Source: an uncultured Desulfuromonadales bacterium (GTDB taxonomy: Bacteria > Desulfobacterota > Desulfuromonadia > Desulfuromonadales > Geopsychrobacteraceae). From it: 63,131 nucleotides of DNA. Positions within the stretch are counted from its first letter, which is position 1; every line of letters begins with the position of its first letter. This document shows, one piece after another, positions 1-63,131 of the stretch. The stretch covers positions 1-63,131 of the forward strand of contig CALZHR010000021.1 in the NCBI GenBank assembly GCA_945787335.1, read 5' to 3'. Under the pieces are notes generated by a model. The model ran no database searches, was not told the DNA's origin, and saw only the letters and a list, made by a program, of their open reading frames with translations. Both the position numbers and the translations under genes were made by a program.

Positions 1-1253
1 ACCGGTTTGAAGAGCATCAGCGAGGCCGGAAAGATGACAAAGGAGATCAGCAGGGCGGCACTGATGCCGATCGCCATCATCCAGCCGAAATCGATGATCG
101 GCCGCAGGTCGCTGATCATCAGCGAGGCGAAGCCGACGATGGTGGTCAGCGAAGTGTAGATGCTCGGGACCGCCTTGCTGCGCACCATCTCGCGCACCAG
201 GGTCAACTGGTCGGCCCCGGGCAGTTCGGCGTAGGCTTCGTTGTAGCGCACCATCAGGTGGACGCAGAGCGACAGGGTAATGATCAGCATCAGCGAGGTG
301 AAGTTGGACGAGACGACCGTAACCTTCCAGCCGATCAGTCCGAGCAGGCCGAACATGAACAGCACCGCGGCAGAGCAGCAGACCATCGGCAGGATCACCC
401 AGCGCGGATAGCGGAAGATCAGCGCCAGCATGCTGACCAGAAACAGCAGCACGCCGATGCCGAAGGCGGCCAGGTCGTGACGGATGAAGTCAATCATGTC
501 GGTGACGATCATCGGCACGCCGCCGAGAAAAAGTTCGCCGCTCTGCCGGTGGTCGGCCAGAATCGTGCGGATCGCCGCGATATCCTGTTTCTGCTCTTCC
601 GAAGTGACCAGAGTGACCTGGTCGTATTTTGCGCTGACATCATCGAGCTGTCGGGCTTCTTCTGCTGTCAGGCTGCCGTCCAGCTGCTTCTGGCGCAGCT
701 GGGTGCGTTGTCGCAACAGCTGCTGCAGGTTTTCGTCCCTCTCGAAAATCACCTGCAGCGCCGTGGTGCGCGCGTCCGGACTGACGATCAGGTTGCTGTA
801 AAGCGGACTGGTGAGAAATTCCTGCCGCGCCAGCTCGACGTCGGTATCCGGGGCCTCCAGGGTGCGGACCCCGTTTTTCATTTCGCCAAGCGTCAGCCGC
901 GGGCTGTCGATCAGCGGCACGTCGAGGATGCTCACCACCTTCTCGACCCGCTCGAGCTGCAGCAGTTTCTCGCGCAGGCGGCCCAGCTCGGCGAGGGTTT
1001 CGGGGGCAAAGAGGTCGCCGGTCGGGGTGTAGGAGATAATCAGGAACTCATCCGAGCCGTACTGCTCGGTGACCGAGCGGTAGTACTTCAGATCCTTGTC
1101 ATGCTCCAGCAGCAGCGAATCGGCCGAGGCATCGAGGCGGAAATCCTTAGCGAAAAAGCCGAAGCCGGCGATCACCGCCAGAGACAGGAGCAGAGCCAGA
1201 ACCGGACGTTTGAGCACGCAGGCTTCGTAGATTCTCTGAATGGTTCGGTACAT
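1..1253 (-). CDS. RND/MMPL family exporter, N-terminal part (gene runs off the left edge)
   Basis: The first 417 or so residues of a large inner-membrane protein are present; the C-terminal half lies outside the window. A membrane segment at about residues 14-32 is followed by a long periplasmic domain (to about 225) and then by closely packed membrane helices up to the edge, the usual half-repeat of RND/MMPL proteins such as HpnN-like lipid exporters. Conserved RND features include an NFTSLMLIITLSLCVHL stretch in the helical part. The start is the ATG after a GGAG-like site (GGAAAAAGGAGAGCC just upstream). These proteins move lipids or hydrophobic compounds using the proton gradient. The acyl-activating fusion gene at 2161 is divergent but close, so a lipid substrate is plausible; this is inference. 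Confidence 0.85.
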   Translation of the reverse strand, partial: MYRTIQRIYEACVLKRPVLALLLSLAVIAGFGFFAKDFRLDASADSLLLEHDKDLKYYRSVTEQYGSDEFLIISYTPTGDLFAPETLAELGRLREKLLQLERVEKVVSILDVPLIDSPRLTLGEMKNGVRTLEAPDTDVELARQEFLTSPLYSNLIVSPDARTTALQVIFERDENLQQLLRQRTQLRQKQLDGSLTAEEARQLDDVSAKYDQVTLVTSEEQKQDIAAIRTILADHRQSGELFLGGVPMIVTDMIDFIRHDLAAFGIGVLLFLVSMLALIFRYPRWVILPMVCCSAAVLFMFGLLGLIGWKVTVVSSNFTSLMLIITLSLCVHLMVRYNEAYAELPGADQLTLVREMVRSKAVPSIYTSLTTIVGFASLMISDLRPIIDFGWMMAIGISAALLISFVIFPASLMLFKP

Positions 1254-1302
1254 GGCTCTCCTTTTTCCGCCGGGCGAGGTGAGTTAGGATCAGCAGCCGG
1301 CC

Positions 1303-1308
1303 ATTATA
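1303..1308 (-). promoter_or_regulatory. Candidate -10 box for the RND exporter gene
   Basis: On the minus strand a perfect TATAAT lies about 50 bases upstream of the exporter ATG. No good -35 hexamer is seen at 16-18 bases, so this is only a candidate. Confidence 0.3.
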
Positions 1309-1370
1309 GCTGTGTTGTATAAGGATGGGAATGGGGAGAAGGCAAGTTTCTGCGAAATCGCTGCGGCGGA

Positions 1371-2006
1371 TTAACGGCAGGGTGCCGGATAGTAATTCTG
1401 CCGCCAGAGATCCAGCGGCACCACCGTCGCCTGCTCTCCATTCGCATAAAACCAGGAATCGACCGCATAGAGTTCATCGTTGTCGTGCTGTCGGATCACC
1501 GCCGAAAGGTGCGCTTCGAAAATGCCCAGCCGTTCCCGCTGCGCCGGATAGCCGACCCGGTGCCAGCGCAGCAGGCCGGTTTGAGCGAACAGCTGCAGGT
1601 AGACCGTGCTGTTGGTCGCTTCAGCGACGCAGTCGTGCTGAAAGCTTTCGATCGGCTCTTTGAAGTTATTGCAGGCCTGATCGGCGAAAGTGTTGTTCTT
1701 TCGCCCGATCAGCTGTTCCATGCGACCGATCGCGATGGCGATCTGCTCCCGTTCCGTAGCGGCATCAGCGGCCGGCTGAGTGAAGATTTCTGTTATGCTC
1801 TGCCATTCTGCAGTGCTCAGGCCGACTTCGGCTTGTCCGTCGCAGCCGTAGTGGATACAGGTGCTGAAACGGGCCGGAGAGCTCGGCGCACTGATGCCGT
1901 AGTCCCGGTAGTGCAGTTCGATTGACCGGTCGGGATTGTAAACCAGGCTTGAACAGCCGACCAGAAGCAGGCTGCTCAAGATGCTGCTGAACTTCAATCC
2001 GGGCAT
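1371..2006 (-). CDS. Predicted lipoprotein of unknown function
   Basis: A 211-residue protein starting with a short lipoprotein signal (MPGLKFSSILSSLLLVGCSS); the lipobox LVGC puts the acylated Cys at residue 18. The start is chosen because GAGGGGA lies at the right distance and because it places the signal peptide at the N-terminus; an in-frame upstream extension lacks these features. The mature part contains several cysteines (TCIHYGCDG, DQACNNF, HDCVAE) that could form disulfides in the periplasm. I do not recognise the family. It lies between the RND exporter and the divergent acyl-ligase fusion, so an envelope-lipid role is possible but unproven. Confidence 0.75.
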   Translation of the reverse strand: MPGLKFSSILSSLLLVGCSSLVYNPDRSIELHYRDYGISAPSSPARFSTCIHYGCDGQAEVGLSTAEWQSITEIFTQPAADAATEREQIAIAIGRMEQLIGRKNNTFADQACNNFKEPIESFQHDCVAEATNSTVYLQLFAQTGLLRWHRVGYPAQRERLGIFEAHLSAVIRQHDNDELYAVDSWFYANGEQATVVPLDLWRQNYYPAPCR

Positions 2007-2160
2007 GCGGAGTCCCCTCGGACGCTGGTAACAGGAGAATAGGCTGGGCGGGCCGCGCGCGGGTTGTGCCCAGGCCCTCCCCAAAAGATTCGCAAAACTG
2101 ATAAAATAACATATTAGGCTCTTTTTTGCAGATGGCAGCGCCGGTGGGGCGGGAGCGGCG

Positions 2161-4992
2161 ATGAGTGTCGCCAGAGAGCAGAGCGATCAAACCAGCAGGG
2201 AGCTGTTTGACCTTTTACAGCGGTTCGCAGACGAACTGCATCCGGGACAAAGGCGGGCGCAGGCGTTGCGGCTCGACGCTTCGCTGGAGCGCGACCTGGG
2301 GGTCGACAGCCTTGGCCGGATGGAACTGCTGCATCGGGTCGAGGGGTATTTCGATATCAGCCTCAGCGAACAGGCTTTCGCCGCTGCCGAGACGGTCCGC
2401 GACCTGTTGCGGCTGGTGCTGGGCGCCGCTGTCGGACCGCAGCTGGGGACTTTTGAGCAGGTTCAGGATCTGCGCCTTGATGCCACCGAGGAGCTGCCCC
2501 ACGCGGCCAAAACCCTGCCGGAGGTGCTCGGCTGGCACCTGGCCCGGCAGCCGGACCGCCCGCACATTCATTTCTACACCGATCAGCAACCGGGTGAGCC
2601 GCTCAGCTACCGCCTGTTGCACCAGGGCGCGCTCAAGGTCGCCGCCGGCTTGCAGCAGCGCGGCCTGGCCAAAGGAACGCCGGTGGCGATCATGCTGCCG
2701 AGCGACAGCAGCTATTTTTTTGCCTTTTTCGGCGTGCTGCTGGCCGGCGGGGTGCCGGTGCCGATCTATCCGCCGACCCGCAAGGCGCAGATGGAGGATC
2801 ACCTCAGGCGCCAGCTGGTGATTCTCGGCAACTGCGCCGCCGGTCATCTGATCACCATGCCCGAGGCGCTGCTGTTCGGCCGCCTGCTGAAATCGAGCCT
2901 GCCGCAGTTGCATTCCCTGTTAACGGTTGCCGACCTCTCCACCGCCGATCCGGGCGGCTTTGTCGCTGCGCCGTTGCAGGCGCATGACACCGCCTTTCTG
3001 CAGTACACCTCCGGCTCGACCGGCAATCCCAAGGGGGTGATCCTCAGCCACGCCAACCTGCTGGCGAATATCCGCGCCATGGGGCGTGCGGTTGCCGTCG
3101 AAAACCACGACATTATGGTCAGCTGGCTGCCCCTCTACCACGACATGGGGCTGATCGGCTGCTGGCTCTCCAGCCTGTATTACGCCAACCAGCTGGTGCT
3201 GATGTCGCCGCTCGATTTTCTCAGCCGGCCGCTGCGCTGGCTGCAGGCGATCCACCGCTACCGCGGCACGCTGTCACCGGCGCCCAATTTCGCTTACGAG
3301 ATCTGCCTGTCGCGGCTCAGTGATGAGCAGCTGGCTGGGCTCGACCTTTCTTCCTGGCGCTGCGCCTTTAACGGCGCCGAATCGGTCAGCCCGCTGAGCA
3401 TCGAGCGCTTCTGCGAGCGCTTTGCGCGCTTCGGCTTCCGCCGTGAAGCGCTGATGCCGGTCTACGGCATGGCCGAGAACTCGGTCGGTCTGGCCTTCCC
3501 GCCCCTCGGGCGCGGGCCGCTGGTCGATGTCATCGCGCGGGAAGCCTTCTCCCGCAGCGGTCGGGCCGAGCCGGTCGCTGCAGAGACCGAGGACGCGCTG
3601 CGCTTTGTCGCCTGCGGCCGGCCGCTGGCGCAGCACGAAATCCGCGTTGTCGACCGGGCCGGACACGAGCTGCCGGAGCGGCGCGAGGGGCGGGTGCAGT
3701 TCCGCGGCCCTTCGGCCTGCAGCGGCTACTACCGCAACTCCGAAGCGACGGCGCAGCTGTTTACCGGCGACTGGCTCGATTCCGGGGATCTGGGTTACAT
3801 CAGCGCGGGGGATATCTATATCACCGGGCGCAGCAAGGACCTGATCATCATCGCCGGGCGGAACATCTATCCGCAGGAGCTGGAACAGGCGGTCGCCGAG
3901 CTGGCTGGCGTTCGCAAGGGGAATGTGCTGGTCTTCGGCAGCGCCGATCCACACAGCGGCACCGAGCGGCTGGTGGTGCTGGCCGAAACCCGCCTGAGCG
4001 ACCCCCAACAGCTGGAGCAGTTGCGCAGCCGGGTCTTTGAGCTGGCCGTGCAGCTGGTCGGCAACCCGCCGCACGAGCTGCTGCTGCTGCCACCGCAGAG
4101 CATTCCGAAGACCTCCAGCGGCAAGCTGCGCCGGGCGGCCGCCTGCGACCTCTATGAGCAGGGGCTGCTGGGCCAGCAGCATAAAGCCTGGCGGCAGTAT
4201 CTGAATCTGGCCCGGATCGGCCTGGGCGGACAGCTGCAGCGCTGGAGGCAGGCCGGTGGCAGTTTAGGTTACGCCCTCTGGTGCTGGGGGCTCTTCTCCC
4301 TGCTGTTGCCCCCGGTCTATCTTGCGGTCATGCTGTTGCCCCAAATCGGCTGGCGTTGGGCGTTCATCCGGCGGACGCTGCAACTGCTGGCCCGCGCCAG
4401 CGCCACCCCAATGCAGCTTGCGGGCGCGGAGCAACTGCCCGATGGGCCTTGCATCCTGGTGGCGAATCACGCCAGCTACCTGGATGGCTACGCGCTGATC
4501 GCCGCCCTGCCGAAGCGCTTCGGGTTTGTCGCCAAGCGGGAGCTGGCGAAAAACGCGCTGCTGCGCATCCCGCTGGTGCGGATCGGGACCGAGTTCGTCG
4601 AACGCTTCGACTCTCGGCAGGGGGCCGAGGATGCCCGCTATCTCGGTCGGCTGGCCTGTGACGGCAGCTCGTTGCTGTTCTTCCCCGAGGGAACTTTCGG
4701 CCGCATGCCTGGCCTGCGCCCCTTCCATCTCGGCGCCTTTCTCACTGCGGTCGAGGCCGGTCTGCCGCTGGTGCCGGTGGTTATCCGCGGGACCCGTTCG
4801 ATGCTGCGCGGCGATGACCGGTTCCTGCACCGGGGCGCCATCAGCCTCCTGGTCGGCCCTGCGGTCAACAGCGCTGAGCTGCCGGAGAGATTACGGAGCG
4901 CCAGCACCTGGTCGCAGGCTGTCTGGCTGCGTGATCACTGCCGGGACTATATCCTGCGTCACTGCGGTGAGCCGGACCTGGGTCGTGAATAG
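2161..4992 (+). CDS. Acyl carrier protein - acyl-AMP ligase - PlsC acyltransferase fusion
   Basis: A 943-residue three-domain protein. Residues 1-90 form an acyl carrier domain with the phosphopantetheine serine at 50 (GVDSLGRMEL). Residues about 115-680 form an AMP-dependent fatty-acyl ligase with the P-loop-like motif YTSGSTGNPKG at about 282-292 and a C-terminal catalytic lysine region (PKTSSGKLRR). Residues about 700-930 contain two hydrophobic helices and a PlsC-type acyltransferase with HX4D at H770-D775 and FPEGTF at 841-846. All catalytic motifs look intact, so the protein could activate a fatty acid, hold it on its own carrier domain and pass it to a lysolipid or other alcohol. GGGAG precedes the ATG. 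It resembles Aas but carries an N-terminal carrier domain. Likely a membrane-lipid modifying enzyme. Confidence 0.88.
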   Translation: MSVAREQSDQTSRELFDLLQRFADELHPGQRRAQALRLDASLERDLGVDSLGRMELLHRVEGYFDISLSEQAFAAAETVRDLLRLVLGAAVGPQLGTFEQVQDLRLDATEELPHAAKTLPEVLGWHLARQPDRPHIHFYTDQQPGEPLSYRLLHQGALKVAAGLQQRGLAKGTPVAIMLPSDSSYFFAFFGVLLAGGVPVPIYPPTRKAQMEDHLRRQLVILGNCAAGHLITMPEALLFGRLLKSSLPQLHSLLTVADLSTADPGGFVAAPLQAHDTAFLQYTSGSTGNPKGVILSHANLLANIRAMGRAVAVENHDIMVSWLPLYHDMGLIGCWLSSLYYANQLVLMSPLDFLSRPLRWLQAIHRYRGTLSPAPNFAYEICLSRLSDEQLAGLDLSSWRCAFNGAESVSPLSIERFCERFARFGFRREALMPVYGMAENSVGLAFPPLGRGPLVDVIAREAFSRSGRAEPVAAETEDALRFVACGRPLAQHEIRVVDRAGHELPERREGRVQFRGPSACSGYYRNSEATAQLFTGDWLDSGDLGYISAGDIYITGRSKDLIIIAGRNIYPQELEQAVAELAGVRKGNVLVFGSADPHSGTERLVVLAETRLSDPQQLEQLRSRVFELAVQLVGNPPHELLLLPPQSIPKTSSGKLRRAAACDLYEQGLLGQQHKAWRQYLNLARIGLGGQLQRWRQAGGSLGYALWCWGLFSLLLPPVYLAVMLLPQIGWRWAFIRRTLQLLARASATPMQLAGAEQLPDGPCILVANHASYLDGYALIAALPKRFGFVAKRELAKNALLRIPLVRIGTEFVERFDSRQGAEDARYLGRLACDGSSLLFFPEGTFGRMPGLRPFHLGAFLTAVEAGLPLVPVVIRGTRSMLRGDDRFLHRGAISLLVGPAVNSAELPERLRSASTWSQAVWLRDHCRDYILRHCGEPDLGRE

Positions 4993-5104
4993 GGCGGGAC
5001 CGGGATTAAATGCTGCGAATTAACGCTCGATGACTTGCGGGGAGGGGGATTAAGTGCACATAATTTAAAGAGAGTAAAGAGTGCTCAGCAGATAGGAAAA
5101 GGCC

Positions 5105-5347
5105 ATGAAAATAGAGATTCTCGGTGATGGCTGCAGCAAGTGCGCAGCCCTGAAGAAGAAGGTGCAGCAGGCGCTCGATGAACTCGGACTGGACAATGAG
5201 GTGAGATCGGTGATGGACCCTGAACGTTTGACCGAGCTGCATACGTTGAGTTTGCCGCAACTGGTGGTCAACGGCAAAATGAGCTCGACCGGAACCCAGA
5301 TGTCGGTCGCTGAAATCAAGCAATATCTGACGACGATCGAGGACTGA
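5105..5347 (+). CDS. Small thioredoxin-fold redox protein (CxxC)
   Basis: An 80-residue protein with the redox motif C10-S-K-C13 directly after the first beta strand (MKIEILGDGCSKC) and a cis-proline-like LPQLVVNG segment near residue 55, as in the redox-active disulfide protein 2 / MTH895 family of minimal thioredoxins. No signal peptide, so cytoplasmic. It lies 48 bases before amrS and may be co-transcribed with it. Substrate unknown. The ribosome binding site (AGGAAAAGG) is modest. Confidence 0.8.
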   Translation: MKIEILGDGCSKCAALKKKVQQALDELGLDNEVRSVMDPERLTELHTLSLPQLVVNGKMSSTGTQMSVAEIKQYLTTIED

Positions 5348-5395
5348 CCCTTCGCGGACAGATTGAAACGGGCGGTCAATTCGAAGGAGCAGGTT

Positions 5396-6409
5396 ATGCA
5401 CGAGGCGCTGCTATATACATCATTGGCCGATAAGCGGGTGCATTGCCGGCTGTGCCAGCATTTCTGCCAGATCGCTGACGGTCGACGGGGCATCTGCGGG
5501 GTCCGGGAGAACCGGGGCGGCACGCTTTACAGCCTGGTTTACGGCAAGGCGGTGGCCAGCTCCATCGATCCGATCGAGAAGAAACCGCTGTTCCACCTGT
5601 TGCCGGGCTCGACCTCCTACTCCGTCGCCACGGTCGGCTGTAATTTCAGATGCCGGCACTGTCAGAATGCGCAGATTGCCCAGTATCCGCGCGCTCACCA
5701 GGGGGAGCTGCCGGGTAAGTTTCTGCCGCCGGAACAGATTGTCCGCGAAGCGCAAGCCGCCGGCTGCGCGTCGATCTCATATACCTACACCGAACCGACG
5801 ATCTTCTTCGAGTACGCTTACGACACGGCAAAGCTGGCCCACCAGGCCGGGCTGAAAAACGTTTTTGTCACCAACGGTTACATCAGTGCCGAAGCGCTGC
5901 GGAGCATCGCTCCCTACCTGGATGCGGCCAATGTCGACCTGAAAGCTTTTCGTGACGAATTTTACCGCGACGTCTGCGGGGCAAAGCTGCAGCCGGTGCT
6001 CGATACGATCCGCCTCTATCGCGAATTAGGAATCTGGGTCGAAGTGACGACGCTGATTATCCCCGGCTATAATGACCGCGAAGAGGAGCTGCGCGATATT
6101 GCCGAGTTCCTGGTTTCGGTCGGCCCAGAGATCCCCTGGCATGTGACCGCCTTCTACCCGACCCACGAGCTGCGCGATGCTCCCCGCACCTCGGCGCAGA
6201 TCTTGCGCCGGGCGCGGCAGATAGGTCTGGAGGCCGGCTTGCGCTACGTTTACGAGGGGAACATTCCGGGGGAAGGGGGGGAGAGCAGCTATTGTTACAA
6301 CTGCGGCGAACTGCTGATCGAGCGCTACGGCTTTTCGATTCGTCAGAGCCGGGTCAAGCAGGGGTGCTGCCCGGACTGCGCGACCCCGCTAGACGGAATT
6401 GGTCTCTAG
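5396..6409 (+). CDS. amrS: AmmeMemoRadiSam system radical SAM enzyme
   Basis: A 337-residue radical SAM protein with the CX3CX2C cluster motif at C82, C86 and C89 (GCNFRCRHCQ). The N-terminus has extra cysteines (C17, C20, C24, C34), and the C-terminus has CYNCG and CCPDC pairs, typical of AmrS. The start is set at the ATG nine bases after GAAGGAG; an earlier in-frame codon overlaps that site. Family members co-occur with AMMECR1 and Memo proteins, but neither partner is next to the gene here. The in vivo reaction is not settled. Preceded by the small thioredoxin-like gene. Confidence 0.85.
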   Translation: MHEALLYTSLADKRVHCRLCQHFCQIADGRRGICGVRENRGGTLYSLVYGKAVASSIDPIEKKPLFHLLPGSTSYSVATVGCNFRCRHCQNAQIAQYPRAHQGELPGKFLPPEQIVREAQAAGCASISYTYTEPTIFFEYAYDTAKLAHQAGLKNVFVTNGYISAEALRSIAPYLDAANVDLKAFRDEFYRDVCGAKLQPVLDTIRLYRELGIWVEVTTLIIPGYNDREEELRDIAEFLVSVGPEIPWHVTAFYPTHELRDAPRTSAQILRRARQIGLEAGLRYVYEGNIPGEGGESSYCYNCGELLIERYGFSIRQSRVKQGCCPDCATPLDGIGL

Positions 6410-6423
6410 CAGCTTGTTGGGCG

Positions 6424-7275
6424 TCAGTGCAGAAACAGCTCCTTGTCGGCCTCGAAGACCTGCAGGAAATTGTTTTTCATCACGTCGAGGACAGTGGCGT
6501 CCAGCTGGAGAATCCTGGCGCCGGTCGTCTCCGCCAGCACCAATGATACGTCCGGGCGCTGCCGGCCAATCCCCAGAAGGCGGCAGAAGCTGTTGGCCAG
6601 GTTGATGATGGCGATCAGCTCCCGCTGCACCGGATCGGTTTCCAGGCCGATCGAGCGGTTCTCGTGGTTCAGGACGACGCGGATCAGCGAGTCGGACATC
6701 TTCCATTTCTTCAGCACCGCCGCGCCGACCACCGCGTGGGAGAAGGGGAAATACTCCAGCTCCAGACTGTTGCTGGTGCCTTCGTTGTTGTAGACCCCCT
6801 GGATCAATTTGGCGAATTTATCCGGCGCGTAGTTGTTGAGCACCAGTTTGCCGATATGCCGGAACAGCCCGCCGAGAAACGCCTCTTCCGGGTCGACCGT
6901 GCGGCGCTGCTTGGCGATGCTCCGCGCTGCGATGGCGCAGCCGATCGAGTCTTCCCAGAGCAGTTTTTCGATCAGTCCGTAGCTGTTGTTGATGCCCACC
7001 AGGCTGGCGGCCAGCACCAGGCTTTTCAGGGTTTTCTCCCCCAGCACGGTAATCGCCCGTTCCAGGGTTTTCGCCGGGGTGGAGAGGCTGTAGAGGGAAG
7101 AGTTGGCGATCCGCAGCACTTTTGCCGCGACCGCCGGATCGTGGGAGATGGTTCGCGCCAGCAGGGCCGCGGAGATTTCCTTTTCCTGCAGCAGCTCAAG
7201 CACTTTGACGGCGACCAGCGGCATTGGCGGCAGATCGCCGACTGTATTGACCACCTCATGGAAGCTATCGTTCAT
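6424..7275 (-). CDS. HDOD domain protein
   Basis: A 283-residue soluble protein made almost wholly of an HDOD domain (from about residue 15, LPPMPLVAVKVLELL, with DPAVAAKVLRIANSSLYS and the later helical bundle). HDOD proteins are HD-superfamily proteins lacking full catalytic residues and act in signalling, often with c-di-GMP circuits. The start at the second in-frame ATG is favoured by AGGAAA at proper spacing. It converges on amrS, with 14 bases between the stop codons. Confidence 0.85.
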   Translation of the reverse strand: MNDSFHEVVNTVGDLPPMPLVAVKVLELLQEKEISAALLARTISHDPAVAAKVLRIANSSLYSLSTPAKTLERAITVLGEKTLKSLVLAASLVGINNSYGLIEKLLWEDSIGCAIAARSIAKQRRTVDPEEAFLGGLFRHIGKLVLNNYAPDKFAKLIQGVYNNEGTSNSLELEYFPFSHAVVGAAVLKKWKMSDSLIRVVLNHENRSIGLETDPVQRELIAIINLANSFCRLLGIGRQRPDVSLVLAETTGARILQLDATVLDVMKNNFLQVFEADKELFLH

Positions 7276-7621
7276 TCTGGACGTTTCCTGGCCCATTGCC
7301 GGTAGAAAGCGATTCTGATGACGTGATTGTCGGAAATGATCTTAGCATAGCCTCATAAGAATTCCTTTCGGATTAATGTTAAAGAGGTTTGAAAGCCTGT
7401 TTTTTAATGATTTAGCCGGCTCGACAGCATTGACTTCAGGGCAAGAAATGGGATACTCAGAAATGGTTGATTTCTGACGGCGCTGGTGCCGAGCCTGTTT
7501 GAGGCAGGCTTTTCACGGCGAGTTACTGCTGGATGTTGCCGAACCTTGATATTGCTTTTTGACGTCTTGAGTAAAATAATTCCCTTTATTCTCCCCGCGT
7601 TTTCGCAGAGTAGCCTCTCTT
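7276..7621. other. 346-base divergent intergenic region with candidate glgP promoter and leader hairpin
   Basis: No gene is seen. For the plus strand, TTGACT at 7430-7435, a 16-base spacer and GATACT at 7452-7457 form a plausible sigma70 promoter, giving a leader of about 160 bases before the glycogen phosphorylase ATG. Within this leader a hairpin AGCCTG/CAGGCT (7492-7497 with 7505-7510) is followed by TTTT, resembling a weak attenuator. No known riboswitch was recognised. Confidence 0.4.
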
Positions 7622-10207
7622 ATGAACTCGACCCGTTTTAAAAAAAGTCGTCCCTGCCCCGAGCTGACCGAGGCGCCGCCGCTGCAGATGGATCCGGTCA
7701 ATCTGGCCAAGGATTTTCGTCATTACTATGCCCACCACCTGGGGCGTGACAAGCACTGCCGCCTGACCCACTATGCCTACGAAGCCATGGCCCTGGTGGT
7801 GCGCGACCGGCTGATGGAGCGCTGGAAGTCGACCCGCTACGCCTACGAAGAGTCCGACTGCCGCCGGGCCTATTACCTCTCGCTGGAATATCTGATGGGG
7901 CGGTCGCTGGGGAATTCGATCCTCAATCTCGGCGTGGTCGATGAGGTCAGCAAAGCCCTTTACGGGCTCGGCCTGGAACTGGAGGAGCTGGCGGAAGCGG
8001 AGCAGGATGCGGGCTTGGGCAACGGCGGCCTCGGCCGGCTGGCGGCCTGCTTCCTCGACAGCTGCGCGACCCTGCAGCTGCCGGTCCAGGGGTACGGTAT
8101 CCGCTATGAGTACGGCATGTTCCGGCAGCGGCTCGACAATGGCTATCAGATCGAAGAGCCTGACCACTGGCTGGGGGCGGTGAACCGCTGGGAGGTCGAA
8201 CGCCCTGAATACACCCAGCGGGTCAAGTTTGGTGGCCGCAGCGAGCCATACCGTGATCACAGCGGAACCCTGCGCTGGCGCTGGGTTGAGACCCGCGACG
8301 TGCTCGCCATCCCCTATGATGTGCCGGTTCCCGGCCATCAGAACGGCACGGTGAACACCCTGCGCCTGTGGAAGGCGGTGGCAACCGCCGAGTTCGACCT
8401 CGGGGAATTCAACGCCGGCGACTATCCCGGTTCGGTGGCGGCCAAGAACGAGGCGGAAAAAATCACCATGGTCCTCTACCCCAACGACAGCAGCGAGAAC
8501 GGCAAGGATCTGCGGCTTCGGCAGCAGTATTTCCTCGCCTCCGCCAGTCTGCAGGATGTCATGGAGAAGTGGAGCAAGATCCAGGGGAACCAGCTCAGCC
8601 GTTTCGCCGAAAAGAACTGTTTTCAGCTCAACGATACTCACCCCAGCTGCGCGGTTGCGGAGCTGATGCGGTTGCTGATCGATGAACAGGGGATGACCTG
8701 GGACCAGGCCTGGGAGACCACCCAGAAGACCATGGCTTACACTAACCACACCCTGCTGCCGGAAGCGTTGGAAAAGTGGCCGGTGCGGCTGTTCGAGCAG
8801 CTGCTGCCGCGCCTGCTCGATATCATCTACGAGATCAACGCCCGCTTCCTCAAGCAGGTGGCGCAGCGCTGGCCCGGCGACCTGGAGCGGCAGCGGCGCA
8901 TGTCGATCATCGAGGAAGGCCCGGAACCGCAGGTGCGCATGGCCTACCTGGCGATCGTCGGCAGCTTTTCGGTCAACGGGGTCGCCGAGCTGCATTCACA
9001 GCTGCTGCAGCAAGGGCTGTTCAAGGATTTCTACGAACTCTGGCCGGAGAAGTTCAACAACAAGACCAACGGCGTCACCCAGCGGCGCTGGCTGGCCTGG
9101 TGCAACCAGGGCTTGAGCGAACTGATCAGCGAGCGGATCGGCGAGGGCTGGGTGACCGAACTGGAACAGCTCAGCCAGCTCAAACCGCTGGCCGAGGACG
9201 CTGAATTCCAGGGGCAGTGGCAGCACGTCAAGCACCAGAACAAGCTGCGCCTGGCGGAACTGGTCAGGGCCGAGTGCGGCGTCGCGTTCGCCCCTGAAGC
9301 GATGTTCGATGTCCAGGTGAAACGGATTCACGAGTACAAGCGCCAGCTGCTCAATATCCTGCATGTGATCCATCTCTACGATCGGATCAAGCGCGGCGAT
9401 ACCGCCAACTGGACGCCGCGCTGCGTGCTGATCGGCGGCAAAGCGGCGCCCGGCTATGCTATGGCCAAGCAGATCATCAAGCTGATCTGCAATGTCGCCG
9501 AGGTGGTCAATAACGATCCGGCCGTCGGCGATCTGCTGAAAGTGGCGTTCATCCCCAACTACCGGGTCTCGGCCATGGAAGTGATCTGCCCCGGGACCGA
9601 CCTGTCGGAGCAGATTTCCACCGCCGGCAAGGAAGCTTCGGGGACCGGGAACATGAAATTCATGATGAACGGCGCCCTGACCATCGGCACCCTGGACGGA
9701 GCGAATATCGAAATCCGCGAAGAGGTCGGCAGCGAGAACTTCTTCCTCTTCGGCTTGACCGCCACCGAGGTCGAGGTGGTGCGGCGCGACTACAACCCGG
9801 CCGGCTTCATCAACGCCGACGAAAATCTCTACCGGGTGATGCAGCTGCTGCGCAGCGGTCACTTCAACCAGTGTGAAGCGAACATTTTCGATTCGATCAT
9901 TCAGGCGATCTACAGTCCGCACGACCCCTGGTTGGTCGCCGCCGATTTCAGCAGCTACGTCGCCGCGCAGCAGCAGGCCGCGCGGGCCTACCAGGATCAA
10001 CACGGCTGGACGAAGATGAGCATTCTCAACAGTGCGGCCAGCGGCAAGTTCTCCACCGATCGCACCATGCAGGACTACAATCGCGACATCTGGCGACTGG
10101 AGCCGGTGTCTGCGATGCAGGTCACCGGCGGCGCGCCACGGCTGCCGCGACGGATCGAAGAACTGGTCAACGGTGAGCCACAGAAAGCCTTTGCCCGCAC
10201 AGATTAA
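7622..10207 (+). CDS. glgP: Glycogen/starch alpha-glucan phosphorylase
   Basis: An 861-residue glycosyltransferase family 35 enzyme that releases glucose-1-phosphate from glycogen or maltodextrin. The pyridoxal-phosphate signature EASGTGNMKFMMNGAL is intact with the Schiff-base lysine at 679; other family blocks include the glycine-rich DAGLGNGGLGRLAACF segment and KRIHEYKRQLLN. Length is near the family norm (about 815-840) with a slightly longer N-terminus; the chosen ATG has no strong ribosome binding site, and the ATG at 7688 is an alternative. No other glycogen genes adjoin. A strong terminator follows the stop. Confidence 0.93.
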   Translation: MNSTRFKKSRPCPELTEAPPLQMDPVNLAKDFRHYYAHHLGRDKHCRLTHYAYEAMALVVRDRLMERWKSTRYAYEESDCRRAYYLSLEYLMGRSLGNSILNLGVVDEVSKALYGLGLELEELAEAEQDAGLGNGGLGRLAACFLDSCATLQLPVQGYGIRYEYGMFRQRLDNGYQIEEPDHWLGAVNRWEVERPEYTQRVKFGGRSEPYRDHSGTLRWRWVETRDVLAIPYDVPVPGHQNGTVNTLRLWKAVATAEFDLGEFNAGDYPGSVAAKNEAEKITMVLYPNDSSENGKDLRLRQQYFLASASLQDVMEKWSKIQGNQLSRFAEKNCFQLNDTHPSCAVAELMRLLIDEQGMTWDQAWETTQKTMAYTNHTLLPEALEKWPVRLFEQLLPRLLDIIYEINARFLKQVAQRWPGDLERQRRMSIIEEGPEPQVRMAYLAIVGSFSVNGVAELHSQLLQQGLFKDFYELWPEKFNNKTNGVTQRRWLAWCNQGLSELISERIGEGWVTELEQLSQLKPLAEDAEFQGQWQHVKHQNKLRLAELVRAECGVAFAPEAMFDVQVKRIHEYKRQLLNILHVIHLYDRIKRGDTANWTPRCVLIGGKAAPGYAMAKQIIKLICNVAEVVNNDPAVGDLLKVAFIPNYRVSAMEVICPGTDLSEQISTAGKEASGTGNMKFMMNGALTIGTLDGANIEIREEVGSENFFLFGLTATEVEVVRRDYNPAGFINADENLYRVMQLLRSGHFNQCEANIFDSIIQAIYSPHDPWLVAADFSSYVAAQQQAARAYQDQHGWTKMSILNSAASGKFSTDRTMQDYNRDIWRLEPVSAMQVTGGAPRLPRRIEELVNGEPQKAFARTD

Positions 10208-10239
10208 ACTATCCGTGGCAGCAGATTGCATGATCACAG

Positions 10240-10270
10240 CAGCCAGTTCGACGTCGAGCTGGCTGTTTTT
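10240..10270 (+). terminator. Intrinsic terminator of glgP
   Basis: CAGCCAG (10240-10246) pairs with CTGGCTG (10259-10265) around a self-complementary loop and is followed by five T residues, 33 bases after the glgP stop codon. Confidence 0.85.
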
Positions 10271-10343
10271 ATTTGCTGAAGATTGTTTGAACCGTGCAAT
10301 AGGCAGGGACAAGGCTGGCCAGGCGCGGTTGAGAGCTTCGGCT

Positions 10344-11954
10344 TCAGTGCTTGACGATCAGGTTGCGGCCTGCGTTCTTCGCTTCGTAGAGAGCGTTGTC
10401 GGCGCGTTTCAGCAGTGAATCGAAGTCCTGGTCGCTGCCGGTGAGCATGGTCAGGCCGATGCTGACGGTGATCCGGACTTCACCGCGATGGGTGCGGATT
10501 CTCAGCCCGGAAAGTTCCTGACACAGGCGCTCGCAGGTCTGCAGGGCCGCCTGTTCGCTGGTCTCCGGCAGCAGGGCGGCAAACTCTTCGCCGCCGAAGC
10601 GGCCGAACAGGTCGCTGGAGCGTAAGGTCTGCAGGCAGCAGTCGACCAGCTTTTTCAGCACTTCGTCGCCGGCATCGTGGCCGAAGCTGTCGTTGACCTG
10701 CTTGAAATGGTCGATATCCAGCATCAGCACCGCCAGCGGCGCGCCGTAACGGCGGCTCCGTTTCAGCTCCGCGCTCGCCAGCTCGAGGAAATGGCGCCGG
10801 TTGCTGGCACCGGTCAGGGAATCGGTGGTCGCCAGACGGCGCAGCTCCTCTTCCAGGGTGCGCCGTCCACTGACATCGCGGGCGACAGCGAAGATCTGTT
10901 GCTTCTCCAGGTCAGGGAAAGAATTCCAGGAAATCCATTTGACCGTGCCATCCTTGCACTGCAGACGGTTTTCGAACCCGACCAGCTGCTCCCCTTTGAA
11001 CAGGCGTTCCAGGGCGGCGCGCGTCGCGTCGCGATCGCCGGGGAGAACAAAGTCGAGCAGCTTGCTCGATTTGAGGTCCTCTTCGCTCCAGCCGAGGGTC
11101 CGGGTCCAGGCCGGGTTCAGCTGCTTGTAGTAGCCATCGAAGCCGGCGATGCAGAGCATGTCGAGGGACACCTCGAAGATCCGCTGACGATCGGCTTCGG
11201 CCCGCTTCAGGGCGGTAATGTCGCGCACGTCGATGGCGACATGCTGCGGGTTTTCGGTGTTATCGCAGACCGGGTGGTAGGTGACGCTCAGGTAGCGGCG
11301 TCCCATCTGTGGAACCTCCATCCAGCTTTCCGCGCTGACCGTTTCCCCGGCAAAGGCTCTTTCCAGGTTGGGCTTCGAGATCCGCTCGAAAAGCTCATCG
11401 CCGACCACGTCGCGGACGGTTTTGCCAATCAGCTCTTCACGGGATTTCCGGTAGTTCTTCAGGTAGGCATCGTTGACGATCTGATAAACGTAGTTCCGAT
11501 CGACCAGGGATATCATGTCCGGTGTGGAGGAGATGATCTCTTCGTAACGCCGTAATTCCTGCTGCAGTTGGTATTGCTCGCTGATGTCATGACCGAAAAC
11601 GGCGGCGCCGATGATCTCCCCGCCCGCTTTGACCGGCTGAACTGTGACCGAATGGACCCGGCCGTCTTTTGCCGGGTGGCAGAGACGGAAGCTCTCTCCC
11701 TGAAACGCCGAATCGTAATAGCGGTCCCAGTCGTCAAGAAACTCAGGCGTCGTCAATTCAGCCGTTGTCATCCCCAGTTTTGGTTCGGTGCCGAAGGATT
11801 TGCGGCAGGTCTCCCGCCCGGTTTCGTTGATCAGCACCAGCCGTTTGTCGCGGTCAACCATCCAGATATGATCCTGGCAACTGTCGAATAAAGCGGTCAG
11901 CTGGTCCAGTTCAGCGGCCAACTGCTGGCGGCTTTTTTCCTCTTGCTTGCACAT
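10344..11954 (-). CDS. PAS-PAS-PAS diguanylate cyclase (GGEEF)
   Basis: A 536-residue cytoplasmic sensor enzyme: PAS domains at about residues 15-125, 135-250 and 260-370, then a GGDEF domain (375-536). The active-site motif is GGEEF at 454-458, an active variant, and RSSD five residues before it is the inhibitory I-site (RxxD), so product feedback is expected. It would make c-di-GMP from GTP in response to a ligand or redox signal sensed by the PAS domains. GGAG lies five bases upstream of the ATG. No membrane helices. A c-di-GMP-type riboswitch occurs in this same window at 61.5 kb. Confidence 0.9.
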   Translation of the reverse strand: MCKQEEKSRQQLAAELDQLTALFDSCQDHIWMVDRDKRLVLINETGRETCRKSFGTEPKLGMTTAELTTPEFLDDWDRYYDSAFQGESFRLCHPAKDGRVHSVTVQPVKAGGEIIGAAVFGHDISEQYQLQQELRRYEEIISSTPDMISLVDRNYVYQIVNDAYLKNYRKSREELIGKTVRDVVGDELFERISKPNLERAFAGETVSAESWMEVPQMGRRYLSVTYHPVCDNTENPQHVAIDVRDITALKRAEADRQRIFEVSLDMLCIAGFDGYYKQLNPAWTRTLGWSEEDLKSSKLLDFVLPGDRDATRAALERLFKGEQLVGFENRLQCKDGTVKWISWNSFPDLEKQQIFAVARDVSGRRTLEEELRRLATTDSLTGASNRRHFLELASAELKRSRRYGAPLAVLMLDIDHFKQVNDSFGHDAGDEVLKKLVDCCLQTLRSSDLFGRFGGEEFAALLPETSEQAALQTCERLCQELSGLRIRTHRGEVRITVSIGLTMLTGSDQDFDSLLKRADNALYEAKNAGRNLIVKH

Positions 11955-11999
11955 AAGGCTCCACTGCTCATAGAAAGTCTTTCTCCTATAACCCCTTTG

Positions 12000-13271
12000 T
12001 CAGTCTTCGACCTGCTGATATTCATTCCGGAGGATTCTCAGCACGACCAGCCAGATTGCACAAATGCAGAGCACCAGCCAGCCCAGCTGCGGCAGGGTGA
12101 GTGGGGTCGGCAGCCAGCGGGTGAATATCAGGATCAGCACCGAACCGAAGATCTTGAACAGCCGGTAGCCGAACATGTCGATCCAGGCCTTGGCCTGATA
12201 GATCAGCACCGAGTCGATCGGCACATAGAGCAGCTCCTTGGAGGCGCGGTTGATCGAATAGGAGAGGCCGCGATCACTGACTTTGGCGGCGGAAATCAAC
12301 AGCAGCCCCGGCGCGAACATGAAACCGAGGGTAAAAAGAGTGATCATCAGCGGCTGGATCAGCAGCCCGGCGATGACGCCGAGGGTCCGATGGATCAGCG
12401 GCGTCAGGAACAGGTTGACCAGGATCGAAATCAGCCCCATGACGCTGAAAAAGAGCGAGAGATAAGCGGTGCGTTCATCGAGGATCAGGTAGCTGGTTTC
12501 CACCGTTTTCATGAACTGGAATTCGATCAGCGGCGAGGCCAGCTGGGCCAGCAGCAGGATGGCCGCGATCAGCAGCATGAAGCGGCTCTTTTTGAACCTC
12601 TGCCAGCCCCCCTGGTACTTGACTTGCTGCCCCAGATCCTGAACTTCACAATAAAGCCCGAGCCAGCCCATCAGCCAGGTGAGCACAAACAGCAGCAGCA
12701 GAATCCCGGCCGCGACCAGCAGCAGATCAGGTGTCTGGAGCGGCGTCTGTTCCAGCACCAGCGCCGCCGCGCCGCCGCCGAGCACCCCGCCGACCAGCCC
12801 GCCGGTGCCGATAAAGCCGTACCAGCCTTTGCCCTCCTTGGTGCTGTAGATCGAGTTGGTCAGGCTCCAGAACTGCTCGACCATCAGCACGCCGAGGATA
12901 TCGACAAAAATATAGAAGGCCGTCGCCAGGGCCGGACCGGGAGACTCCAGCAGAATGCGGAATGCGACCAGGCAACCGGCCATCACCAGGCAGGTGCCGA
13001 GCACCAGGAGCACCCGGCTGCAGCGTTCGACCAGCCGATGATAGGCGCCGATGAACACTGCCATGGTGAGCGCGGTGCCGATCCAGACATAAGGCAGCTG
13101 ATCGGCGCCGAGATATTCGATGAACAGCGAACGGCTCGACGGCTTCAGGTGATAGAGCGCCATGATGATCAGCAAAAAATTTGCGAACAAAAAAGCCGCA
13201 CGGATGCTGAGAGCCCGGTGGGCCGGATAGCGCTGATTGCAGCGGTTTTCTTTTTCTTCTGATTCTACCAT
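12000..13271 (-). CDS. TLC-family (ATP/ADP translocase-like) transporter
   Basis: A 423-residue polytopic membrane protein with about 11-12 hydrophobic helices. Long family-typical blocks such as SINRASKELLYVPIDSV followed by YQAKAWIDMFGYRLFK place it in the nucleotide exchange (TLC/Npt) family rather than ordinary MFS. The start is the ATG of MVESEEKEN; a GTG further out would overlap the divergent gene at 13309. Family members in intracellular parasites exchange ATP for ADP, but the role in free-living bacteria is not established. It starts 37 bases from the divergent serine hydrolase gene and lies in the same locus as an exported ATP-dependent dikinase, which makes nucleotide export an attractive hypothesis. 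Confidence 0.78.
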   Translation of the reverse strand: MVESEEKENRCNQRYPAHRALSIRAAFLFANFLLIIMALYHLKPSSRSLFIEYLGADQLPYVWIGTALTMAVFIGAYHRLVERCSRVLLVLGTCLVMAGCLVAFRILLESPGPALATAFYIFVDILGVLMVEQFWSLTNSIYSTKEGKGWYGFIGTGGLVGGVLGGGAAALVLEQTPLQTPDLLLVAAGILLLLFVLTWLMGWLGLYCEVQDLGQQVKYQGGWQRFKKSRFMLLIAAILLLAQLASPLIEFQFMKTVETSYLILDERTAYLSLFFSVMGLISILVNLFLTPLIHRTLGVIAGLLIQPLMITLFTLGFMFAPGLLLISAAKVSDRGLSYSINRASKELLYVPIDSVLIYQAKAWIDMFGYRLFKIFGSVLILIFTRWLPTPLTLPQLGWLVLCICAIWLVVLRILRNEYQQVED

Positions 13272-13308
13272 TTGCTTTTTTGTCCGTTTTCCAGTATGAT
13301 TCGCAAAT

Positions 13309-14187
13309 ATGAACACTATTATTAAAAATATTTTAACTTTCTTGCTGGTTCTCGCGGTTGCCGTTCCGCCGGTCCTCAGTTCTCAGCAGCCCCCCGTTCT
13401 GGCCGCCTGCTACAACAACCGTTTGCAGGAAGGATTGGAAACCTGCCTGCGTGAGCTGAAGCTGGACAAGGCCGCCGAACGGAAGAAATTAAGTGTCGCC
13501 CTGGTCGACATCACCGACCCTGAGCAGCCGCTGCTGGCGGCGATCAACGGCGACCGGATGATGTATGCCGCCAGCCTGCCGAAGATCGCCATTCTGCTCG
13601 GCGCCTTTGAGCGGATCGCCCGCGGCGAGATGCAGCTTGACGCAGCGACTCAGGAACAGCTGACGCGGATGATCCGCAATTCCTCCAATCGCGCGGCGAC
13701 CGAGATGCTCAACCGGGTCGGCAAGACCTTCCTGGCCGATCTGCTGCAGTCGCCCAAGTACCGTTTGTACGATCCACAGAATAATGGCGGACTTTGGGTT
13801 GGTAAAGAATACGGTAAGGCCGGGGCCTGGAAGCGGGACCCGCTGGCTAACCTATCACATGGTGCCAATGCATTCCAAGTCGCACGTTTTTATTACCTGC
13901 TGGAGACCGGCCAGCTGGTTTCTCCCGAAATGAGCCGGGAGATGAAAGAGATCCTCAGCAAGCCGGCCATTCAGCACAAGTTCGTCAAGGGGCTCAAGTC
14001 CCGCCCCGACGCCGAGATCTACCGCAAGTCCGGCTCCTGGCGGCAGTACCACGCCGACAGCGCCATCATCGAGCATGGCGACCGCCGCTACATCGCCGTG
14101 GCTCTGGCCGAAGACGCCAGGGGCGGGGAGTGGCTCAGTCGCCTGATCCTGCGCCTGGATGACCTGATCCGGCAATTTCACTCCTGA
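13309..14187 (+). CDS. Exported serine hydrolase, class A beta-lactamase-like fold
   Basis: A 292-residue protein with a clear signal peptide (hydrophobic 8-24, cleavage near residue 25). The three penicillin-recognising motifs are present: SxxK as S89-L-P-K92, SxN as S125-S-N127, and KSG at 240-242. A class A omega-loop glutamate is not obvious, so deacylation of beta-lactams is doubtful; a role on peptidoglycan or another acyl substrate is possible. The ribosome binding site is weak. Its 3' end overlaps the convergent second serine hydrolase gene by 53 bases. Confidence 0.8.
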   Translation: MNTIIKNILTFLLVLAVAVPPVLSSQQPPVLAACYNNRLQEGLETCLRELKLDKAAERKKLSVALVDITDPEQPLLAAINGDRMMYAASLPKIAILLGAFERIARGEMQLDAATQEQLTRMIRNSSNRAATEMLNRVGKTFLADLLQSPKYRLYDPQNNGGLWVGKEYGKAGAWKRDPLANLSHGANAFQVARFYYLLETGQLVSPEMSREMKEILSKPAIQHKFVKGLKSRPDAEIYRKSGSWRQYHADSAIIEHGDRRYIAVALAEDARGGEWLSRLILRLDDLIRQFHS

Positions 14188-15448
14188 TTTTCTGCACCTC
14201 TTCATAGCGCCTCTGCAACAGCCGATGGATGCGCATCGCCAGCGTCTGGTGCGCCACCGCCGAGTTCACGCGCAGGACGTTCGAGGTGATCACCACCAGA
14301 TAGTGCAGCAGGCCTTCCGTCTGCGGTTCTTCAACGATCGCGACAGAGTTCAGCAGATTCAATCTGTTCCCGATGTATTTGCCGCATTCGAAGTCCGGTT
14401 CCGGTTCGCAGCTGTAAAGCGAGCCCGATTTGAAGTAGACCGCGGAGTGCTTCAGCGCCGGGTGCGAAGCGTAGCGGATCCGCTTCTCGGTCATATAGAG
14501 CAGCCGTTTCAGCTCGAGACTGGAAAAAGGGTCGATCAGCCGGCCCTGCTCCACGCGCAGCAGCAGGGTTAAAAAACTGCGCGCGTTCGCTCTGCTGCTG
14601 CCGCCCGGTACCAGCGTCTTGCCCTTCCAGGTAAAAAATCCCCCCTGACGGATCTGCTCCGGGTCCAGCCCGTTGCGGCGCATCGGTTCGTGCAGGCTGT
14701 TGATCAGCAGCCGCATCAGCTCCCTTTTGCCGGTCTTCTTGAAAAAATCCTCAGCGGTCTGTTCCGCGACCGGATACTCCGCTTGAAAACGCACCATCAG
14801 CAGGTATTCGCGCAGCACCATGGCGGCGGCTGCGTTGGAGCTGGGGGAGAGCATCCAGTCGAGCCAGCTGTAGAGGTTGCCGCTGTCGCCGGTGCGGATC
14901 TTCCGGTAAGTCATCTGTTGCCGTTCGGCATCCCAGAAGGGCACCTTGTGGTGATCGCTGATAATGAACTGATTGGCGGTGATCCAGCGTTCACGCAGCA
15001 GCCGCTTGCGCGCCGCGACATCGTCCGGATAGAGGTCGGCCAACGCCTGGAAAACGCCCACGGCAATCAACACCTTGCCGAGGCTGCCCGGGTTGAAATT
15101 GAGATCCCCCTGGTGCTCGGCAAACACCGGCTGCTCGGGATGGCTCAGGTCAAGGACTGAGAAACTGTAGTTTTCCTGGTCCGCGCCGAGAAAGGCGAGA
15201 ATGTCATCGGTCAGCTGCGGGTCCGGTTCGGGGAGCTCGAAGTTTCGTTGGTCGGTCAGGCGCAGCTGAACCTGCTGCAGCGGCAGCAGGGCGCCGGGAA
15301 ACAACTTGCGGCCGGGCGTTTTCCCCTCCTGAATCCGCTGATAGCCCTCAAGCCGGATGATACCGGTCTCCTCGCCAGCATCCAGCGGGTAGCCGAACAG
15401 ACTGTTCGTGACCGCCAGGGTCAGAATAAAACTGATGATCAGCCGCAT
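14135..15448 (-). CDS. Second exported serine hydrolase, beta-lactamase-like
   Basis: A 437-residue protein with an N-terminal signal peptide (MRLIISFILTLAVTNSLFG). Catalytic motifs: SxxK at S122-L-G-K125, SxN at S203-S-N205, and KSG near residue 350. It is longer than usual because of an N-terminal region of about 90 residues. The stop of the upstream dikinase and this ATG share a base (TGATG), and AGGAG is eight bases upstream, so the two are translationally coupled. Together with the opposite-strand hydrolase this forms an unusual pair of related enzymes that overlap tail to tail. Confidence 0.78.
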   Translation of the reverse strand: MRLIISFILTLAVTNSLFGYPLDAGEETGIIRLEGYQRIQEGKTPGRKLFPGALLPLQQVQLRLTDQRNFELPEPDPQLTDDILAFLGADQENYSFSVLDLSHPEQPVFAEHQGDLNFNPGSLGKVLIAVGVFQALADLYPDDVAARKRLLRERWITANQFIISDHHKVPFWDAERQQMTYRKIRTGDSGNLYSWLDWMLSPSSNAAAAMVLREYLLMVRFQAEYPVAEQTAEDFFKKTGKRELMRLLINSLHEPMRRNGLDPEQIRQGGFFTWKGKTLVPGGSSRANARSFLTLLLRVEQGRLIDPFSSLELKRLLYMTEKRIRYASHPALKHSAVYFKSGSLYSCEPEPDFECGKYIGNRLNLLNSVAIVEEPQTEGLLHYLVVITSNVLRVNSAVAHQTLAMRIHRLLQRRYEEVQKIRSEIAGSGHPGAGSGD

Positions 15449-18399
15449 CACTCAGGCTCCTGCGGAATTATTGCCAGATCCACGTCGGTTGTATGCGACG
15501 TCACCGCGGCATCGAGTCCGGCCAGGAACAGGTCGTTTTTCACCCGCTTGCTCTCCAGCAACGGGCGGATCTGGAACAGCACGAACTGACCATCCAGAAA
15601 GCCGAACTCGATGTCGGCCGGTTTGCTCTGTCCCTGGTCATCCTGCAGGCTCGGGAAGCGGGCCGGGAGCAGCCCGGCCATCTTGCGCAGCTGGGCGATT
15701 TCAGGCTCCGTCACCAGCTGCTCCGGTGCATCTGCCGACACTTTCTGGACGCCGCCGGTCGGCACCAGAATCCGTTTTTCCGCCGCGCTCGCCTGAGCGA
15801 GCAGGCGGGACTCACCGCTGCGCACGTCAATCAAGATTTCTTCCGCCCGCTGGCCGTTGACCGCGCCGCCGACCCCTTCGTTGGTGGCGACATGCAACAG
15901 GTTCCGGTCACCACTGACCAGGTCGGCAGTCGCCATCACTCCCGACTTGTCCGCCGGTACGCTGAGCATCAGCAGCACCGAGGCATAGACATGCTCCGGG
16001 TCGCGCATATGCGCCTGCCGCCAGCTGAAGGCGCGCTGGCTGAAGGGGGACGCCCAGACCTTGCGGATAGCGGTGACGATGTTATCGAAACCGACCACAT
16101 GCGGGACGGTCTTGTTCAACCCGGCGCCGGTGAAGTTCGGCAGGTCTTCGACGTTGGTGTCACTGCGGACAAAGACCCCGAAGCTGCCGGGGGCGCCGAA
16201 CTCGGCGGCCAGCTTTTCGCGCAGTTCGCTAAGGAAGCTCTGCGGCAGGGGGGCGGTTTCGATCTGCTGCTGCAGCTGGGCGAGGAATTCGCTGGTCTGT
16301 ATCTCCCTGGTCGCGGGGTCGGCGATCCTTCCCAGGCGATAATAGTTGGCCCGCATCCACTCGAACAGGCTTTGGCCGTCCGGGGCCTGCGTCCGGTCTA
16401 GCAGCTGGCGGAAACGGCCGAAGGGGATCACCAGCGCGTCCGGGATCAGCCCGGCGTAGAGTTGTTTCAACTCCCCCAGATTGGCTCCCTTCGGGCCGGC
16501 AATCCGCCCGGAATCGGCGGCGCTGATCTGCGTCAGGTTGAGAATTTCGGTCTGCTCCAGGGCGAGTTTGTCCAGGTCGGGATCGATCAGAAAGTCGCTG
16601 CCGGTCTGTTGCCGGTTGAAATGCTGCTGCCAGGCGGCGGAGTCTTCTTCAATCCGCACCACCCCGCCCGGGCTGACCGCCAGCACGATCACTTGACCGG
16701 CCTGTTCGGCCAGTTGCGGCAGCAGCTGTTCGCTGACCGCCAGGTTCGGAATGCCGAGGTTGCGGGCCAGCAGCTGGATGTGTGACAGGGTGTTGCCGGC
16801 GCCGCGGGTCAAAATACCGGCGACCGGCGGCAGCTCGGCCACGGTTTCCGGCAGCAGGTAGATGCCGTCGGGCCGGTACGGGTGATTATGGGGATCGCTG
16901 ACCAGCTCCAGCCGGCCGCGCGCCAGTCCCGGGTTGAGCGGCTGCAGGCCGGCGGTGCTGCGGCCAAACAGCTGATGGTCGACCCCGCGCAGGCGCTGGC
17001 TGTCCTGCTGCAGGCTGTCGATCAACAGGGTAATCGGCAGCAGCGGGCTGGCGCGCAGGCGCTCCTGAAGAAAGCTGTTGAATTTCGGATCAAGCCGGGC
17101 CAGGTGACTGATGCTCTCATCGAAGTGATAGCGCAGGCTGTTTTCCACCCAGCGGCTGAGGCGGCTGAGCTGGTCGAGCTCGCGCTGGTAAACGTAGCTC
17201 GGCAGCGGCCTTTGCAGCAGCTTTTCGATCGCCTGCAGCTGGCTGGCCCACTGCCGGTCGGAGAGGAAGCCGATCCCGTAGAGGGCGTTTAGGCCCTGTT
17301 CGATCCAGGCCAGCCGCTGCCGTCGACTGGCTTTCGGCAGTTGACTGACCAGCAGATTGGCGCTGCTGTAGAATTCATGCTCCAGGTCGAGGCTCAGGTC
17401 GAGCCAGTTCAGCTTCTGCCGGTTACCGACCGCCCGGGACAGTTCGCTGCGACTGCGGAACAGCAGTCGGCTGGCGCGGGAGAAACGGATGCTGGCGGAG
17501 AGCTCTGCCGCCGCGCCGTCCTCGCGTCTGACCAGCCCCTTGGCCAGGCGCGGGTCGCGGCTGATGCCCAGCTGATAGGCCTGATTGAGCGGGTCGCTGT
17601 GCGGTTTGGTGACCTGCTCGATCAGCTCGACCAGTTCCAGGTACTCCTCCTGCAAGTCTTCCGAGCCCAGTTCGGCATGGCGGCGCACCCGGTCGGCGTC
17701 GGCCGGGTCGGGCCGGGTGTGCAGCTTGATCCGCAGCTGCGTGAAGGTCGGGTCGAACTCTTCTATCTCCAGGGCCAACTGGCGCATTTCGAGCAGCGGG
17801 GCGTGCTGGCGGCCGTGCGGCAGCAGGCGGACCGCTTCGCGCAGCAGCAGGAAATCTTTTTCCATTATCTGCGGTTGTTCGAGCAGGCCGAGCAGCAGCG
17901 CCTCGCCGTGCCAGTTTTCGTCCTCGGCCTGCAGGGCGCCGCGGTAGTAGCGCGCCCGGCGGAACAGCCAGCCGTCGTCGGCGTCGATCAGGAACTGTTC
18001 GAGCATGATCTGCTTAAGCTGTTGCGGCCAGTCGGCCCGGGTGTAGAAGCTCTCCGACCAGAGATCGGCCAGCAGGGTGGCGACCAGGTAGTTGTGCTGG
18101 CGCAGCAGCTTGACCCGGTCGGTCCACTCCCCATGCTGGACCCCGCCGCCAAGCTCACTGCAGGCATAGGCCTTGGGCGGCAGGATGCTGCCGTCGTTAC
18201 AGAACCAGCGGATCCGTTTGAACGGACCGCGCGGGCTCTTTTTTATCTGCTCGATCCAGCTGCGCAGGGTTTCGCTGTCGGGCAGTGGGAGCCGCTCTGC
18301 GGCAGGCGGTGGAGGGTCGACAGCAGTTTGTGCGAGCGATGGTTGCCAGGTGATAAGGAGGCACAGGAGCAGGGCGAAAGCGGTTTTGGTGGGTGTCAT
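15448..18399 (-). CDS. Exported dikinase: phosphohistidine domain followed by PPDK-type ATP-grasp (GWD-like order)
   Basis: A 983-residue protein with a strong signal peptide (MTPTKTAFALLLCLLITWQ, cleavage near SLA-QT). Residues about 30-500 are helical and unrecognised. A swivelling phosphohistidine domain (about 505-625) holds the likely phospho-acceptor H540 in NTLSHIQLLARNLGIP. A PEP/pyruvate-binding ATP-grasp domain (about 645-960) follows, with GPKGANLGEL, VRSDTNVEDLPNFTG, SGVMATADL and the terminal IEFGFLDGQFVLFQIRP, all close to active homologues. PpsA and PPDK have the ATP-grasp domain first; this reversed order is that of plant glucan, water dikinase. GGAGG precedes the ATG. The substrate is unknown. 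An exported ATP-using enzyme is odd, since the periplasm lacks ATP; the nucleotide carrier at 12000 may be the answer. Confidence 0.8.
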   Translation of the reverse strand: MTPTKTAFALLLCLLITWQPSLAQTAVDPPPPAAERLPLPDSETLRSWIEQIKKSPRGPFKRIRWFCNDGSILPPKAYACSELGGGVQHGEWTDRVKLLRQHNYLVATLLADLWSESFYTRADWPQQLKQIMLEQFLIDADDGWLFRRARYYRGALQAEDENWHGEALLLGLLEQPQIMEKDFLLLREAVRLLPHGRQHAPLLEMRQLALEIEEFDPTFTQLRIKLHTRPDPADADRVRRHAELGSEDLQEEYLELVELIEQVTKPHSDPLNQAYQLGISRDPRLAKGLVRREDGAAAELSASIRFSRASRLLFRSRSELSRAVGNRQKLNWLDLSLDLEHEFYSSANLLVSQLPKASRRQRLAWIEQGLNALYGIGFLSDRQWASQLQAIEKLLQRPLPSYVYQRELDQLSRLSRWVENSLRYHFDESISHLARLDPKFNSFLQERLRASPLLPITLLIDSLQQDSQRLRGVDHQLFGRSTAGLQPLNPGLARGRLELVSDPHNHPYRPDGIYLLPETVAELPPVAGILTRGAGNTLSHIQLLARNLGIPNLAVSEQLLPQLAEQAGQVIVLAVSPGGVVRIEEDSAAWQQHFNRQQTGSDFLIDPDLDKLALEQTEILNLTQISAADSGRIAGPKGANLGELKQLYAGLIPDALVIPFGRFRQLLDRTQAPDGQSLFEWMRANYYRLGRIADPATREIQTSEFLAQLQQQIETAPLPQSFLSELREKLAAEFGAPGSFGVFVRSDTNVEDLPNFTGAGLNKTVPHVVGFDNIVTAIRKVWASPFSQRAFSWRQAHMRDPEHVYASVLLMLSVPADKSGVMATADLVSGDRNLLHVATNEGVGGAVNGQRAEEILIDVRSGESRLLAQASAAEKRILVPTGGVQKVSADAPEQLVTEPEIAQLRKMAGLLPARFPSLQDDQGQSKPADIEFGFLDGQFVLFQIRPLLESKRVKNDLFLAGLDAAVTSHTTDVDLAIIPQEPE

Positions 18400-18476
18400 C
18401 CAGACGTCCTCCTTGGGCTGGGTCGTCAGTCTAGTTTAGCAAAGAAACCGACCAGATAAGACTGCCGGACTAAAGT

Positions 18477-19271
18477 TTATCCGGACAACTGTTTCGGCAG
18501 CAGCCAGCTGAGCAGAAACAGACCGCAGGCGGCGACCACGATCGAGGGTCCGGCCGGGGTGTCCCAGCGGAAGGAGCCGTAGAGCCCGCCGCCGACCGCC
18601 AGGCAGCCGATCAGGCTGGCCAGCAGCGCCATCAGCTCCGGGGTTCTGGCGAAGCGGCGGGCGGTGGCGGCCGGGATGATCAACAGCGAGGTGACCAGCA
18701 GCAGCCCGACCACCTTCATCATCACCGCCACGCTCAGGGCGATCAGCGCGAGAAAGGCCCAGTTGATTCGATCGACCGGCACCCCTTCGACCCGCGCCAG
18801 GTCTTCGTGGATGGTGATCGCCAGCAGCGGCTTCCAGAGCCAGAGCAGCCCGGTCAGCGCCAGTCCGCCGCCGGCGAAGATCCAGCCGAGATCGGCCGTG
18901 CCGATGGCGAGGATGTCGCCGAACAGGTAGGCGAGCAGGTCGACGCGGATCCCCTCCATGAACGCCAGCGCCACCAGCCCGACGGAGAGCGCCCCGTGGG
19001 AGAAGATGCCGAGCAGGGTGTCGCTGGACAAAAGCTTTTGCCGCTGACCGAAGAACAGCAGCACCGCCAGCAACTGGCAGATCAGCAGGATGCCGAAGGT
19101 CAGGTTGAGCTGCAGCAGGAAGCCGAAGGCCACGCCGAGCAGCGCCGAGTGGGCCAGGGTGTCGCCGAAATAGGCCAGCCGCCGCCAGACGACGAAGGAA
19201 CCGAAGGGCCCGGCCACCAGGGCGACGCCGAGGCCGCCAAGCAGGGCGCGCAGCAGGAAATCATCGATCAT
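18477..19271 (-). CDS. znuB: Zinc ABC transporter permease ZnuB
   Basis: A 264-residue inner-membrane protein with about eight helices and the ABC-3 family signature ([15 protein letters not shown], and [18 protein letters not shown]-type segment near residue 190). It forms the channel of the high-affinity zinc importer with ZnuC and ZnuA. The start codon overlaps the znuC stop by four bases (ATGA), so translation is coupled. Controlled through the Zur box upstream of zur. Confidence 0.92.
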
Positions 19272-20017
19272 TGGCAGGCTCCATGCTCAGCCGGATCATC
19301 GTGGCGATGGCTGCGGTCGTGGCTGTAGACCGCCAGGTGCTGCACTGCCAGCGGCCCGAACAGCTCCAGGTAAGCCGGGTCGTTGGTGACCGCCTCCGGG
19401 GTGCCGCTGCAGCAGATGTGGCGGTTCAGGCAGAGCACCCGGTCGGTGGCGGCCATCACCAGGTGCAGGTCGTGGGAGACCATCATTACCGCGCAGTTGC
19501 GCCGTTCGCGGATGCGGGTGATCAGCTGGTAGAGCTCGACCTGACCATGGACGTCGACCCCCTGAACCGGCTCGTCCAGCACCAGCAGGTCGGGATCGCG
19601 CATCAGCGCCCGGGCCAGCAGCACCCGCTGCAGCTCGCCTCCGGAGATGTTCTGCAGCGGCGCATCGATCACCTCGGCCGCGCCGACTTCTTTCAGCAGC
19701 GGCAGGATCCGCTCAGTTTTTTTCCTGCCGGCCATGCTCAAAAAGCGCCGGACGGTCAAGGGAAAGGTCGGGTCGATATGCAGCCGCTGCGGCATGTAGC
19801 CGATATGCAGCCCCGGCCGGCGGTAGACGGTTCCGGAGCTGGCCGGCAGCAGCCCGAGGGCGATCCGCACCAGGGTGGTCTTGCCGGCGCCGTTCGGGCC
19901 GATGATGGTGAGGATCTCCCCGGCCTTGAGCTGCAGGTTGATCTGCTGCAGCAGCTGGCGCGCCCCTTGGAACTGGTTGATATCGGTGAGCTCGAGAAGA
20001 TAATCGCTGCCGTCCAT
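19268..20017 (-). CDS. znuC: Zinc ABC transporter ATPase ZnuC
   Basis: A 249-residue ABC ATPase with intact Walker A (GPNGAGKTT), signature ([14 protein letters not shown]), Walker B ([12 protein letters not shown]) and the switch histidine (MVSHDLH). It powers zinc uptake through ZnuB. The ATG at 20017 is preferred over a GTG seven codons earlier because AAGGGG precedes it and it avoids overlap with zur. It lies 11 bases after the zur stop, giving the operon zur-znuC-znuB. Confidence 0.92.
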
Positions 20018-20028
20018 GCCCGCCCCTT

Positions 20029-20508
20029 TCAACGACACCTGGGGCAGAGCCCCATGATTTCGACGGTGTGCCGGCGCGGCGTGAAGCCGGAGCTGGCGGC
20101 GCTCTGTGCGATGGCACTGGTGATCGCCGGCACGTCGAGTTCGGCGAGGGACCGGCAGGACTCGCAGATCAGGAACTGGCCGTCGTGCGGCTCCCCCGGG
20201 TGGGCGCAGCCGATGTAGGCGTTGAGCGAGGCGATGCGGTGCACCAGCCCCATCTGCTGGAGGAAGTCGAGGGCCCGGTAGACGGTGGGCGGAGCAGTGC
20301 GGCCATCCTGCTGCAGCAGTTCCAGCAGTTCGTAGGCGCCGACTGGTTTATGCTGCTGCCAGACCAGCTCGAGGACCCGGCGGCGGATGCTGGTAAAACG
20401 CTGCCGCTGCCGCTGGCAGAGCGCCTCGGCGCTGGCGAGCGCCTCGTCGATGCAGCTCTGGTGGTGCGGTTCCGGGCAGCTGAACGGGTTGGGCAAGGGT
20501 TCGGGCAT
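20029..20508 (-). CDS. zur: Zinc uptake regulator Zur (Fur family)
   Basis: A 159-residue Fur-family repressor: winged-helix DNA-binding half ([18 protein letters not shown]) and a C-terminal metal-binding half with CX2C pairs (CESC and terminal CPRC) for the structural zinc. Assignment to Zur rather than Fur rests on its place at the head of znuCB, opposite znuA, with a Zur-type box between. GGAGA lies eight bases before the ATG. It should repress both directions when zinc is ample. Confidence 0.9.
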
Positions 20509-20538
20509 AAATTGTCTCCGGGAGACTTGAATTATGAT

Positions 20539-20558
20539 AATGTTATATTATAACGTTT
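20539..20558. promoter_or_regulatory. Zur box between zur and znuA
   Basis: AATGTTATATTATAACGTTT contains the perfect palindrome GTTATA-T-TATAAC and matches the known enterobacterial Zur consensus (TGTTATANTATAACA) at nearly every position. It sits between the divergent zur and znuA start codons and could control both. Confidence 0.88.
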
Positions 20559-20599
20559 TAGAAGACGACGTCAAATTCATGCTTACGGAGTTTCAGCTG

Positions 20600-21514
20600 A
20601 TGAGAAAATCCCTTTGTCTCGGCCTGTTTTTCCTGCTGTCTGCCGGCAGCGCCTGGGGTGCGCCGCGGGTGGTGGTCAGCATCAAGCCGATCCACGCCCT
20701 GGTGGCGGGGGTGATGCGCGGTGTCGGTGAGCCGCAGCTGCTGATCGAGGGGGGCGGCTCGCCGCACGGCTATGTGCTGCGTCCTTCCGAAGCACGGGCC
20801 CTGTCTCAGGCCGAGCTGATCATCTGGGTCGGCCCGCAGCTGGAGAGCTTTCTGCAGAAGCCGTTGCAGACTTTGGGGCGTTCCGCGCGGCAGCTGGAGC
20901 TGGCCGAGGTGCTGAAACCTCAGCTGCTGCCGCTGCGGGAAAATGGCCATTGGGACGAGCACGAGGAGCACGCTGGCGAAGGGGAGCATGGCCATCCGCT
21001 GGCCGGCAACCCGCATTTCTGGCTCGATCCGCTGCTGGCGCAACGGGTGGCCATTGAGGTCGCGACCTTGCTCGGCGCGCTCGACCCGCCGCAGCGGGAG
21101 GTCTATCAGCGCAACGCCGAGCGGCTGCAGCAGCGGCTGACCGAGCTGCACAGCCAGTTGCAGCGGCGGCTGGCCCCGGTCGGGGAGATCCCCTACCTGG
21201 TGTTTCACGACGCCTACCCGTACTTCGAAAAGGCGTACGGGCTGCGGGCGATCGGTTCGATCAGCCTCAATCCGGAGCGCAAGCCGGGCGCCCGGCGGAT
21301 TCTGCAGATGCGCGAGAAGATCAGGCAGCTGCAGGCGCGCTGCGTGTTCAGCGAACCGCAGTTCGAGCCGCGCCTGGTGGCGACGATTATCGAAGGGACC
21401 GGCGCGCGGACCGGCGTGCTCGATCCGCTCGGCGCCGACCTGCCGGCCGGGGAGGAGAGCTATTTTCTATTGCTGAACCGCTTGGCGGACAACCTGCTGG
21501 AGGGGTTGCGTTGA
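20600..21514 (+). CDS. znuA: Zinc ABC transporter substrate-binding protein ZnuA
   Basis: A 304-residue periplasmic protein with a signal peptide (MRKSLCLGLFFLLSAGSAWG). The flexible His/Glu-rich loop typical of ZnuA is at about 117-134 (HWDEHEEHAGEGEHGH), and zinc-binding histidines occur in NPHFWLDP and the FHDAYPYF segment. It captures Zn2+ for ZnuBC. ATGs further upstream in frame would extend past the signal peptide; the chosen start has ACGGAG nine bases before it. Confidence 0.92.
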   Translation: MRKSLCLGLFFLLSAGSAWGAPRVVVSIKPIHALVAGVMRGVGEPQLLIEGGGSPHGYVLRPSEARALSQAELIIWVGPQLESFLQKPLQTLGRSARQLELAEVLKPQLLPLRENGHWDEHEEHAGEGEHGHPLAGNPHFWLDPLLAQRVAIEVATLLGALDPPQREVYQRNAERLQQRLTELHSQLQRRLAPVGEIPYLVFHDAYPYFEKAYGLRAIGSISLNPERKPGARRILQMREKIRQLQARCVFSEPQFEPRLVATIIEGTGARTGVLDPLGADLPAGEESYFLLLNRLADNLLEGLR

Positions 21515-21532
21515 GGGGATGCCGGCGTCAGG

Positions 21533-22471
21533 TCAGTTTTCCTGCGCCGGAGCTGCCGCGGTGATTTCACTCTGCAGGCGGACGAGGTCATCCTGAAGCG
21601 TTGCGGAATCAGCGCTGCGAGCCGAAGACTGTGCCGCGTCGAGCAGCTGCTGCGCCAGTTGGAGCCGCTCCTGGCTGAACGCGGAGCGGGCCGCGCGGTA
21701 GAGGCGGTCGGCGGCCAGCTGCGGGTTGCCGGCGCGCTGGTAGGCGTCACCGGCGTTCTGCAGGGCACTCACCAGCTGCCGGTACTGGCGGGCTTCGCGC
21801 AAGGCTGAGGTCTGCAGGTCGTACGCTGCTGCGGCCTGCCGGTAATTCGCCCGCAGCTGGGCGATGCAGCCGCGCAATTCCGCCAGGCTGGCCACCAGGG
21901 TCGGATGGGGCGCTTTACTGCACAGCTCCGTCGCCGCCTGCAGCTGCTGATCCGCAAGCCTGGTTTGCCCCGCCTCGCAGGCCAGCTGACCTTTAAGCAG
22001 CAGGGCTTGCGGACGGAGACGACCTTCATCCTGAGGCAACTGCCGCAGCAGCTCGTCGGTGAGCCTGGCGGACTGCGCGTCAGCACCCTGCCAGCGGGCC
22101 AGCTGCGCCTCCAGCAGCAGAATTTCACTCAGGTCATCTGCCGTTCGCCGGGTATCGCTCTTCGCTTGCCGCAGGGCGCTATCGGCGCCGCCGAAATCGC
22201 CCAGTTGAATCCGGGACGCCGCCAGGTTGAAGGCGGCGTCCGCGCTCTGCGCGGCATGGTCCATCTGCCGGGCGCGCTGCAGGGCCTGGTTGAACAGCCT
22301 TTCGGCGAGCTGGTATTGCCCCTGCGAATAGGCGTCGAGGCCGGTCTGCATGCCGCTGGACCACTGCCGATCGATCGGCTCGGCGGCTGGCTGCGGAGAA
22401 CTGCCGGCGCAGCCCGTCAGCAGCAGAATCAACAGGCCGAAGATACTCTGCGTTCCCGCCGAAATTTTCAT
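21533..22471 (-). CDS. TPR-type lipoprotein at the end of the Mla-like operon
   Basis: A 312-residue lipoprotein: signal and lipobox LLTGC give the acylated Cys at 21. The rest is alpha-helical, rich in Ala, Gln and Leu, with tetratricopeptide-like repeats (for example YSQGQYQLAERLFNQALQRA and later AGDAYQRAGNPQLAADRLY). The start overlaps the mlaD stop by four bases (ATGA). Outer-membrane or periplasmic partner of the MCE system is a reasonable inference, replacing the usual MlaB/MlaC genes, which are not seen. Confidence 0.75.
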   Translation of the reverse strand: MKISAGTQSIFGLLILLLTGCAGSSPQPAAEPIDRQWSSGMQTGLDAYSQGQYQLAERLFNQALQRARQMDHAAQSADAAFNLAASRIQLGDFGGADSALRQAKSDTRRTADDLSEILLLEAQLARWQGADAQSARLTDELLRQLPQDEGRLRPQALLLKGQLACEAGQTRLADQQLQAATELCSKAPHPTLVASLAELRGCIAQLRANYRQAAAAYDLQTSALREARQYRQLVSALQNAGDAYQRAGNPQLAADRLYRAARSAFSQERLQLAQQLLDAAQSSARSADSATLQDDLVRLQSEITAAAPAQEN

Positions 22472-23496
22472 GGCTGCCGCCTTTCGCCACCGATCTCCTC
22501 CAGTGGGATCCGCATCCGGTCATCCGGTTCTGCGACATAGTCACGCACCAGCCAGTGCCGTTGCAGCCCTTTGGTCAGCCGCTCGATCTCGCGCAGGGTG
22601 GTCTGGGTCTGCAGCAGCAGGCCGGGCAGGGCGCTGATTTCGCTGCTGAGCTCGCGGCTGGCCTGCGGCAGCGGCGCGGTGGCCTGCTGGAGGTTGCCGA
22701 GCACCGTGCCGGTCTGCTCCATCAGGCCTGTGAGCGGTTGCAGTTGCTGGTCGAAGTTGTCCGCCGCCTGGCCGAGCTTGCTGCCGGTCTGCTGGGCGGT
22801 CTGCAGGACGCTCTGCAGCTGGTCGAGGGACGCCTGCAGCGTGTTCAGGGTGCCGAGCAGATCCTGCGCCAGAGTCTGGTCGTTGAGCAGCATCGGCAGG
22901 GCGCCATTGCCGCTCTCCAGGGTGTCGGCGATCCGATTCGCCTTGGCCAGCAGGGTCTGCACCGGACCTTGGGGATCGCGCAGTTCGGCGGCCAGCTGGG
23001 TATACTCCTGCAAGGTCGGCAGGGTGGCGCTTTCGACGCTGGCGAGGATTTCAGTGATCACGGTTTTCAGGTCCGGCTCTGCCGTGGCGGACAGCACCGG
23101 TCGATCCAGAGGAACCTCAGCGCCCTTGCCGCGGGTGATCTCGAGGAAAATCCCGCCGACCAGGCTGATGGCGTGGCGGATGACCACCTTGGAATCGCTG
23201 CGGATGAACTGGTAAAAGCCGGGTTCGATGCGCAGCTCGGCGATCATCCGCTCCTGTGGGTCGATGTAGATCCGCTGCACCTGCCCGGCGATGGTGCCGA
23301 GGATCTCCACGTCGTCCTCCTCGCGCAGGCCGCGGGCGCCTTCTTCCGGCAACAGGATCAGCAGCTGGTGATCGGGGGAAAACCAGCGCTGGGCCCCGGC
23401 GACAAAAAACAGTCCGACCAGGGTCAGCACGACTCCGGCGATGACAAAGGTTCCGGTCAGTTGGTTCACGTAGCGAAGCTTTGCGCCTCTTTGCAT
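22468..23496 (-). CDS. mlaD: MlaD/MCE family substrate-binding protein
   Basis: A 342-residue protein with one N-terminal membrane anchor (about residues 13-31) and one MCE domain (about 38-115, with GLREEDDVEILGTIAGQV), followed by a long helical, Gln/Leu-rich tail (150-320) that probably forms the coiled hexameric tube seen in longer MCE proteins. It should bind phospholipid between the membranes as part of an Mla-type ABC system with the permease at 24241. Confidence 0.87.
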   Translation of the reverse strand: MQRGAKLRYVNQLTGTFVIAGVVLTLVGLFFVAGAQRWFSPDHQLLILLPEEGARGLREEDDVEILGTIAGQVQRIYIDPQERMIAELRIEPGFYQFIRSDSKVVIRHAISLVGGIFLEITRGKGAEVPLDRPVLSATAEPDLKTVITEILASVESATLPTLQEYTQLAAELRDPQGPVQTLLAKANRIADTLESGNGALPMLLNDQTLAQDLLGTLNTLQASLDQLQSVLQTAQQTGSKLGQAADNFDQQLQPLTGLMEQTGTVLGNLQQATAPLPQASRELSSEISALPGLLLQTQTTLREIERLTKGLQRHWLVRDYVAEPDDRMRIPLEEIGGERRQP

Positions 23497-23505
23497 GGTT
23501 TGATT

Positions 23506-24222
23506 TCACTCCTCGCGGTTCAGTTGCATGCGTGAGCCGAACATGGTGCCGCGCAGGCTGGGGTTGAGGGCCGGTTCCTCCCAGACTTCCGCGTCATAGG
23601 TGGTCCAGATGACCGCGGCCCCTTTGCTGCGCGCGCTCTGCAGAGCGTTCAGCAGCGGCGGCATGATCTCCGGGTAAAGAAAGCGGGTCGGCCGTTCCAG
23701 TATGATCAGCTCCGGGTTGCCGAGAAAAGCCCGGACCAGGGCCGCCCGGTCGAGATCGTCGGCCCGGGCTTTGGTCGGCTCGCCGAGGGGCAGCCCGGGC
23801 AGGCCGAAAAAGCGTGCCAGGGCTGCCGCTTCCGCTTCGATTTCGGTGCGCGGATGCTGACTGTGATGTTGCTGTGCCAGGCAGATGTTGGCATCGATCG
23901 GCAGCGCCGTGTACCAGGCCTGAGCGACGAAAAAACGCCCGCAGCGGCCGCGCTGCTGCGCTGCCCGCGGTGCCGAAAGCCGCTGCCAGTTGCTGCCGTT
24001 GAACCGCACCTGCCCCTCGCGGGGCTCGATCAGGCCGAGCGCCAGATCGGCCAGCGGGGTGTTCAGGTGGCCGCGCTCCAGGCGGACCAGCAGCAGCTCG
24101 CCTGGCTGCAGGGCGAAATCGATCCCCCAGAGCGGCACGTCGTAGTCCGGGTCCGGGTCGGTGGAGACCTTGCACAGTTCCAGTCTTGGGGGCAAGGCCG
24201 AGCTGCTTTGGTTGCTGGTCAT
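23506..24222 (-). CDS. Degenerate ABC ATPase-like protein of the Mla-like operon
   Basis: A 238-residue protein with the overall layout of an ABC ATPase and the gene position of mlaF, but with ruined motifs. Where Walker A should be it reads LVRLERGHLNTPLADLALGL, without GxxGxGK[ST]. The signature region is ARADDLDRAALVRAFL instead of LSGGQ. Walker B is LIILERPTRFL, lacking the DE pair. The Q-loop region (FFVAQAW) and the spacing are kept. The reading frame is clean, so this looks like a maintained, non-hydrolysing homologue rather than a decaying pseudogene. A regulatory or structural role, or a separate ATPase encoded elsewhere, would follow. Confidence 0.72.
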   Translation of the reverse strand: MTSNQSSSALPPRLELCKVSTDPDPDYDVPLWGIDFALQPGELLLVRLERGHLNTPLADLALGLIEPREGQVRFNGSNWQRLSAPRAAQQRGRCGRFFVAQAWYTALPIDANICLAQQHHSQHPRTEIEAEAAALARFFGLPGLPLGEPTKARADDLDRAALVRAFLGNPELIILERPTRFLYPEIMPPLLNALQSARSKGAAVIWTTYDAEVWEEPALNPSLRGTMFGSRMQLNREE

Positions 24223-24240
24223 CGCGGCAATCGTTTCCCT

Positions 24241-25029
24241 CTAAATATAGGTTAACAGAGAGACCAGCGCCGAGATAAAAAACAGCGCTCTCACCGAGTT
24301 CGCCAGCGCCCGTTTGGTGGCCGCGGGTATTTTCGCCACCGAGCCCTGCAGCCTCAGGCCTTCATGACAGCAGATGATCCCGGTGCACAGGGCCGGCAGC
24401 AGACTCTTGAGCAAAAAGTTGGCCAGATCCAGGGCCTCGACCGAATTGAGAATGCTCTGCAGGTAGCTGACCGGATCCCCGACTTTTGCGGCCAGCAGGG
24501 CGCTGAACAGGTAGCCGCTGACCAGGGATCCGGTGAGAAAAAACAGGTTGAGGCAGAAGACCGCGATGCTCAGCCCCAGCACCCGCGGCAGCACCAGATA
24601 GACAAACGGATCGAGCCCCTGCGCGTCGAGCATGCGCACCTCGCCGGCGATATTCATCTGTCCCAGTTCCAGGGTCATGCTGGTGCCGTTGCGGCCGATC
24701 GCCAGCAGGTTGGTCAACACCGGTACCGCTTCTCGCACCAGCACCGTGACCAGCAGCGGTCCGAGCAGTTTCGGTTGCCCGATCTTCTGCATCCAGACCA
24801 GGGCCTGGGAGACCACCGAGATGCCGACGGCGATCGAGACATAAAGAATGAAGCGGGTCGCCTGCACGCCGTTGGTGTAGACCTGGCGCACCAGTTCGTT
24901 ACGCACGGTTCGGACCCAGGTCTGGCGGCGCAGGCTGGCGGCTGCGAGTGCCCAGAACATTGCCGCCAGGTAACGCAGTTCCTGCCAGGTGTCGAGGGTG
25001 TAGGCCCCGAGGCGGGCGACGCTGTTCAT
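24241..25029 (-). CDS. mlaE: MlaE family ABC permease
   Basis: A 262-residue inner-membrane permease with about five helices and the MlaE hallmark AIGRNGTSMTLELGQM in the middle. Members move phospholipids between inner and outer membrane with MlaD and MlaF. It heads the order mlaE, degenerate ATPase, mlaD, lipoprotein. Its start codon overlaps the stop codon of the response regulator-cyclase by four bases, so lipid transport and signalling genes are translated from one message. Confidence 0.88.
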   Translation of the reverse strand: MNSVARLGAYTLDTWQELRYLAAMFWALAAASLRRQTWVRTVRNELVRQVYTNGVQATRFILYVSIAVGISVVSQALVWMQKIGQPKLLGPLLVTVLVREAVPVLTNLLAIGRNGTSMTLELGQMNIAGEVRMLDAQGLDPFVYLVLPRVLGLSIAVFCLNLFFLTGSLVSGYLFSALLAAKVGDPVSYLQSILNSVEALDLANFLLKSLLPALCTGIICCHEGLRLQGSVAKIPAATKRALANSVRALFFISALVSLLTYI

Positions 25030-26075
25030 GCTGTCTCCCTGGCGCCGGTCAACAGGTAGGTGGTGATTGCCCCGCTGCCCGGCAGATAAAACTCGCCACG
25101 CTCTTCGAGGATATACTGGTCACGCAGGACCTGATAGCAGGCGGCGCTGGTCTGGATCGAGCCGGGCAGGCCGAAGTTCTTCAGCTGCTCGGCGGTCTGG
25201 ACGGTCTCCCCCCAGAGATCGTAAGCCAGCCGGGCGCTGCCGATGACCCCGGCGATCACCGGACCGCAGTCGATGCCGATGCGCAGCTGCAGCGGCTCGC
25301 GGGTTTTCCAGTCGAGATCGATGACCGCCTTCTGCATGGCCAGCGCCATGTTGGCCACGGTGGCGGCGTGGTCCGGTCGCGGTTCGAGGATGCCGCCGGC
25401 GATCATGTAGGAATCGCCGATGGTTTTGATCTTCTCCAGGCCGAAACGGTCGGCCAGCTGGTCAAAACGGCAGAACAGCTGGTTGAGCAGTTCGACAACT
25501 TCGATCGGTTTTCTGTGCGACGCCAGGTGGGCAAAGTTGTTGATGTCGGCGAACAGGACGGTGGATTCGGTGAATTGATCAGCGATGACCCCGGCGCCCT
25601 GTTTCAGCCTCGCGGCGATCTGCTGCGGGAAAATACTCAGCAGCAAGCGTTCAGAATTTTCCTGCTCGGCCTGCAGCAGGCGGTTGTTCTGTTGCAGGTC
25701 CTGCTCCAGTTCGATGATCCGCATTCCAGAGCGCACCCGGGCCAGCAGCTCGTTCTTGTCGTAGGGTTTGGTGACGTAATCGTTGGCCCCGGCGTCCAGC
25801 GCCTGGACAAGATCCGCTTTGGCATCGCGTGCGGTGACCAGAATGCGATAAACATAGGCGCCTTTGTCGCTGGCGCCGATCTTCTTGATCAGCTCCAGAC
25901 CGCCCATCTCCGGCATCTGCCAGTCGGTTAGCACCAGGCGGAATTCCTGCTGTTGGAACAGCTCCCAGGCCTGCCGGCCGTTTTCCGCGCAGACGACCTC
26001 CAGGCCCGCTTTTTCGAGGGTGCGCTGCAGCAGCAGGCGGGAGTCGAGATCGTCTTCGGCAATCAGTATCTGCAC
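25026..26075 (-). CDS. Response regulator with class III nucleotide cyclase domain
   Basis: A 349-residue protein: receiver domain (1-120, phospho-acceptor D51 in LTDWQMPEMGG, K103 in TKPYDKN), short coiled linker (120-145) and cyclase homology domain (165-345). Metal aspartates D177 (FADINNF) and D221 (TIGDSY) and the adenine-type residues K217 and D286 are present. The two transition-state residues expected as Asn and Arg in VNxAxRL are Gln: VQTAEQL, Q293 and Q297. Activity may be lost or altered. Start is GTG with AAGGA nine bases upstream. It is followed by mlaE with an ATGA overlap and preceded by HPt and hybrid kinase genes. Confidence 0.85.
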   Translation of the reverse strand: MQILIAEDDLDSRLLLQRTLEKAGLEVVCAENGRQAWELFQQQEFRLVLTDWQMPEMGGLELIKKIGASDKGAYVYRILVTARDAKADLVQALDAGANDYVTKPYDKNELLARVRSGMRIIELEQDLQQNNRLLQAEQENSERLLLSIFPQQIAARLKQGAGVIADQFTESTVLFADINNFAHLASHRKPIEVVELLNQLFCRFDQLADRFGLEKIKTIGDSYMIAGGILEPRPDHAATVANMALAMQKAVIDLDWKTREPLQLRIGIDCGPVIAGVIGSARLAYDLWGETVQTAEQLKNFGLPGSIQTSAACYQVLRDQYILEERGEFYLPGSGAITTYLLTGARETA

Positions 26076-26098
26076 GGTAATTAAATCCTTCGGGGCGC

Positions 26099-26422
26099 TT
26101 AAATGAAGATCACTTCTACCCGCTGCAGGTAAGTTTCCAGCTCCGCCAGATTCTCGGCAACAGCGTCCGCTGCGTGCTGTTCGGCGGCCAGCTGGAGCTG
26201 TTGACTGATGTCGGTGATGGCATCAAAACCGTAGCCGCCACCCACCCCTTTGAGGGTGTGGGCCAGTTTCTGGATCTGTTCGAAGTCGCCGTGTTCAAGG
26301 GCGGTCTTCAGGGTCTGCAGATCCTGCTGGCGACGCTCCAGAAATCCGGGGATCAAATCTTCCAGGTCGGCATCGACCTCGACGATAATCTTATCAGCTG
26401 AATCCTGCGGGTGCTTTTCCAT
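26099..26422 (-). CDS. Histidine phosphotransfer (HPt) protein
   Basis: A 107-residue stand-alone HPt domain with the phosphorylated histidine at 55 (KLAHTLKGVGGGYGF). It would carry phosphoryl groups from the receiver domains of the hybrid kinase at 26434 to the response regulator-cyclase at 25026; both are its direct neighbours on the same strand (11 and 23 bases apart). GGACAGGA precedes the ATG. Confidence 0.88.
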   Translation of the reverse strand: MEKHPQDSADKIIVEVDADLEDLIPGFLERRQQDLQTLKTALEHGDFEQIQKLAHTLKGVGGGYGFDAITDISQQLQLAAEQHAADAVAENLAELETYLQRVEVIFI

Positions 26423-26433
26423 CGTCCTGTCCT

Positions 26434-30147
<3,714 letters not shown>

Positions 30148-30191
30148 AACCTATCCAAACCGATAAAAGGTTAAGAGATTTTATGGGTTTA

Positions 30192-30219
30192 AGTATAAAG
30201 AGGATAGGCAGATATGCAA
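30192..30219 (-). promoter_or_regulatory. Candidate promoter of the hybrid kinase operon
   Basis: On the minus strand TTGCAT (30214-30219), a 16-base spacer and TATACT (30192-30197) form a sigma70-like promoter. It would drive the kinase, HPt, cyclase and possibly the Mla-like genes. Confidence 0.5.
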
Positions 30220-30246
30220 GCGGCAAGGGGTGAGGCGTGATGAGGC

Positions 30247-32040
30247 TCAGGAAAGGGTTTTCTCCAGCACGTTCAATTTGAGAATCTTCTGGTTGTAGGC
30301 GAGCAGCAGGTCATTTTTCTTCAGGATGCCGAGCAGCTTGTGGTCGCCGCTGGAAACCACCGGCAGGGTCGAGATCTGTTTCCCCTCGAAGATCTCGAAG
30401 GCGGTTTCGAAGTTGTCGGTCGGCTCCACGATCACCACCCGGCTGGTCATGATCTCCGAGGCGACCACCAGCTCGCAGAGGTCGCCGACCTCGGCGAGGA
30501 AGCCTTTGAGGTCACTCATCGACAACATGCCGACCAGCCGGTCGTTTTTGTCGAGCACCGGAAAGTGCGGGTAGTGGCTCTGTTCGGCTTTTTTCAACAC
30601 TTCGCCGAGCAGCATCTCCTCGCCGATCGTTTCGAAATCTTCATCCATGTAATCGCCGACCTGCATTGCGCGCAGCAGGTTGACGTCGTGACCGCGGACC
30701 ATGCGTACCCCTTTGCGCAGCAGCTTGGTTTCGTAGATCGAGTAGCCGTAGAACTTCTGCACCGTCACCAGGCTGGTGATGCAGCAGGTCATCAGCGGCA
30801 AAATGATATCGAAATTGTAGGTCAGCTCGAAGATGGTGAAGATCGCGGTGATCGGCGCCAGGGTGGTGCCGGCGACCACCGCGCCCATGCCGATCAGGCT
30901 GTAGCCCGGACTGCTGGCGACGCTGCCGGGGAAGAGCAGTTCGGCGATGCTGCCGAAGAGACCGCCGAGCAGTGCGCCGAGCACCAGCGAGGGGGCGAAG
31001 ATGCCGCCGGAGAAGCCGGCCCCGACCGAGCTGGCGGTGGCCAGCAGCTTCAGCGGCAGCACGATCAGAATCAGGCCGATGGCGATCTTCGAGGTCAGCG
31101 CCAGGTTGATCGACTCATAGCCGACGCCGAGGATCTGCGGCCAGCCGATCGCCAGGCTGCCGATCAGCAGACCGGCCAGCGCCGGTCGAAACGAGAAGGG
31201 GACGTTGAAATGGTTGAACAGGTTTTCGACCCCGGAGACCGCGCGGATAAACAGAATCGACAGCAGCCCGGCGAAAAACCCGAGCAGGGCGTAGAGCGGC
31301 AGCTCCAGATAGCTGACCAGCTCGTAGGAGGGAACCTGGAAGGTCGGCAGGCTGCCGAGGAAGTGGTGCGAGACGACCGTTGCGGTAACGGCCGAGATGG
31401 CGATGTGGCTTAAATAGCTGACCTGGAAGTCGACCAGGATGATCTCGGCGGCGAACAGCATGCCAGCCATCGGTGCGTTGAAGGTGGCGGCGATGCCGGC
31501 GGCCGCGCCGCAGGCGAGGAAGACCCGCCGCCATTCGGCCGGCAGCTTGATCAGCTGTGCGATCGACGAGCCGACTGAGGAGCCGATGTGCACCACCGGG
31601 CCTTCGCGGCCGACCGAGGCCCCGCAACCGATCGACAGGGCGGTGAACAGGGTCTTGAACAGGGCGGTGCGGTGGCGGATGGTTCCTTCGCGGTTGACGA
31701 CCGCTTCGATCACTTCTGGAACGCCGGCGCCGCGGGTTTCCGGCGAAAAGCGGCTGATCAGCGGGCCGATCAGCAGGCCGCCGAAAGCGGGAATCAGCAG
31801 CACCAGGTACCAGGGATACTGTTCGTTCACCTGCAGCAGGGCAAAAGGGTCGGGCCAGAACAGGTCGGTGGTCAGCAGCAGCAGGTAGCGGAAGGCCACC
31901 GCCAGTGCGCCGGTCGTCATGCCGATAACAACCGCCGCCAGCAGCAGGGCGATCAGGTTTTCGCGATTGGGAGTGATTTTCCAGCTGAGCTTCACGTGCG
32001 GCGGTCTCCAGCGGCTGAAGAGGTGCGCAAAGCCTAGCAT
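30247..32040 (-). CDS. ClC family chloride channel/antiporter with CBS pair
   Basis: A 597-residue membrane protein. ClC selectivity motifs are present: GAGVPEV (variant of GSGIPE), GREGPVVHIG with the gating glutamate, and GAGFSGGIFAPSL. The gating glutamate suggests H+/Cl- exchange rather than a pure channel. Two CBS domains occupy about 455-580, a nucleotide-sensing module (phrases such as VGDYMDEDFETI and VASEIMTSRVVIV). The chosen ATG lacks a strong ribosome binding site; a shorter start is possible. Confidence 0.88.
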   Translation of the reverse strand: MLGFAHLFSRWRPPHVKLSWKITPNRENLIALLLAAVVIGMTTGALAVAFRYLLLLTTDLFWPDPFALLQVNEQYPWYLVLLIPAFGGLLIGPLISRFSPETRGAGVPEVIEAVVNREGTIRHRTALFKTLFTALSIGCGASVGREGPVVHIGSSVGSSIAQLIKLPAEWRRVFLACGAAAGIAATFNAPMAGMLFAAEIILVDFQVSYLSHIAISAVTATVVSHHFLGSLPTFQVPSYELVSYLELPLYALLGFFAGLLSILFIRAVSGVENLFNHFNVPFSFRPALAGLLIGSLAIGWPQILGVGYESINLALTSKIAIGLILIVLPLKLLATASSVGAGFSGGIFAPSLVLGALLGGLFGSIAELLFPGSVASSPGYSLIGMGAVVAGTTLAPITAIFTIFELTYNFDIILPLMTCCITSLVTVQKFYGYSIYETKLLRKGVRMVRGHDVNLLRAMQVGDYMDEDFETIGEEMLLGEVLKKAEQSHYPHFPVLDKNDRLVGMLSMSDLKGFLAEVGDLCELVVASEIMTSRVVIVEPTDNFETAFEIFEGKQISTLPVVSSGDHKLLGILKKNDLLLAYNQKILKLNVLEKTLS

Positions 32041-32219
32041 GGGAAGAGGTTTTTGTCAGCAGTTCAGCAGCCAGCAACGTGGGCAAAACGATAATTAAGA
32101 GATTTTAGTAATTTGTTTTTATTTATAAAAAGCTGTGCTATGCTTACTGAATTACTAGGAATGTATAATGAATGTACTGCCCCAATGCGGGGGAAATAGA
32201 TTGAGCGAGGAACAGCGCT

Positions 32220-33449
32220 TTGGCACGGATTTTTGTTGATGATCTCGAAACAGGAATGGTTCTGGCCAGTGACCTGCAGACCCCGAAGGGGCGATTTATC
32301 CTCGCCGCCGGAGCCGCTCTGCAGCCTGAACACCTGAACCTTCTAAGGGACTGGGGGGTCTACGAGGCGGAGATTCAGGATGAAAGCCTCGGTGACGAGT
32401 ACCTGAAAAAGCAGGAGCTGCTGGCCGAGTTTCTCGACCTGGCCGAAGGTTACATGCTGCGCCGCCTGATTCTCAACGACCTGGACCAGGAGCCGATCAA
32501 CACCATCTACCGGCACGCCGTCAGCCGCTGCGCCGAGCGCCTGCAGAGGGGCTGGGATCCGCTGGTCATCTCAACCGAAGTCGATACTGCCGACATGGAG
32601 ACCGCTTATCTGAACCCGGTTCAGGTGGTCAACGGCGAGATGGAATTCTTTTCCCTGCCTGATGTCTACAGCCGCATCGTCGAGACGCTGAACCATCCGA
32701 ACGCCACTTCGCAGAAGGTGGCCGAAGTGATCAGCAGAGATACCAGCCTCACTCTCAAACTTCTGGAACTGGTCAACAGCCCGGTCTACGGCTTTGCCGG
32801 GAAGATCGAGTCGATCTCGCGGGCCGTGACCCTGCTCGGGACCAACGAGTTGACCACCCTGGCGCTCGGGGTTTCGGTGGTCAAGCAGTTCCGCGCGATC
32901 CCCTCCGGCGTTTTCGACATGGAGGCTTTCTGGCGGCATGCGGTCCACTGCGGCCTGTTCGCCCAGGTGCTGGCCAGTCATATCGACGGCATCTCGGAAG
33001 AAAAGTGTTTCGTCGGCGGGCTGCTGCACGACATCGGCCGGCTGCTGCTGGTCAAGCAGGTGCCCGAACTTTACACCCAGGTGATCACCATGGGGCGGAA
33101 GAAGAAGCTTTCGATGTACCGGGCGGAGAAGGAATTCCTCAAGACCGAACACTCGCTGATCGGCAAACTGCTGGCCGGCAAATGGAAGCTGCCGATCTCG
33201 CTGACGCGGATGATCGGAGGCCATCACGCGCCATCGGCCAGCCAGTACCAGCTGGAAGCCTGCCTGATTCACGTTGCCGATGTGCTGGCCCACGCCTGCA
33301 GCGATGAGGTCATCATGGTCAACGAGATTCCCCAGCTGCAGCCCCAGGCCTGGGACGAACTGAAGCTGTCCAACGACCTGATCGGCGCGGTGATCCGCCA
33401 GGTCGATGCCGAATACCGCAGAATCCTTACAGTTTTCCTCGATCACTAG
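32220..33449 (+). CDS. HDOD domain signalling protein with N-terminal domain
   Basis: A 409-residue soluble protein. The N-terminal 60 residues (ARIFVDDLETGMVLASDL) resemble the region found ahead of HD-GYP and HDOD proteins. The HDOD domain covers about 140-345 with ISRDTSLTLKLLELVNSPVYG and a retained HD pair in LLHDIGRLLL. TTG is taken as start: GAGCGAGGAA is at the correct distance and the conserved DLETGMVLA block would be lost with the next ATG. Single gene, divergent from the ClC gene. Confidence 0.83.
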   Translation: MARIFVDDLETGMVLASDLQTPKGRFILAAGAALQPEHLNLLRDWGVYEAEIQDESLGDEYLKKQELLAEFLDLAEGYMLRRLILNDLDQEPINTIYRHAVSRCAERLQRGWDPLVISTEVDTADMETAYLNPVQVVNGEMEFFSLPDVYSRIVETLNHPNATSQKVAEVISRDTSLTLKLLELVNSPVYGFAGKIESISRAVTLLGTNELTTLALGVSVVKQFRAIPSGVFDMEAFWRHAVHCGLFAQVLASHIDGISEEKCFVGGLLHDIGRLLLVKQVPELYTQVITMGRKKKLSMYRAEKEFLKTEHSLIGKLLAGKWKLPISLTRMIGGHHAPSASQYQLEACLIHVADVLAHACSDEVIMVNEIPQLQPQAWDELKLSNDLIGAVIRQVDAEYRRILTVFLDH

Positions 33450-33548
33450 TCGGTTCGGGCTGATCTTCCCGATCAGCGAAATGTGTCCTGAGCTAAAAAG
33501 TTCCCTGAGCGCATAAATGTATAGCCTGACGAGCTGAACTCAGAATCT

Positions 33549-34766
33549 CTATTCCTCAATATTTTTAAATGTTTTACCTGCAGCCGGCAGATTTGGTAGA
33601 TCCTGAACCGGCAGACTTCGCTTGTGTCTGGTTTTCGCAGGAACCAGGTCGCGCATTAATTCCAGTTTGCCGAAACACAACAGCCGATCCCCCGCTTCGA
33701 GCAGCCGCTGCGAACGTGGGTTGGGAATGGTGCTCGTCCCTCGATTAAGTGTCAAAACGATAATGTCTCTCTCACGCAATCCCGAGTCCCTAATTGATTT
33801 ACCAATGTAATTTGAGCCTTCGGGCACATGAATTTCTGCAACCCCATAACCTCGACTCACGGTCAGGCGCTGGCGCAGATCGATTTCCGGGAAATTTACT
33901 TGAGCGGCAATGTAGTCGATAATCGCACCGGCAATGTCAAGTTGAGTGCAGCGTTCGATGCCTTCTAATCCAGGCGAAGAATTCACCTCGACGATTTGCG
34001 GGCCACTCTTGCCCTCAAGTAAGTCTACTCCTGCGACGCGCAAGCCCATGATCTGCGCTGCCCTTACCGCCGTTTCGCGATAAACTTCATCTAGTTCTAC
34101 CGGTTCCGTCAGCCCACCGCGGTGCACATTGCTGCGGAACTCCTGTCCCTGAGCCACCCGTCGCATGGCGGCAACCACCTGATCGCCAACCACAAAGGCC
34201 CGGATGTCACGTCCTTTGCTCTCGGCGACAAATTTCTGAATCAGGATGTTCTGTTTTTGGCTTTGCAACAGCTCAATAATGGCCTCGGCCGATTTTACCG
34301 TCTCGGCAAGCAACACCCCGATCCCTTGTGTTCCTTCCAGCAGCTTGATGATGACGGGTGCTCCGCCCACCCGGGCAATGGCCGGAAGCACATCTTTTTT
34401 GTCGCGGACGAAGGTCGTTTGCGGGATTCCAATATGATGTCTGCTGAGTATTTGCAGGCTGCGCAGCTTGTCTCGCGAATTGGAAATGCCTGCTGAGGAA
34501 TTTGCGCAAAAAACATCCATCTGCTCAAACTGTCGAACGACGGCGGTGCCAAAGTAACTGATCGAGGCGCCGATTCTCGGGAGAACCGCGTCATATTGCG
34601 AGAGTTGTTTTTGTCGATAGTAAAGGTCGGGGTCACCTTTTTCGAGGTCTATCGCAAACTTGAGCGTGTTCAATACCAATACTTTGTGGTTCCGTTGCTC
34701 TGCCGCTTCACGAAGCCGCCGGGTGCTGTAGCTTCTCGGGCTGCACGAAAGAATTCCAAGTTTCAT
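33549..34766 (-). CDS. rimK: RimK-type ATP-grasp ligase fused to an RCK_C (TrkA-C) domain
   Basis: A 405-residue protein. Residues 1-290 are a RimK-like ligase: N-terminal domain (MKLGILSCSPRSYSTRRL), substrate region (VLPRIGASISYFGTAV), ATP-grasp core (PVIIKLLEGTQGIGVLLAE) and metal-binding VDLLEGKSGPQIVEVNSSPGLEGIE. RimK adds glutamates to ribosomal protein S6 or related acceptors. Residues about 305-375 match an RCK_C ligand-binding domain (AEIHVPEGSNYIGKSIRDSGL), usual in potassium transport regulators and rare on RimK. Codon use is visibly more A/T-rich at third positions than in neighbours, hinting at transfer. GAGAGGT precedes the ATG. Confidence 0.86.
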   Translation of the reverse strand: MKLGILSCSPRSYSTRRLREAAEQRNHKVLVLNTLKFAIDLEKGDPDLYYRQKQLSQYDAVLPRIGASISYFGTAVVRQFEQMDVFCANSSAGISNSRDKLRSLQILSRHHIGIPQTTFVRDKKDVLPAIARVGGAPVIIKLLEGTQGIGVLLAETVKSAEAIIELLQSQKQNILIQKFVAESKGRDIRAFVVGDQVVAAMRRVAQGQEFRSNVHRGGLTEPVELDEVYRETAVRAAQIMGLRVAGVDLLEGKSGPQIVEVNSSPGLEGIERCTQLDIAGAIIDYIAAQVNFPEIDLRQRLTVSRGYGVAEIHVPEGSNYIGKSIRDSGLRERDIIVLTLNRGTSTIPNPRSQRLLEAGDRLLCFGKLELMRDLVPAKTRHKRSLPVQDLPNLPAAGKTFKNIEE

Positions 34767-34909
34767 ATGACCTCTCTGATATAAAGAATTAAGAATGAAT
34801 TATATCATTCCTTTCCCAAGGAAGATCTAATCGCGGCATGTTCTGGTTTTGACTGATCACTCGGATCAACGAGGAAAATTTTCAGCTTTAAATCCGTCAG
34901 CCGCTATTT

Positions 34910-36448
34910 TCACTCGATCGAGAAATGCTCCGGCCCCTGGACGATTTTTTTCTCGGCGGCTTGAACCAGGCCCCGCAGCATGCCGCTGAAGATGAAGCTG
35001 TGGAAGGGGGTGACCCCGTACCAGTAGAGCAGCCCGAGCAGACCGCGCGGGAGGAACCGGGCCACCTGCTGCAGCTCGGTGCGGCCGTCCTCCAGTTCGT
35101 TAAGTTTGAATGACAGTACCGCTTCGCCCGGCACTTTCATTTCGGCGTAGAGCAGCAGCTTGCGGGGCTTCTCGACGCTGACCACACGCCAGAAGTCGAG
35201 CGCGTCGCCGGGGTAGACCTCAAGCGAATCGCGCCGGCCGCGGCTCAAGCCGACGCCACCGAAGATCCGATCGATAAAGCCGCGCAGCTCCCAGAGCCAG
35301 TTGGCGTAGTACCAGCCGACCTCGCCGCCGATCGAAATCAGCGCCGGCCAGAGTTCGTCCGGGGTGGTCGCGACGATGATCCGCCGCGCATCGGTGAAGA
35401 TCTTGCCGCCCGCCCAGTCGGGGTCCCCCTGGTTGCTCCATTCGGCAGGGTGGATCTGCCCGGAGTCGCTCCAGGAGCTTTCCACCTGGCGCTGCTTGAT
35501 CCGCTCCAGCGCCAGGCGGATCGCGGTGCGGCAATCGAACAGGTCCTGCGGAAGCAGGTCGGCGATGCGGTTTTCGTGGCAGACCACCGGATTCTTCAGC
35601 CCCTCGGAGAGCGGGCGGGCCAGCGCTGCCGGCACCGGGGTGACCAGGTGGATCCAGTAGGAGGAGAGGCGCGGGGTGAGAAAGGGCAAAGGGATGATCC
35701 AGCGCTTCGTCAGGCCGGCCTCCTCGGCGTAGATCTCCATCAGCTGGCGGTAGGTGACGATCTCCGGCTGGCCGATATCGAAGGTTTCTCCGCGGGTCTC
35801 CGGGCACTCCAGGCAGCCGAGCAAGTAGTACAGAACATTGCGCACGCCGATCGGCTGGCAGGGGGTGTTGAGCCAGCGCGGGGTCAGGATGACCGGCAGG
35901 CGGTCGACCAGGTAGCGCAGGATCTCGAACGAGGCACTGCCCGAACCGATGATCATTGCCGCGCGTAGAATGGTCACCGGAACCGACCCGAGCTGCAGAA
36001 TCTGGCCGACCTCGCTGCGTGACTGCAGATGGTGGCTGAGGCCGCTGCCTTCCTCGCCCAGGCCGCCCAGGTAGATAATCTGCTCCAACCCGGCTTCGGC
36101 CGCCGCCTTGGCCATGTTCATCGCTGCGACCCGGTCGGTATGGGAAAAATCAGCCACCTCCGGGTTCATCGAGTGGACCAGGTAATAGGCGGCCCGGCAG
36201 CCTTCGAGGGCCTTGACCAGGCTGGGGTAGTCGAGGATGTCGCCGCGTACGATTTCCAGCTCGGGGGTCGTGTCATTGAGCATCTGCATATCGGGGTGTC
36301 TGCTCCAGCTGCGTTGGCGGAGCTTCTCGGGATTGCGGGCCAGCGCGCGGACCTGGTAGCCGGCGGCCAGCAGTCGCGGCACCAGGCGGCCGCCAATGTA
36401 GCCGCTGGCGCCGGCGACGAAGATCGGTTGTTGATTTCTGGTCGACAT
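34910..36448 (-). CDS. SDR-type NAD(P)-binding protein with DUF2867 domain
   Basis: A 512-residue protein. The N-terminal half is an atypical short-chain dehydrogenase with the dinucleotide motif GASGYIGGRL at about residues 11-20 and YLVHSM downstream; the C-terminal part (about 335-500) is a DUF2867/polyketide-cyclase-like domain. Found widely in bacteria with unknown substrate. The ATG at 36448 is supported by AAGGAA and by the normal start of the Rossmann fold. Divergent from the DUF523 gene. Confidence 0.82.
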   Translation of the reverse strand: MSTRNQQPIFVAGASGYIGGRLVPRLLAAGYQVRALARNPEKLRQRSWSRHPDMQMLNDTTPELEIVRGDILDYPSLVKALEGCRAAYYLVHSMNPEVADFSHTDRVAAMNMAKAAAEAGLEQIIYLGGLGEEGSGLSHHLQSRSEVGQILQLGSVPVTILRAAMIIGSGSASFEILRYLVDRLPVILTPRWLNTPCQPIGVRNVLYYLLGCLECPETRGETFDIGQPEIVTYRQLMEIYAEEAGLTKRWIIPLPFLTPRLSSYWIHLVTPVPAALARPLSEGLKNPVVCHENRIADLLPQDLFDCRTAIRLALERIKQRQVESSWSDSGQIHPAEWSNQGDPDWAGGKIFTDARRIIVATTPDELWPALISIGGEVGWYYANWLWELRGFIDRIFGGVGLSRGRRDSLEVYPGDALDFWRVVSVEKPRKLLLYAEMKVPGEAVLSFKLNELEDGRTELQQVARFLPRGLLGLLYWYGVTPFHSFIFSGMLRGLVQAAEKKIVQGPEHFSIE

Positions 36449-36518
36449 GAGCCGCGTTCCTTTCCGAGGCAGGCATTCCCTGCTAAACTTTAGCAAATTC
36501 TGACTGAAGGAGTAGTTT

Positions 36519-37469
36519 ATGAGTGAGAAAATCCGTCTGGGCGTCAGTGCCTGTCTGTTGGGGGAAGAGGTTCGTTACGATGGCAGCCACCAGCTCAATC
36601 ACTACCTGACCAAGGTTCTCGGCGACTACGTCGACTATGTGCCGGTCTGCCCCGAGGTCGAGCTGGGCCTGCCGACGCCGCGCGAATCGCTGCGGCTGGT
36701 GCGCGATGGCGATCAGACCCGGCTGGTCTTCTCGCGCAGCGGCAAAGAGATCACCGAAGAGATGGAGGCCTGGGCGCGCAAGCGGGTCAGAGAGCTGGAA
36801 AAGGAAGATCTCGACGGTTTTGTTTTTAAGTCGAAGTCGCCGAGCAGCGGCATGGAGCGGGTGCGGCTGTACGATAAAAACGGCGTGCCGACGAAAACCG
36901 GTATCGGCCTGTTTGCGCGGGCCTTTATGGAGCATTTCCCGCTGCTGCCGGTCGAAGAGGAGGGGCGGCTCAACGATCCGAAGCTGCGCGAGAATTTCAT
37001 CACCAGCATCTTCACCCTGCAGCGCTGGCGGCAGACCCTGGAGCAGGGGCGGAACCTCGGCAACCTGGTCGATTTTCACAGCCGCCACAAGCTGCTGATC
37101 CTGGCCCACAGCGAAACCATCTACCGCGAGATGGGCAGGCTGGTGGCGGCCGGCAAACAGCAGCCGCTCGCAGAACTGTTCACCGGCTACCAGAATCTGC
37201 TGATGAAGGCGCTGCGGCTGAAAACCACGCCGAAGAAGCATGCCAACGTTCTGCAGCATGTCATCGGCTATTTCAAGCGGGATTTAGCGGCGGACGAAAA
37301 GCAGGAAGCGCTGGAGCTGATCGAGAGCTATAAAGGGGGGATGGTGCCGCTGGTGGTGCCGATCACCTTGATGAATCATTTTGTCCGGAAGTATCAACAG
37401 CACTACCTGCAGCAGCAGGTCTATCTCAACCCGCACCCCAAGGAACTGAAGCTGTTCAACCACGTCTGA
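36519..37469 (+). CDS. DUF523 and DUF1722 domain protein
   Basis: A 316-residue protein with an N-terminal DUF523 domain (KIRLGVSACLLGEEVRYDG, then DYVPVCPEVELGL) and a C-terminal DUF1722/YbgA domain (from about 190, HSRHKLLILAHSETIYREMG). This combination is common; in several bacteria it is linked to photolyase and DNA-repair genes but no function is proven. GAAGGAG precedes the ATG. It ends five bases from the convergent CIA30 gene. Confidence 0.87.
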   Translation: MSEKIRLGVSACLLGEEVRYDGSHQLNHYLTKVLGDYVDYVPVCPEVELGLPTPRESLRLVRDGDQTRLVFSRSGKEITEEMEAWARKRVRELEKEDLDGFVFKSKSPSSGMERVRLYDKNGVPTKTGIGLFARAFMEHFPLLPVEEEGRLNDPKLRENFITSIFTLQRWRQTLEQGRNLGNLVDFHSRHKLLILAHSETIYREMGRLVAAGKQQPLAELFTGYQNLLMKALRLKTTPKKHANVLQHVIGYFKRDLAADEKQEALELIESYKGGMVPLVVPITLMNHFVRKYQQHYLQQQVYLNPHPKELKLFNHV

Positions 37470-37473
37470 GGGA

Positions 37474-37977
37474 TTAAACCGCCTTGATCTGATAAAGGGT
37501 CAGGGCGAAGGGGCCGGCCTGGTGCTGGGAGATCAGCAGGCCGAAGCTGCAGATCTGCGAGCGGTCGAGGGGGCCGGCTTCCGGTCTCGGCCAGCCATGG
37601 TGATAGGGGCGGAAGTCGCTGAGCGGCAGCGGCAGCTCGATGGCGCGGTCTTTGGCGGTAGTGAAGGCCAGTTGATAGACGACCCCGTCGATATTCATGG
37701 TGCTGCGCAGGTTCAGCTTATAGCTTTTGCCATCCCCCTGCAGCCGCAGCAGCAGGGTTTCTTTGTCGGCCAGGTTGTAGGCTCCGGTTGCCGAGCGGAG
37801 CGAGGCGAAACCACCATTGTTCTCCAGCGAGACATGGCCGGAAAAGCCCATCCCTCCTGACTCAAGCAGCTCGGCCTGGCTGTTTGAGCGTCCCCCCATG
37901 ACCACATCGTTGAGCGGTTGCCAGATAGGTGCCGGCTGGGTGCCGGTGAAGTCGAAAAGGATCTGCGGATTGCCCAT
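37474..37977 (-). CDS. CIA30 family protein
   Basis: A 167-residue protein with the CIA30 fold (LFDFTGTQPAPIWQPLNDVVMGGRSNS near the N-terminus, FSGHVSLENNGGFAS, later YHHGWPRPEAGPLD). Eukaryotic relatives assist complex I assembly; the role in bacteria is not known. No signal peptide. GGAGATAATTC lies just upstream of the ATG. Confidence 0.82.
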   Translation of the reverse strand: MGNPQILFDFTGTQPAPIWQPLNDVVMGGRSNSQAELLESGGMGFSGHVSLENNGGFASLRSATGAYNLADKETLLLRLQGDGKSYKLNLRSTMNIDGVVYQLAFTTAKDRAIELPLPLSDFRPYHHGWPRPEAGPLDRSQICSFGLLISQHQAGPFALTLYQIKAV

Positions 37978-38035
37978 GAATTATCTCCTTTTTGGTTATA
38001 ATTCGTGGGCTATATTAACAGGTCGTGAGTGGAAA

Positions 38036-38059
38036 GGACAGGCTTGTTTTTGCCTGTCC
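38036..38059. terminator. Perfect hairpin between the fbp operon and the CIA30 gene
   Basis: GGACAGGC (38036-38043) pairs fully with GCCTGTCC (38052-38059). It lies 19 bases past the fbpC stop on the minus strand. The following minus-strand bases are TTTCC rather than a long T run, so it may be an inefficient terminator or a 3' stabiliser. Confidence 0.55.
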
Positions 38060-38077
38060 AATTGGCAGCACTTCGAA

Positions 38078-39127
38078 TCAGGCGTCGGCGGGGAACAGTA
38101 CCAGATGACGGACATCCGGCTGGATGCCGATCTTCTCGCCCGGCTGGTGGTCGCAGTGGCTGGGGACCAGGGCCTGCACCAGGTCGCCGTTGGCCAGCCG
38201 CAGAGCATAGAGGATGCTGGCGCCGCGGAAGCTGCGGCGCACCACTACCGCCTTGACCGGGCTGGCGTCGTCATGCACCACATCCTCCGGGCGCACCAGC
38301 AGCTGGACCGGGCTGCCGACCTCCAGCGGCCGCTTGATGATCCCTTCCAGCAGGCCGAGGCCGGTTTCCAGCTGCCCGGCATTCTTGACCACCCCGTTGA
38401 TCAGCGCCCCCTCGCCGACGAACTCGGCGATCCGTGGACTGACCGGCTGATGATAGAGGTTGTGGGCGCTGTCCCACTGCAGGATCTCGCCGCTGTGCAT
38501 CACGCCGATCCGGTCGGCGACGGCGAAGGCCTCGTTCTGGTTGTGGGTGACGAACAGGGCGGTGGTGCCAAACTCTTTGAGGATGTCGCGCACCTCCATC
38601 GACAACCGTTCACGCAGGGTGACATCGAGGTTGGAGAAGGGCTCATCCATCAACAGCAGCTGTGGCTCTGGGGCCAACGCCCGGGCCAGGGCAACCCGTT
38701 GCTGCTGGCCGCCGGAGATCTCGTGCGGGTACTTATTCAGCTCGGTTTGCAGGCCGACCAGCTCCAGGGCCTGGTTGACCCGGCGGATCAGCTCGGTTTT
38801 GTCGAGCTTGCGCAGCCCAAAGGCGACGTTATCAAAGATACTCAGGTGCGGGAACAGCGCATAGTCCTGAAACACCATGCCGATCTGCCGCTTGGCCGGC
38901 GGCAGCGAGAATCCGGCGCGGCTGACGACCGTGCCGTTGAGGCGGATCTCCCCCTGCAGCAAGGGCTCGAAGCCGGCGATGGTGCGTAAGACCGTGGTCT
39001 TGCCGCAACCGCTGGCGCCGAGCAGGCAGCCGATTTCTCCTTTTTTCAGTGATAGTGACAGGTCTTTGACGACCAGCTGCGGACCGTAGGCCTGAGAGAT
39101 CTGTTGCAGTTCAAGTAGCGGTTCCAT
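38078..39127 (-). CDS. fbpC: Ferric iron ABC transporter ATPase FbpC
   Basis: A 349-residue ABC ATPase with Walker A (GASGCGKTT), signature (ISGGQQQRVALARAL), Walker B (LLLMDEPFSNLD) and a C-terminal TOBE-like region (about 285-345). It pairs with FbpB (two bases away) and FbpA to import Fe3+ from the periplasm. Cytoplasmic, last gene of the operon. Confidence 0.9.
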   Translation of the reverse strand: MEPLLELQQISQAYGPQLVVKDLSLSLKKGEIGCLLGASGCGKTTVLRTIAGFEPLLQGEIRLNGTVVSRAGFSLPPAKRQIGMVFQDYALFPHLSIFDNVAFGLRKLDKTELIRRVNQALELVGLQTELNKYPHEISGGQQQRVALARALAPEPQLLLMDEPFSNLDVTLRERLSMEVRDILKEFGTTALFVTHNQNEAFAVADRIGVMHSGEILQWDSAHNLYHQPVSPRIAEFVGEGALINGVVKNAGQLETGLGLLEGIIKRPLEVGSPVQLLVRPEDVVHDDASPVKAVVVRRSFRGASILYALRLANGDLVQALVPSHCDHQPGEKIGIQPDVRHLVLFPADA

Positions 39128-39129
39128 GG

Positions 39130-40794
39130 TCAGTCCTTATCGCTCTGGCGCATCAGCAGAATAATCGGGATCAACCCCGAGAGCAGCAGGGTCAGCGCCG
39201 GCAGGGCGGCCCGTTCCCATTCCCCTTCCGAGGTCAGCTCAAAAATCTTCACCGACAATGTGTCCCAGCCGAACGGGCGGGTCATCAGGGTGATCGGCAT
39301 TTCCTTCATCACATCAACGAAGACCAGGGTCAACGCGGTAAAGATGCCGCCGCGCAGCATCGGCAAATGCACCCTGGCGAGCAGCTTGACGCCGCGCAGG
39401 CCCATCAGCCGCGAGGCTTCGTCGATGCTGCTGGTGACTCGGTGCATGGCGCTGTCGATCGCCTTGAAGCCGGCCGCCATGAAGCGGATCAGGTAGGCGA
39501 GCAGCATGATCGCAATGGTCCCCTGCAGCAGCGGCAACATCTCGCTGCCGAGATGGTCGCGGGCGAAATCGATGATCTGGTTGTCCAGCCAGGCGAGCGG
39601 AATAAAGATTCCGACCGCCAGCACCGTCCCCGGCAGGGCGTAGCCGAGGGTCGAGGTGCGGATCAGCCCTTGCGTCAGCCGGCCCGGATGACGGCGGCCG
39701 GCATAGGAGAGCAGCAGGGCGACCGCGGCGATCAGCACGGCGGAAATCAGCGCCAGCAGGAGCGAGTGGCCGAGCAGCCCCAGGTAGCGGCTGTCGAATT
39801 CCGCGTGGAAGATCTCCAGGCTCCAGCGCAGCAACTGCAGCGCCGGCAGCAGGAAGGCGATCAGCAGAATCAGCCAGCAGTAGCCGCAGGCCAGCCAGCG
39901 TTTGCCGCCCTGCAGTACGATCCGTTCGGCCTGTGGCGCGAGGCGGCTCTGGGCATAGCGCATCCGCTTGCGCAGCCGCTGTTCAACGACGATCAGCACA
40001 AACACCAGCGCCACCAGCAGCGAGGAGAGCTGGGCGGCGGCCGGCAGGGAAAAGAAGCCGAACCAGGCCTTGTAGATAGCGGTGGTGAAGGTGTCGTAGT
40101 TGAAAATCGAGACCGCCCCGAAATCGGCCAGCGCCTCCATCAGCACCAGGGTGGCGCCGCCGGCGATCCAGGGGCGGGCCATCGGCAGCACCACGCGGAA
40201 GAACCCCTCGAGCGGCGAGCAGCCGAGGCTCTCCGCCGCCTCCAGCGCCCGTTTGCCCTGGGTGCGGAAGGCGTTGCGCGCCAGCAGGTAGACATACGGG
40301 TAGAGGGCCAGCGACATCACCAGCACCACGCCACCGGCGCTGCGCATCTCGGGCATCCAGATGCCGCGGCCGAACCAGCTCCGCAGTTGGGTCTGCACCG
40401 GCCCGGTGTAGTCGAACAGGCCGAGAAAGACGAATGTCAGCACGTAGGTCGGCATCGCCAGCGGCAGCAGCAGCGCCCAGGAGAGGTGCCGGCGGCCGGG
40501 GAACTCGCAGGCGCCGGTCAGCCAGGCGAGGCTGACACCGAGCAGCAGGGTGCCGCCGGTGACGCCGACGACCAGCGTGGCGGTATTGATCAGCAGCCTG
40601 GCCAGCAGCGTCTCCTGCAGGTGCTGCCAGATCTCCCAGGCGGGGTCGAGCCAGGCCAGCGCCAGCACCGTGATCGGCGTCAGCACCAGCAGCGCGATTA
40701 CGCCGGTCAGCCACTGCCAGCCGCTCGGCCGGGTAAAAAAACGGCTGGAGCCTCGCCGGGAGGCTCCAGCACGATCTGCAGGGAGGGGGGTCAT
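39130..40794 (-). CDS. fbpB: Ferric iron ABC transporter permease FbpB
   Basis: A 554-residue inner-membrane protein of about 12 helices, a fused double permease with two binding-protein-dependent motifs (AAESLGCSPLEGFFRVVLPMA and a second EASRLMGLRGVKLLARVHLP). This is the usual FbpB/SfuB architecture. The 5' end of the coding region contains a very stable hairpin (40744-40770). Confidence 0.9.
   Translation of the reverse strand: MTPLPADRAGASRRGSSRFFTRPSGWQWLTGVIALLVLTPITVLALAWLDPAWEIWQHLQETLLARLLINTATLVVGVTGGTLLLGVSLAWLTGACEFPGRRHLSWALLLPLAMPTYVLTFVFLGLFDYTGPVQTQLRSWFGRGIWMPEMRSAGGVVLVMSLALYPYVYLLARNAFRTQGKRALEAAESLGCSPLEGFFRVVLPMARPWIAGGATLVLMEALADFGAVSIFNYDTFTTAIYKAWFGFFSLPAAAQLSSLLVALVFVLIVVEQRLRKRMRYAQSRLAPQAERIVLQGGKRWLACGYCWLILLIAFLLPALQLLRWSLEIFHAEFDSRYLGLLGHSLLLALISAVLIAAVALLLSYAGRRHPGRLTQGLIRTSTLGYALPGTVLAVGIFIPLAWLDNQIIDFARDHLGSEMLPLLQGTIAIMLLAYLIRFMAAGFKAIDSAMHRVTSSIDEASRLMGLRGVKLLARVHLPMLRGGIFTALTLVFVDVMKEMPITLMTRPFGWDTLSVKIFELTSEGEWERAALPALTLLLSGLIPIILLMRQSDKD
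40744..40770 (-). promoter_or_regulatory. Stable hairpin at the start of fbpB
   Basis: A perfect 10-base stem, GCTGGAGCCT with AGGCTCCAGC, closes a 7-base loop inside codons 9-17 of fbpB. It lies 46 bases downstream of the fbpA stop and could protect the fbpA message or slow entry of ribosomes into fbpB, giving more binding protein than permease. Confidence 0.45.
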
Positions 40795-40815
40795 CGTAAT
40801 TAAACTGCAGATCAG

Positions 40816-41823
40816 TTAACGGTAGTCGCTGCGGTCCATCAACTTGATGGCCGCTTTCTGCAGCATTCCGGCGCTGGCCAGGTTCTGTCCGCTGGCTTTG
40901 AAATCACCCCAGGCTTTGACGTACTCGTGTGCCTCGACCCGCGGGTTGACCGGGTACTCCATGTTGCCGTCGGCAAACAGGTTCTGCGCCTCTTCCGAGG
41001 AGAGCCATTCGAGCAGTTTCACCGCTGCATCCGGGTTCTTGGCGTGTTTGGTGACCCCGGCGCCGGAGACGTTGACATGCACGCCGGTGCTGCCCTGATT
41101 CGGCCAGTACAGCGCCAGTTTGAGGTTCGGGTCTTTTTTCAGCATGCGGCCGAAGTAGTAGGTGTTGACGATGGCGACATCCCCCTGGCCGGCGAGGATC
41201 GCCTCCATGGTCTTGGTGTCGTTGGAGAAGGGGGCCGCGGCCAGGTTGCCGACCCAGGCGCGAACGATCTGCTCCGCCTTCTCCTTGCCGTGCTCGGCGA
41301 TCAGCATCGCCACCAGCGACTGGTTGTAGACCTTCTTCGAAGTGCGCAGCAGCAGGCGATTTTCCCACTGCGGCTCGCCCAGGGCTTCGTAACTGCTCAG
41401 CTCCTCCGGTGTGACCCGCTCGGTGCTGTAGACGATGGTCCGGGCGCGCAGCGAAAGGCCGAACCAGCGGTTGTTAGGGTCTTTCAGGTGGTCCGGCACA
41501 TTCGCCCCAAGGGCTGGCGAATCGACAGCACGCAGGACACCCTCTTCAGCAGCATGCCAGAGGTTGCCGGCGTCGACGGTGATCAGCAGGTCGGCGCGGG
41601 TGTTCTTCCCTTCCGACTTCAGTCGCTGCAGCAGCGGACCGGCCTTGTCGGTGACGTAGGTGATTTTGGTGCCGGTCTTTTCTGTGTAGGCATCGAACAG
41701 TGGCTTGATCAGCTGTTCGTTACGGGCCGAATAGACGACCAGTTCATCGGCGAAGGCCAGACCGGCAGAGGTCAGTAAAAGGGTCATGACGAGCAACAAA
41801 GCGAAAAGGCGAATCTGGTTCAT
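40816..41823 (-). CDS. fbpA: Ferric iron-binding periplasmic protein FbpA
   Basis: A 335-residue transferrin-like binding protein with signal peptide (MNQIRLFALLLVMTLLLTSA, cleavage after AFA). Mature start DELVVYSARNEQLI is typical, and the paired tyrosines of NTYYFGRM are the iron ligands. First gene of fbpABC. The internal ATG is chosen over an in-frame start 21 codons earlier because it carries the signal peptide and GGAG. Confidence 0.9.
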   Translation of the reverse strand: MNQIRLFALLLVMTLLLTSAGLAFADELVVYSARNEQLIKPLFDAYTEKTGTKITYVTDKAGPLLQRLKSEGKNTRADLLITVDAGNLWHAAEEGVLRAVDSPALGANVPDHLKDPNNRWFGLSLRARTIVYSTERVTPEELSSYEALGEPQWENRLLLRTSKKVYNQSLVAMLIAEHGKEKAEQIVRAWVGNLAAAPFSNDTKTMEAILAGQGDVAIVNTYYFGRMLKKDPNLKLALYWPNQGSTGVHVNVSGAGVTKHAKNPDAAVKLLEWLSSEEAQNLFADGNMEYPVNPRVEAHEYVKAWGDFKASGQNLASAGMLQKAAIKLMDRSDYR

Positions 41824-41840
41824 TGGTTCATACTCCATGC

Positions 41841-41867
41841 GAAAATGATTTTGAAAACGGATTTCAA
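41841..41867. promoter_or_regulatory. Candidate Fur-type operator upstream of fbpA
   Basis: GAAAATGATTTTGAAAAC and the overlapping inverted repeat TTGAAA-5-TTTCAA (41851-41867) lie 18 to 44 bases upstream of the fbpA start. The match to the classical Fur box is partial (about 11 of 19), so this is tentative. Confidence 0.4.
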
Positions 41868-41971
41868 GATAGAGGGATTGATTCATGGAGTCAAGAAGAA
41901 AAACAGAACGACTGGGGCAGGACTTGGATTTGTCGCAGCTTAGTAGGGGTTGAAACGAATTATTATTTTAG

Positions 41972-41999
41972 TTGACATATATTTAGTAGTCATTAATAT
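41972..41999 (+). promoter_or_regulatory. Candidate sigma70 promoter of the haem-domain gene
   Basis: A perfect TTGACA (41972-41977), a 16-base AT-rich spacer and TAATAT (41994-41999) precede the gene at 42109, leaving a leader of about 100 bases. Confidence 0.5.
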
Positions 42000-42108
42000 A
42001 TGAAAAAGTAATAATGTAAAAATGCTAACTTTACGGGCGGTCAGTGGAATTTAAACCGATTTCGCAATGACCTCGAACACGATAACTAATGTAACAAGGA
42101 GAAAAGAA

Positions 42109-43032
42109 ATGAAAAAAAGTTTGCTGGTATTGGTCTGTTGCACGTTTTTGTCCAGCGCGGCCTGGGCTGAAACCCTTGAGGTGGCCAAGACGACCGCGGT
42201 TCCTGAAGTTGACGGGGTCGAAGAAGCCGCCTGGGCGACTGCGCCGGAGCTGACCGTAAGCGTTTCCCAGGTGCCGCCGAAGATCATCGCCACCAACAAG
42301 GCAAAGCAGACCGGTAAGTACGCCAAAAACTGGAGTAAAGAGAAGCCGAACGCCACCAACGAAGTCAAGCTGAAGGCGCTCTACACCGACGATATGATCT
42401 TTATCCGCGCCAAATGGGCGGACAGCAGCCAGGACGATCAGCACAAGCCGTTCAAGTGGGAAGGATCCAAGGAAGATGGCGAGTACCTGGCCGGCAAGGA
42501 ACGGGAAGACCGCCTCGCCATGCAGTTCCCGATCAGCGGCGACTTCAATTCCAACATGCTGGCCGAGCTGAACTCGGTTGTGGATATGTGGCAATGGAAA
42601 GCGGCCCGCACCAACGCTGCCGGAGTCATCCATGACAAGCACCATGTCCGTTCTAACGCACCTTTGACCGGTAAATTTTCCACCCATTACAGCGCCGACG
42701 GCAAAGAGGTTTATGTCGCCCGCAAGAGCGATGGTGGAAAATCGCCATATAAGTCGAACAAGATTGACCCCTTTGAGTACCAGGGTGACACGGTTGTTCA
42801 ATATACCCCTTATGTCCCCGACGTGGCTGACGCCGCTGACGTCAAGGCGAAGGGCGCCTGGAAGGACGGCTTCTGGACGGTCGAGATCGCCCGCAAGCTG
42901 GATACCGGAAATCATGAGTCGGACACCGTCTTCGATCCGGCCAAGAAAACCCAGACGGCGATCGCCGTGTTCGACAGTGCAGGTGACCATTTCCATGCCG
43001 TGTCGAACGAAATCGACGTGGTCTTCAAGTAG
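42109..43032 (+). CDS. Exported ethylbenzene dehydrogenase-related haem-domain protein
   Basis: A 307-residue periplasmic protein with signal peptide (MKKSLLVLVCCTFLSSAAWA). The mature part fits the EB_dh/cytochrome c-552-like domain family (VPEVDGVEEAAWATAPEL, MIFIRAKWADSSQDD, VEIARKLDTGNHESD), related to the haem b-binding gamma subunit of DMSO-reductase-type enzymes. No CXXCH, so any haem is non-covalent. AAGGAG lies nine bases upstream of the ATG. No oxidoreductase subunits adjoin; instead a chemoreceptor gene follows 65 bases later, so it may sense rather than catalyse. Confidence 0.8.
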   Translation: MKKSLLVLVCCTFLSSAAWAETLEVAKTTAVPEVDGVEEAAWATAPELTVSVSQVPPKIIATNKAKQTGKYAKNWSKEKPNATNEVKLKALYTDDMIFIRAKWADSSQDDQHKPFKWEGSKEDGEYLAGKEREDRLAMQFPISGDFNSNMLAELNSVVDMWQWKAARTNAAGVIHDKHHVRSNAPLTGKFSTHYSADGKEVYVARKSDGGKSPYKSNKIDPFEYQGDTVVQYTPYVPDVADAADVKAKGAWKDGFWTVEIARKLDTGNHESDTVFDPAKKTQTAIAVFDSAGDHFHAVSNEIDVVFK

Positions 43033-43097
43033 GATTGAACCAATCGGTCGGGGAGGATTGACCTCCCCGGCCTGAGTCCTTTTCGACAGGGTCGCAG

Positions 43098-45278
43098 ATG
43101 AAGCTCAACTCAATCGCTTTCCGCATTAACGGTGGCTTCCTGGCGCTGATCATTCTCCTTCTGGTGCTGGGCGGCCTGTCGTTGTATGCCGTCAGTTCCA
43201 TGACCGACAGCATGGTTGAGTTGAACGCCGGGATGAACGCGGTGCGCAGCGACCTGCAAAGCGCCACTGAGCAGATGAGCGGCCTTGAGGACAGCGTCGC
43301 CATTCTGCAACAGAGCGAGGCGGAATTCGCCAAGCTGCGCGACATGCAGCACGACTTGCAGGAAAGCCGCCAGGCGACGGTGAATATCGGCACCGGCCTC
43401 GGCGAGATCGAAACCAGCTTTGCCGCGCAAAGTAACGCGCTCACTGGAGTCGGCACCAATGTGGCGACGATCAGCGCCGGCCTGCGCTCGGTCTCCGGAG
43501 AATCCCAGCAGTTGATCCAGAATACCGAGGCGATCAACGCTCTGGTGCTGCAGACCTATATCGGATTTTTCAACTACCTCAACGAATATGTCGCCGATGT
43601 CGACACACCGCTGGCCCAGATCGACGAGATCAAGCAGCGGCTGGCGACCGTCAGCGAGGTGCTGGGAGAGCAGGTTGCGGAAGATGCGGCCCTGGTCAAG
43701 CGGATCAGTAAAGCGCTGCGGCGCTACGGCCGCTACATGCGCGACCTGGGGGAAACCACCAGCACCACCCAGATTACCGAGTTGAAGGAGCCGCTGATCG
43801 AATGGGGGGGGAAGATCATGACCGATGCCCAGTTGCTGCGGGAACGGGCCTGGGCGCTCGCCGGTGAGCAGACCCAGAAAGCCCTGGCCGCTGCTGGGGA
43901 GGCTGAAGCGGACGTTCATCAGGCGGTGGCTGCCAGCGCCGCAGCCGGCGAGGTGTTGACCCGTTCGGTGACTCTGGCGCGTGACGCCAGCGGGCAGATC
44001 GGCGAATTGACGTCCGGTCTGACGACGGCGATCCAGGGGGTCGATAAGAGCCTCTCCGAAGTTCCCAAGGCGATTGCCGGGGCAACCGAATCGCTTGGCG
44101 GGGTGCGCAATTCGATGCAGGTGGTCAACGCGGCGATGAGCCAGGCGGAAGACTCGGTCAGCGCCAGCAATCGGCTGAAAATGGTGATGCTCTCGGTCTG
44201 CGGCCTGGCCGTTCTGATCGGTATCGGTATTACTGTTCTGGTTCAGCGCGGGCTGGTCGTTCCCCTGGTCCGTTTCACCAATGGGCTGCACCGGGCGGCC
44301 AATAACGACCTGACCGTGCAGATCAGTTCCAAGGGCACCAGCGGCGAGCTGCGCGAACTGATCGAGGGGATGAACAGCCTGATACAGACCTTCGGCGGCA
44401 GCGTCGGGGGAATGAATCAACTGGCCGACCAGGTCTTTGCCAGTGCCCAGCGGCTGGATGACATCGCCCAGGACCTGGCGAGCATGGTCGAGGCGCAGCG
44501 CAATCATGCCACCGGCATCGCGACGGCTACCAACGAGTTGACCGCGACCACCCACACGATTGCCGTCAACTCGGAGCACTCGAAGGAGCAGGCCGATAAG
44601 GCCGCCCTGCTGGTGACCGCCGGCAGCCAGGTGGTGGCGGAGCTGCATAGCCTCTCAGAGGAGATCTCCGTATCCCTGGATGATGCGACCAATGAGATTC
44701 GTCTGCTGGCCGACGATTCAAAGAAGGTTGATGCGGTGATGAATATCATCAAGGAGATCGCCGATCAGACCAACCTGCTGGCGATCAACGCGGCCGTCGA
44801 GGCGGCGCGGGCCGGGCAGCATGGGCGAGGCTTTGCCGTGGTGGCCGATGAGGTTCGCAACCTGGCAACGAAAACCGCGCAATCAACCGACCGGGTCGCC
44901 GATCTGATCAGAAATCTGCAACGGCGCATTGAACCAACGGTCCTTGAAGTCCAGGGCTGCAGCGAGAAATCGAATCTTGAGCGGGAAAAAAGCGGGCAGG
45001 TGACATCCCAGCTCTCCGAAATCAGTCTGGCGATGAGCTCGTTGATGCAGCAGGCGGCCGAAATTGCCACCGGAACCCGAGAGCAGGATAAGGCCTTCCC
45101 GGAAATCGCCGCGCGCATCGAGGACATCCATCAGATCTCCTCCCTGACCAGCGAACAGATGCACGACATCGGCGATCAGGTGGCCGGGCTGGTAGGGCTG
45201 GCTGAGGATCTGCGGCAGAAAATCGCTGTCTTCAAACTGGCCCCAGCTCAGATCACGAAGACCTCGAACCGCGCGTAA
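43098..45278 (+). CDS. Methyl-accepting chemotaxis protein
   Basis: A 726-residue transducer: N-terminal helix (about 9-35), large helical periplasmic domain (35-365), second helix (about 367-388), HAMP (390-445) and a signalling domain with the invariant hairpin [20 protein letters not shown] followed by [15 protein letters not shown]. No C-terminal NWETF-type methyltransferase tether. It may read the state of the haem-domain protein encoded just upstream; this is inference from gene order. Confidence 0.9.
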
Positions 45279-45431
45279 CAGCAGCAACAGACCCTGTCCT
45301 AATCTCCTCGCGCGTGATTTCTGCGCGGTCTTAGCAACGCAAATTTGTGACCAAGGCCTTTCTGGAGGTATACTGTTAAAGGTATGCTCTAAGAGACTGG
45401 TAATTTCAGGCTCCAGAACGAAAGGTTCGCT

Positions 45432-46121
45432 ATGGAACACTTGGATCAAATCACCACGATTATCGCCCTGAGCATGGGGGTGGCCTGGGCCAGCGGCATC
45501 AACCTGTATGCCACGATCCTGATGCTCGGTCTGCTGGGGACATCGGGGAATCTGGTGTTGCCGCCCGATCTGCAGATTTTGATGAACCCGCTGGTGATAT
45601 TCGCTGCCGGGGCGATGTACCTGGTTGAGTTTGCCGCCGACAAAGTGCCGGGGGTGGACAATTCCTGGGATACCCTGCACACCTTTATCCGCATTCCGAT
45701 CGGCGCGGCGCTGGCGGCCGGGGCGGTCGGCGAGATGGACCCCGCGGTCTCGCTGGCGGCGGCGATCGTCGGCGGCGGTCTGGCGGCCGGCGTGCATGCC
45801 ACCAAGGCCGGCTCGCGGGTGCTGATCAACACTTCGCCGGAACCCTTCAGCAACTGGATAGTTTCTTTGGCCGAGGACGCCACCGTCATTGCCGGCCTCT
45901 GGGCCGCACTCCACTACCCGGTGCTGTTTTTGGTCTTCCTGGCGATTTTTGTCGTGGCGATGATCTGGATGCTGCCGAAACTCTGGCGTGGCGTCAAGCT
46001 GGTCTTTACCGCCTTGATCAATTTCTTCAGCGGCAGCCGCAAGGGGCCTCCGCCGCCCCCTGATTTCAAACTGCCGCCGAGCTTCCCCGAACTTCCGGGA
46101 GATTCCGGAAAAGTCGGCTGA
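45432..46121 (+). CDS. DUF4126 membrane protein
   Basis: A 229-residue protein with about five hydrophobic helices and the DUF4126 pattern (GVAWASGINLYATILMLGL, then FAADKVPGVDNSWDTLHT). The tail is proline-rich (GPPPPPDFKLPPSFPELPG). Function unknown. A strong terminator follows at once. Confidence 0.82.
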   Translation: MEHLDQITTIIALSMGVAWASGINLYATILMLGLLGTSGNLVLPPDLQILMNPLVIFAAGAMYLVEFAADKVPGVDNSWDTLHTFIRIPIGAALAAGAVGEMDPAVSLAAAIVGGGLAAGVHATKAGSRVLINTSPEPFSNWIVSLAEDATVIAGLWAALHYPVLFLVFLAIFVVAMIWMLPKLWRGVKLVFTALINFFSGSRKGPPPPPDFKLPPSFPELPGDSGKVG

Positions 46122-46132
46122 ATGAAAAGAAA

Positions 46133-46165
46133 AAGGCCGGAGAGCTTGATCGCTTCTCCGGCCTT
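46133..46165 (+). terminator. Intrinsic terminator of the DUF4126 gene
   Basis: AAGGCCGGAGA (46133-46143) pairs perfectly with TCTCCGGCCTT (46155-46165), followed by GGTTATTT. A run of A before the stem suggests it may also serve the convergent small gene. Confidence 0.8.
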
Positions 46166-46187
46166 GGTTATTTAAAATCGAAATCAG

Positions 46188-46409
46188 TCAGCAGCTGCAT
46201 GCCAGTTCCGGCAGTTCCGTCTGCTGGTGTGCGCGTCGATCCTGGCCGCTGAATCCTCCGCGCCTGATGTTGCGCACGGGATCAACGCCGACCACCGCCC
46301 AGTCGTTGTTGCGCCGAAACATCTGGACTTCACCCAGGTGCAGCAAAATGTCCAGAAATTTCTGTGTGATCAGATCCTCTGTACCATCTTTGTAGATCAC
46401 CCGAATCAT
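46188..46409 (-). CDS. Small conserved protein, GSU3473-like
   Basis: A 73-residue basic protein (MIRVIYKDGTEDLITQKFLD, FRRNNDWAVVG) that I recognise as resembling a short family common in Geobacter relatives, where it is of unknown function. The ATG with GGAG 11 bases upstream is preferred over a TTG three codons earlier. Converges on the DUF4126 gene. Confidence 0.65.
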   Translation of the reverse strand: MIRVIYKDGTEDLITQKFLDILLHLGEVQMFRRNNDWAVVGVDPVRNIRRGGFSGQDRRAHQQTELPELACSC

Positions 46410-46694
46410 CGTCCTCAATCTCCTTTCCGAACGGCAACAGATTTAAGAAAAGCATATTTGCGGAAGATTGCAAGCGAGGTGAAGTATACAATAATTATTC
46501 CCCGAAAAGGAACAGAAAGCGCAAGAGTTGTGCGGGTTTTGTGCGCTTTCGTGAAGTAAAAGCGCTTCGAGTTGCTCGGAAATGAGAGATCGTGTTTGGT
46601 GGGGTTACAAGTGTCGCAGAATTTAATGAGCCAGGCTTTTTTCAGTTGCCGTTTGCTCTGCGAGAAATGGCTTTAGCGTTACAGAGACCAGCAT
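46410..46694. other. Non-coding stretch between the small conserved gene and the tRNA terminator
   Basis: About 285 bases, AT-richer than the surroundings. It contains an imperfect hairpin AAAGCGCAAGAGTTGTGCGGG... GTGCGCTTT around 46517-46543 and no convincing open frame or known RNA. Confidence 0.35.
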
Positions 46695-46737
46695 AAAAAA
46701 ACTGGGGCAACCGAATACGTGCTGCCCCAGTTTTTTC
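46695..46737 (-). terminator. Bidirectional terminator after tRNA-Thr
   Basis: ACTGGGGCA (46701-46709) pairs with TGCCCCAGT (46723-46731) and is flanked by A6 and T6 runs, so it can end transcription in both directions. It lies three bases from the 3' end of the tRNA. Confidence 0.85.
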
Positions 46738-46739
46738 AC

Positions 46740-46815
<76 letters not shown>

Positions 46816-46997
46816 GAAGAGGTCTGAATATTTACCTTAATTGTTGGAATGAGTCAATCACAACTCACAGGTCGCCTCAATATTCGTCCACAAAAACTGA
46901 AGACCAACCGGCCCGGCCCGGCAATTGCTGACAAAAGTCGTCAGTAAAAGGCTTGCAGGCTGGTAAAGAGCTGTTATTTTTAACGAAGGAGGTCGTT

Positions 46998-47099
46998 ATG
47001 TCCCTGTCCCGGACTTCTTTCAAGGAGCTGTCCAGAACAGAACAAATCTGTATCTTGGGCAGCCCTTTCTGGTTTGCCCCTGCGAGGTCTCGACGATGA
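46998..47099 (+). CDS. Short leader ORF translationally coupled to the TIR gene
   Basis: A 33-codon frame (MSLSRTSFKELSRTEQICIL...) with a perfect AAGGAGGT ribosome binding site (46986-46993). Its TGA overlaps the TIR ATG as ATGA. The peptide is basic at its end (ARSRR). It is not a known family. The strong initiation site and exact overlap argue that it is translated and sets TIR translation, or makes a small partner peptide. Confidence 0.55.
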   Translation: MSLSRTSFKELSRTEQICILGSPFWFAPARSRR

Positions 47100-48298
47100 A
47101 AAAACAGCCCCCCCAAGGACGGATTTTTCTCAGCTACCGGCGCGAAGACACCTCCGGCTATGCCGGCCGGCTCTTCGACCACATCAAAAACCATTTCGGC
47201 AAAGATCGCGTGTTCATGGATATTTCCAACATCGAGCCGGGGGTCGATTTTGTCGATTCCATCGAAAAGGCGCTCAGCTCCTGCGATGCGTTTCTGGTGC
47301 TGATCGGCAGGAACTGGCTCGACTGCCGCGACGCCAGCGGCGGGCGGCGGCTCGATAACCCGGACGATTTCATCCGCATCGAGACCGGTACCGCCCTGAA
47401 AAGAAACGTGCGGGTCTTCCCGATTCTGGTCAAAGGGGCGCAGATGCCTGAATCGAAGGACCTGCCGGACGACCTGGCGGCCCTGGCGCGACGCAACGCC
47501 CACGAACTGAGCGATCAGCGCTGGGAGTATGACTGCAATCAGCTGCTGACGGTTCTCGAATCGATCGTCGGCCCGCCGGAGCAGACGCCGGATCCGTTAC
47601 CGGTTCCGCCGCGTCCGGATGGAGGGGAGGTGCCGGGCGCGAAAAAGAGGAATACCAAGGCGATCGTCAGCCTGGCGATTTCCGCGCTGGTGTTGCTGGC
47701 GCTGCTGACCGAGGGGATAGAAGACAGCGATGCCTTTGTCGGCGGTGTTGCCCTGGCCGTGGTGGCGCTGATTGTCGGGTTGATCAGCCTCTATGATGTG
47801 AAGATGAACAAAGCCGGCGGTCGCGGGATGGCGATCGGCAGCATCGTCTGCGGGGTGCTGGTGGCGTTGATGGTGGTGGGGGATTACCCGACCGATGTGC
47901 CGTATGTGCCCGACCCGGTGGTTCCGGGCCAACTCAATATGGGAACGCAGAATCTGCCGCAACCGGTCATGCCTGCCGTACCCGCCGTGCCGCAGTCAAC
48001 CGCGAGTGTCAATGGTAGCTGGCAGGGAAGTGACGGGTTTACCTACATGATCGAGCAGAGCGGCAACCGGGTGAATGTGTATGGGCTCAATGTCTACGGG
48101 GTGCAGATCATGACCGGTCAAGGCAGCTTCGGCGGGGCCAAGACCATCCATTTCAACTATACGCTTGCCGATGGCTCGGTCGGCGAATCGACCCTGCAAG
48201 TCGCTGACAGCGGGCAGGTCATGAACGGGACTTTCAGCAACCACACGACCGGCTTGTTCGGCCGGATTATTCTCAGTCGGCAGAATGCAGTGCGATGA
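47096..48298 (+). CDS. Membrane-anchored TIR domain protein
   Basis: A 400-residue protein. Residues 8-155 form a bacterial TIR domain (GRIFLSYRREDTSGYAGRL, IEPGVDFVDSIEKALSSCD, LVLIGRNWL); E96 in FIRIETGTAL is in the place of the NADase catalytic glutamate. A Pro-rich linker (165-180) leads to three predicted membrane helices (about 184-204, 212-234, 241-262; DUF4190-like), then an extracytoplasmic or cytoplasmic beta-rich C-terminal domain (300-400). TIR proteins of this sort can deplete NAD+ in defence or signalling, but the partner sensor is not evident. It starts inside the stop of the leader ORF. Confidence 0.83.
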   Translation: MKKQPPQGRIFLSYRREDTSGYAGRLFDHIKNHFGKDRVFMDISNIEPGVDFVDSIEKALSSCDAFLVLIGRNWLDCRDASGGRRLDNPDDFIRIETGTALKRNVRVFPILVKGAQMPESKDLPDDLAALARRNAHELSDQRWEYDCNQLLTVLESIVGPPEQTPDPLPVPPRPDGGEVPGAKKRNTKAIVSLAISALVLLALLTEGIEDSDAFVGGVALAVVALIVGLISLYDVKMNKAGGRGMAIGSIVCGVLVALMVVGDYPTDVPYVPDPVVPGQLNMGTQNLPQPVMPAVPAVPQSTASVNGSWQGSDGFTYMIEQSGNRVNVYGLNVYGVQIMTGQGSFGGAKTIHFNYTLADGSVGESTLQVADSGQVMNGTFSNHTTGLFGRIILSRQNAVR

Positions 48299-48359
48299 TG
48301 GAGAGGCCTGGTCGCGAAATTGATAAATTTACCGACCTATAGCCAAAGCAAAGGCTGCT

Positions 48360-48439
48360 GCCACCAAGATTTTGATCTTCCCTGCATCTCTTCCGCCTCC
48401 GCGTTAATGCATATGATTTCCCTTGCTGTTCTTGGTGGC
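48360..48439. repeat. Inverted-repeat element in the TIR/acr3 gap
   Basis: GCCACCAAGA (48360-48369) and TCTTGGTGGC (48430-48439) are perfect 10-base inverted repeats enclosing 60 bases. The element occupies the 175-base space between two convergent genes and looks like a dispersed chromosomal repeat of the REP/MITE kind. Confidence 0.5.
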
Positions 48440-48473
48440 TAACCTTCTTTTGCTGGCTTAGAGGTCCGTGAAC

Positions 48474-49538
48474 TTAAGGCGTCGCAGGTTCCGGTGAAGG
48501 ATAATACTTTTTCTTCAGCCAGAAGGCGACATTGACCAGGGAGATCAATGCCGGCACCTCGACCAGCGGACCGATGACGGCGGTAAAGGCAACCGGAGAA
48601 TTGAGGCCGAAGACGGCGACCGAAACGGCGATCGCCAATTCGAAATTGTTGCCGGCTGCGGTAAAGGCGATGGTCGCGGTCTTTGAGTAGTCGGCACCGA
48701 CTTTGACCCCCATATAGAAGCTGACCAGGAACATGATCACGAAATAGATCAGCAGCGGGATCGCGATACGTACAACATCCAGCGGGATCGACACAATCAG
48801 TTCCCCTTTGAGGCTGAACATCACCAGGATGGTGAACAGCAACGCCACAAGGGTTATCGGGCTGATCCTGGGGATGAATTCCTGCTCGTACCAGTCGCGC
48901 CCCTTTGCTTTGAGCAGAACCAAGCGGGTCAGCATGCCGGCGACAAATGGAATCCCGAGATATATCGCAACACTTTCCGCAATCTGACCGATGGTGACGT
49001 TGACCTCCACCCCCTGCAGGCCGAACGCCTGTGGCAGGACGGTGACAAAGAACCAGGCGTAGATGGAGTAGAAAAGGACTTGAAAGACCGAGTTGAAGGC
49101 AACCAGCCCGGCACAATACTCGGTGTTTCCCTTCGCCAGCTCATTCCAGACGATCACCATGGCGATGCAGCGGGCCAACCCGATCATGATCAGCCCGACC
49201 ATGTATTCCGGATAGTTGCCGAGAAAGAGCAGGGCCAGGGTAAACATCAAGATGGGGCCGATGACCCAGTTCTGCAACAGCGAAAGACCGAGGATTTTCT
49301 TGTTGGCGAAGACCTCGCCCAATTCCTCGTAGCGGACCTTGGCGAGGGGCGGATACATCATCAAGATCAGGCCGATGGCGATCGGGATATTGGTGGTGCC
49401 GACGGTAAAGCTGTTGACGATATCCTTCACCCCGGGGAAGAGCCAGCCGCTCCCGACCCCGAAGAGCATGGCGAGAAAGATCCAGAGGGTCAGAAAGCGA
49501 TCCAAAAACGAGAGCTTTTTCGTCAGTCCCTGTGTCAT
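48474..49538 (-). CDS. acr3: Arsenite efflux transporter ACR3
   Basis: A 354-residue carrier with ten helices. The family hallmark [15 protein letters not shown], including the essential cysteine, is intact. It expels As(III) across the inner membrane. The ATG is chosen because GGAGG lies five bases upstream; a GTG two codons earlier would sit in that site. Last gene of the arsR-GAPDH-arsJ-acr3 operon. Confidence 0.93.
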
Positions 49539-49565
49539 GTCCACCTCCTGTTTGTCAGCCTGTAT

Positions 49566-50780
49566 CTAAGTTGCGTGTACGCCCCTTGGCAGCAGCAGCG
49601 AAATCCCCCCCGCCAGCAGCACGAACCCGGCTGACACCCAGAGGCAGCCGGCCAGGCCTGCCAGCTGGAAGACGATTCCCGACAGCAGGGTGCCGACCAG
49701 CCGGCCGGCGGCGTTGGCCATGTAGTAGAAGCCGACGTTCAAAGCCGCCTGGTCGGCCTCGGTGTAAGCGAGGATCAGGTAGGAGTGAACCGAGGAGTTG
49801 ACAGCGAAGATCAGCCCGAACAGGGCCAGGCCTGTCACTACCGTCAGCCAGGGGGAGAGTTCGAGCGAGACGCCGGCAGCGAGCAGCGCAGTCAGCGCGG
49901 CGAGGGCGAAGGCGCCAGCGCTGGCGGTGCCGCCGCGGGGCGTGCCGCCGCCGAGAAAAATCTTCAGCAGGTTCGGCGCCAGGGCCTGGACGCCGCCGTA
50001 ACCGATCACCCAGAGAGCGAGAAACCCACCGACCTGGGGATGGCTCCAGCCGAGGCTGGCAGAGAGGAAGACCGGCAGACCGACCACGAACCAGATGTCG
50101 CGCGAGCCGAACAGGAACAGGCGGGCCAGCGAAAGCAGGTTGATGTCGCGGCTTTTGGCCAGGATGGCGCTGAACCTGGTCTTCTTCTTCGCCATGCCGA
50201 TCTCGCGTGGCAAAGAGGACAAGGTTGCCAGCAACACCAGCGTCAGCCCACCGGCCATCCAGAGCAGCGCGGCGCGAAAGCCGACCGTGGCGAGCAGCAG
50301 TCCGCCGAGGAAAAAGCCGGCTCCCTTGAGGGCGTTTTTCGAGCCGGTTAAAATGGCGACCCACTTGAACAGGGCGCCGTCGGCATCCGCCGGAACCAGC
50401 ACCTTGATAGCGCTCTTGCTGCTCATCTTGGTCAGGTCCTTGGCGATCCCCGAAAGGGCCTGCAGCCCCATCACATAGGTGACCGCCAGCAGCACCGGCC
50501 AGTTCGGGTCGAGCAGCGCCAGCGCCGCGAGGGCGGCAATCTGCAGCGCCAGGCCAGCGAACAGGGTGACCTTCAGCCCCATATGCGAACCGACCCAGCC
50601 GCCGACCAGGTTGGTGAGCACCCCGCAGAACTCGTAGAGCAGGAACAGCGAGGCGATCTGTACCGGCGTGTAGCCGAGCTGGTGAAAGTGCAGCAGCACC
50701 AGCATCCGCAGGGCACCGTCAGTCAGGGTAAAGCCCCAGTAGGCGGCGGTGACGAGGGAATAATTACGCAGATCGGTCAT
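49566..50780 (-). CDS. arsJ: Organoarsenical efflux permease ArsJ (MFS)
   Basis: A 404-residue MFS protein with about 12 helices. The N-terminus (MTDLRNYSLVTAAYWGFTLTD) matches ArsJ, and it is directly preceded by a GAPDH gene, the known ArsJ partner. GAPDH makes 1-arseno-3-phosphoglycerate from arsenate and glyceraldehyde-3-phosphate, and ArsJ exports it. An in-frame start further upstream lies within a REP-like repeat, so the ATG at 50780 is used. Confidence 0.9.
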   Translation of the reverse strand: MTDLRNYSLVTAAYWGFTLTDGALRMLVLLHFHQLGYTPVQIASLFLLYEFCGVLTNLVGGWVGSHMGLKVTLFAGLALQIAALAALALLDPNWPVLLAVTYVMGLQALSGIAKDLTKMSSKSAIKVLVPADADGALFKWVAILTGSKNALKGAGFFLGGLLLATVGFRAALLWMAGGLTLVLLATLSSLPREIGMAKKKTRFSAILAKSRDINLLSLARLFLFGSRDIWFVVGLPVFLSASLGWSHPQVGGFLALWVIGYGGVQALAPNLLKIFLGGGTPRGGTASAGAFALAALTALLAAGVSLELSPWLTVVTGLALFGLIFAVNSSVHSYLILAYTEADQAALNVGFYYMANAAGRLVGTLLSGIVFQLAGLAGCLWVSAGFVLLAGGISLLLPRGVHAT

Positions 50781-50793
50781 GATATCCCAGCAG

Positions 50794-50862
50794 TAGGGGC
50801 GTCCCGTGGGACGCCCAGATTGCAGAATGCCCCTGGGCGGGCGAGCCACCGGCTCGTCCCTA
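50794..50862. repeat. REP-like double hairpin between GAPDH and arsJ
   Basis: Two hairpins lie in 69 bases bounded by TAGGGG and CCCTA: GGGCGTCCC/GGGACGCCC (50797-50816) and GGGCGAGCC/GGCTCGTCCC (50839-50860). The outer TAG of the element supplies the stop codon of the GAPDH gene on the minus strand. This is the usual look of a dispersed palindromic repeat. Confidence 0.65.
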
Positions 50863-51864
50863 GATCGCTGTTGCCACTTTTTTACAGAGCTCCATCATCC
50901 GGTTCGCATAGCCCATCTCGTTGTCGTACCAGATGAAGACCTTCAGCTGGGAGCCGTCAACCACCATGGTGCTGGGCGCGTCGACGATCGCCGAGCGGGG
51001 GTCGCTCTTGAAGTCGATGGAGACCAGCGGCCGCTCTTCGATGCCGAGGATCCCCTTGAGGTAAGTCTGTGCCGCCTCGTGGAACAGCTGGTTGACCTCG
51101 GCGGCGGTGACCTCGCGCGACATCTCGAACACCGCGTCGGTCAGCGAGCCGGTCAAGAGCGGCACGCGCACCGCGTGGCCGTTCAGTTTGCCTTCAAGCT
51201 CCGGGTAGATCAGGGTGATGGCGGTGGCGCTGCCGGTGGTGGTGGGGATCAGCGACAGGCCCGCCGCCCGCGAGCGGCGCAGGTCTTTGTGCGGCGCGTC
51301 GACCACCACCTGGGTGTTGGTGGCATCGTGGATGGTGGTGATGATCCCGTGCTCGATGCCGATGTTCTCGTGCAGCACCTTGACCACCGGCGCCAGGCAG
51401 TTGGTGGTGCAGCTGGCGGCGGTCAGCAGGTGATGCTCGGCCGGATCGTAGAGCTGGTCGTTGACCCCCATGACGAGATTCAGCGCGCCTTCTTTGACCG
51501 GGGCGGCGACGATCACTTTTTTCACCCCGCGGTCGAAGTAGGGCTGCAGCAGCGCGGTGGTGCGGAACTTGCCGGTCGCTTCGATGACGATGTCGACGCC
51601 CAGCTCATCCCAGGGAACCTCCCCCGGCTGATCGAATTCGCTGAAGCTGAGCCTTTCGCCATCGACCGACAGGGAATTGCCGTCCTGGCTGATTTCACGC
51701 TCCCAGCGGCCATGCACCGAGTCGAACTCGAGCAGGTGCGCGGCGCATTCGGCGCCCCCTTTGATTTCGTTGATATGGACGATTTTGAACTCCGCCCAAT
51801 CCCAGGCAGCGCGCAGCGCCAGGCGGCCCATGCGACCGAAGCCATTAATGCCGACTCGAATCAT
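50860..51864 (-). CDS. gapdh: Glyceraldehyde-3-phosphate dehydrogenase of the arsenic operon
   Basis: A 334-residue NAD-dependent GAPDH: dinucleotide motif [11 protein letters not shown], nucleophile C152 in SCTTNCL and base H179. Catalytic residues are intact. Its place between arsR and arsJ marks it as the arsenate-detoxifying paralogue rather than the glycolytic enzyme. The REP-like element provides its stop codon. Confidence 0.92.
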
Positions 51865-51886
51865 CTATTTCTCCAGCGATTGTCGA

Positions 51887-52249
51887 TCACAGTTCACCTG
51901 CGCTTTGTGAGCATCCCTGCTGCGCTTCTGCGCCGCGCTGCTCCAATGAGCTGCGGTCCTGTTTCCCCTGGGGCCGCCGCGAAATTTCGGCCTGAATCAG
52001 TTGCATAAGGTTTTGTTGGAATTCTGTGAGGTCTGTCGCCAGTCGGTAATGCATCCAGACCCCTTGCCGCCGGTCGACCACCAGGCCCGTGTTGCGCAGG
52101 TAGGCCAGATGGCGTGAGACGGTCGACTGCGGCAGGTCGAGGATCGCCATCAGGTCGCAGACGCAGAGTTCCCCAGCGCTCAGCAGGTTGATGATCCGCA
52201 GGCGGGTCTCTTCGGAAAAAGCCTTGAGGAGTTGACTGGTGGATTTCAT
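51887..52249 (-). CDS. arsR: ArsR family arsenic-responsive repressor
   Basis: A 120-residue winged-helix repressor with the arsenite-binding ELCVCDL motif in the recognition region (cysteines near residues 28 and 30) and SQLLKAFSEETRLRIINLL at the start. The C-terminal tail is long and polar with another cysteine. Taking the ATG at 52249 places the start at the predicted transcription start, so the message may be leaderless. It should repress its own operon in the absence of As(III). Confidence 0.9.
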   Translation of the reverse strand: MKSTSQLLKAFSEETRLRIINLLSAGELCVCDLMAILDLPQSTVSRHLAYLRNTGLVVDRRQGVWMHYRLATDLTEFQQNLMQLIQAEISRRPQGKQDRSSLEQRGAEAQQGCSQSAGEL

Positions 52250-52255
52250 GAGATC

Positions 52256-52285
52256 TTTATATCCGGATAGGCGGATAAGGGTCAA
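52256..52285 (-). promoter_or_regulatory. arsR promoter with repeat operator in the spacer
   Basis: On the minus strand TTGACC (52280-52285), an 18-base spacer and TATAAA (52256-52261) form a promoter. The spacer holds two direct TATCCG copies, and the palindrome TATCCGGATA (52260-52269) overlaps the -10, a fitting place for ArsR to bind. The -10 box ends seven bases before the start codon. Confidence 0.6.
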
Positions 52286-52346
52286 GGTGGTATTCTATTT
52301 ATCTCTGGAAACTTGACAGCAGGGGGTGCTCAAGCTAGCTTCTTAG

Positions 52347-52363
52347 GTACGAATAATTCTTAC
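52347..52363. promoter_or_regulatory. Candidate PerR/Fur-type box upstream of the Fur-family gene
   Basis: A 17-base 8-1-8 inverted repeat, GTACGAAT-A-ATTCTTAC, with seven of eight pairs matching. It is 17 bases before the start codon and downstream of a TTGACA at 52313, suggesting autoregulation. Confidence 0.5.
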
Positions 52364-52379
52364 TTGCAGGATGGTCCAT

Positions 52380-52823
52380 ATGCCAGCTTCGCCGCCAGAA
52401 CAACAGCTTGCCTTTCAGGATGCCTGCCGCAAAGCGGGCTTGCGGTTGACACCTCAACGGCTGGAGATCTTTCGCGAATTGGCGGCGGCCAAAGATCACC
52501 CCACGGCGGAGATCCTGCACCAGCGGCTGAGCTGGAAAATGCCGAGCCTCTCTCTCGATACCGTTTATCGCACCCTGGGCACCTTTGCCAGCCACGGTCT
52601 GATCAACAAGGTCGAAACGGTCGAAAGTCAGGCCCGTTTCGAGGTCGCGCAGCTGCTGCATCATCACCTGATCTGCCAGCAGTGCAAGGAGATCATCGAT
52701 TTCCAGTGGCAGTTTATCGACCAGGCCCCCTTGCCGGATGAGGTACATGCCTGGGGGCGGGTGGAGCGGCGCAATCTTGTCGCCTACGGGACCTGCAGCA
52801 AATGTTTGTCGGAGGAGAAGTAG
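52380..52823 (+). CDS. Fur family regulator, PerR-like
   Basis: A 147-residue Fur-family protein: winged helix (LRLTPQRLEIFREL, SLDTVYRTLGTF) and C-terminal metal domain with CX2C pairs at C99/C102 and C139/C142 and a HHHL metal-site segment. PerR, Fur and Zur cannot be told apart from this alone; PerR is favoured because an iron/redox set (BFD-type ferredoxin, flavodoxin) lies downstream and a separate Zur exists at 20029. The second ATG is taken, with AGGATGG just upstream. Confidence 0.8.
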   Translation: MPASPPEQQLAFQDACRKAGLRLTPQRLEIFRELAAAKDHPTAEILHQRLSWKMPSLSLDTVYRTLGTFASHGLINKVETVESQARFEVAQLLHHHLICQQCKEIIDFQWQFIDQAPLPDEVHAWGRVERRNLVAYGTCSKCLSEEK

Positions 52824-52882
52824 GCGTGGCGCGATCTCTATCCCGCCCTTTCCGAGGTTGCGCAACAAGGAGAATTCTCTGA

Positions 52883-53008
52883 AATGGCGGCTACCTGGCG
52901 CTGTCTCTCGGTGACGAAAAACAGCATGAAAAGCGCTTCAACGATTTGCAGCTGAACGTTGAAAACGGCCGGCCGGATCTTCAGGTGGCCCGGATCCAGT
53001 GCCTATAA
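52883..53008 (+). pseudogene. Truncated coding relic, family not recognised
   Basis: A 41-codon open frame lacking a start (YLALSLGDEKQHEKRFNDL, then NVENGRPDLQVARIQCL) has normal codon use for this genome and ends just before the repeat cluster. It looks like the 3' end of a lost gene. I cannot name the family. Confidence 0.35.
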
Positions 53009-53072
53009 TGATGAAATCCGCCACTTGGTAATGGCGTGAAACCCGCCAGTCATTATGATCGAAACCCGCCAC
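53008..53072 (+). repeat. Left transposon-like end with three tandem-spaced repeats
   Basis: GAAATCCGCCAC at 53013, GAAACCCGCCAG at 53038 and GAAACCCGCCAC at 53061 recur every 23-25 bases, each preceded by an ATGAT or ATGGC-type segment. A related set in the opposite direction occurs at 59381-59446. Multiple spaced sites at an end are typical of IS21- and Tn7-like elements; no transposase gene is present here. Confidence 0.6.
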
Positions 53073-53474
53073 CCTGTCGGTCAGGATCTGCTAAGGACAT
53101 CTGAAACTGGTTTTGAAGTAACTTGTGAGAAGGCGATTGGTGGCCCCCTGTGTCGTCTATCAGATCCATAATTTTGAAACGAAGAATCCCCCCTGGTATC
53201 CAGCCATTGCGGAGCCAAGACCTGCCAAACTGAGATTGGTTGGAATTAATTGCAAATGTGACTTGAATGGTAATTTTTTTGGTGGTACTAATTGAGTCAT
53301 ATTTAAAAATCCTGACAAAGTCATCCTTTCACAAGGGAGGCGGAAATCAGCGGGCCTTTGTGGTTAACGATGGCCGAGCTGGCCAAGGATAATGTACAGC
53401 CCGGTCAACGATTTCGGCGACCGGAACTCTTACCAATGGGCCTCCTGCCTCTTGGCAAATTGAGGAGAATAGTG

Positions 53475-53705
53475 ATGAACAAGACGTTTGAATGTTCAAC
53501 ATGCGGGATAATTACGAAAACCAGGAATCATTTATGTAACCCCGTCGAACTTGAAAAACGCGTTGATCATTGCGGCTCATCTCCCAGGGACACAAATATG
53601 TGCCAAGAAGAAAAGAGCAGGTTAGAATACGAATGCGGTACCTGCGGGAGACAGACCGAGGATGCCAGTCTCGTCTGCATCCCGAACAAGGTTCATTCTG
53701 ATTAG
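53475..53705 (+). CDS. Cys-rich small protein with two zinc-ribbon-like halves
   Basis: A 76-residue protein with eight cysteines arranged as two similar halves: C7-X2-C10-X10-C21 and C54-X2-C57-X10-C68, with C33 and C43 between. It probably binds zinc or a cluster. No known family. GAGGAG nine bases before the ATG supports this start rather than an upstream in-frame one. A terminator follows. Confidence 0.6.
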   Translation: MNKTFECSTCGIITKTRNHLCNPVELEKRVDHCGSSPRDTNMCQEEKSRLEYECGTCGRQTEDASLVCIPNKVHSD

Positions 53706-53734
53706 TACTGATCTTCCGTTATGTAGTAACAAAA

Positions 53735-53766
53735 AGAAGCCCTGGCTACGACCGGGGCTTCTCTGT
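53735..53766 (+). terminator. Terminator of the Cys-rich protein gene
   Basis: AGAAGCCC (53735-53742) pairs with GGGCTTCT (53755-53762), followed by CTGTTTC; 30 bases after the stop. Confidence 0.65.
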
Positions 53767-53799
53767 TTCGGGTTCTTGAATGTTGTGATTTAATCAATC

Positions 53800-53835
53800 A
53801 ATAGATACCCCCAGGGTTGCCTGGGAGTATCTATT
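53800..53835 (-). terminator. Long hairpin after the BFD-type gene
   Basis: AATAGATACCCCCAGG (53800-53815) and CCTGGGAGTATCTATT (53820-53835) pair in 15 of 16 positions around a 4-base loop, 18 bases past the stop codon of the minus-strand gene. No T run follows, so it may terminate poorly or stabilise the transcript end. Confidence 0.55.
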
Positions 53836-53853
53836 CAGTTCCAAAAATTCTGT

Positions 53854-54024
53854 TCAGGATTCTTCCGCCAGGATATCTTCAATATCAGGAACACAGCTAC
53901 CACAACCGGTTCCCGCAGTGGTGGCGTCTTGGACTTCCTCAACCGTAGTCAGGTTTTTTTCTTTAATGGCTTTGACTATGGTCTCACGATCGACGTTCAT
54001 GCAATTACAGATAGTTTCAGACAT
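53854..54024 (-). CDS. BFD-like [2Fe-2S] protein (bacterioferritin-associated ferredoxin type)
   Basis: A 56-residue protein with the four cluster cysteines of the BFD domain: C6-X-C8 (ETICNCMNV) and C41-X2-C44 (GTGCGSCVPD). Such domains help release iron from bacterioferritin or donate electrons in NirB/NifU-type proteins. AGGAGAG lies upstream of the ATG. It shares strand and neighbourhood with flavodoxin, 108 bases away. Confidence 0.82.
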   Translation of the reverse strand: MSETICNCMNVDRETIVKAIKEKNLTTVEEVQDATTAGTGCGSCVPDIEDILAEES

Positions 54025-54132
54025 GACAATACTCTCCTCGTATTAGAATTAACGTGTCCTGGTTTGATGGGCGTTGCCGGGGCAACCTCGGGAAAAAGGA
54101 ATTATGTTCCCTCAATAGCCGATGGTCCCGAA

Positions 54133-54642
54133 TTAGGTAATACCCACTTCCTCCTGCAGCTGAGATACCCAGGTGGCCAGACGTTGCTCGGTAAGCTGGT
54201 CCTGGTTTTCGACATCAAGGGGCAAGCCTAGGAAATAATCCCCTTCAACTGCAGCTGAGGATGTGTAGTCGTAGTTTCTATCAGGCCATTTGCCGATGAT
54301 GCTGGCTCCAGCCGCCACCGCCAGATCATGCAGAGCCTTCATCCCGTCGACAAAGGCATCCGGATAACGGATCTGATCTCCGAGACCGTATAGAGCGACC
54401 TTTTTCCCCTCCAACTGTGCCTCACGCAGGCAATCATAGGCGTCGTTCCAATCACTTTGAAGGCGATCCCCCTCGTCGTGCCAGCTTGAAGTGCCGAGAA
54501 TCAGCAGGTCATAGGCTTCCAGATCTGCCCGCACTATATTAGCAATGGGATTCAGGCGTGCGGTGTTGACAAGCTCCGAGAGACGTTTAGCGATTAAAGC
54601 GGTATTGCCAGTGCTGCCGCCGTAAAATATTCCGATTCTCAT
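54133..54642 (-). CDS. Flavodoxin
   Basis: A 169-residue long-chain flavodoxin: FMN phosphate loop GGSTGNTALIA at residues 8-18, GTSSWHDEGDRLQSDW around the isoalloxazine, and YGLGDQIRYPDAF. It transfers electrons at low potential and replaces ferredoxin under iron limitation, consistent with the Fur-family gene and BFD protein close by. Confidence 0.92.
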   Translation of the reverse strand: MRIGIFYGGSTGNTALIAKRLSELVNTARLNPIANIVRADLEAYDLLILGTSSWHDEGDRLQSDWNDAYDCLREAQLEGKKVALYGLGDQIRYPDAFVDGMKALHDLAVAAGASIIGKWPDRNYDYTSSAAVEGDYFLGLPLDVENQDQLTEQRLATWVSQLQEEVGIT

Positions 54643-54751
54643 GATGCATCCTCTCTCGACTAAAATAAAATCAATTTAAAATGGTCACCGTTTATGAATG
54701 ATAGTATATCAGCGCGGACTGAATCGCTACCAGCCTGCTAGACGTTTTCGA

Positions 54752-54771
54752 ATCTCACAAGTCGTGAGTTA
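54752..54771 (+). repeat. Copy A of a four-copy intergenic motif
   Basis: CTCACAAGTCGTGAGTTAAT near 54755-54774. It forms CTCAC-5-GTGAG. Related copies occur near 56318, 57450 and 59332, all between genes of the accessory block. Confidence 0.5.
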
Positions 54772-54817
54772 ATAACGAAGACCCTCTTTGGCCACACCGG
54801 TTGAAGGGGCTTTTTTC

Positions 54818-54862
54818 TTGCCGTATATTTGAAAAGTGCTATAGTTATCACCTGGTGATAAC
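54818..54862 (+). promoter_or_regulatory. Toxin-antitoxin promoter with perfect palindromic operator
   Basis: TTGCCG (54818-54823), a 16-base spacer and TATAGT (54840-54845) form the promoter. The perfect 9-1-9 palindrome GTTATCACC-T-GGTGATAAC (54844-54862) overlaps the end of the -10 box, where binding of the antitoxin would block transcription. Confidence 0.7.
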
Positions 54863-54881
54863 ATGATAAGGAAAACGGCTG

Positions 54882-55232
54882 TTGGACACTTTCGATCTCG
54901 AAAATTTGCTAAATCTGAATGGTGAGATTTATCCGTTAGAGAATGGTTATTGGATAAAGTTCGAAGCCTACCAGGTTGACCCAAGTCCACAGATACCTCA
55001 CGGAATCAATTATAGCCTAACCCTCCATGACAATTACAACCGCCGTGTCATCGGTTTTGATAATGCTCACGGGATTAAGCCGAAAAGAAAGCGGTTTGGC
55101 ACTCGAAAGGTGACTTGGGACCACAAACATCAGATGGAGAAAGTTTTCGAGTACGAATTCGAATCTGCCGGTCAACTTCTTGAGGACTTTTGGTCGGCAA
55201 TAGAAACATTCTTAGGAGAAGGCCATGCCTGA
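54882..55232 (+). CDS. TumE-like toxin of a type II system
   Basis: A 116-residue protein resembling the TumE/DUF6516 toxin group (LNGEIYPLENGYWIKFEA, GINYSLTLHDNYNRRVIGFDNAH). Start is TTG with AAGGA upstream; no in-frame ATG fits. It overlaps the downstream regulator by eight bases. Family members are thought to be RNases; activity here is unproven. Codon use is AT-rich compared with the core genome around it, in line with acquisition. Confidence 0.65.
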   Translation: MDTFDLENLLNLNGEIYPLENGYWIKFEAYQVDPSPQIPHGINYSLTLHDNYNRRVIGFDNAHGIKPKRKRFGTRKVTWDHKHQMEKVFEYEFESAGQLLEDFWSAIETFLGEGHA

Positions 55233-55599
55233 TAGCGTTGTAAAAATTGGCATCATGTCCAGAGAAGACTACAAGCATAGAACAATAGCGATTGCCAAAG
55301 GGGAGTATGTCCCCCACGGTGACGAACCGAAGATCTGGTTCGAGTCCTTACAATCCATGGCCCAGGTCCTTAACAGTGACAACCAGAAGCTGCTGCAGGT
55401 CATCTTGGAAAAGCACCCTCAATCGCTCAAAGAACTTGAGGAGCTAACGGGAAGATCAGTTAGTAATCTTTCCAGGACCCTAAAGACTATGGCTCGCTAT
55501 GGGATCGTTGAACTTGAAAAAAATCGGCGTAGAATCGTGCCAAGGGTTAAGGCCTCTGACTTTCGAGTTGAATTTGGCATAAAGCGGCAAATGCATTGA
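55225..55599 (+). CDS. HTH antitoxin/regulator (TumA-like)
   Basis: A 124-residue protein with a C-terminal winged-helix (LKELEELTGRSVSNLSRTLKTMARYGIVEL at about 65-100). It follows the TumE-like gene with an eight-base overlap, the order seen in TumE-TumA pairs. It most likely binds both the toxin and the palindrome at 54844-54862. Confidence 0.68.
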   Translation: MPDSVVKIGIMSREDYKHRTIAIAKGEYVPHGDEPKIWFESLQSMAQVLNSDNQKLLQVILEKHPQSLKELEELTGRSVSNLSRTLKTMARYGIVELEKNRRRIVPRVKASDFRVEFGIKRQMH

Positions 55600-55647
55600 A
55601 ACTGATAGAGCTTATTCTTGCACTTTTGGGCAGAGAAAGGACTTGCT

Positions 55648-56229
55648 GTGGCAAAGAAGCTTCGTAGGCTGTATCAGTTAAAAATCGGACTAAAGGGCTC
55701 AAAACCTCCAATCTGGAGACGCTTTTTAACTGTAGATACCATCAGGCTAGATGAGCTACACATGCTGTTACAAGTAGTTATGGGATGGACAGACTCTCAC
55801 CTTCACCAATTCACCTGTCGGGGTACTTTCTATGGAGGACCTGATCCGGAATATGATCTTATGGACATGGAAGTTCTCGACGAAACAAAATTCCGGTTAA
55901 ACCAGCTATTGAAAAACGAAAAAGAATCCATTGGGTATGAATACGATTTCGGTGATGGGTGGGATCACAAAATTACACTTGAAAAAAATCTACCTTTTGA
56001 TTCCGAACAGACAATTCCTGTGTGTGTCAAAGCCAAAGGAGCCTGCCCTCCCGAAGATGTTGGGGGTACGTGGGGATACTATGACTTTTTGGAGGCCTTG
56101 GAGGATAAAAATCACCCAGAGCATGAGTCGTACAAAGAATGGATTGGCGGAGGCTTCGATCCGCAAGCTTATGACATTGAGGAAGTCAACGACGCATTAA
56201 TTGAATTTCGTCGGACTTTCAATGATTAG
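55648..56229 (+). CDS. Plasmid pRiA4b ORF-3 family protein
   Basis: A 193-residue protein with the ORF-3 pattern: YQLKIGLKGSKPPIWRRF at the start, LLQVVMGWTDSHLHQF, YEYDFGDGWDHKI and CPPEDVGGTWGYYDFLEAL. The family is common on plasmids and islands, and its function is unknown. Start is GTG with AGAAAGGA six bases upstream. Confidence 0.85.
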   Translation: MAKKLRRLYQLKIGLKGSKPPIWRRFLTVDTIRLDELHMLLQVVMGWTDSHLHQFTCRGTFYGGPDPEYDLMDMEVLDETKFRLNQLLKNEKESIGYEYDFGDGWDHKITLEKNLPFDSEQTIPVCVKAKGACPPEDVGGTWGYYDFLEALEDKNHPEHESYKEWIGGGFDPQAYDIEEVNDALIEFRRTFND

Positions 56230-56317
56230 AATTTTCTTTTGGCCGCAGGCAGGAGAAAGCAATTTCACCCCAAAAACACTAAATTGAGTCGTCAGCCGTT
56301 GCTGTCGGGAAGACCTC

Positions 56318-56337
56318 AAAAGTCGTGACTTAATCTC
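56318..56337 (+). repeat. Copy B of the four-copy intergenic motif
   Basis: CTCAAAAGTCGTGACTTAAT; differs from copy A at two of 20 positions. It contains AAGTC-GT-GACTT, a perfect 5-2-5 inverted repeat. Confidence 0.5.
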
Positions 56338-56438
56338 ACGCGCCAATATTTTTGGAACACTAACACAGCCTTTTGACAAAGCGGTAAATGCCCGCAATAC
56401 TGAATCCATATCAGTCAGAGCATGGAAAGGCAGACCGC

Positions 56439-57317
56439 ATGGATATCACGCTTCTCGATGGAGGTTTGGGGCAAGAACTGCTGGCACGTTCTGGGTCAGT
56501 ACCGACCGAGCTCTGGTCAACCCAGTTCTTGCTTGACCACCCAGAATTGGTGCGTGAGCTGCACCGCGATTACTTCTTAGCAGGTGCGGACATTGCGACC
56601 ACCAACAGCTACGCCATTCTTCGAGATCGTCTGAGTCCTTTTGGGCTTGAGCACCGCTTCGCCGAACTTCATCAGACCGCGTGTCAGCTGGCGGTTTCGG
56701 CCAGAGATGAGCACGGTCAGGGGCTGGTCGCGGGGTCCATGGGACCGTGCGGGCGGTCCTATCGTCCTGATCTTGCGCCTTCGATCGAGGAGGCCGCAGA
56801 GCTTTATGCTGAGATTGCAGCCATCCAAGAGCCTTATGTCGATATATTCCTTTGTGAAACTATGTCATCGGTGGCGCAGGCACGTGGTGCGTTGATGGGA
56901 GCAAGCTCGGGCCGGAGACCTGTCTGGCTTGCGGTGAGTATCGATGACGGGGAAGGTACGCGGCTCCGCTCCGGGGAGGCGATTACAGAGATACTGCCGC
57001 TGCTTTCGGAGTTTAATCTTGCCGCATTACTGATCAACTGCTCGCCCCCCGAGGCGGTGAATCAGGCGTTCCCCGCGTTGGCTGGTCAGGGTATTCCGAT
57101 GGGTGCTTACGCTAATGGATTTGTGGAAATCGCGCCGGATTACTTGCAGGAGGGTGCGACTGTCGATCATTTGCAGGCCCGCACCAATCTTGGGCCAGAG
57201 GTCTATGCAGATTTTGCCGAGGGCTGGATCAAGCAGGGTGCTACGATTATCGGGGGGTGTTGCGAGATCGGTCCGGCTCATATCGAGGAACTGGCAAAAC
57301 GCTTTAAACCGGGCTGA
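56439..57317 (+). CDS. Homocysteine S-methyltransferase family protein
   Basis: A 292-residue methyltransferase domain protein: DGGLGQELLARSG at the start and the zinc ligands, one Cys in LLINCSPPEA and the GGCCE pair near the end. It should transfer a methyl group to homocysteine from a donor such as S-methylmethionine or betaine; the donor cannot be told. It lacks cobalamin and folate domains. The chosen ATG has GGAAAGG upstream. Lies alone among unrelated accessory genes. Confidence 0.87.
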   Translation: MDITLLDGGLGQELLARSGSVPTELWSTQFLLDHPELVRELHRDYFLAGADIATTNSYAILRDRLSPFGLEHRFAELHQTACQLAVSARDEHGQGLVAGSMGPCGRSYRPDLAPSIEEAAELYAEIAAIQEPYVDIFLCETMSSVAQARGALMGASSGRRPVWLAVSIDDGEGTRLRSGEAITEILPLLSEFNLAALLINCSPPEAVNQAFPALAGQGIPMGAYANGFVEIAPDYLQEGATVDHLQARTNLGPEVYADFAEGWIKQGATIIGGCCEIGPAHIEELAKRFKPG

Positions 57318-57533
57318 AATAAAACATGGCAACTTAGCCAAGAGATATTTAGCGGTCTGGCTGTCTACGTAACTAAGCGAAAGATGTAAATTTTGCCAGC
57401 AAGGACTTTCTCAAACCTTCTATCACAGCGAGATGAAGCGGCTTAAAGTCTCACCTATCGTGACTTGTCGGACTAACTGACGATCTCTGGTTAGTCTGGT
57501 TGAGCGACATGCAGCTGCCAGGCAAGGCGTGAA
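57318..57533. other. Gap with copy C of the motif and a hairpin
   Basis: Between convergent genes. Copy C, CTCACCTATCGTGACTTGTC, lies near 57450. GACTAAC (57471-57477) and GTTAGTC (57490-57496) form a 7-base hairpin that may terminate the minus-strand gene; no clear T run follows. Confidence 0.4.
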
Positions 57534-58262
57534 TCACGCGGAGAGGGCATCAGCAAGATCCCGCAGCAGTTGCGCACCGTCGCCACGCCATACGCTGCCG
57601 TGCATGCACGCAAGCGTCGTCGGGTTTGTCGAGGCAAGCCTTTCGATCATCCCGCGTGCATTTTTTGAGTGTGAAAAGTAATCCATCTTGTGGCGAAAAG
57701 CCTCGCTGGTTTCAAGAATGTCCGACTCTGTGACGGGTGGGAGTTTTGAGCCTCCCTGCGTGAACAGGTCGCCACAGAGCAGCGTTGCAGTATGCTCTTC
57801 GGCCAGAAATCCACATTCCCACGCATGGGGCAGGTGTGGCGTGTCGAACCAGCGCACCGAGTGCTTACCGAGGGTGAGTAACTCGGCATCGGCTAAAGCG
57901 CGGGGCATCCGATCGGCGAGGTCGCCGATCGACACCATGGCAGCCACAGTGCCGCACAGCGGTGCAGACTGTGGTGCTGCTTCAAGCCATTCGTTGAGCG
58001 AGCCGCATTCATCTGCTTCAACATGGGAAAACGCGATGTAGCGGAGCCTCTCGACCGGCAAGACGCTCGCCACCGCTTCGCGAACCAGAGGAAACATCTT
58101 TCTCAGGCCGGTATGAAAGAGCAAAGGTTCATCATCCACGATGAGGTACTGATTGAAGGAAAACCCGCCTGCTCCTGGAATCTTGACCGGCGTGTTAATG
58201 CGATAAATCCCATCGGAAACCTCATGCACATTCGTCCCTGACTCCCTGTTCGTGACTGACAT
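57534..58262 (-). CDS. Metallo-beta-lactamase fold protein with diiron-type ligands
   Basis: A 242-residue protein with H80-X-E82-X-D84 (FSHVEADECG), H146, D165 and H221, the ligand pattern of flavodiiron (ODP) proteins rather than the HXHXDH of classical hydrolases. It lacks the flavodoxin domain of full-length flavodiiron enzymes; a separate flavodoxin is encoded at 54133. Possible oxygen or NO reductase module or a sensor. GGAG seven bases upstream of the ATG. Confidence 0.83.
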   Translation of the reverse strand: MSVTNRESGTNVHEVSDGIYRINTPVKIPGAGGFSFNQYLIVDDEPLLFHTGLRKMFPLVREAVASVLPVERLRYIAFSHVEADECGSLNEWLEAAPQSAPLCGTVAAMVSIGDLADRMPRALADAELLTLGKHSVRWFDTPHLPHAWECGFLAEEHTATLLCGDLFTQGGSKLPPVTESDILETSEAFRHKMDYFSHSKNARGMIERLASTNPTTLACMHGSVWRGDGAQLLRDLADALSA

Positions 58263-58516
58263 CAGACTCTCCTCTCAAAGGGTTGAGTACTGAAAATTTT
58301 ATCACTAAAAATGGGCGTGGGTAGCCGGCGCGTGTTTGCGTTCTTGTCGCCCCGGACAAACAAGAAATGGTCACCCAGTCAGATCCATTAGGCCAATATT
58401 TTGTGGGGAAAAGAGCGCCTCAATGCCTCTATCATTCACGCGTCCGTTTTCGTCTCGGCAGTGGTTAGTTTTTGCACTATCTGTCCCCACCTTTAGGTTA
58501 TTCTCGCTGAAAGACT
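58263..58516. other. Intergenic stretch without recognised features
   Basis: 254 bases between two minus-strand genes; no convincing open frame, repeat or terminator was found. Confidence 0.4.
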
Positions 58517-59206
58517 TTACTGCATATCCCAAAATTCCGGCAGAAGTGCTAGAACGTCCTGCTCCGTCACATCGCGCCAGAGCAGATAGGCCGCCGCAAC
58601 GGCAAAACTGCAGCCACTGCGGATGTTGGTGCAGCAGAGGGCGTAGACCTGTGCCGCCAGGCGCTGCACAGCGTCGAGATGACCGGTCGGCACGGCTACG
58701 ATGATTTTATTGCTGCCGGATCGGCGCAGGGCCTGTACTGCCACCGTCATGGTAAAGCCGCTTGCCAGACCGTCATCGACTAAGATGGCTGTTTTATCCT
58801 TTAGCTCGGGAAAGGGGCGTCGGCCGCGAAACAGTTGCATGCGACGGCGGACTTTGGTGTACGTCTGCTGCTTCCCAGCGGCAATCTGCTCCGGGGAAAG
58901 GCCAAGATAGGGGAGCATCTTTTCATTCAGAGCCGCCGTCCCGTCCCAGGCGACGGCGCCGAATCCGGCCTCCGAGTTCCAGGGTAGGGTTATCTTGCTT
59001 ACCACTGCCAGATCGAGAGGACAGTCGAGACTTCGGGCGACCTCGGTCGCCACAGGGACGCCTCCCGCCGGAATGGCCAGCACCAGTGGCTTCTGCCGTC
59101 GCCACGGCTCCAGGAGCCCGCCTAGGATCTGTCCTGCGTGAGCTCGGTTTTGAAAGATCCCAGTCCGGTCGCGCAGTTCGGCAAGTTCATGAATATTGCG
59201 GTCCAT
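58517..59206 (-). CDS. Phosphoribosyltransferase family protein
   Basis: A 229-residue type I phosphoribosyltransferase-like protein with the PRPP loop AILVDDGLASGFTM and the fold start LVLAIPAGGVPVATEVA. This subgroup is often fused or linked to dienelactone-hydrolase-like domains and has no settled substrate. The ATG at 59206 is supported by AGAGGT; an upstream in-frame start would overlap that site. Confidence 0.83.
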   Translation of the reverse strand: MDRNIHELAELRDRTGIFQNRAHAGQILGGLLEPWRRQKPLVLAIPAGGVPVATEVARSLDCPLDLAVVSKITLPWNSEAGFGAVAWDGTAALNEKMLPYLGLSPEQIAAGKQQTYTKVRRRMQLFRGRRPFPELKDKTAILVDDGLASGFTMTVAVQALRRSGSNKIIVAVPTGHLDAVQRLAAQVYALCCTNIRSGCSFAVAAAYLLWRDVTEQDVLALLPEFWDMQ

Positions 59207-59490
59207 ATGTGTACCTCTGTAGACCAGTTTACCACTCCTTGGCATAATGCCTGGCCGCCGGCACTGACACTGAGCGGTTAGAGCTCGAAGGGGAAAAGGG
59301 GATAGGCTGCTTTTAGCCCATGTAGAATTTTGAACTCAAGTATTGTGAGTTTTTGAAGGGCCGCCACCTCTGTCAGACAGGGGGGGTGTTTCATAACAGG
59401 TGGCGGGTTACACGCAATGATGCCCGGCTGGTTTCACATCATAATGGCTGGACGCATTGGGCAATAATATGCATCCAGCAGGAATTCAGC
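59207..59490. other. Gap containing copy D and the right transposon-like end
   Basis: Copy D of the motif, ACTCAAGTATTGTGAGTTTT, is near 59332. It is followed at 59381-59446 by repeats that are the inverted counterpart of those at 53013-53072. No gene. Confidence 0.5.
59381..59446 (-). repeat. Right transposon-like end, inverted relative to the left set
   Basis: GGGGGGTGTTTC (59381), GGTGGCGGGTTACAC (59399) and CCGGCTGGTTTCAC (near 59424) are spaced about 19-24 bases and, read on the minus strand, align with the left set including the ATTATGATG and CCTGTC-GACAG segments. Overall similarity is roughly two thirds of positions by eye. Confidence 0.55.
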
Positions 59491-59946
59491 TCACTCAGGG
59501 AGTTTTTCCCCAGAGCCTCCAGCTTCAGCCGGTAGATCCTTGAACTTGGGCAGGCCATCCTGCATCGGATGAACTGTCTCCTGATAGTGCACATGGAAGC
59601 CGGGAACAAAAGAGAATCCCTTGATGATTGCTGCCGGAACATCGACGACCCCCATAGTCGGGTGTTCGATAAAGACATGACCGCCACAGGTCTTGCACCA
59701 CTTGCGCGCACTTGTCCCGGGTAGGTTGTTGGCAGCGCTGAGCTTGTCGAAGGAGGCGATATTCTCTGCACCTCTGGTGATCTTGAAGCGTTCCGGTTGC
59801 CACAACGTGAAGGCATTGACCTGGCCGGCTGACCAGTGCCGGCAGGACGCGCAATGGCAATAGGCCATCGCCTCCGGATCGCCTGTTAAGCTAAATTCAA
59901 CCGTTCCGCAAAAACAGCTGCCACGATAGCCTGTTGCTTGAGTCAT
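59491..59946 (-). CDS. GFA/CENP-V domain protein
   Basis: A 151-residue zinc protein with C11-X-C13, C30-X-C32-X2-C35 and a later CX2C (WCKTCGG). The family includes glutathione-dependent formaldehyde-activating enzymes, but many members have no assigned role. Third gene of the cupin-nitrilase-GFA operon, 26 bases after nitrilase, with AGGAGA before the ATG. Confidence 0.86.
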   Translation of the reverse strand: MTQATGYRGSCFCGTVEFSLTGDPEAMAYCHCASCRHWSAGQVNAFTLWQPERFKITRGAENIASFDKLSAANNLPGTSARKWCKTCGGHVFIEHPTMGVVDVPAAIIKGFSFVPGFHVHYQETVHPMQDGLPKFKDLPAEAGGSGEKLPE

Positions 59947-59972
59947 GCTGGTCTCCTGATGACGGTCAGGCC

Positions 59973-60923
59973 CTAAAAGCCTGATTCGTCGGTAAAATTA
60001 ACCGGTGATTGTGCTCCGTTGTTCACCTGCAGGGTGAAAATGTCGGGGCGTGAGTAATGCCCGACAATGTCCAGCGCCCGTTTGGCGTCAGCGACTTTTT
60101 TCAGATTGATCTCAGCGTAGAGAATTCCGGTCTCTTTGTTCAGCGGTCCGGCGACAATCTCTCCGCCGGGCGCAATGACCACCGAATCCCCCGGATTCAC
60201 CCATTCCTCAGGGTCGGGGTAAAGGCGTGATTTCTCCGGGAAGTCGGCGGGGAAGTCGCTGCCGCGCAGCAGATTGCCACAACCGACAACCCAGCAACGC
60301 GCCTCGCGGGCAATATGTTGCAGGCTGCCGATCCAGCCGGCGCCGCTGTCATAGGTCGGCGCGATGTAAATCTCTACCCCCTGGGCATACAGGGCATACC
60401 TGGCCAGGGGCATGAAGTTCTCCCAGCACACCAGGGTGCCGATCCGGCCGGCCGGCGTCTCGACAACCTTCAGTCCGGTTGCATCCCCGAACCCCCAGAC
60501 CATCCGCTCCGGGTTGGTCGGCATCAGCTTGCGGTGTTTGTTCAATAAGCGACCCTCGGGGCCGATGACAACGACGCTGTTATAAAGGGTCGCCTGACTG
60601 AGTTGAGTCTCCCTTTCCTCGATCCCGCAGACAATTGTTACCTTGTGCCGGCGCGCGGATTCGTAAAGCGGGGTCAGATCCCCGGCGTCGATGCGGACCG
60701 CATTGCCAAGCAGTCGGGCATGCAATTCCTCTGCGAGCCCCCAGTCGGTGCCCGGTCGCAGGCGCCATATCCAGGTCGGGTAGCCGGGTATGAAGGCTTC
60801 AGAAAAAATAATCAGATCGGCCCCGGCAGCAGCGGCTTCCGCTGTCAGCTCGACAGCCAGGGCAATGGTCTGCTGCTTGTCGAGGAAGACCGGTGCGCTT
60901 TGAACAACCGCAAGCTTGCTCAT
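59973..60923 (-). CDS. Nitrilase
   Basis: A 316-residue carbon-nitrogen hydrolase with the full triad: E42 (FSEAFIPGYP), K132 (NKHRKLMPT) and C166 (VCWENFMP). The CWENFMP form and the length indicate a true nitrilase (aromatic or arylaceto-nitrile type), converting nitriles to acids and ammonia. It lies between a cupin and a GFA protein in one operon under a c-di-GMP-type riboswitch. AGGAGA precedes the ATG. Confidence 0.9.
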   Translation of the reverse strand: MSKLAVVQSAPVFLDKQQTIALAVELTAEAAAAGADLIIFSEAFIPGYPTWIWRLRPGTDWGLAEELHARLLGNAVRIDAGDLTPLYESARRHKVTIVCGIEERETQLSQATLYNSVVVIGPEGRLLNKHRKLMPTNPERMVWGFGDATGLKVVETPAGRIGTLVCWENFMPLARYALYAQGVEIYIAPTYDSGAGWIGSLQHIAREARCWVVGCGNLLRGSDFPADFPEKSRLYPDPEEWVNPGDSVVIAPGGEIVAGPLNKETGILYAEINLKKVADAKRALDIVGHYSRPDIFTLQVNNGAQSPVNFTDESGF

Positions 60924-60952
60924 CTACTTTCTCCTGGGGTTCACAGCGTTGT

Positions 60953-61339
60953 TCAGCCCTGGATTTGGGCGGCGATATGCGCGATCACCAGGCCATGTTC
61001 GTGTTGTGGGCTGAAGAGAATCATCTCGGTGTCTTCGTCGGCTTTGACCGAATGTCCCGGAGGCCAGTAGAACAGGTCGTTTGCTGCTGTTATCTCCTGA
61101 TGGCCATCGGCAAAACTGACGGTTAATTTTCCTTGCAGAACATATCCCCAGTGCGGCGATTGGCAGAGGTCCCCTGCGAGTCCTTTCAGCAGGGGCGCGA
61201 TATCGGTCCCGGCGGCGAGAGAGAAATATTCGCCGCCGATTTTTCCGTAGCCGCTGGCGTCGCCAAAATCTGGAAGCTGACGGGCCGTTGCACCAGGGAC
61301 ATCGATTTTGATCGGGACATCTTCCTTCGCGATACGCAT
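60953..61339 (-). CDS. Cupin domain protein
   Basis: A 128-residue single-domain cupin (SPHWGYVLQGKLTVSFADG, then YWPPGHSVKADEDTEMILF). Only some of the metal histidines are evident. First gene of the operon with nitrilase, 29 bases upstream of it. GGGAG precedes the ATG. Role unknown; small cupins near nitrilases may handle the product or protect the enzyme. Confidence 0.8.
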   Translation of the reverse strand: MRIAKEDVPIKIDVPGATARQLPDFGDASGYGKIGGEYFSLAAGTDIAPLLKGLAGDLCQSPHWGYVLQGKLTVSFADGHQEITAANDLFYWPPGHSVKADEDTEMILFSPQHEHGLVIAHIAAQIQG

Positions 61340-61429
61340 AAGTTTCGCTCCCGGCTAAATGTAAATGGGTGAGAGGGGTGGCAAATATTGGGGGGTAACG
61401 GCTTTTTAACCTTTCGCCGGTTGCCCCAA

Positions 61430-61470
61430 CAAAAATGCCGAACTCACCGCAGGTGTGTACACCCTTCGGC
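61430..61470 (-). terminator. Riboswitch-controlled intrinsic terminator
   Basis: On the minus strand GCCGAA (61465-61470) pairs with TTCGGC (61437-61442) followed by ATTTTTGTT. The 5' arm is also the 3' end of the aptamer, so ligand binding should prevent the terminator: an ON switch. It ends about 90 bases before the cupin start codon. Confidence 0.75.
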
Positions 61471-61552
61471 AGCTCGGCGATCTTTGTTGGTGGAGGAATA
61501 AGATCCGTGGCTTTCCGTCCCTGCTTTTCAGCAGGTTTGGCGTTTCGTGGCC
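61462..61552 (-). ncRNA. GEMM-I (cyclic dinucleotide) riboswitch aptamer
   Basis: The minus strand has the GEMM-I layout: ACGCCAAACC, then a CCTGCT-GAAA-AGCAGG hairpin with a GNRA loop, GGACGGAAAGCCACGG, a second helix GATCTT/AAGATC, and GCCGAGCTGCCG at the end. In the numbering of the Vc2 aptamer the guanine at 20 and A47 are kept, so c-di-GMP is the likely ligand, while the 21-46 pair is C-G in place of G-C. It precedes a terminator and the cupin-nitrilase-GFA operon. Confidence 0.82.
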
Positions 61553-61672
61553 TTGCTCCTAACAAGGCTATCAGTGATTGCTGACCTGTCAAGTCGACAA
61601 TTGCTGAGGCATCCTCTCACCTGCTGAAGAGGCGAGCACGCTCTGCTGCCCCCTTGGTCTAGCCCGGCCCGG

Positions 61673-62734
61673 TTACGAGTCCGCCAGGATTTCCAGCTCG
61701 CGCGAATGCCAGGAGAGGACGGCGGTTTTCCGGTGCATGCGTTCGGCCAGCAGCGGAAAGTCGCTGCAGATCACCGTCGCGGCGTAATCGCCGAGAAAGC
61801 GCGATTTGAGTTCGGCGCGTGCCCGGTCGACCCCGATTTCATCGTAGGGGGCCGCGGCGAACAGCAGGAAGCCGTCATTGGGGATGCGTCCGGCCTGCAT
61901 GTTCGCTTCGATGATCCCGGCGGCTTTGCGGATCGGGTCGGCCAGATCGGGGCTGTAGGGGCCGATAATCAACGCCAGGTTGGGGGTGTGCAGAAAGTCG
62001 AAGCCGCGGCCGAGGCAGATCATCCATTCCCGGTGCTCGATTTCCAGCAGCCGGCAGCTGTTGCGCACCTGGGCGATCCATTGCAGGTTGCCCTGCAGCA
62101 GTCGCAGCAGGTCGTAATGCATCTGATCCGGCATGTCGGGGTAGAGGGCTGTCAGCCGCTGACCGAGGCTGGGGTACTGCTCCTCGGTGATTAGCGCCAG
62201 GTCGAGCTGCTGGTCGTCGACGCCATGCAGCAGCAGGGCATCCTCATCGGTCTCGAAACCGCAGATCAACGGATAGACGGTGCCGCGGCGGTGGCCGAAG
62301 ATCTGCTCCGCCTGTCGCTTGATGTCGCGGGTATGGGCTATGGCCGCCGCAGTGTCGTAGCCGAAGCCGGCACAGCCGCGCTGGGCTTCCCCCTTGGAGA
62401 AGTGATAGGTGATCAGGATCAGCACCCGGCGTCCGTCGGTGACCATGCGCTGCACATGGCTGGCGAGGACTTCTCCCAGGTGCGGCCAGCCGAGGTCGAA
62501 CATCCCGCCGAGATTGCGGAACGGCTGGATGATGCCGGGCGGCGTGTTGGTGACCACCGGGATGTTGATCCGGCCGTCCATGCACTTGAGAACCACGATC
62601 GCCGTCGGATGGCAGGCGCGGTAGTGCTCGCGCGCCAGGCTGGCCTCCGGGCTGCGGAACCCGGTGGTGTGGCGCCTGGCCAACTCTAACAGCCAGTCGA
62701 TACGTTCATTGATCGGCTGGTGGTGAATCGTCAT
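61673..62734 (-). CDS. CsoSCA-like beta-carbonic anhydrase-related protein
   Basis: A 353-residue protein. C51-M-D53-G-R55 (LKCMDGRINI) gives the zinc cysteine and Asp-Arg dyad of beta-carbonic anhydrases, and H111 with C121 (YHFSKGEAQRGC) supply the other ligands at spacing close to that of carboxysomal CsoSCA. No carboxysome genes adjoin. It probably interconverts CO2 and bicarbonate, though the second half (about 180-350) is unassigned. AGAGGAAA precedes the ATG. Confidence 0.65.
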   Translation of the reverse strand: MTIHHQPINERIDWLLELARRHTTGFRSPEASLAREHYRACHPTAIVVLKCMDGRINIPVVTNTPPGIIQPFRNLGGMFDLGWPHLGEVLASHVQRMVTDGRRVLILITYHFSKGEAQRGCAGFGYDTAAAIAHTRDIKRQAEQIFGHRRGTVYPLICGFETDEDALLLHGVDDQQLDLALITEEQYPSLGQRLTALYPDMPDQMHYDLLRLLQGNLQWIAQVRNSCRLLEIEHREWMICLGRGFDFLHTPNLALIIGPYSPDLADPIRKAAGIIEANMQAGRIPNDGFLLFAAAPYDEIGVDRARAELKSRFLGDYAATVICSDFPLLAERMHRKTAVLSWHSRELEILADS

Positions 62735-62764
62735 GGTGTTTCCTCTCGGGCGGCGGGGAGGGCT

Positions 62765-63131
62765 TCAGACATTCTTCAGCAGCAGCGGCAGGACTTCAAG
62801 GAAATAATCCAGCTCCTCATCGCTGTTGTAGTATTGCAGTGAAGCGCGGGCCAGTTCGGGGAGCTGGCGCTGTTCGCAGCTCAAGGGGTGGCCGAGAAGG
62901 GGACGGTCGAGATATTGATCCGCTTTGCGATCGCCTCCAGCCCCCAGTCGAGGGCGTAATCGATGGCGGTTCCCAGCCCGAGCTGACCGGCGCAGCTGCG
63001 CTCCCAGCATTCGAAGCGCCTGGCGTCGTTGCGCAGCCGGAAGCTGCTGGAGGAGAGCAGGGTCGCGGCGTGGTGATTGAGCAGCGGCGGCTCCAGCTTG
63101 TCGAGCAACTTTTTGCGCACGTAGAGCAGCC
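62765..63131 (-). pseudogene. Class-V aminotransferase, frameshifted and internally deleted 3' part
   Basis: The edge sequence (KKLLDKLEPPLLNHHAA, then NDARRFECWERS and LGLGTAIDYALDWGLEAI) is the late part of a PLP class-V aminotransferase or cysteine-desulfurase-like protein. It then jumps directly to the C-terminal motif INISTVPFSATP and meets a stop; the remaining tail (LSCEQRQLPELARASLQYY, SDEELDYFLEVL) continues in the next frame. About 80 residues normally found between are missing. Both lesions suggest a dead gene, unless the frameshift is a sequencing error. It runs off the right edge. Confidence 0.7.

Follow-up and report, generated by a model that had tools for sequence, protein, structure and literature searches.

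The four genes at positions 12000-18399 of the window (the whole stretch of DNA analysed here, a 63-kb contig, C21, of an assembly split into 277 contigs and judged Desulfuromonadales-like from its relatives) encode a TLC/NTT-type nucleotide carrier, two exported SxxK serine enzymes (SH292 and SH438) and an exported dikinase (DIK), and, as far as genome comparison can tell, form a discrete, co-inherited system. We consider it reasonably probable that they constitute one extracytoplasmic phosphoryl-transfer system, in which an ATP-fed DIK would modify an envelope substrate together with the SxxK enzymes. What the sequences themselves establish is the co-inheritance of the four genes, export signals on DIK and on both serine enzymes, intact catalytic residues in the dikinase and the serine enzymes, and a carrier of the TLC/NTT family. 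As a system, although not as single protein families, the set has no known counterpart that we could find, and our search of the open-access literature, with subscription papers outside its scope, returned no description of it. The interpretation offered in an earlier note on this DNA is partly supported. Its main proposal, that a nucleotide carrier serves a dikinase located outside the cytoplasm, is strengthened by the co-occurrence of the genes and by the refilling of the carrier slot by different NTT lineages; the proposed acceptor (a glycan or a polymer of the envelope) and the proposed transport direction are still inferred.

The positions of all four genes agree with those reported earlier. 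The carrier (423 aa) is encoded on the reverse strand at 12000..13271. It most likely starts at the ATG at 13271, a position conserved in relatives, which leaves a divergent gap of 37 bp (13272..13308) before the start of SH292, and this gap is likely to serve both genes as a promoter region. SH292 lies on the forward strand (13309..14187), and SH438 and DIK on the reverse strand (14135..15448 and 15448..18399, respectively). The stop of DIK and the start of SH438 overlap as TGATG at 15446-15450, which confirms the coupling of the two genes that had been pointed out; an overlap of 1-4 bases recurs in 33 of the 54 loci in which both genes are seen. Because this overlap is real, the start of SH438 is most likely the ATG at 15448, not the GTG at 15451, from which the residue numbers used below are counted. 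A gene for glycogen phosphorylase is indeed present nearby (7622-10207), as the earlier note had stated, and falls outside the conserved unit; glgP does not recur beside the cassette in relatives, and the suggested link to glycogen was dropped on that ground. On the other side, DIK is adjoined by a zur-znuABC-like zinc uptake set (18477-21514, named by eye from sequence), which is not conserved in relatives either and was rejected as a part of the cassette.

The strongest evidence that the four genes belong together comes from their distribution. Searching genomes for co-occurrence of a signal-peptide dikinase with TLC carriers had been proposed as a check, and the outcome was very strongly positive in two classes, genomes with dispersed genes included. 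In a sample of 274 genomes of Gammaproteobacteria, DIK was found in 27, all of which have SH438 and some NTT (27/27 each), with SH292 in 26/27 and a cassette-type carrier in 24/27. Among the 247 genomes without DIK, SH438 was found in one (a relic), SH292 in none, a cassette-type carrier in one and any NTT in 39 (Fisher p ~4e-30 for the co-occurrence). The single genome with a carrier and no DIK, G508, holds an apparent relic of the cassette (L161:5144-8076), in which the carrier is kept, SH438 and SH292 are weak or partial, and no DIK was found. The pattern in a sample of 277 genomes of Desulfuromonadia is similarly sharp: a close carrier is present in 10/11 genomes with DIK versus 0/266 of the others, the best carrier score in these 266 being 97 bits as opposed to at least 377 bits in carrier-positive genomes.

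Conservation of the neighbourhood extends well beyond close relatives. Within the same class, the set is kept at every homologous locus with enough contig, and an alignment-based GTDB-wide scan yielded 63 loci in Desulfobacterota, Gamma- and Zetaproteobacteria, Burkholderiales and Acidobacteria; a single-protein scan of GTDB contigs gave no match, probably owing to an overly narrow choice of peptides. The linked cassette occurs in Desulfobacterota, Gamma-, Zeta- and Betaproteobacteria and in an Acidobacterium; most loci preserve the set, some with the gene order seen here and others with it rearranged. Such recurrence in several proteobacterial groups and outside them excludes chance as an explanation. 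Furthermore, four genomes (G282, G478, G467 and G278) have the components on separate contigs and one (G286) has them ~30 kb apart, and since all components are nevertheless present in each, physical linkage is not enough to account for the distribution. No other recurrent neighbour family was detected at the cassette, the next family being found in 8/66 loci. Co-divergence was pronounced for DIK and SH438 (Mantel rho 0.66, null maximum 0.31), whereas it was weaker for the other pairs, with SH438/SH292 below the null maximum; accordingly, we do not claim it for all four genes. A role in antiphage defence or a phage origin was rejected because there was no PADLOC or PHROG match.

DIK (983 aa) consists of a predicted Sec signal peptide (about residues 1-23; 18331..18399), a mainly helical N-domain (residues 30-476; 16972..18312), a swivelling phosphohistidine domain (about residues 485-597; 16609..16947) and a PPDK-type ATP-grasp domain (residues 633-952; 15544..16503), all encoded on the reverse strand. 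The ATP-grasp domain scores 112.1 bits with PPDK_N (PF01326; cut-off 27), a model that 24/24 homologues match as well. The phosphohistidine model PF00391 (PEP-utilizers) gives a weak, partial match of 19.9 bits at residues 515-568 of the window protein, below its cut-off of 23.1, and is matched in 24/24 homologues. The predicted catalytic histidine, H540 (codon 16780..16782, reverse strand), which is located in LSHIQLLARNLGIP, is invariant in 51/51 aligned homologues with identity down to 35%, as are K637, R745, T764, E931, Q943 and R945. Both this invariance and alignment to PEP synthase (PEPS) indicate that the nucleotide-site residues K637, R745, E931, Q943 and R945 are intact. The AlphaFold2 model (mean pLDDT 88) comprises the helical N-domain, the His domain and the ATP-grasp domain. 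The modelled ATP-grasp domain matches rifampin phosphotransferase (RPH; 5hv1) with Z 35.2 and rmsd 1.9 over 311 aligned residues and PEP synthase (2ols) with Z 33.9 and rmsd 2.2 over 304, and the His domain matches that of RPH with Z 10.2 and rmsd 2.8 over 106. These results bear out the earlier description of a signal-peptide protein with an intact phosphohistidine domain and PPDK-type ATP-grasp domain. DIK is thus placed, by sequence comparison, in the PPDK_N/phosphohistidine dikinase superfamily, and dikinase activity is predicted.

Within this superfamily, DIK resembles several enzymes without coinciding with any of them. Plant GWD and PWD share with it the C-terminal order of a phosphohistidine domain followed by ATP-grasp, and by analogy dikinase chemistry would be expected. 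The designation of DIK as GWD-like holds for this domain order but fails in other respects: the GWD1 phosphohistidine model (GWD1_pHisD, PF22973) reaches 12.7 bits on the window protein against a cut-off of 27 and matches 7/24 homologues weakly (best E 0.0044), no starch-binding (CBM45-type) Pfam match was found in the N-domain of the window DIK or the 24 homologues scanned, and this N-domain is a different, helical one. Because both the GWD phosphohistidine model and the starch-binding modules were missed, we do not file DIK as a GWD; it also differs from GWD in being bacterial, exported and accompanied by a dedicated carrier and SxxK enzymes. RPH and the two-component small-molecule dikinases HpeHI/PpsAB are similar to DIK in the ATP-grasp fold and the swivelling His domain. 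In RPH, the beta-phosphate of ATP is transferred to the histidine and then to the acceptor, with AMP and Pi as products (PMC4844700), and AMP is the main product of HpeHI (PMC12167813); by analogy, the same conversion of ATP to AMP and Pi would be expected for DIK. However, RPH has the order ATP-grasp, acceptor (RIF-binding) domain, His, whereas that of DIK is acceptor-candidate N-domain, His, ATP-grasp; moreover, DIK is exported, its acceptor domain is unrelated, and the NCBIfam RPH model gives 98.6 bits against a cut-off of 999. PEP synthase and pyruvate phosphate dikinase (PPDK) combine ATP-grasp and His domains, which have the same catalytic residues as those of DIK, but the domain order of DIK is reversed, DIK is exported, and there was no Pfam match to a PEP/pyruvate-binding barrel in the window DIK or 24 homologues, the protein ending (residue 983) soon after the ATP-grasp domain. 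By domain order, DIK is neither an RPH nor a PEPS.

The PigC and RedH models also match the ATP-grasp part of DIK, and SxxK enzymes are by their chemistry acyltransferases. DIK could, then, use its fold in the manner of these proteins, as an ATP-dependent ligase or activating enzyme, with the SxxK enzymes transferring the activated acyl group and no stable phosphate left on the acceptor. We regard this as quite improbable because the PigC and RedH matches are confined to the ATP-grasp domain and are weaker than those of the PEPS and RPH models, and the N-domain is unrelated. As to the N-domain itself, the model obtained by folding it alone is mainly helical (pLDDT 90); comparison with PDB folds gave nothing significant (best Foldseek E 0.35), and the best VIA-align Z, 8.1 over 104/447 residues, is in the chance range for helical proteins. 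We assign no fold to this modelled domain, and the missing match does not show that the fold is new. The domain contains the invariant pair C67/C80 along with the invariant polar residues Q88, H89, E134, R206, R223, K225, H227, D234, R317 and R382, and because an acceptor site would hold many such polar residues, the N-domain is a candidate for that site.

Several features point to a location outside the cytoplasm. An N-terminal hydrophobic segment (KD >= 1.8) is present in 51/51 DIK, 42/42 SH438 and 34/34 SH292 sequences; at KD >= 2.0, it is still found in 49/51 DIK sequences, versus 4.5% of internal windows. The Sec signal call for DIK is a heuristic one, based on hydrophobicity, a cleavage-like motif (50/51) and the lipobox (0/51). 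Mature DIK has exactly two cysteines in 35/51 homologues (the invariant C67/C80) and mature SH438 in 36/42 (C348/C356, also invariant), and the other PPDK_N frames of the same genome have 4-9. A lone conserved cysteine pair is what a periplasmic disulfide would be expected to look like. Given the signal peptides and the invariant cysteine pairs, a periplasmic location is indicated. Against the use of ATP by DIK there stands the general view that the periplasm contains none.

The carrier matches PF03219 with 60 bits against a cut-off of 21, its family profile matches solved ADP,ATP carriers (9j3n, E 1e-36; 9j3j, E 1.3e-26), and K361, D365 and R370 are invariant. Membership in the TLC/NTT family, as stated in the earlier note, is thus clear at the level of profiles, and nucleotide exchange is predicted. 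The NTTs of plastids, Chlamydia and Rickettsia belong to the same family, but the cassette carrier is found in free-living hosts, is dedicated to an exported enzyme and probably works in the direction out of the cytoplasm. A tree of 68 NTTs, built by a quick method, unites 37 cassette carriers (support 100), and the DIK-linked carriers of L055/L059/L080, of L052/L067/L068 and of L072 and the NTT-HEAT-like proteins of L146/L147/L153 fall into other NTT lineages, the starred branches requiring the cassette label to have changed at least four times. The DIK-linked carriers therefore appear to come from at least four NTT lineages, the exact count being unsure because at some of these loci the usual carrier is accompanied by an NTT-HEAT-like protein and some branches are long. 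With at least four lineages represented, selection seems to preserve nucleotide transport as such, and the tree is most simply read as showing a requirement for a nucleotide carrier, with replacement by other NTT lineages over time.

Release of ATP by bacteria is reported in published work, and an exported DIK might use such leaked or scavenged outside ATP, the carrier being linked to it for an independent reason. Given the strict co-occurrence, which includes dispersed genomes, and the fact that other NTT lineages have repeatedly taken the place of the carrier, we consider this highly improbable. Reactions of the PEPS/PPDK type are partly reversible, and DIK might also run in reverse, using a phosphorylated compound of the periplasm, together with AMP and Pi, to make ATP that the carrier would import; alternatively, the carrier might move another nucleotide or a product, in either case supplying no ATP. 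The substrates and the direction of transport do vary among NTTs (PMC5381601). This scheme seems rather unlikely, however, because a PEP-binding barrel was found in no scanned DIK member, phosphomonoester donors are poor ATP makers, and the serine enzymes would be left without a role. Supply of ATP to DIK by the carrier remains the preferred reading. Two points weigh against it: hardly any NTT of a free-living bacterium has been characterised (PMC5381601), and a distant NTT that was assayed moved no nucleotides. Long NTT-HEAT-like frames adjoin the cassette or lie near it (L146:15370-17889, L147:568-2790, L153:1-1518 and L040:5223-7898), two of them in tandem with the normal carrier. A separate, widespread NTT group without DIK is present in Gammaproteobacteria and Desulfuromonadia (L162-L176), and a PPDK_N match near a second TLC in G350 (L166) was set aside as it looks like an ordinary PEP synthase.

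The two serine enzymes share with the Beta-lactamase2 (PF13354) proteins the S-x-x-K, S-x-N and K-S-G motifs as well as export. SH292, the second exported serine hydrolase of the earlier description, has the class A beta-lactamase fold by its match to PF13354 (73 bits, cut-off 22), and its motifs, S89xxK92, S125-S-N127 and K240-S-G242, are conserved in 34 homologues. SH438 is at the threshold of this model: the window protein scores 21.2 bits, and 42/42 homologues match at E <= 0.1 (best 1.3e-10); its motifs S123xxK126, S204-S-N206 and K341-S-G343 are conserved in the homologues. It differs from Beta-lactamase2 proteins in its much greater length and its cysteine pair, and the alignments of SH438 and SH292 contain no obvious invariant Glu that might act as the class A general base. 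Three Mariprofundus loci (L069, L070 and L082) have two copies of SH292 per cassette.

The beta-lactamase fold family of these enzymes, along with the proximity of the DIK ATP-grasp domain to RPH, PEP synthase and HpeI in both fold and profile, would also suit a small-molecule acceptor. DIK would then be a periplasmic equivalent of the cytoplasmic RPH and HpeHI, inactivating or trapping an antibiotic-like or aromatic compound, and the beta-lactamase-fold enzymes would act on the same class of compounds. We find such a role unlikely. The apparent lack of the general-base Glu argues against it, and the cassette has no resistance-type neighbours. No plasmid copies were found either: among 72,556 plasmids, there was no full-length DIK (matches were to the ATP-grasp region only) and no SH438, and plasmid-borne spread was rejected on these grounds. 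Moreover, four genes stably inherited across proteobacterial classes would be more in keeping with a core function in the envelope. Because D-Ala peptides, or compounds that mimic them, are the substrates of SxxK enzymes with the SH438/SH292 fold, the most likely acceptor would be an envelope polymer, for example, peptidoglycan or an attached glycan or peptide; peptidoglycan-linked material specifically is a tentative first guess.

Taking these lines of evidence together, we propose a mechanism in which the carrier, in the inner membrane, would send ATP out of the cytoplasm and take back the spent nucleotide, either ADP or the AMP left by the dikinase reaction. On the periplasmic side, the beta-phosphate of ATP would be moved to H540 by the ATP-grasp domain of DIK, with release of AMP and Pi; the His domain would then swivel to the large N-domain, which would pass the phosphate to an acceptor that SH438 and SH292 make, trim or recognise. 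We give roughly even chances to the broader proposition that bacteria of several phyla perform periplasmic ATP-driven covalent phosphorylation by means of an exported dikinase and a dedicated nucleotide exchanger, which supplies this enzyme with ATP and recovers the spent nucleotide, and that they modify peptidoglycan or another envelope polymer with two SxxK enzymes, in what would be the first functional context for the NTTs of free-living bacteria. If this is the case, phosphoryl energy would cross the inner membrane in some bacteria, although the periplasm is taught as ATP-free, and a new envelope modification would be defined. The NTT carriers of free-living bacteria, the function of which is an open question (PMC5381601), would acquire a testable role. 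The question is directly testable because about 10% of the 274 sampled genomes of Gammaproteobacteria have the system and there seems to be a cultured host of the cassette, Sinimarinibacterium sp. CAU 1509 (L066).

Some loci depart from the common organization. In two gammaproteobacteria (L051:12817-16095 and L060:12835-16782), a gene for a repeat-type lipoprotein of ~900 aa, which by eye resembles the TPR proteins of PEP-CTERM systems, is located between DIK and SH438, and the carrier and SH292 are found elsewhere. The genome G478, which also holds a normal set, contains a second, divergent DIK (L160:4698-8945, contig C179; 588 bits, ~31% identity) with a divergent SH292-like gene (28%) on the opposite strand, possibly a paralogous system.
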